Below, piece after piece: positions 1-22,234 of a stretch of DNA of 22,234 nucleotides. The notes below the pieces were generated by a model, which saw nothing but the letters and a program-made list of their open reading frames with translations, searched no databases and was not told the origin of the DNA. The stretch covers positions 1 to 22,234 of the IMG/VR virus record IMGVR_UViG_3300028557_000211. One strand, given 5' to 3'. Origin of the DNA: a virus. A program made the translations under genes and the position numbers. Within the stretch, counting starts at the first letter, position 1; each line of letters opens with the position of its first letter.

Positions 1-1780
1 AATAGTTTCTGAAATATTGTTCATTAACGACTGATTGAAACATTTTCTTCCACTCGTCTATTTGTTGGGGACTCATATTAAGAGGAGGGTTAGTGAAATT
101 GAAGTTGAAATCAACTTTTCCTCCAAATTCTACATTCGAATTTTGTGTCTTTGGTTGTGTTGTACCAAAACCCATATTTGGACTTGATGCTTGTAAACCC
201 TCTACTGATATATTTGTTGAATTGACAGGAGTGTTTGTACGACTCACTTTATCTTCTGTACTTGAAGTAGTGTTTGATTCGAATTGTCCATCACTAAATT
301 TTTCTTTTAATCTCTCTCCAATTTTTATGGAAATATCTTCTATCTTATCTTTAGTTTTTTGTGATAAATCCTGCAATCTTTCTCCAGAAATTAGTTCTTC
401 AAATATTTTTTCTGGCTCAAAATTTCCTTTCAAAACAATCTTAGACAAGTCTCCTTCCAAATCGGAAAATATTCTGTCCACTTCTTTTCTTATTTCAGGT
501 GTTTGAAGGTCTTTATCTTTAGTTAAATCAGTCCCAACTTCTTCAGTCAGTTTTCTAATCTCTTCATTCAGACCTTGTAAGGTTGGTGCGGTTACCACTC
601 CCCCAGTTATAGCCGTCCTGATTGCCGCCACGTCAGCAGCAACAACTTCTTGCAAGGTCATTTGGTCTCTTGTTAATTCTTCTATTGATTTTTCACCCTG
701 TTTTTGTTCATCAATTAATTTATCAAATTCTGTTTGATTAATTTCACTTAATTTTTTTATTTGTTCTTGACCCCTTTCATCTCTAAATTCAACTTCATAT
801 TCTCCTCCATCTCCCATTCTAGCAATGTTTGCCAAATATTGTTTGTCTTCTTCATTTTTGAATTTTATTGATGGACTAATTTGAGATAATCTTTTGTCGA
901 CTTCAAGAGCGGCAACTCCTAACTTAGACATTTCAGCCGCGGAAATCCCTGTGGTTTGTTCTAATTCTTTGAATCTTAAGATACCTTCTTGACTTACTTT
1001 GAAAGATTTTGTTTTATCGTCAAAATATGTAAATTGTTTGGAGATTTCAATTAAACTATCTTGAATTCCTGATGGGTCGTTAAGTGATTGACTTAGTAGT
1101 TGTAGTGGGTCTCCTAAAGATCCTACGGCAACACCTAGTCTTTGAAATGCTGAGGCAGCTTCAATAGCCACTTCTGGAGACGATAATTTATCTGCAAAAC
1201 TAAAAGTTTTAGACATGTCGAATCTTAACATTGAGGCTTGGGCGGCCATTTTGGTTAAACCTTTTACACCGTCTTCAAATTGAAATCGGTTCATTTGTGA
1301 CATGTTTTTGGTCACATCACCCATAACCTGTTTAGCGTTACCTCCTATACTTTGGATATACTGAATAGATTCTTCTAGTGACTCAGGTATTGACTTAATT
1401 GACATACCAACGTCTAAAAAGGTGGTTGCTAAAGTTTTCGCATCACCTCCAAGTACTTGGGTTGCAGCATATAATTTTGTAATTTGTTCATCCGTAGCGA
1501 CAACATTTCTCGCCGATGCCTCTGCAACACCAATTATAATTTCAGCAACATCTTTGATACTACCTCCAAGTCTGGCAACTTTTGGTGTAGTATCCGCTAA
1601 AGCGGTTTGTAACTCATATACCCTTTCTCTTCCTTGAGTAAAGACACCTAAAATCTGATTACTAAACTCTGAAAGTTTCTCTTGGGATTTTACAAAATCT
1701 AATCCTTCTTTTCCACCGCCATAGCCCGCACTTGGGTCTGATGATGAAGGATTACTTGTTGGACCTGTTTGAAAAAACAT
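1..1780 (-). CDS. Tape-measure-like tail protein, partial (3' end beyond left edge)
   Basis: The reading frame is open from ATG at 1780 to the left edge, about 593 codons without a stop, so the true C-terminus lies outside the window. The product starts MFFQTGPTSNP and is long, helical and polar. Residues about 30-300 have the repetitive Ala/Gly/Ser/Gln-rich helical pattern of phage tape-measure proteins (for example TKLYAATQVLGGDAKTLAT and the run around SIQYIQSIGGNAKQV). A Ser/Thr/Asn-rich linker precedes a C-terminal segment containing NMSPQQIDEWKKMFQSVVNE. Its place directly downstream of tube and gp26-like genes is where a tape measure is expected. T4 gp29 is about 590 residues, so little may be missing. 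No transmembrane segment is obvious. The tape-measure role is inferred from context and composition; another baseplate or hub protein is possible. Confidence 0.65.
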   Translation of the reverse strand, partial: MFFQTGPTSNPSSSDPSAGYGGGKEGLDFVKSQEKLSEFSNQILGVFTQGRERVYELQTALADTTPKVARLGGSIKDVAEIIIGVAEASARNVVATDEQITKLYAATQVLGGDAKTLATTFLDVGMSIKSIPESLEESIQYIQSIGGNAKQVMGDVTKNMSQMNRFQFEDGVKGLTKMAAQASMLRFDMSKTFSFADKLSSPEVAIEAASAFQRLGVAVGSLGDPLQLLSQSLNDPSGIQDSLIEISKQFTYFDDKTKSFKVSQEGILRFKELEQTTGISAAEMSKLGVAALEVDKRLSQISPSIKFKNEEDKQYLANIARMGDGGEYEVEFRDERGQEQIKKLSEINQTEFDKLIDEQKQGEKSIEELTRDQMTLQEVVAADVAAIRTAITGGVVTAPTLQGLNEEIRKLTEEVGTDLTKDKDLQTPEIRKEVDRIFSDLEGDLSKIVLKGNFEPEKIFEELISGERLQDLSQKTKDKIEDISIKIGERLKEKFSDGQFESNTTSSTEDKVSRTNTPVNSTNISVEGLQASSPNMGFGTTQPKTQNSNVEFGGKVDFNFNFTNPPLNMSPQQIDEWKKMFQSVVNEQYFRNY

Positions 1781-1795
1781 AATTTTACTTTATAT

Positions 1796-1802
1796 ATAAA
1801 TA
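1796..1802 (-). promoter_or_regulatory. TATTTAT promoter-like motif before tape-measure gene
   Basis: Sense-strand TATTTAT lies 15 nt before the ATG at 1780 and just downstream of a hairpin terminator. It is one of eleven copies of this motif upstream of genes in the window. Confidence 0.45.
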
Positions 1803-1803
1803 C

Positions 1804-1830
1804 AAAAGGACTGAATTTTCAGTCCTTTTT
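1804..1830 (-). terminator. Rho-independent terminator after gp26-like gene and extension
   Basis: This is a perfect inverted repeat, AAAAGGACTGAA (1804-1815) and TTCAGTCCTTTT (1818-1829), followed in the leftward direction by TTTTGTATTT. The stop codon of the shifted gp26 extension (1819-1821) lies inside the stem. The tape-measure gene downstream then has its own promoter-like motif, so the hairpin probably separates two transcription units. Confidence 0.6.
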
Positions 1831-1998
1831 ATTAAGTTCAACCCATTTATTTAAAAGATACTTTCGAGTAAACACCGGCATTATTAAAAAATCTGAGTAT
1901 GACACGTTCAAAAGTGTTTTTAGATAATAAAATTCATCGATTTGTCCTTTCCTATAATCAGAAGAAAGGGCGAAAAAAGTCAACCCCAAACCCAACAT
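1819..1998 (-). CDS. Out-of-frame extension of the gp26-like gene (frameshift product or overlapping small gene)
   Basis: In the +1 frame relative to the gp26-like gene there is an open frame ending at TGA 1819-1821. Past the gp26 stop it encodes about 50 residues with real protein character, including DEFYYLKTLLNVSYSDF and MPVFTRKYLLNKWVEL. This hydrophobic-aromatic pattern ending in a P-x-x-x-R-x-x-L helix resembles the C-terminal part of tail-assembly chaperones. It could be made by a +1 (or -2) frameshift at the TTT_TTT_CGC site (1970-1978), giving a protein of about 293 residues. It could also be a separate 59-residue protein from the in-frame ATG at 1998, although no good ribosome-binding site precedes that ATG (an AGGAGA lies 14 nt away). 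Tail chaperones made by frameshift typically lie between tube and tape-measure genes, as here. The exact expression mode is unproven. Confidence 0.6.
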   Translation of the reverse strand: MLGLGLTFFALSSDYRKGQIDEFYYLKTLLNVSYSDFLIMPVFTRKYLLNKWVELNKKD

Positions 1999-2701
1999 TA
2001 ACTGTTAGTTGCTCTCCTGATGGGGTCATTACTGTTCTCTTTAAATCTAATTTTGGTTCATTATCGTCCATGAACTTTCTTATGTATTTGGAATCTGCAA
2101 TTGGCATTTGGTCTACAAATTTAGCAATTTCAGATTTATCAGTTATTCCATTTGCTTCAATAATTTGTTTATTCAATCTCCAAGTAACTTTTGGTGCGGT
2201 TCTACCCTGAGGATAAGACTCTGACATTCTTTGTATTTCCAATATTTCACCGTAAGTCATTGGTTTAATTTTCACAGTTGTTTGAGATTTTGGTAACTGA
2301 GTGATAAATGTTCCATCATCCGACGGTTGTTGTCCTTTATTAATATCTAATTCATCCAATCTGACAGTTGCTTTGAATGGTTTTTTTGTAATTGGGTCGG
2401 TCAAATTCAATTCCATTTCTGGTCCGAATGCCGTGTTTCTTAAAAATATAAGTATTGCTTCAACATCCCCTTCTAACAAATCATCAATACGAACATCAGG
2501 TTCGTAGATTTTAGACCTCAATAAAGTTTGAGTCATGTCGTTACCTCCACCCATGAGAATATTTTCATCATTTGCGGTAAGGTATCCAACTTTGATTGAT
2601 TTTTTCTTATTCTTGTAGAAGAGACCTTGTGTCGGTAAAGGCACAACGTCGTGAGGTAACGTAAAATTAGATTGTCCGTGTTCTCTTGCTTGATTATCCA
2701 T
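1958..2701 (-). CDS. gp26: gp26-like baseplate hub / tail-assembly chaperone protein
   Basis: The 247-residue product matches the size and shape of the T4 gp26-like baseplate family. A polar N-terminus leads into FTLPHDVVPLPTQGLFY (residues 13-29), then KSIKVGYLTANDENILMGG, then a segment on a conserved domain core (VDDLLxGD-like, here RIDDLLEGDVEAILIFL), and a beta-rich middle with PITKKPFKATVRLDELD. The protein is thought to assist hub or tail assembly in the host cytoplasm. It ends VGFGVDFFRPFF at a stop just after a slippery site, so a longer shifted product is likely. ATG at 2701 is chosen because the conserved motif follows at once. There is a terminator hairpin immediately upstream (2708-2742), so the gene probably has its own promoter; only a degenerate TATATTTAA is seen. 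Family assignment is by recognition, without a database search. Confidence 0.7.
   Translation of the reverse strand: MDNQAREHGQSNFTLPHDVVPLPTQGLFYKNKKKSIKVGYLTANDENILMGGGNDMTQTLLRSKIYEPDVRIDDLLEGDVEAILIFLRNTAFGPEMELNLTDPITKKPFKATVRLDELDINKGQQPSDDGTFITQLPKSQTTVKIKPMTYGEILEIQRMSESYPQGRTAPKVTWRLNKQIIEANGITDKSEIAKFVDQMPIADSKYIRKFMDDNEPKLDLKRTVMTPSGEQLTVNVGFGVDFFRPFF
1970..1978 (-). other. Candidate programmed ribosomal frameshift site TTT_TTT_CGC
   Basis: In gp26 frame the codons are GAC TTT TTT CGC, with the zero-frame stop four codons further on. Slipping +1 from UUU to UUC leaves a good tRNA-Phe pairing with a CGC arginine codon in the A site. This is the same UUU_CG arrangement as the influenza PA-X +1 site. 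The six-U run would also allow a -2 slip into the same frame. Confidence 0.5.
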
Positions 2702-2707
2702 ATAAAA

Positions 2708-2742
2708 ATTTAACCGTAAAGTTTAGTTCATTACGGTTAAAT
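2708..2742 (-). terminator. Hairpin terminator after the Vsr-type endonuclease gene
   Basis: A 12-bp stem (2708-2719 with 2731-2742, core TTAACCGTAA / TTACGGTTAA) encloses an 11-nt loop and is followed leftward by TTTTT. It lies between the endonuclease stop and the gp26-like ATG. Confidence 0.55.
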
Positions 2743-2760
2743 ATAATTGTAATTATTTTT

Positions 2761-3651
2761 TTATAAAGACAATTTTTTTCTTAAATCTGAAATAACCCAT
2801 TCTGGTCTTTCATTAATGTCTTTTTCCCAATAACGAATTAAAGTAATGTTATTACTAACACATAATTCATCTTTATATCTATCATTTTGCTTTGTTAATT
2901 TTTGAGTTTCATAAATAATTTCATGATGTTTTGAGTCCGGATTACAATGGTAAAAATCACCATCAACTTCAATTAGAATATTATATTTTTCAAGATAAAA
3001 ATCGAACAATCTATGTTGATATTCGTATTGATACTCAAAATTAAGATTAATTAATCCCAAAATTTTTTCGAATTTAGTTTCAATTTTACTTTTTTTATTA
3101 CTTAATTTGGTTTTCAACCAATTAACCCTACGTTTAGACGCGTTTTCTTTTAATTTAGGATTATCTTCGTAACGTTTTTTTTGTGAAATTGATAACTTTA
3201 GTTTTGATTCTTCTGTTTTTGGAACTCCTTTTAATTTTTCAGATATTCGTTTCCCTCTATCTTTGTTGTTTCTTAATTTTTCTTTAATACCTTCTATTTT
3301 CACTAAAGTCTCTTCTGACTTGTTTTCCCACCATCCTTTATACTTACCCTCTTTCCAATTTTTCTTTTGGGTCTCGATTGCCTTTTTGTGGGTTTCAGGA
3401 TTTTTATGGTAATTGTTTTTACCTAGAACCCTATTATGGTGTGATTTAATAAATCTTGAGAATCCTTTCCCTATTGAAATAAAGGGGGGTATACCTCCAC
3501 AACCACATTCACACTTCGGTTCTACACCTTTCAAAGCATATTCGATATAAATTTTATCACCACTTATATTGTGTTTTTGTACAGAATGACTTCTTAATGA
3601 ATTAAGACTGTCACATTTTTTTTGACATATATTACAAACAAAAATTCCCAT
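2761..3651 (-). CDS. Vsr-type (EDxHD) free-standing homing endonuclease with C2H2 finger and NUMOD3-like region
   Basis: The 296-residue protein has three recognisable parts. Residues 6-27 form a C2H2 zinc finger (C6, C9, H22, H27). The middle (about 85-175) is strongly basic and carries NUMOD3-like DNA-binding segments such as RISEKLKGVPKTEESKLKLS. The C-terminal about 100 residues form a Vsr/DUF559-like nuclease core with FDFYL (D217) and LIEVDGDFYH (E228, D230, H235), then RYWEKD. This is the architecture of EDxHD homing endonucleases, which make site-specific breaks to spread their own gene. It sits between the tube and gp26-like genes. A longer frame begins at ATG 3681, but the internal ATG at 3651 is preferred: the zinc finger begins immediately after it, and the upstream codons fall in a perfect hairpin with a promoter-like loop. 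It is probably selfish DNA with no structural role. Confidence 0.8.
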   Translation of the reverse strand: MGIFVCNICQKKCDSLNSLRSHSVQKHNISGDKIYIEYALKGVEPKCECGCGGIPPFISIGKGFSRFIKSHHNRVLGKNNYHKNPETHKKAIETQKKNWKEGKYKGWWENKSEETLVKIEGIKEKLRNNKDRGKRISEKLKGVPKTEESKLKLSISQKKRYEDNPKLKENASKRRVNWLKTKLSNKKSKIETKFEKILGLINLNFEYQYEYQHRLFDFYLEKYNILIEVDGDFYHCNPDSKHHEIIYETQKLTKQNDRYKDELCVSNNITLIRYWEKDINERPEWVISDLRKKLSL

Positions 3652-3673
3652 ATAAATAAATATATGGGAATTT
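3642..3673 (-). promoter_or_regulatory. Start-codon-sequestering hairpin with promoter-like loop
   Basis: A perfect 13-bp inverted repeat (AAATTCCCATATA, 3642-3654, with 3661-3673) flanks a 6-nt loop. The ATG of the endonuclease (3651-3649) lies in the 3' arm of the RNA hairpin. The sense motif TATTTAT at 3662-3656 spans the loop and ends 4 nt before the ATG. Read-through transcripts would hide the start; transcripts starting just after the motif would lack the 5' arm. Confidence 0.6.
3656..3662 (-). promoter_or_regulatory. TATTTAT promoter-like motif before Vsr-type endonuclease
   Basis: Sense TATTTAT lies 4 nt before the chosen ATG at 3651, within the hairpin loop. A second overlapping copy occupies 3652-3658. 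Confidence 0.45.
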
Positions 3674-3711
3674 AACAACATTGTAAATGGTTAGATATAT
3701 TTGATTAAAAA

Positions 3712-4200
3712 TCAATAAATCAACACGCAACGATCCATACGAAGTGTAGCATTGATTGTTGCTAAACCATCTTGTGCATAACTCAAGGAGTTGAAGTTCA
3801 CGTCAGTTAAAAATGTTCCATAAAGAATCCATTTTTCCACAACAACTCCGGTTGGGTCCAACATTTCGAGGTCAACATCTTTTTTGTAACCTGCAGCATA
3901 ACCCATACGACCTGTCACAGATTCAGCATGTAAACGTACCCACTCCATAAGTGCCTGAGCGGCTGAAGGTCCAATCGGATCTCTAAACACCGCTGGAATA
4001 GTTTGCCAAGTAAACTTACCTGCCACATATGTTTCAGTATTCAAGAAAGGAATTGGAACGGGGTTTATAACAATATGTGGTCTCGCTGAAGATTCAACAA
4101 ACCATTCATTTATACCTAGTGATGATGGAAACCTTAAGATAAAACGATTCTGTCGTTTTGGTTCGTAAGGTATCGGCATTTTCATTAACAAATCAGCCAT
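3712..4200 (-). CDS. gp19: Tail tube protein (gp19-like)
   Basis: The 162-residue product is nearly the same length as T4 gp19 (163). It has the family layout: N-terminal KRQNRFILRFP strand (residues 15-25), central beta strands with GKFTWQTIPAVFRDPIGPSA, a helix with ALMEWVRLHAE, and the C-terminal WILYGTFLTDVNFNSLSYAQD followed by an INATLRMDRCVLIY strand. Hexameric rings of this protein stack to form the inner tail tube through which DNA passes. It lies downstream of the sheath and HAD genes, as expected for a late tail operon. The ATG at 4200 is preceded by an A-rich leader with no Shine-Dalgarno sequence, and a TATTTAT motif lies 36 nt upstream. Confidence 0.9.
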   Translation of the reverse strand: MADLLMKMPIPYEPKRQNRFILRFPSSLGINEWFVESSARPHIVINPVPIPFLNTETYVAGKFTWQTIPAVFRDPIGPSAAQALMEWVRLHAESVTGRMGYAAGYKKDVDLEMLDPTGVVVEKWILYGTFLTDVNFNSLSYAQDGLATINATLRMDRCVLIY

Positions 4201-4236
4201 GTTTTTTTAATTTTTTTTGTTTCTGTTATTTTATAG

Positions 4237-4243
4237 ATAAATA
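4237..4243 (-). promoter_or_regulatory. TATTTAT promoter-like motif before tail tube gene
   Basis: Sense ATATATTTATC lies 36 nt before the tube ATG, almost the same spacing as before the sheath gene (35 nt). Both encode very abundant late proteins. Confidence 0.5.
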
Positions 4244-4294
4244 TATCCGTTCACAAAAATTTTTCTATTTACTTTTTTTTTGAAATCGGTATTC

Positions 4295-5125
4295 TTACTT
4301 TACTTCTCGCTTAAATCCTCCAGCTGTAGAATAAGTTTTTACTATATTATCTGGTTTATTTTGGAAATGTTTTTGCATTACTTCTATATTTTTTGGGTCA
4401 TCGTCACTAAATCCTATAGATAAGTTGCTTGGATTAAATTTATTGGCAATATCTTTTTTTAGAAATGCTCTTTTATTAAGAACTGCTGCCATGCCTTTAA
4501 TGTAGTTGACAAAATTTTCCATCGCTTCCACTTTTGCTTCTTCAGGATTCACCGCTCCTTTGTCATCACCGAAAGAAACTGGATGATACTTATTAAGTTC
4601 TAAATAAGACTTAATTAGTTCTTCATCACTCATTTCATCCTCTCCCACAAAAGACCTATATTTTTTGAGGTTTTTAATTAACTCATCTTTATCTATCCCG
4701 TTGAACCCCTCTATAATATAGTTATAAATCGCTTCTTTTATAGTGTTTGGGTTATGTCCCCTCGCAGTAATTATTGCAAATATTGAACCGTTATTAATGG
4801 CTTCTTTGAAATCATCAAACGCTGGTCCTTTTTTTGCCCTCATTGCATCCACCAAAAAATCTTTGTCCCCATCAGTTCTAAAGTTTCTGAACGGAGAGTC
4901 ACTATAACCCACAATCGTATTACCTTTATAACTGAATGGTTCTTTTCCTATTTGATGTCTAAACTCGGCGAAATCATCAGTAGACATTCCGACTTCATTA
5001 CCACTCTCATCTTTAACTAAAATTTTAGTCGGCATATGAACTATATTATCGTCCCAATCAAACGCATAATATTTTAAGTCTGGAGTACCTTTACTTATAA
5101 ATCCTTCTGTAAAAACTTTTCTCAT
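4295..5125 (-). CDS. HAD-superfamily hydrolase-like protein in the tail cluster
   Basis: The 276-residue product carries haloacid dehalogenase (HAD) phosphatase signatures. Motif I is YYAFDWDDNIV (D23 nucleophile, D25), motif II is AIITARGHN (T120), and the acidic motif IV is GFSDDDPKN (D241-D243). A cap-like insert, including a segment rich in charged residues, lies between motifs I and II. HAD enzymes use the first Asp to cleave phosphate esters with Mg2+. The last motif-I residue is Asn27 instead of the usual Thr or Val region, so substrate class cannot be read from sequence. It lies between sheath and tube genes and is preceded by a terminator-like hairpin, so expression may depend on read-through. 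A role in virion structure, assembly or nucleotide metabolism is open. Confidence 0.75.
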   Translation of the reverse strand: MRKVFTEGFISKGTPDLKYYAFDWDDNIVHMPTKILVKDESGNEVGMSTDDFAEFRHQIGKEPFSYKGNTIVGYSDSPFRNFRTDGDKDFLVDAMRAKKGPAFDDFKEAINNGSIFAIITARGHNPNTIKEAIYNYIIEGFNGIDKDELIKNLKKYRSFVGEDEMSDEELIKSYLELNKYHPVSFGDDKGAVNPEEAKVEAMENFVNYIKGMAAVLNKRAFLKKDIANKFNPSNLSIGFSDDDPKNIEVMQKHFQNKPDNIVKTYSTAGGFKREVK

Positions 5126-5134
5126 TTGGATAAA

Positions 5135-5153
5135 GGGGGGATATTATCCCCCC
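5135..5153 (-). terminator. G/C-rich hairpin after the sheath gene
   Basis: The perfect stem GGGGGGAT / ATCCCCCC with a 3-nt loop lies 12 nt past the sheath stop and is followed leftward by TTTAT. It contrasts sharply with the AT-rich surroundings. The U-tract is short, so it may attenuate or stabilise the 3' end of the sheath mRNA. Confidence 0.6.
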
Positions 5154-5165
5154 ATATTTAATTTG

Positions 5166-8100
5166 TTAGATATTTTCAAACGAAGCTCCTGTTGGAGTGA
5201 TGAAGAATTCGATATCGATGAATTCTAACGCCTTCGTTGGTTTTAAGTATATCTTACCTGTTAATGTATTTCTATCTAAGTCTTCAGGTGTTGAAGAAAC
5301 TGTTACTCTGAAGTCATAAAGACCTCTGTCTCTTCTAATTGAATCTAAGATAGGGTTAACACTATCCAAGAATTGTTGTCTAACGATTTGGTCGTTTTGT
5401 TCGAACAACAATCTTACTGCTACTGCTGAAATTAATTTTCTTGCTTGAAGTAACAATCTTCTTACGTTCAATCTGTTAAGTGCGGTATCAGCAACTTGTA
5501 AAGTTTTGTTACCCCAAATTACAGTTCCTACATCAGAGAAAGTTGCGATAGGGTTGATTCTACCTTGATACAATGTATCTCTGTCTTCCTGAGTCAGTTT
5601 AACTCTCGCTTTGATTGAGTTCACAAGACCTCTTGTGTAACCCGCTGATGCGAACCAAGGGAATGCGATGTTATCTGTCAACGCTAAGTTTCTACAAACT
5701 TCACCTGTTGCTGGTAAGTAAATTTGTGTATTATTAACAGTATCTCTTGTAAGAATCCAAGGATAGTAAGTTGCAGTGTAGTTAGAATCAATTCCTGTGT
5801 TATCCAAGTTATCAACCGCTTCTTGAGGATAGATAATATCCTGTGGATTAGTTGCATCAGGAGTATACATGTTGTAATCAGGAGTAGTTGCGATGTAAAC
5901 TGAATCCGCTCTTGAAAATTGTACCATGTCGATAGCTTCTTCCACAAGGTTAGAGTTGTTTACATAATCAATACTTGATGTTGCAAATACGTTGATGTTA
6001 GTTGATTCAGGATTTGCGAATGTCAAGATACCAAGTAAGTAAGCGTAGTAATCAGTGTTTGCGAAATCTTGAGTATTGTTTTGAACTACAATTCTTTTGA
6101 ATAGACCATCACCAGTTGCATTTGGATATCTTGTTGAAGCGGATGCTCCTGCCAAGTAACCTGTAGCTCCTAATTGGAATCTATCTTCGTTAGTTCTGAA
6201 CTCTCTATAAATGTCCCATCCATCAAAACCACCAGCAAAACATATTGTATATTTTCTTGAATAAATGAAGTAGTAAGGGTTTTCTTGAGTTTCAGGATCT
6301 CTTGTGAAGTCAGCAACACCACATTCAAATGCTGTTTGCCCACTTGTTAATGAAGAGTTAGAAATCGTAACAACAGTTGCTCCCGAGTCCATGTGGAATC
6401 CTTTACTTAAATAATTCCAAGCCGCTCCTTCAACAGGAAGTGGAGACGCCACCCAATTCAAAGGATTTTGTGTTCCTTTATATTGTAAGAATGAATCATC
6501 AATTCCAAACTGACTTGAGAAACCTAAATAACTTCTTCTAACAATATCTCCTGAAGATTCAGTTACATCGGTTGGTGCTCCAAATGGAGGGTTATAAATT
6601 ACTTCACCAGGGAAATAATATTTTGTTTTGAAAATTGGAACTGGTGAAGGGTTACTTACTGAAGCGTATTCTCTTTGAGTGTATCCGTAGAAACCACAAG
6701 GAATTGCATCGATTGGTGCTTCGTCAGCCAACTCAATCATAATGTAACGTGAAATTAATGCATACTCTCCGTCACTTGAACCGATTTTCTTAGCAACGAA
6801 ATTATTAGACGCTGGATCCATGTTACAGTTTGTAAATTTCTCAATTACCACAGGGTTAGCATCAGTGTCGAAGAAATTTCTAACCAACACATCAAATGTC
6901 ATATTATTGAATGACAAGTTAGCAATAGAAACTTTTACTTCTGTGTTTGCGGCATTACCGTCAGAAATTGATATAAACTTGAATAAGTTATAAACCTTAT
7001 TACCTCTAAGTTCAGAAACTAAATAAGGTGTACTTGGTGACTTATATTGAGTTACATTGTAAGCAATTGATTGTGAATTCTCACTTCTAGCATCTTCAAG
7101 TGCTATCAAATTACAATTCAAACCACGAATATAACCTTGGTTATAAGCGTAATTTAATGTATTTGGATAAATTTCTTCAACATATACAGGTACTTCGTTT
7201 CTTGACTTACCGAAGTTATCAACGCCCAATACTTTTGTAATGAACTTAGAAGACGATGCCGCCATTGACGTTTCAAAAGAGAAATTATCTCCGTCTTTTG
7301 TTACACCTGAAATTAAGAATGATTCAAAAGGAGATTGAGTAACTCCTGAGTATTGCTCAGTACATACTAATTGTAAATCGGTTAACCCGCTAACCTCATA
7401 AATTGGTCCGTGGTTATCACTTGTTGAACTATTAGTATATAATGATATACCTCTAGAACGTAAAGTCGCAACAACCATGTTGTTGTATTCTGAATAAGCA
7501 TAACCTGAATAGGTGTATGTTTTACCTGTAATAGTACCACTGAATGTTGATGACGCTCCTGAAGTTAATGAACTAACATTATAGAAGAACGAATATCCTG
7601 AATAAGCATTTCCTGATGTAATATCAAAGTTAGCATAATACCATGGGTCATTTGCATCTGAGGATAAGTCGTTAGTAGCAATATTAACTGTATCACATCC
7701 GTACTCGTTAATAACGTTTGAATAAGTTGAGGTTAAGTCATAATAATCACTTTCAGGAAGAACTCCATAAACAACTGCGGTATTTGCAGATAATGATGGA
7801 GTATCCATAATATCATTAAGGTTACTTGTAAAATCCAATCCCAAAGTTGATGTACTACCATCTGACAATCTATATTGATTATTGATGTATGCTTGAACTA
7901 TTGGAGGAAGTGCCCCACCAACAAATTCTACAGTATTTCCTGTTGAAGACCCTGTAAAGTTTGCCGAAAATGTTGTTCCTGTTGCAGGACTTAACCCTAC
8001 GGTTAATGGGTCAACGTTCGCAATCACCTTAATACTCCAAGATGGTCCAGCATCATAACCTGATAGACCTAAAATTCTTGTAACAAAAAGTTGATTAGAT

Positions 8101-8375
8101 TGTTGTAAGTATGACTTTGCAATATATGCCGCCTCATACTTAGGGATTTGTGTGTTTATAAATTTTGTAGGTTCAGTCCCCCCAAAATATGCTTGAAACT
8201 CATCGTAGTTTGTGATAAAAATAGGTTCGAATGCTGGGCCTTTGATTGTTTCCCCGACTAAACCTAACGTGGTAACACCCACACTTTGAGCCACAAATGA
8301 TAAGTCAGTTTCAGACGTATATACTCCAGGCGATACGTATACCTTTTGATTTACTTGTGTTGATTGAAAAAACAT
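5166..8375 (-). CDS. gp18: Contractile tail sheath protein (gp18-like), unusually long
   Basis: The 1069-residue product is a sheath protein. Residues 14-24 read VSPGVYTSETD, the classic N-terminal start of phage sheath subunits. The last 200 residues hold the conserved sheath C-terminal domain, with PWFASAGYTRG, GRINPIATFSDVGTVIWGNK, LNVRRLLLQARKLI and a final TGKIYLKPTKALEFIDIEF strand. It polymerises around the tube and contracts to drive the tube through the host envelope. T4 gp18 is 659 residues; this one carries roughly 400 extra. The extra residues lie mainly in about 100-700, which is rich in Ser, Thr, Gly, Asn and Tyr and looks like added surface beta domains. The ATG at 8375 fits the conserved start. 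A TATTTAT motif lies 35 nt upstream and a GC-rich hairpin follows the stop. Confidence 0.93.
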   Translation of the reverse strand: MFFQSTQVNQKVYVSPGVYTSETDLSFVAQSVGVTTLGLVGETIKGPAFEPIFITNYDEFQAYFGGTEPTKFINTQIPKYEAAYIAKSYLQQSNQLFVTRILGLSGYDAGPSWSIKVIANVDPLTVGLSPATGTTFSANFTGSSTGNTVEFVGGALPPIVQAYINNQYRLSDGSTSTLGLDFTSNLNDIMDTPSLSANTAVVYGVLPESDYYDLTSTYSNVINEYGCDTVNIATNDLSSDANDPWYYANFDITSGNAYSGYSFFYNVSSLTSGASSTFSGTITGKTYTYSGYAYSEYNNMVVATLRSRGISLYTNSSTSDNHGPIYEVSGLTDLQLVCTEQYSGVTQSPFESFLISGVTKDGDNFSFETSMAASSSKFITKVLGVDNFGKSRNEVPVYVEEIYPNTLNYAYNQGYIRGLNCNLIALEDARSENSQSIAYNVTQYKSPSTPYLVSELRGNKVYNLFKFISISDGNAANTEVKVSIANLSFNNMTFDVLVRNFFDTDANPVVIEKFTNCNMDPASNNFVAKKIGSSDGEYALISRYIMIELADEAPIDAIPCGFYGYTQREYASVSNPSPVPIFKTKYYFPGEVIYNPPFGAPTDVTESSGDIVRRSYLGFSSQFGIDDSFLQYKGTQNPLNWVASPLPVEGAAWNYLSKGFHMDSGATVVTISNSSLTSGQTAFECGVADFTRDPETQENPYYFIYSRKYTICFAGGFDGWDIYREFRTNEDRFQLGATGYLAGASASTRYPNATGDGLFKRIVVQNNTQDFANTDYYAYLLGILTFANPESTNINVFATSSIDYVNNSNLVEEAIDMVQFSRADSVYIATTPDYNMYTPDATNPQDIIYPQEAVDNLDNTGIDSNYTATYYPWILTRDTVNNTQIYLPATGEVCRNLALTDNIAFPWFASAGYTRGLVNSIKARVKLTQEDRDTLYQGRINPIATFSDVGTVIWGNKTLQVADTALNRLNVRRLLLQARKLISAVAVRLLFEQNDQIVRQQFLDSVNPILDSIRRDRGLYDFRVTVSSTPEDLDRNTLTGKIYLKPTKALEFIDIEFFITPTGASFENI

Positions 8376-8410
8376 AGTTCAAAATTATTGTTAGCAAATT
8401 TATTTTAATG

Positions 8411-8417
8411 ATAAATA
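8411..8417 (-). promoter_or_regulatory. TATTTAT promoter-like motif before sheath gene
   Basis: Sense AATATTTATCA lies 35 nt before the sheath ATG in the 121-nt gap that also holds the start region of the divergent small RHH gene. Confidence 0.5.
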
Positions 8418-8496
8418 TTCATATCTAAGTGAAAAAACTTGACTTTTGAATATCTATTTGTAAGTAGTATGAATTTATTCTACCTTTTTTCTACCT

Positions 8497-8658
8497 ATGA
8501 AAACAACTAAAGAAATAAAGAATATCAAAATATCTCCTGAATCACACGAGATATTAAAAAAGTACTGTGAAAAGCGTGGGATAAAAATCTATAAGTTTTT
8601 GGAAAATCTTATAGTGGAGAAGTGTAAAGAGAAGAAAGATATCTATGGAGAGGATTAA
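8497..8658 (+). CDS. Small ribbon-helix-helix (Arc/CopG-like) protein, solitary
   Basis: This 53-residue ORF begins MKTTKEIKNIKISPESHE. It has the ribbon-helix-helix pattern: a basic beta strand (NIKISPE, residues 9-15), helix A (HEILKKYCEKRG), a turn, and helix B (YKFLENLIVEKCKEK). Such proteins dimerise and bind DNA with the paired strand. Two other RHH genes in the window are joined to HNH endonucleases; this one has no endonuclease partner. Its stop overlaps the stop of the convergent gp15-like gene by 4 nt. Only a generic AT-rich upstream region is seen, without an exact TATTTAT motif. It may be a repressor or the remnant of a cassette. Confidence 0.65.
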   Translation: MKTTKEIKNIKISPESHEILKKYCEKRGIKIYKFLENLIVEKCKEKKDIYGED

Positions 8659-9695
8659 ACCAACTGAGATTCAAACTTAATGGTGGACTCTAAGGAGTTA
8701 TTAGTTTTGACAACATCAATCCTTAAAATATCATTTGTGGTGATTTGAATTTCCGAGACATCACTACCAAAATAATCACCATTTATATAGACATCGAAAC
8801 TATCAACATTGGTCGACCCAACTAAAGATAAATTGGCAGTAAAATCAATTATCTCACTTAAGGTATCATTTCCAACTATGTATAAAAAGTTGGATAAAAA
8901 TTCATCAGGATTTTCAGGAAACTTTGGTCTCCTTCTTTTTAATACGGTAGTATCCAATTCCATGATTTGAGCAACTCGGGCAATTGCAGGTTTAACTTCA
9001 AATTCTTCTTCATCAATCAAATAACCTAACATAGTGAAGTCATAATTTTGAACAAAGTATTTTCTAGCGTCCATCTGCATTTGTGACTCATCAGATATAT
9101 TGTTAAGAATAATTGGAACATATTGACCTTTAATAAAAGTATATGCTTGTCTTGAAGAAAACTTTTGCATCACAATTTTATTGAGTTGATTAAGTTCTCT
9201 CATTCTATTACAAATAATTTTAACACTGTAATTAATATCGACTGGAACTGGTTGTGGGATTGTATATATATCCATACCTTGTTCATTACCATTCCAAGTT
9301 GGAACAGAGGCGTAGTAGAATTGTTTTCTGTTAGGTATAGTATATTGTAAAGACGGATTCGTTCCGAATTTAACTTCAGGCTGTCTAACAACTGTTATGA
9401 ATGGAGGTTCAGGATTGAAATCCAAGTTGGTAAATAATGCCGTTTCAACATATTGAGACCAATTTTGTGTTGTAATTATAATATCAATCATCGGAATAAT
9501 TTTTCCAGCGGTCACAACTTTAAGATCTTCTTTGACAAAATCCAACATTCCTCTATCCAAATCAGCATGTAATACTGACTTTGGTAAGTAAGTTCCATCT
9601 TTATTTATATACTCAAGGAGTTGTTCTCTTCTTGCATACAAAGTTTTCTTTGGAACTAAAGGTAATGTAGGTTTAACTTGTTTTGGTAATGGCAT
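8655..9695 (-). CDS. gp15: gp15-like tail completion / sheath stabiliser protein
   Basis: The 346-residue product resembles T4 gp15-type proteins, which cap the tail and hold the last sheath ring before head joining (T4 gp15 is 272 residues). Seen features are an N-terminal proline-rich stretch, then VPVDINYSVKIICNRMRELNQLNKIVMQKF (from about residue 150; only the pattern VPVDIxYxVxIxxNxxxELNxL is diagnostic), followed by a segment with YFVQNYDFTMLGYLIDEEEF. The C-terminal about 90 residues form an extra beta-rich domain with VDSFDVYINGDYFG. It lies 6 nt downstream of the zinc-ribbon gene and after the gp14-like gene, matching the T4 order 14-15-18. No Shine-Dalgarno is seen. The assignment rests on pattern and synteny. 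Confidence 0.6.
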   Translation of the reverse strand: MPLPKQVKPTLPLVPKKTLYARREQLLEYINKDGTYLPKSVLHADLDRGMLDFVKEDLKVVTAGKIIPMIDIIITTQNWSQYVETALFTNLDFNPEPPFITVVRQPEVKFGTNPSLQYTIPNRKQFYYASVPTWNGNEQGMDIYTIPQPVPVDINYSVKIICNRMRELNQLNKIVMQKFSSRQAYTFIKGQYVPIILNNISDESQMQMDARKYFVQNYDFTMLGYLIDEEEFEVKPAIARVAQIMELDTTVLKRRRPKFPENPDEFLSNFLYIVGNDTLSEIIDFTANLSLVGSTNVDSFDVYINGDYFGSDVSEIQITTNDILRIDVVKTNNSLESTIKFESQLV

Positions 9696-9701
9696 CTTTT
9701 T

Positions 9702-9863
9702 TTATTTTTCAGAATTATCATGTCCACATTTATGACACATGTAAGGGTCTTTACCTCCTTCAGATAATTTCCAAGACCAACCACATTCATCACAAATAAC
9801 TTTCTCTTTGGTGACCTTTTCAATGATTCGAGTCAGCTGAGTTTCCCTAACAATAATTTTCAT
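9702..9863 (-). CDS. Small zinc-ribbon protein
   Basis: A 53-residue ORF starts MKIIVRETQLTRIIEKV and ends with a treble-clef or ribbon type zinc site: CDECGWSW (C24, C27) and CHKCGHDN (C43, C46). The CxxCGWxW...CHKCGxxN signature is one I recognise from short proteins of aquatic T4-like phages, whose function is unknown. Its ATG overlaps the stop of the gp14-like gene (TAATG), indicating translational coupling, and the gp15-like gene follows 6 nt later. The N-terminal amphipathic RETQLTRIIEKV may be a targeting segment. A virion or head-tail assembly role is inferred from position only. Confidence 0.75.
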   Translation of the reverse strand: MKIIVRETQLTRIIEKVTKEKVICDECGWSWKLSEGGKDPYMCHKCGHDNSEK

Positions 9864-10378
9864 TATATTCCCCTAAATTCGTTTTCACTTACATAAGTGG
9901 CAATAACAGTTCTATAGAAAGGTTTGTATCCACCGTATGTATGTTTATTATCCGATTTTACATATCCATCATCACTAACAACATAATATCTAACTCGGTC
10001 TTCGGACTCGTAGTATCCAATGTAATCACCCATAAATATTTCGACACCCATATCATCCAAAGTTTTTTGATAGATACTAAACTTCATGTTACCAGGTTCT
10101 TGTTGTTCTATCTTAGAAGTTCCAATATTTTTATTAGTCGGAGCCATAACTTGAACCAACCCTTTTAATTCAACAGGTGCAAGAAACTGTATCCCATCTT
10201 CCAACACTTCTCCATATACATCATCAGTTTTTGTCTTTCTTCTATCAATACGGTAAAGTACTATAGTGAAATTCATATCACCTATTAGCCATTCTTCACC
10301 CATGCCGATATCTAAACTATAATCTTCCGCACCGAAGAATTTACCTAATCTTGTTATTGGAACTAACTTTTCTGCCAT
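9863..10378 (-). CDS. gp14: gp14-like neck protein (head-tail connector)
   Basis: The 171-residue product fits the neck-protein or stopper class that closes the portal after DNA packaging and receives the tail. Diagnostic features are VYGEVLEDGIQFLAPVELKGLV in the N-terminal half (pattern YGExxxxxxxFxxxxxLxxxV), an inserted acidic loop, and the beta-rich C-terminal half GDYIGYYESEDRVRYYVVSD followed by PFYRTVIATYV. T4 gp14 is 256 residues, so this is a shorter form. It is the first gene of the leftward operon with the zinc ribbon and gp15-like genes. It has one of the few plausible ribosome-binding sites here (AGGT about 15 nt before ATG). A TATTTAT motif lies 26 nt upstream. Confidence 0.6.
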   Translation of the reverse strand: MAEKLVPITRLGKFFGAEDYSLDIGMGEEWLIGDMNFTIVLYRIDRRKTKTDDVYGEVLEDGIQFLAPVELKGLVQVMAPTNKNIGTSKIEQQEPGNMKFSIYQKTLDDMGVEIFMGDYIGYYESEDRVRYYVVSDDGYVKSDNKHTYGGYKPFYRTVIATYVSENEFRGI

Positions 10379-10404
10379 TATATTATATGATTACCTATAT
10401 GTTG

Positions 10405-10411
10405 ATAAATA
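10405..10411 (-). promoter_or_regulatory. TATTTAT promoter-like motif before gp14-like operon
   Basis: Sense GAGTATTTATCAAC lies 26 nt before the ATG, in the divergent gap with the helicase gene. Confidence 0.45.
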
Positions 10412-10453
10412 CTCAGTTTATAACTATATTTTAATCAAATATTTTTCTTATAG

Positions 10454-12205
10454 ATGGATGTAAGTCTAGAATCGAAAGCATTATCACTATTGGAATCTTA
10501 TGAAGGTGGAAATAACTATTTGCTTGAACTCAAACGAAAGTCTCAAATAAATAAAAGATTCTACCCAACAAGAAGCCAATCTGAGTATATTATTAATAAC
10601 CATAACAACCAACCAAAGGTTGCAAAGAAGTGGGTTATATTAGACGCATACTTTGCCAAAAAGTTAGCCGATGATAAATTATACACAGTAATACCTGATA
10701 AAGTATGGGTGGAAAAATTATTGTGTGATACAGAAAAAGCATTTCACATTTGGGGTAAGGTATTTGAAACTGAAGAATACCATGACTTTTGGTTACCAAA
10801 AGCTGCGATTATAAAAGACAATTCAGTTAAAGATGTTGTCATAGATTACAAAAAATATTCTCACAGACCCCCACTTCAACATCAAAAAGAAGCAATCCAA
10901 AAACTTGTTGAAAATAAAAAATTCATATTGGCTGACGATATGGGTTTGGGGAAAACAACATCAACTATTATTGCTGCGTTGGAAACAGGAGCTAAAAAGG
11001 TTCTTATCATCTGTCCCGCCACTTTGAAGATTAACTGGAAACGTGAAATAGAAAATTATTCCGACAGGTCCATATTCATATCAGAAGGAAAAACTTTCAG
11101 TACTGAACACGACTTTGTTATCATAAACTACGACATTATTAAAAACTTTCATGACACTAAGAAAAAAGATGAATCGCAAGTTATTGCTGCCAATTTTGAT
11201 TTGGTGGTCGTTGACGAAGCACACTATATCAAGAATCCTACGGCTCAAAGAACAAAATTAATAAACGACATTGCCAAGGGGGTTGATAGATTATGGTTGT
11301 TGTCAGGAACCCCAATGACATCGAGACCTATGGATTATTTCAATCTATTACATCTTATTGAGTCACCTGTAGCCAAAAACTGGATGGCTTATGCTATCCG
11401 ATATTGTAGTGGATATCAATTCAATGTTGGAGGACGTAAAGTTTGGAACGTAACAGGTTCATCCAATTTGGAAGAATTAAGAGACAGAACAATAGGTCTT
11501 GTATTACGAAGACTCAAAGAAAACGTGTTGGACTTACCCGAAAAAATAATAACCCCCGTTTACCTTAGATTGAAATCCAAAGCATATGAAGAAGTTATGG
11601 GAGAGTATTATGATTGGTATGATAAGAACCCTGAAGAATCAAAATCACTGACAGTTCAGTTTACCAAACTTACCAAAGTACGTCAAATAATCGCTGACGA
11701 AAAAATACTTCAAACAATAGAAATCGCAGAAAACATTATTGAACAGGGTAAGAAGGTAATCATCTTCTGTAATTTTACTGACTCTCTAAATAAGATTTGT
11801 CAACATTTCGGAAAGACAGCCGTCAAAGTTGATGGTTCGATGTCGAAACCTGAAAGGCAACACAGTGTAGACAGCTTCCAAGAAAGTGACAAGGTTAAAG
11901 TATTTGTCGGAAACATTAAAGCCGCGGGGGTGGGTTTGACTCTCACGGCTGGCGAAGCGGTAATCATGAATGACCTATCATTTTTACCATCCGACCATGC
12001 TCAAGCGGAGGATAGAGCATACAGATACGGTCAAAAAAATAACGTACTAGTTTATTACCCAATATTCGAAAATACAATCGAAGGAATTATTTATGACATT
12101 CTGAATAACAAAAAACAAGTCATAGCAACCGTAATGGGGGATAACCTTAATTCATCTGATATGGCTGAAGAAATTTTGAAGAGAATAAACGAAATCAGAA
12201 AATAA
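10454..12205 (+). CDS. SNF2-family helicase / DNA translocase
   Basis: The 583-residue protein has all SNF2 ATPase motifs in order: LQHQKEAI (141-148), Walker A DDMGLGKT (161-168), CPATLKINW (188-195), DEAH (254-257), LSGTP (283-287), the C-lobe AAGVGLTLT (from 490) and DRAYRYGQ (520-527). The last motif is typical of SNF2 proteins and separates it from UvsW, the usual T4 helicase. Residues 1-130 form a specific N-terminal domain with no family I recognise. The enzyme should move on duplex DNA using ATP, possibly in replication fork remodelling, recombination or host interference. It is the first gene of a rightward block, followed by the dismutase-nuclease fusion 38 nt later. No Shine-Dalgarno is present; the upstream region has only a degenerate TATATTTTA. 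Confidence 0.9.
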   Translation: MDVSLESKALSLLESYEGGNNYLLELKRKSQINKRFYPTRSQSEYIINNHNNQPKVAKKWVILDAYFAKKLADDKLYTVIPDKVWVEKLLCDTEKAFHIWGKVFETEEYHDFWLPKAAIIKDNSVKDVVIDYKKYSHRPPLQHQKEAIQKLVENKKFILADDMGLGKTTSTIIAALETGAKKVLIICPATLKINWKREIENYSDRSIFISEGKTFSTEHDFVIINYDIIKNFHDTKKKDESQVIAANFDLVVVDEAHYIKNPTAQRTKLINDIAKGVDRLWLLSGTPMTSRPMDYFNLLHLIESPVAKNWMAYAIRYCSGYQFNVGGRKVWNVTGSSNLEELRDRTIGLVLRRLKENVLDLPEKIITPVYLRLKSKAYEEVMGEYYDWYDKNPEESKSLTVQFTKLTKVRQIIADEKILQTIEIAENIIEQGKKVIIFCNFTDSLNKICQHFGKTAVKVDGSMSKPERQHSVDSFQESDKVKVFVGNIKAAGVGLTLTAGEAVIMNDLSFLPSDHAQAEDRAYRYGQKNNVLVYYPIFENTIEGIIYDILNNKKQVIATVMGDNLNSSDMAEEILKRINEIRK

Positions 12206-12218
12206 ACTGACTTTGTGT

Positions 12219-12225
12219 TATTTAT
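12219..12225 (+). promoter_or_regulatory. TATTTAT promoter-like motif before dismutase-nuclease fusion
   Basis: TATTTAT lies 18 nt before the preferred ATG at 12244, in the short gap after the helicase stop. Confidence 0.4.
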
Positions 12226-12243
12226 AGTAAATTGAAGCCAACA

Positions 12244-13782
12244 ATGAATAAGACAGAAGAGAAGATTCAACAACTCGAATTACAGATTGTAGAACAAAAA
12301 GTAACTAGAGAAAAAGAGTTGTTAATCACAGAAATGAAAAAAATTGGGATAGAAAAATTACCCTACTCCTACTCCGCCCTCAAACAATTTATCGACCCCG
12401 AAACAATGGATTTCCATTACAACAAACATTACAAGGGGTATGTTGATAAATTAAACGACGCTCTCTCCAATAAAAAATATGGAGATTTAGAGTTAGAACA
12501 AATAATCAAAACTATAAGTCGATTTGACAAAACAATTAGAAACAACGCAGGTGGAGCATTCAACCACGCATTGTTTTGGAACATGTTAACACCTGAACCA
12601 AAAAGACTCAAAGGAGATTTACAGAAAAAAATAATTAAAGAATTCGGTAGTTTTATTTTGTTCAAGAGAAAATTCGAAGAGATTGCCAAAGAAAGATTTG
12701 GTTCAGGATGGGTTTGGTTAGTTTTGACAGGTAGAAATAGTTTAAAAATTATGTCCACCCCAAACCAAGATAACCCTTTGATGAATATTATTGAAGGTGG
12801 AGGATTTCCGTTATTAGGTTTGGATTTATGGGAACATGCATATTATCTCAAATATAAAAACAAAAGAGACGAATATATTTCTAATTTTTGGAAAGTGGTA
12901 AATTGGGACTTTGTTTCCAAACTTTATGATATGAAAACAGAAACAAAACTTTTGGAATCTGTTGAAATGAAAAAAATTATCAAAGAGTTCGAAGAACCAA
13001 AATTTTGTGATTCAAATGAAATTACTTTTTATAAGGAATTAATCAACAACCCTAAGATAAAAAAATTATATCAAGATGGTGTGACTGATGTTTTGAAAAA
13101 AGTATTTCATGAATATTGGGTGGAAGGTACAGATAAAGAAATGTCAGGATTTTATGGGATTGAATCAGACAGTGCTAGATCGGTTTTGAATAACCTGAAT
13201 ACCAACTTTAATACTTTTTGTTTATTAACAAAAGCAATCAATAGACAGATAGAATCTATTAACAAGCCGAACAAAAAATTTGATTTTTCCATCAAAGAGA
13301 AACGAACAATTAGTGAGGTCAATAGACTTATCGCAGCATTAGATTATTTCAAAAAAGAAATTTTTACAAAAAACAACGAAGATTTTGTTAACATAATCAG
13401 TGTTTTGTTAAAACTTTGGGATAGAGGACAAAAATCTGAAGACAAAGTTCTTTCTAAAATAGAACAATATTTCGGTAAAGATTCTTCAGTTGAAAAGATA
13501 GGTGGACATGGTCAAAAGAATGACGCATTCAAAGGAATTGATTTGATTGTTAATGTTGGTGGTAAAAAACACACCGCTCAAGTCAAACCTTTTTCTTTTA
13601 TTAAAAAAGATGGGGACAAAATCACAATTATGGATACAGGTAATGTTAAGCCGTATAACGTAGATTGGATGATATTTATAAACACTAAGTCTAATAAAAT
13701 TCTAATTATTGAGAATAATCCGATTGAGAGTCGTGACCAATATGTATTCAATGCGTCATCTCTAATTCACGAAATAGATTAA
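12244..13782 (+). CDS. Manganese-type superoxide dismutase fused to a PD-(D/E)XK-like nuclease domain
   Basis: The protein has 512 residues from ATG 12244; an upstream in-frame TTG at 12232 is less likely. Residues 1-33 form a charged coiled coil. Residues 38-230 are a complete Fe/Mn superoxide dismutase. The metal ligands H58, H108, D194 and H198 are present (FHYNKH, FNHALFW, DLWEHAYY), as are the second-shell H62 and Y66. The motif STPNQDNPLM (Q175) together with Gly at the Fe-type glutamine position (G104) indicates the Mn type. Residues 231-395 are helical and unassigned. Residues 396-490 look like a restriction-endonuclease fold: E399, GIDLIV (D433) and AQVK (Q446-x-K448). The dismutase should convert superoxide to peroxide and oxygen. 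The C-terminal part may bind or cut DNA; catalysis there is inferred from three residues only. It lies between a SNF2 helicase and a neck gene. Confidence 0.8.
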   Translation: MNKTEEKIQQLELQIVEQKVTREKELLITEMKKIGIEKLPYSYSALKQFIDPETMDFHYNKHYKGYVDKLNDALSNKKYGDLELEQIIKTISRFDKTIRNNAGGAFNHALFWNMLTPEPKRLKGDLQKKIIKEFGSFILFKRKFEEIAKERFGSGWVWLVLTGRNSLKIMSTPNQDNPLMNIIEGGGFPLLGLDLWEHAYYLKYKNKRDEYISNFWKVVNWDFVSKLYDMKTETKLLESVEMKKIIKEFEEPKFCDSNEITFYKELINNPKIKKLYQDGVTDVLKKVFHEYWVEGTDKEMSGFYGIESDSARSVLNNLNTNFNTFCLLTKAINRQIESINKPNKKFDFSIKEKRTISEVNRLIAALDYFKKEIFTKNNEDFVNIISVLLKLWDRGQKSEDKVLSKIEQYFGKDSSVEKIGGHGQKNDAFKGIDLIVNVGGKKHTAQVKPFSFIKKDGDKITIMDTGNVKPYNVDWMIFINTKSNKILIIENNPIESRDQYVFNASSLIHEID

Positions 13783-13788
13783 TAAAGA

Positions 13789-13795
13789 TATTTAT
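13789..13795 (+). promoter_or_regulatory. TATTTAT promoter-like motif before gp13-like gene
   Basis: GATATTTATAT lies only 5 nt before ATG 13801. If it acts as a -10 element the transcript would start at or next to the start codon. Confidence 0.45.
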
Positions 13796-13800
13796 ATTAT

Positions 13801-14928
13801 ATGTCAGCAATACCAGAACCAGAACGAAGTAGGATATACACTAGAATTAAACACCAATTAGGTGCACCACTCAGAAGTGTCGAACTCGAAGACGAAATGT
13901 TGGATTCACTAATGGAATTGGCCATAGGGGATTATGAAGAATATATTCTCCAATGGTTAATTGATTCACAGTGGGTCAGTCTCGTAAATTTGAATATGAA
14001 CGAAAGGTCAGTCGCCAGAGCTTTGGTAACTCGAACTATGGATTTTGAACAACAATTCAGCTACTCATATTCTAAAATTGTAGGTCTTCAGACTGAAGGT
14101 CCTTGGGTATTAAAGAAAGATTATTTCATTTTAAGTGCTAACACACAAACTTATGAAATCCCTGCGGGACGAGAAGTCAATGAACTATTATGGTTCTCAA
14201 ATCAAGCTTGGACAGCGTTTGGATTGGGAGGTCTTGGTGGATTTGGATTTGGTGGTATTGGTTTAGGGGCCAATGAGGCAGGTTATGCTCAAATGGGTTA
14301 TCAAGGATCTTATTTTATGATGTCAGGTTTTGATTACTTAATCAGAATGCAAGAGGCAAACATCCTAAACAGAATCTTAGGTGGTTCCTTAACCTATAGA
14401 ATTACAGGTCTTCCTGATGGTAAAAAGCTTATTCATTTATACAATACTCCTGGTGGTAAATTCAACTGGTCAAATTATAACCTATACGTTGGTAAAGCGG
14501 TATGGTATTGGTATTATGATGTTGAACCAGATAGTAGAGCCGATTGTTTGAAAAATAATCCTGATATTATTAAACTACCAACAGACGTACCAATCGAAGA
14601 ACTTACTTGGACAGACATAAACGTACCAGGTCAACAGTGGGTGAGAAGATGGTTTACTGCATATTGTAAAGAAACTTTAGCAAGAGTTAGAGGAAAATAC
14701 AGTGGTAACCTTAAAACACCTGATAGTGAAATTGTTATGGATTATCAAAGTTTACTAACAGAAGCAAAGGATGAAAAAACCAAATTGATTGAAGAATTAA
14801 TTGGGGCTGAGGGTTGGTTAACAAGGCTTAGACCTGACAAAGTAATGGAAAGAGAAGCATTAATTGCAGAGAATCTAAATAAACAAATGAAATTTAGAGC
14901 AATGCCTCGACAAATATACGTAATTTAA
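13801..14928 (+). CDS. gp13: gp13-like neck / head completion protein
   Basis: The 375-residue product fits the T4 gp13 neck family (309 residues in T4), which binds the portal after packaging. Recognisable parts are an N-terminal helical region with LRSVELEDEMLDSLMELAI, YEIPAGREVNELLWF (118-132), a Gly-rich loop (141-157), YFMMSGFDYLIRM, LTYRITGLPDGKKLIHLYN, VWYWYYDV, and the C-terminal WVRRWFTAYCKETLARVRGK that leads into a helical tail. This C-terminal KETLxRxRGKYSG pattern is characteristic of the family. It is followed 4 nt later by a small virion-type gene. In T4 genes 13, 14 and 15 are consecutive; here gp13 is on the opposite strand from gp14 and gp15. Confidence 0.75.
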   Translation: MSAIPEPERSRIYTRIKHQLGAPLRSVELEDEMLDSLMELAIGDYEEYILQWLIDSQWVSLVNLNMNERSVARALVTRTMDFEQQFSYSYSKIVGLQTEGPWVLKKDYFILSANTQTYEIPAGREVNELLWFSNQAWTAFGLGGLGGFGFGGIGLGANEAGYAQMGYQGSYFMMSGFDYLIRMQEANILNRILGGSLTYRITGLPDGKKLIHLYNTPGGKFNWSNYNLYVGKAVWYWYYDVEPDSRADCLKNNPDIIKLPTDVPIEELTWTDINVPGQQWVRRWFTAYCKETLARVRGKYSGNLKTPDSEIVMDYQSLLTEAKDEKTKLIEELIGAEGWLTRLRPDKVMEREALIAENLNKQMKFRAMPRQIYVI

Positions 14929-14932
14929 TTTT

Positions 14933-15268
14933 ATGGCGATAGTAAAATCAATACCTTCAAGAAGAATAATCAAGGGTGAAGTTATAAACACTTCAGAAAT
15001 TTCTGTGGTATCTGAAACCACATATAAAACCAACGGAGAAAGTTGTGTTATTGTTAGGGGTGTTGCTCAAGCAGTAATAATTTTAGACTCATCTAATACC
15101 GATCACGTTGTTGTTAAAGCAATGACCAACCTCACCATTCTTCCTGATGTGGGACTAATCGATGAAGAATACGATGAGGTTGTTGTTGATAAGTTTGCTT
15201 GTATTGAATTTAGATTTGTTGGTGGTAACTGGTACGTGCTCTCGTCTGATGGATTGAAACAATCTTAG
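14933..15268 (+). CDS. Small beta-rich protein, probably virion-associated
   Basis: The 111-residue product is nearly all beta strand by pattern: MAIVKSIPSRRIIKGEV, then ESCVIVRGVAQAVIILDSS, DHVVVKAMTNLTILPD, and a C-terminal CIEFRFVGGNWYVLSSDGL. There are no catalytic motifs, signal peptide or membrane segments. Alternating hydrophobic strands with a final WYxLSSDG resemble small capsid-decoration or fibre-type proteins of phages, but I cannot name the family. It starts 4 nt after the gp13-like stop, so the two are surely cotranscribed. Its stop overlaps the convergent HNH endonuclease stop by 4 nt. Confidence 0.7.
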   Translation: MAIVKSIPSRRIIKGEVINTSEISVVSETTYKTNGESCVIVRGVAQAVIILDSSNTDHVVVKAMTNLTILPDVGLIDEEYDEVVVDKFACIEFRFVGGNWYVLSSDGLKQS

Positions 15269-15921
15269 AGTATTTTATCCCCCTTCGCCATATTATCTTC
15301 TGACCAAAGGGGTTGTAAATTACTATAATGACAAAGTTTATAAATCTCTTCCTCGGTTTTAGCCGATGATAATGGGATAATATGGTCAATATGCCAACCA
15401 TAATAACCATAATTTTCCCAACACATTTCACCAATAAATTGTTTTTCCAAATACTCTTTTAGAAATTCAGGTGAACATCCTACAACATCAAAAGTTCTAT
15501 TATTTTTTGTGATGTTATTTGATTTTAAAAACTTATTAATTCTCCTCCTCGTATTATCGGTTAACTTACATAATGAATTGTCATTTCTTTTTTTTCTTCT
15601 ATATTCATTAATGAATTTTCTATTGTTTTTTGACCATGCGTTTACCCGATTTCTGTCCCTCTCAATATTTTTTTCTCGGTATTGTCTTTGTTGTTCCCTT
15701 ACCAAATTATAATTAAGGTAATAGTAAATTGAATTTCTTTCTTTTAATTTTTCTTTATTATTTTTCCGATATAAAGATTGTGTTTGTTTATTGTTATCTA
15801 GGTTAGAATGATAGTTTAAATTTGAGTTTTTACATTTACATTTTTTACACTCTTTTCTACCGGTATAAAATTCACAAACATTTTTTTCCTCGTCACACTT
15901 ACTACAAATTTTTGTTTCCAT
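15265..15921 (-). CDS. HNH endonuclease of RHH-HNH cassette 1
   Basis: The 218-residue product has an N-terminal zinc finger with two CxxC pairs (C6/C9 and C25/C28), a long basic helical middle (about 30-140, very rich in Lys, Arg and Asn), and a C-terminal HNH nuclease domain. The nuclease core is GWHIDHIIPLSSAKTEEEI (H177, D179, H180) with NLQPLWSEDN (N201, N210). It should nick or cut DNA at a specific site, as homing endonucleases do. Its C-terminal 60 residues are nearly identical to the second copy at 20093, while the middle differs, as expected if the middle sets the target. ATG 15921 lies inside the end of the RHH gene. The 3' end overlaps the stop of the convergent small virion gene. 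Confidence 0.88.
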   Translation of the reverse strand: METKICSKCDEEKNVCEFYTGRKECKKCKCKNSNLNYHSNLDNNKQTQSLYRKNNKEKLKERNSIYYYLNYNLVREQQRQYREKNIERDRNRVNAWSKNNRKFINEYRRKKRNDNSLCKLTDNTRRRINKFLKSNNITKNNRTFDVVGCSPEFLKEYLEKQFIGEMCWENYGYYGWHIDHIIPLSSAKTEEEIYKLCHYSNLQPLWSEDNMAKGDKIL

Positions 15922-16063
15922 TTTTTCTATAATCTTTAAGTAATTGACTAACTAATGAAGATAAATTAATATGAAGCCCTCGATAATAAGTTAATAGTTC
16001 AGGGTCTAACGCCACTGATACTTTAGTTTTTTTTTCTTCTTCCGTTTTTAATTTTCGTCCCAT
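15902..16063 (-). CDS. Ribbon-helix-helix protein of RHH-HNH cassette 1
   Basis: A 53-residue ORF starts MGRKLKTEEEKKTKVSVALD. The RHH pattern is clear: basic strand KVSVALDPE (14-22), helix A (LLTYYRGLHI) and helix B (SSLVSQLLKDYRK). The stop TAG is embedded in the codons for the conserved ICSKC start of the HNH gene, giving a 20-nt overlap. The same arrangement occurs in copy 2. Such proteins usually bind DNA as dimers; here it may repress the endonuclease or direct it to a site. A TATTTAT motif ends 4 nt before the ATG. Confidence 0.75.
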   Translation of the reverse strand: MGRKLKTEEEKKTKVSVALDPELLTYYRGLHINLSSLVSQLLKDYRKNGNKNL

Positions 16064-16067
16064 ATTA

Positions 16068-16074
16068 ATAAATA
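16068..16074 (-). promoter_or_regulatory. TATTTAT promoter-like motif before RHH gene, cassette 1
   Basis: Sense GATATTTATTA ends 4 nt before ATG 16063, in the 51-nt gap after the DNA polymerase stop. Confidence 0.45.
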
Positions 16075-16114
16075 TCTACAAATATATCAAAAGTGTGGTT
16101 ATTCACAATTTTAT

Positions 16115-18895
16115 TTACATAAAATTTTCCCATCCTTCTTCCGCCAAATCATAAATGTAATTAGGACTTAGACCTCTTTTTTCCCAATACTTGAGTTCCA
16201 ACTCAGTAATATTCAACACGTCTTCTTGTAACCTGTCTTGGTCTCCATCACTTAATGGATGACCATTAATAAGTTCACACTGAGATGTTGTAAAGATGCC
16301 TCTTTCTGATGGGTTATTAACAATTAATCCATTTCTTACCTCGTCCTTGAAAACAACCATTAAGGGCTCAATTCTTTTGTTAAATGTTACAATTGCTCTT
16401 GGAACATTATAATCCCCTGTTAAATCAGGGTTATTGTCTAAAATATCTTTATCCAACATATAACAATTAATCATAACTCCATCCGTAATGGGTTTTGTTT
16501 TAATCCCATTAAACTCATTAAGGGCATTAATATCTTTAATTTGTTTTGGAGTCATCTTCTGAACATCACCTTGTGATGCTTTAGTTCCATTATTAACATA
16601 CATAATAACATCACCTAAACTCACATTCAAATTATTTTGTATTGCCAATTCCAAATATGCCATCCGGCTCATACTATTACCCGATTTAGTTTTGGTGTTT
16701 AATCTTTTTTTATATTCTTCAATAGTCAATTTAACCTTGGCTCTTTGGGCTATCTTACTTAACGGAATCTTTTTATCATAAATGGTTTGAAGATACTCAT
16801 AATAGTATTCAACGAATGCTTTCCCATCCCCTTGTAATAACATCTTAATCCCCTTATCTAAGAATGTCTCAATATAAATCGGAAGTTTTTTTGACTTGAT
16901 ACTGTTACCAGTAAGTTTGATTTTACCCTTCGCATCCATAACCGCATAGTTCTTACGAGCCAAGTTAATACATGAAGGCCAAACACCATCAGTATCCAAA
17001 GCCATTTCTCCTCTCATGAAGATGTCGTTATATTCTGCAACATCCGCCTCAGGTCCGAAATATTCTTTACCCAACTTAACCTTCCAATTCAAACCACGTC
17101 CAACATATACTCGATTCTTAGCATCCTCAGGTGTAGAGAAGTTTACACCGTCAGTATCCATTACCAACGGAACATATCCTTTCGACATAAAAAACTTAAT
17201 CATCTGACGAAGATATTGTCTTCCAGTGCAGGTAATCTGCTCTCCCATGTACATGTCACCCCAAGCATAAACCTGAGGAGCAGATAACGCCCCAAATAAT
17301 GAATTTATGAACACCTTAATCGGTAATTGTTTATTACCATATGATTCGGATTTCTTTCGATCAGTTGCGTAGAATTCCTCTGCAAGTTGTTTGTATTTAA
17401 TACGAGTATTACGAAAATAAGTCAACATACCTTTCATCGCTCCTGTTACGTCACAATCAGGAAATACGTCATGTACCAACTGAATGGAGGGGTATAGAGA
17501 CGAGAAGTCAAGCTTGAGTACGTCCTTACTATATCCCACCTTAAGTAGTCTTGAGAGACCTCCTACGAAGTCAGTCTTGGATTCTTTAGCGGGGATTGCG
17601 ATGTTATATTTATATGACCACGCTAAAAGTAACATCTTCCACAATGTTGCAGTGCCCATAGTGGATACTCTTTCATAGGTAGTTGGAATCATCGCAGCTA
17701 ACAAGAATGAACCTTGGTTGAATTCTTGATCAACTTTCAAGGTTTCGTCCAAGTCATCGTCAAGGTATCTTTCAACCAAGTTATCACCAGTCACTTTAAG
17801 ATATACGTCACTTCTCTGTTCACAAATATTATCTATCTTAGGGTCTTGTCCGACCTTACGGTAGTTTCCATTCTGTGTATTCAACCAAAACTCTTCTTTC
17901 TTGGTATAGAATGGAGCGATGTCCAAGTGGTCAATATACACTCGGTCAGGTGCTTCAGCATTGATATACTGTGTAATATATTTCAAACCCGCAGACTTAA
18001 TACTTGAATTAATCGCTTGTGCTCTACGAACCGCATGAATGATATCAATCACATTATATCCCCAAATTGAAGTTTGAGTATATAACTCAACTTCGTTGGC
18101 AAGTTTTAACATACCTTCTTTTCTTGTAAATGAATGGTCAGGATGTAGGGAACGACAAATCTTCTTTGGGTCAATCCCCAAAATTTTACATCGTTCGAAT
18201 ATCCAATGCCAGTCGAAGTTTGCAGAATTGTATCCACCAATAATACTTGGTTTCAATTCATTAATAATACTGAAAAACTCTATGATTGCCCCCCGTTCTT
18301 GAGACTCATCAATGCATTCGATAACTTTATGGTATCCTTTGTTTGTTTTAATTCCAATCATGAATATACGACCGTCTTTGGGTTCCAATGCGGTCGTTTC
18401 CAAGTCAAATACAAGGCGGGTAACTTGATTATAATCTTCAAATCCTTTGAACAATCTTTTTTCCTTTTGAACCAAATACTGTTCAACAGGAGATAGAATC
18501 ATAATTTTTTCTTTGGTTCTTTCTCCCCAAGGGTCACATCCACCTTCTCTAAAAAATTGGACAAGTTCACGATAACCTTTAAGAGATTTGACCATAAAGG
18601 TCATGCCCTTTTCTAATCTTTTATTACCGTGTGTTTCGAGTTTATCAATCATAATACCATGTTTGGTCATGGCTTCCTTCTGTGCGGCTTTTGAACCACC
18701 ATAGAAGTTAATATCCCGTAAGTCACCTACCCAAGCGAATGGAGTGAATGTGTCCTTACGGATTTCTTTACCTTTGCCAGATATTTCTTTGATTTTGTAA
18801 ATGGAGTTGGAAGCGTAGTCGAACTCGATTGCGACTATAAATTCTTCGGGGTCGTTTCCGTGTAGGAACGATTCAATTTCTTGTTCTGTAAACAT
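16115..18895 (-). CDS. gp43: Family-B DNA polymerase (gp43-like)
   Basis: The 926-residue product is a T4-type replicative polymerase (T4 gp43 is 898). The 3'-5' exonuclease is intact: Exo I VFDLETTAL (D164, E166), Exo II GYNSANFDWH (D228), Exo III RYLDDD (Y377, D381). Polymerase motifs are A LKLDFSSLYPSIQ (D463), B KVFINSLFGALS (K527, N531, G535) and C VMDTDGVNFS (D580, D582). The C-terminal YDLAEEGWENFM could be a clamp-binding tail. It copies the phage genome with sliding clamp and loader. A roughly 40-residue segment before Exo III with several charged residues looks like an insertion. No intein or intron breaks the gene. It has its own 102-nt leader with a TATTTAT motif and a small hairpin, so it is probably expressed apart from the upstream 165-residue gene. 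Confidence 0.97.
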   Translation of the reverse strand: MFTEQEIESFLHGNDPEEFIVAIEFDYASNSIYKIKEISGKGKEIRKDTFTPFAWVGDLRDINFYGGSKAAQKEAMTKHGIMIDKLETHGNKRLEKGMTFMVKSLKGYRELVQFFREGGCDPWGERTKEKIMILSPVEQYLVQKEKRLFKGFEDYNQVTRLVFDLETTALEPKDGRIFMIGIKTNKGYHKVIECIDESQERGAIIEFFSIINELKPSIIGGYNSANFDWHWIFERCKILGIDPKKICRSLHPDHSFTRKEGMLKLANEVELYTQTSIWGYNVIDIIHAVRRAQAINSSIKSAGLKYITQYINAEAPDRVYIDHLDIAPFYTKKEEFWLNTQNGNYRKVGQDPKIDNICEQRSDVYLKVTGDNLVERYLDDDLDETLKVDQEFNQGSFLLAAMIPTTYERVSTMGTATLWKMLLLAWSYKYNIAIPAKESKTDFVGGLSRLLKVGYSKDVLKLDFSSLYPSIQLVHDVFPDCDVTGAMKGMLTYFRNTRIKYKQLAEEFYATDRKKSESYGNKQLPIKVFINSLFGALSAPQVYAWGDMYMGEQITCTGRQYLRQMIKFFMSKGYVPLVMDTDGVNFSTPEDAKNRVYVGRGLNWKVKLGKEYFGPEADVAEYNDIFMRGEMALDTDGVWPSCINLARKNYAVMDAKGKIKLTGNSIKSKKLPIYIETFLDKGIKMLLQGDGKAFVEYYYEYLQTIYDKKIPLSKIAQRAKVKLTIEEYKKRLNTKTKSGNSMSRMAYLELAIQNNLNVSLGDVIMYVNNGTKASQGDVQKMTPKQIKDINALNEFNGIKTKPITDGVMINCYMLDKDILDNNPDLTGDYNVPRAIVTFNKRIEPLMVVFKDEVRNGLIVNNPSERGIFTTSQCELINGHPLSDGDQDRLQEDVLNITELELKYWEKRGLSPNYIYDLAEEGWENFM

Positions 18896-18922
18896 TTTAT
18901 ATATACGAGTGGTTTATTGGCT

Positions 18923-18938
18923 TTCACACTAACGTGAA
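18923..18938 (-). promoter_or_regulatory. Small hairpin in the DNA polymerase leader, possible autoregulatory operator
   Basis: In the sense RNA a 5-bp stem UUCAC/GUGAA closes a 6-nt loop, 27 nt before the polymerase ATG. T4 gp43 represses its own mRNA through a hairpin with a 5-bp stem near the start. The resemblance is in size and place only. Confidence 0.3.
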
Positions 18939-18958
18939 GTTTACCTTACTCATCGTCT

Positions 18959-18965
18959 ATAAATA
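18959..18965 (-). promoter_or_regulatory. TATTTAT promoter-like motif before DNA polymerase
   Basis: Sense TATATTTATAGAC lies 63 nt before the ATG, the longest spacing in the set. Confidence 0.4.
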
Positions 18966-18997
18966 TAAAATAAATCCCTGACTTGTCAAATTGAGGA

Positions 18998-19495
18998 CTA
19001 TAATAAAAGTTTTGGACTATTTTTGTTTTCCTTCGTCGTCATCAAATAAGAACCATTTTTTGAGAATGCTGAAGTAATAATTTTATAATTTTTCAAATCA
19101 TCTGCTAACACAATAAACTCCAAATAATTCATAAAGTACGGTAACCCCAAATCATCTCCCACTTCTTTGATTACTGAAATAGTATTATTTGGTCTTACCA
19201 AATCTAACTTTGACATTTTGTTCTTTATTTTATCAAAGTCGTCGATAAAAATACTTCCAATTAATTTATTGGGGGCTCCGACTCTTTCGAAAAATTTTGG
19301 ATTGTTTGCAAAATTATAATCGTAAATTTCCACAATTTCATCAAGAGATTTATTTCCCTGTCGTTGGTTCCATTGATGGTATGTTGCGGATAAATTTATT
19401 AAAAATTTATCATAAACAAAACTTACAATAGGTAATGACCCATCAGGTTTTACTTGCTCTAAAATTAAATCGGATAATAGTCGGGTTAGTTTCAT
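18998..19495 (-). CDS. Unknown 165-residue protein
   Basis: I do not recognise this protein. It starts MKLTRLLSDLILEQ, an amphipathic N-terminal helix similar to short head-targeting or propeptide segments of T4-like phages (T4 internal proteins start MKTYQEFIAE and are cut after an acidic Glu). The rest is mixed alpha/beta with no cysteine clusters or catalytic motifs; examples are IGSIFIDDFDKIKNKMSKLD and a C-terminal KIITSAFSKNGSYLMTTKE. It begins 3 nt after the stop of the BppU-like gene, so the two form one operon. A packaged or virion protein is a guess from its start and neighbour. Confidence 0.6.
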   Translation of the reverse strand: MKLTRLLSDLILEQVKPDGSLPIVSFVYDKFLINLSATYHQWNQRQGNKSLDEIVEIYDYNFANNPKFFERVGAPNKLIGSIFIDDFDKIKNKMSKLDLVRPNNTISVIKEVGDDLGLPYFMNYLEFIVLADDLKNYKIITSAFSKNGSYLMTTKENKNSPKLLL

Positions 19496-19498
19496 ATA

Positions 19499-19876
19499 TT
19501 AACAACATGCTGTTTCTGATATGAAACTATCTTGAATGTTTATGTATAATTCTTCCCTAATTGGTAATATTAAATTACCTTCATCGTTCTTGATTAAGAA
19601 TTGTCCCTGATATCTGCCAGGTGTGTTTGTATCTCTTGAACTAAATTTGAAATAAATATAGTACTCGGGAGCCGCTCCGAGAGGTAGAATTAAATTAACA
19701 ATCTCACAAGGAGCAGAAACAATCTTAGGAATACCTGTTTCCACATCAATCATGGTAAAAAATATTGTCGAGACCTCAAGGTCTTCCATGAGTTGCTGAT
19801 AGCCTGATCTTCCGTCCTTTACCACCTGCATTTTTAATACAGGCAAGGTTGCCCCTTTTTTAATATACCATTCCAT
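19499..19876 (-). CDS. BppU-N-like baseplate/tail-fibre domain protein
   Basis: The 125-residue product has the beta-sandwich pattern of the N-terminal domain of phage upper baseplate or fibre adaptor proteins (BppU type). It starts MEWYIKKGATLPVLKMQVV (a strand after a Gly-x-x-Pro turn), then STIFFTMIDVETGIPKIVS, EYYIYFKFSSRDTNTPGRYQ and a final YINIQDS. The stretch DTNTPGRYQGQFLI matches the usual D-T-x-x-P-G-x-Y-x-x-x-F motif. Such domains attach receptor-binding parts to the virion. It ends with two cysteines. A TATTTAT motif lies 14 nt upstream, and the 165-residue gene follows 3 nt later. Confidence 0.6.
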   Translation of the reverse strand: MEWYIKKGATLPVLKMQVVKDGRSGYQQLMEDLEVSTIFFTMIDVETGIPKIVSAPCEIVNLILPLGAAPEYYIYFKFSSRDTNTPGRYQGQFLIKNDEGNLILPIREELYINIQDSFISETACC

Positions 19877-19890
19877 TTTTCTGTTTAAGT

Positions 19891-19897
19891 ATAAATA
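19891..19897 (-). promoter_or_regulatory. TATTTAT promoter-like motif before BppU-like gene
   Basis: Sense ATATATTTATACTT lies 14 nt before ATG 19876, in the divergent gap with RHH-HNH cassette 2. Confidence 0.45.
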
Positions 19898-19944
19898 TAT
19901 AGTATTTTTCTTTTGATAAAGTGAAACTTTTACTGAGTACGAGA

Positions 19945-19951
19945 TATTTAT
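19945..19951 (+). promoter_or_regulatory. TATTTAT promoter-like motif before RHH gene, cassette 2
   Basis: GATATTTATAA ends 5 nt before ATG 19957, matching the spacing in cassette 1 (4 nt). Confidence 0.45.
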
Positions 19952-19956
19952 AATAT

Positions 19957-20112
19957 ATGGCGAGACCTACAAAATTAGAAGAAGACCGAAAGGTAAAATT
20001 CGGTATCAGTTTAGACCCTGAAATATTTAACCGAATGGTTAAAGACAAAATAAAAAAATCTACTTTAATCGAGAAGTTATTGAAAGAATACTATGGAAAA
20101 AAAGATTTGTAG
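19957..20112 (+). CDS. Ribbon-helix-helix protein of RHH-HNH cassette 2
   Basis: A 51-residue ORF starts MARPTKLEEDRKVKFGISLD. It has strand KVKFGISLDPE (12-22), helix A (IFNRMVKDKI) and helix B (STLIEKLLKEYYG). Like cassette 1, it has a basic N-terminus, an x-x-LDPE strand end and a stop TAG inside the HNH gene start. The two RHH proteins share pattern more than sequence, so they may recognise different sites. Its gene precedes and overlaps the HNH gene by 20 nt, implying coupled translation. Confidence 0.75.
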   Translation: MARPTKLEEDRKVKFGISLDPEIFNRMVKDKIKKSTLIEKLLKEYYGKKDL

Positions 20113-20713
20113 TAAGTGTAAAATTGAGAAGGAGGTTTGTGAGTTTAATAAAAAATCGGTATCGAAAAATGGTATGCAATACTACAAAAGTAGATGCAAA
20201 AAATGCCAAAGTGAGGACGAAAAAATTAGAAGGGATTCGAATCCTGAACAATATAAAATTTGGTATGATAAAACCCGTGTTGATAGAAATAAATGGAGGT
20301 CAGAGTATTATCAAACAAATAAAGAAAGAATTAGAGATTACAACAAAAAATTCGATAAACAGAAGAGTAGTAATTTTATGGTAAAATATCATAATGATAC
20401 AATTGTAAAGTTACGGCATAGGTTAAGTTGTCGACTTAGAGAAGTATTAAAATTTAAATCAATGAAAAAAAATAAAACCTACAACGATGTCATAGGTTGT
20501 CCTCCAATTTTTTTAAAAGAGTATTTAGAAAAACAATTCACAGATGGGATGTCTTGGGAAAATCACGGATTATATGGTTGGCATATAGACCATATAATAC
20601 CATTGTCTTCGGTAAAAACTGAGGAAGAAATATATAAACTTTGTCATTATACAAATCTTCAGCCACTTTGGGCTGAAAATAATTTGAAAAAAAGTAATAA
20701 AATTTTATCTTAA
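20093..20713 (+). CDS. HNH endonuclease of RHH-HNH cassette 2
   Basis: The 206-residue product has CxxC pairs at C6/C9 and C35/C38, a basic middle, and the HNH core GWHIDHIIPLSSVKTEEEI (H164, D166, H167) with NLQPLWAENN (N188, N197). Its N-terminal eight residues and C-terminal 60 closely match the cassette 1 enzyme, while residues about 40-130 do not, consistent with a swapped target-recognition region. It should cut a specific DNA site and help the cassette spread. ATG 20093 lies within the RHH gene end. The stop overlaps that of the convergent glycosyltransferase gene. Confidence 0.88.
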   Translation: MEKKICSKCKIEKEVCEFNKKSVSKNGMQYYKSRCKKCQSEDEKIRRDSNPEQYKIWYDKTRVDRNKWRSEYYQTNKERIRDYNKKFDKQKSSNFMVKYHNDTIVKLRHRLSCRLREVLKFKSMKKNKTYNDVIGCPPIFLKEYLEKQFTDGMSWENHGLYGWHIDHIIPLSSVKTEEEIYKLCHYTNLQPLWAENNLKKSNKILS

Positions 20714-22234
20714 CATTCTTTCCTTAAATCACGAGAATAGTGGTCAACCCTATCGTGTTCGGTTGGGGTTAACAATAAAATTCCAGAGGTAATTACTCCC
20801 TTTTTAGTTTCTTGATACATAAAGCTCATCCACGTTTGTTCAAAAGGTGATTGAAATTTTGTATCTAAAAACATTTTTTGATTACCAGTTCTGCTAACAA
20901 TTTGTGGCCAATTACAGTAAAAAATTTCACCTTTAGCATAAGGAACTCCCTTATGAGATAAAACTTCATTAAATTGTGTTTTAGGAGCATTGGTATCTAA
21001 ACCAATTTCAGGTAGTCTAGGTTTACCTGGCCAAAATTCTGTCCTAATATGTTGTGGAACATTGTACCAAGCCCAGCACGTTCCATTATCACCATAAAAT
21101 TCAGTGTAATTTAACTTTAAGAAATCTAAATTTTCTTTTTTGATAATTTCTAAAGACTTACTGTATAAGTTAGGAACATATCTATTGAATCCATTTCTAC
21201 AAACCTTACCTTCATTTGGATAAAAATTCATGTCATCCTCAAAAAATAAATAATAGTCCAAATCAGTTTCATTTTGGAAGTGTTCTGCAATCCATTGTCT
21301 ACCCCCGCATATTCCCAAATTATCTTTTTTAATATGTTCAAATCCAAATTCTTTGCAAATCTCCGAGTATTCCGCGGTAGTTGACAAATCACTAGAGTTA
21401 TCAAGTAAAAATTTGGTTGTTTTGTTTAGATAATCTTTATCGTAAGCCAACATCGAATCAATTAGTGTTCTAAATTGTTTTGGACTGTTAAACGTAATTA
21501 CGTAAAGACCTACTTTGTTTGTATCTAAATTATTTACAACTTGGACTGAACTTTCATTTTTAACTTTAAGTGTGTCATTCTTTAAGTCTTCAAAAAACTT
21601 ACCGACTAATCCATTGCCTTCAATTTCAAAATAATTGAATAGGTCTGAATGTTTATAGCACATGATACTGAATATTGATTCTTCAGTACCCATGTATCCT
21701 TCTTCTAAAGTGCTTTTTAACAATCCATAATAAATTCCATTAACATCACTAATTGTGTGTTTAGGACCTCCAAAAAAACCACCTCTTGCAACTTTGGTTA
21801 CTTTATTACCGGCGATGGAATTTAACTTGTTATATTCAAATCCATGAATTTCTCTTTCTGCATCATAAGGAAAACTAACAAATGAAAATTTGGAGATATA
21901 TTTAGATAAGTTGTTCAAAACTTTATCATGAGTAAAATAACCTGGATGTACGGTATTTGTTAATCCACCATCAATCCAAAACATATATTCCGAATTGAAT
22001 TGGTCCATGATTTTAGCGTCATGTAACAAAAACATTTTTGACATTACCAATGGATTGTAGTTTTCCAAACGACCTTGTGTAGATTCTTTCAACCAACCAG
22101 ATTGGGTATACCATTCAGGATTAGTTCTAATTTTTTGAACCAATGAAAAAAATTCAGAGTTAGTAAACCAACTTAATGGTCTAGTAATAAATTGAGTATT
22201 TTCAGTGTTTCTTCTCTCAAAAACGAAAGATTTT
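20710..22234 (-). CDS. YibB-like plus GT-A glycosyltransferase, partial (5' end beyond right edge)
   Basis: The frame is open from the stop at 20710 to the right edge, about 508 codons, so the start lies outside the window; the TTG at 22143 is not needed as a start. The N-terminal half resembles HtrL/YibB proteins, with LVMSKMFLLHDA and YMFWIDGGLTNTV, followed by an RGGFFGG segment. The C-terminal half is a GT-A glycosyltransferase: VGLYVITFNSPKQFRTLI, DNLGICGGRQWI and the acidic metal site FFEDDMNFY (about 21225-21245). Together they suggest sugar transfer, perhaps to DNA bases, virion glycans or host surface polysaccharide; the acceptor cannot be told. It shares a 4-nt tail-to-tail overlap with the HNH gene. 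Confidence 0.75.
   Translation of the reverse strand, partial: KSFVFERRNTENTQFITRPLSWFTNSEFFSLVQKIRTNPEWYTQSGWLKESTQGRLENYNPLVMSKMFLLHDAKIMDQFNSEYMFWIDGGLTNTVHPGYFTHDKVLNNLSKYISKFSFVSFPYDAEREIHGFEYNKLNSIAGNKVTKVARGGFFGGPKHTISDVNGIYYGLLKSTLEEGYMGTEESIFSIMCYKHSDLFNYFEIEGNGLVGKFFEDLKNDTLKVKNESSVQVVNNLDTNKVGLYVITFNSPKQFRTLIDSMLAYDKDYLNKTTKFLLDNSSDLSTTAEYSEICKEFGFEHIKKDNLGICGGRQWIAEHFQNETDLDYYLFFEDDMNFYPNEGKVCRNGFNRYVPNLYSKSLEIIKKENLDFLKLNYTEFYGDNGTCWAWYNVPQHIRTEFWPGKPRLPEIGLDTNAPKTQFNEVLSHKGVPYAKGEIFYCNWPQIVSRTGNQKMFLDTKFQSPFEQTWMSFMYQETKKGVITSGILLLTPTEHDRVDHYSRDLRKEC

Follow-up and report, generated by a model that had tools for sequence, protein, structure and literature searches.

We identified two copies of a gene cassette in a viral genome that most probably acts as a free-standing HNH homing endonuclease with a dedicated, swappable ribbon-helix-helix (RHH) autorepressor and coupled translation of the two genes. 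The cassettes occupy positions 15265–16063 (minus strand) and 19957–20713 (plus strand) of a 22,234-nt stretch of IMG/VR virus record IMGVR_UViG_3300028557_000211, hereafter the window. Their features are as follows.

15265–15921, minus strand: HNH endonuclease gene 1 (HNH1), 218 aa
15902–15921, minus strand: 20-nt overlap of the RHH1 end and the HNH1 start
15902–16063, minus strand: RHH gene 1 (RHH1), 53 aa, RHH type 0
16068–16074, minus strand: TATTTAT promoter-like motif of cassette 1
16089–16108, minus strand: candidate operator 1, TTGTGAATAACCACACTTTT, type-0 motif
15287–16127, no strand: segment absent at site 1 in relatives L091, L093, L095 and L098, with slightly different ends in L099, L101 and L102
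19877–20737, no strand: segment replaced at site 2 by a junction of ~45–57 bp in L091, L093, L095, L098, L099, L101 and L102
19918–19930, plus strand: candidate operator 2, AAAGTGAAACTTT, type-2 motif with a 5-bp inverted repeat
19945–19951, plus strand: TATTTAT promoter-like motif of cassette 2
19957–20112, plus strand: RHH gene 2 (RHH2), 51 aa, RHH type 2
20093–20112, plus strand: 20-nt overlap of the RHH2 end and the HNH2 start
20093–20713, plus strand: HNH endonuclease gene 2 (HNH2), 206 aa

The layout proposed in the initial annotation holds in both cassettes. The overlap is exactly 20 nt in each, the RHH stop codon TAG lies inside the TGT-AGT codons of the HNH sequence ICSKC, and TATTTAT precedes the RHH ATG by 4 nt (cassette 1) or 5 nt (cassette 2). 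HNH1 comprises a four-cysteine zinc knuckle, a lysine-rich helical middle and a C-terminal HIDH...N...N HNH motif. The HNH proteins were described as having near-identical ends and different middles. The two are strongly alike in the N-terminal zinc knuckle and over the last ~60 residues, and they do differ in the middle, but ‘near-identical’ is slightly strong for two proteins with 51% overall identity. The RHH proteins differ as described (41% identity). HNH endonucleases are defined by a catalytic H...N...H/N motif set in a beta-beta-alpha-metal fold. Across 25 HNH sequences the HIDH, N and N residues are invariant or nearly so. Pfam accession PF01844 was found in 8 of these sequences, the C-terminal part of the HNH structural model is of low confidence, and an HNH profile searched against PDB sequences matched Hpy99I (E 0.03), not PacI.

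We searched IMG/VR with both HNH and both RHH proteins and obtained 121 distinct RHH hits, of which 115 have an HNH gene directly behind them. Of the six remaining hits, three reach the contig end within an apparent HNH start. The two genes overlap by 20 (69 cassettes), 23 (21), 11 (16), 26 (5), 17 (1) or 8 nt (1), and all of these lengths equal 2 modulo 3; in the other 2 of the 115 cassettes, HNH starts were computed at 30 and 81 nt downstream. The pairing is thus not a chance arrangement, since nearly all of these RHH-HNH pairs overlap, and in a single frame relation. Among 37 longer records, whose counts are not independent because some are repeat assemblies of one phage, 52 of 56 RHH matches adjoin an HNH gene. 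Up to five RHH cassettes occur per record in the window’s lineage. Related RHH-HNH pairs are also present in another phage lineage, on a 362-kb jumbo-phage contig (record G036; loci L420, L421, L422 and L423). Two of these have a second small RHH gene upstream, and two overlap by only 1 nt and have no zinc knuckle.

Neither RHH matched any record of the cultured phage collection at E 0.5, and the DNA polymerase relatives found in the cultured-relative search are at most ~27% identical. A PADLOC scan for anti-phage defence gave nothing convincing, and we dropped that reading of the cassettes. Elsewhere in the window, 12232–13782 (plus strand) encodes a protein of 516 aa in which a complete Fe/Mn superoxide dismutase (matching both Pfam domains, at 5e-39 and 3e-22) is joined to ~280 residues that match no Pfam family.

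Purifying selection acts on the RHH reading frame, as judged from its pN/pS of 0.14–0.20; the two remaining frames give 0.57–0.97 and values above 2. The RHH is therefore conserved at nonsynonymous sites, a check that the initial annotation had itself proposed. RHH (Arc/MetJ) repressors have an N-terminal beta strand followed by two helices and span about 45–50 aa. A single-chain model of the RHH protein (pLDDT 73) has helices at residues 21–29 and 34–48 and no strand in the monomer; Foldseek with this model returned no match, and an RHH profile searched against PDB sequences hit mostly repeat-protein noise. Pfam searches of 20 RHH proteins matched CcdA in 9 and the BrnA antitoxin in 4, all RHH profile hits being weak, RHH_3 included. 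The sequence pattern, these profile hits and the single-chain model weakly suggest an RHH fold. A third RHH-like gene at 8497–8658 (plus strand) has an Arc-like PHROG hit and stands alone, without an HNH gene; positions 8393–8536, part of this stretch, are missing in relative L101.

The Pfam matches raise the question of whether the RHH is a CcdA/BrnA-like antitoxin that neutralises the HNH as half of an addiction pair, perhaps repressing as well. Gene order and overlap resemble toxin-antitoxin operons, and the authors of a study of moraphages refer to similar proteins as CcdA/HicB-like antitoxins in their paragraph on the pairing (PMC12619734). We nevertheless consider an antitoxin role very unlikely. 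The match of RHH1 to CcdA (24.3 bits, cut-off 22.4) spans profile positions 1–36 of 71, which is the DNA-binding half, and the RHH proteins end shortly after helix 2, so that 50–53 aa leave almost no toxin-binding tail. Neither a C-terminal toxin-binding region nor a CcdB/BrnT-type toxin, as expected of type II toxin-antitoxin systems, is found, the partner being an HNH protein. Moreover, one and the same RHH is found with many HNH bodies, so any RHH-HNH contact would have to involve the shared zinc knuckle or the HNH core, and HNH genes persist without an RHH (see below).

Several observations instead implicate the RHH in binding upstream of its own gene. TATTTAT is best regarded as an ordinary promoter-like motif of these phages: it also precedes window genes 2761 (minus strand), 13801 (plus strand), 19499 (minus strand) and others, and we rejected it as a cassette-specific promoter. 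The first of these genes (2761–3651) encodes a DUF559/Vsr-like putative homing endonuclease and has TATTTAT before its probable ATG, with no RHH partner and no ACTTT motif. Further upstream, each RHH type is associated with its own motif: TTGTGAATATTCACACTTTT for type 0, TATAATTATTCTACTTTT and variants for type 1, AAAGTGAAACTTT for type 2 and AAGTATGACTTTTCATACTT for type 3. The near end of the type-specific motif usually lies 15–27 nt before the RHH ATG. Candidate operator 1 is unique in the window when up to 3 mismatches to its motif are allowed, and candidate operator 2 when up to 1 is allowed.

The upstream motif stays with RHH type from one insertion site to another, and at one site where RHH type changes the motif changes too. 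Pairs with the same RHH at different sites score 17.2 in upstream-region similarity, and pairs with different RHHs at the same site 13.0; the observed difference of +4.3 compares with at most -5.4 in 2000 label permutations. Among type-0 cassettes the motif columns carry ~1.5–1.8 bits, compared with ~0.8 in flank and spacer, and they are kept in a comparison in which RHH synonymous sites already differ by ~50%. An ACTTT precedes TATTTAT in 90 of 98 cassettes but in only 33 of 303 other TATTTAT genes and none of 10 RHH-less HNH genes, which argues against ACTTT being just a component of the core promoter. Inverted-repeat content of the upstream region is only marginally above shuffles, and we set aside a general palindrome excess as support.

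Blind scans of the whole of IMG/VR with the type-0 and type-3 motifs placed 17 of 22 and 20 of 27 stretches, respectively, just upstream of a cognate RHH, and also recovered RHH variants absent from the protein set. Some of the stretches found elsewhere (5 of 22 and 7 of 27) are the same sequence counted twice or contig-end run-offs. The association is partly co-inheritance, because operator and RHH are neighbours on the DNA. Taken as sequence evidence, these results strongly point to cognate operators for the RHH types, and of the two roles offered in the initial annotation, repressor or targeting partner, they favour the repressor. They also bear on the proposal, put forward as an alternative in the moraphage paragraph (PMC12619734), that the RHH is a passenger or host-takeover regulator placed in front of the HNH and offsetting its cost to the phage. 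Conservation of the RHH as a protein would fit such a role. However, RHH genes almost never occur without an HNH gene, as counted above, and matches to the operators tested lie chiefly in the cassette and not beside other genes of the phage. A passenger or takeover function is thus highly improbable.

The other suggested role is that of a targeting subunit, with the RHH guiding the HNH to its homing site. RHH type does correlate with insertion site (AUC 0.85, compared with 0.71 for the HNH body). At site 1, moreover, the near relative L089 is almost identical to the window through the promoter, the RHH and the initial ~57 nt of HNH, after which its HNH body is a different one; this is a pair with one site and a common RHH but different nucleases. 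Pairwise comparison of 105 cassettes argues against targeting. HNH bodies at least 65% identical share a site in 98 of 102 pairs, and they do so in all 21 pairs (about 8 independent cases, a few rows involving one cassette with a frame-damaged RHH) in which the RHHs are dissimilar. Conversely, RHHs at least 90% identical that accompany dissimilar HNH bodies share a site in 103 of 145 pairs and lie at different sites in the other 42. The RHH-linked motif, in addition, sits in the cassette’s own promoter region.

RHH and HNH evidently recombine often, given these swap counts and the 37 RHH-type changes required on the HNH body tree. The RHH tree needs 14 site changes and the HNH body tree 17, similarly low numbers that do not separate the two, and we rejected the RHH as site determinant on the chimera counts. 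It is very unlikely that the RHH aims the nuclease, because near-identical type-0 RHHs accompany different HNH bodies at five or more sites and because some close HNH relatives have no RHH at all. The targeting half of the original suggestion thus falls away.

RHH-less relatives are nonetheless a minority. An RHH partner accompanies 117 of the 142 best-scoring HNH relatives, the remaining ~25 of this clade having none, and nearly none of the more distant ones carries it; this split is partly by construction, because the HNH profile was built mostly from RHH-bearing members. The initial annotation had held that a consistent lack of RHH partners among HNH homologues would count against it, and close homologues mostly carry one. 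At site (0,3), several same-clade HNH genes begin directly after the upstream gene, without RHH, operator or promoter, which suggests that the components of this regulatory head come and go together. Such same-site genes are found at L172, L207, L223, L213, L217 and L218. At other sites a few HNH genes have TATTTAT but no RHH. The existence of RHH-less HNH genes implies that the head is separable and that the HNH persists without it.

Both cassettes are absent, with clean junctions, from seven relatives. Site 1 lies between the convergent ends of the DNA polymerase gene (16115–18895) and gene 14933–15268, and site 2 between genes 19499–19876 and 20710–22143; in both cases the stop codons of the HNH gene and of its convergent neighbour overlap. 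Presence/absence polymorphism at an exact intergenic site, which marks free-standing homing endonucleases, is therefore seen at both positions in at least seven relatives. Flank identity is lower near the junctions (72–84%, rising to 92–96% at site 1 right); such a drop is expected from co-conversion and possibly has other causes. Empty sites in relatives, up to five cassettes per record and the almost exclusive RHH-HNH pairing together support the two-part mobile unit originally postulated.

We propose that operator, TATTTAT promoter and RHH gene form the autoregulatory head of each cassette. The RHH, presumably as a dimer of Arc/MetJ-type fold, would bind the motif just upstream of the promoter and repress both genes of the cassette at the level of transcription. 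Because the start codon of HNH falls within the final part of the RHH gene, the two are probably also coupled in translation. A programmed frameshift fusion of the two proteins was considered and rejected: in cassette 2 a TGA stands in the HNH frame 12 nt upstream of the ATG, so that making a fusion would require a frameshift within the short overlap. In an infected cell, both genes would be expressed until RHH protein reached a sufficient level, and the nuclease would appear in a self-limited pulse that could cut co-infecting phages lacking the cassette while limiting damage.

In co-infected cells, a resident cassette might also repress an incoming one that has the same operator type, although we consider such trans-acting immunity doubtful. 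If true, it would favour switching of RHH/operator heads and keep co-resident cassettes on different operators. Only 1 of 31 within-record pairs is of the same type (a by-eye count over seven multi-cassette records, with repeat assemblies left out and site preference not factored in), which, as speculation, would fit cross-repression.

The C (controller) proteins of type II restriction-modification systems (PMC3874152, PMC6237814) offer a parallel in gene arrangement. They are encoded by a small autoregulator gene just before the endonuclease gene. They are helix-turn-helix proteins that often activate as well as repress, and they work with a methyltransferase. The RHH-HNH cassette shares their layout of a small proposed autoregulator before a putative endonuclease and differs in the likely fold and proposed mode of action of the regulator; among the window genes profiled (a part of the total), no methyltransferase was seen next to either cassette.

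Detailed knowledge of how phage homing endonucleases are controlled comes mainly from intron-encoded T4 enzymes. I-TevI, the GIY-YIG homing endonuclease of the T4 td intron, has a promoter overlapped by an operator and limits its own expression (PMC2988022; Edgell, 2004, doi 10.1038/nsmb823). The cassette resembles it as a putative phage homing endonuclease with a candidate operator at its promoter. However, in I-TevI the enzyme’s own DNA-binding domain represses and the element is an intron, whereas the cassette is free-standing and has a separate RHH gene. The T4 seg and mob homing endonucleases are likewise free-standing and intergenic, some with their own promoter, but the parts of PMC2988022 dealing with them describe no dedicated repressor gene. 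Because regulation here would fall to a separate gene that can be swapped and brings its own candidate operator, and because more than 100 natural versions exist, cognate and mismatched pairs taken from nature could serve to test how specific repressors are for operators and how homing endonucleases are controlled. The tight link between operator motif and gene family also provides a protein-independent way to find cassettes in viromes.

The RHH-HNH pairing seems to have been mentioned in passing in one 2025 paper on moraphages and apparently never analysed. That paper devotes one paragraph to CcdA/HicB-like antitoxins paired with a PacI-like putative homing endonuclease and suggests regulation, which reduces the novelty of the cassette (PMC12619734). 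The moraphage pairing, compared by description, is possibly of the same or a sister type: multiple copies of it are found in large phages from aquatic habitats whose assigned hosts are Bacteroidota. The paragraph contains no operator, overlap, empty-site or chimera analysis (PMC12619734), and what is new here is the operator and chimera evidence drawn from sequence comparison.
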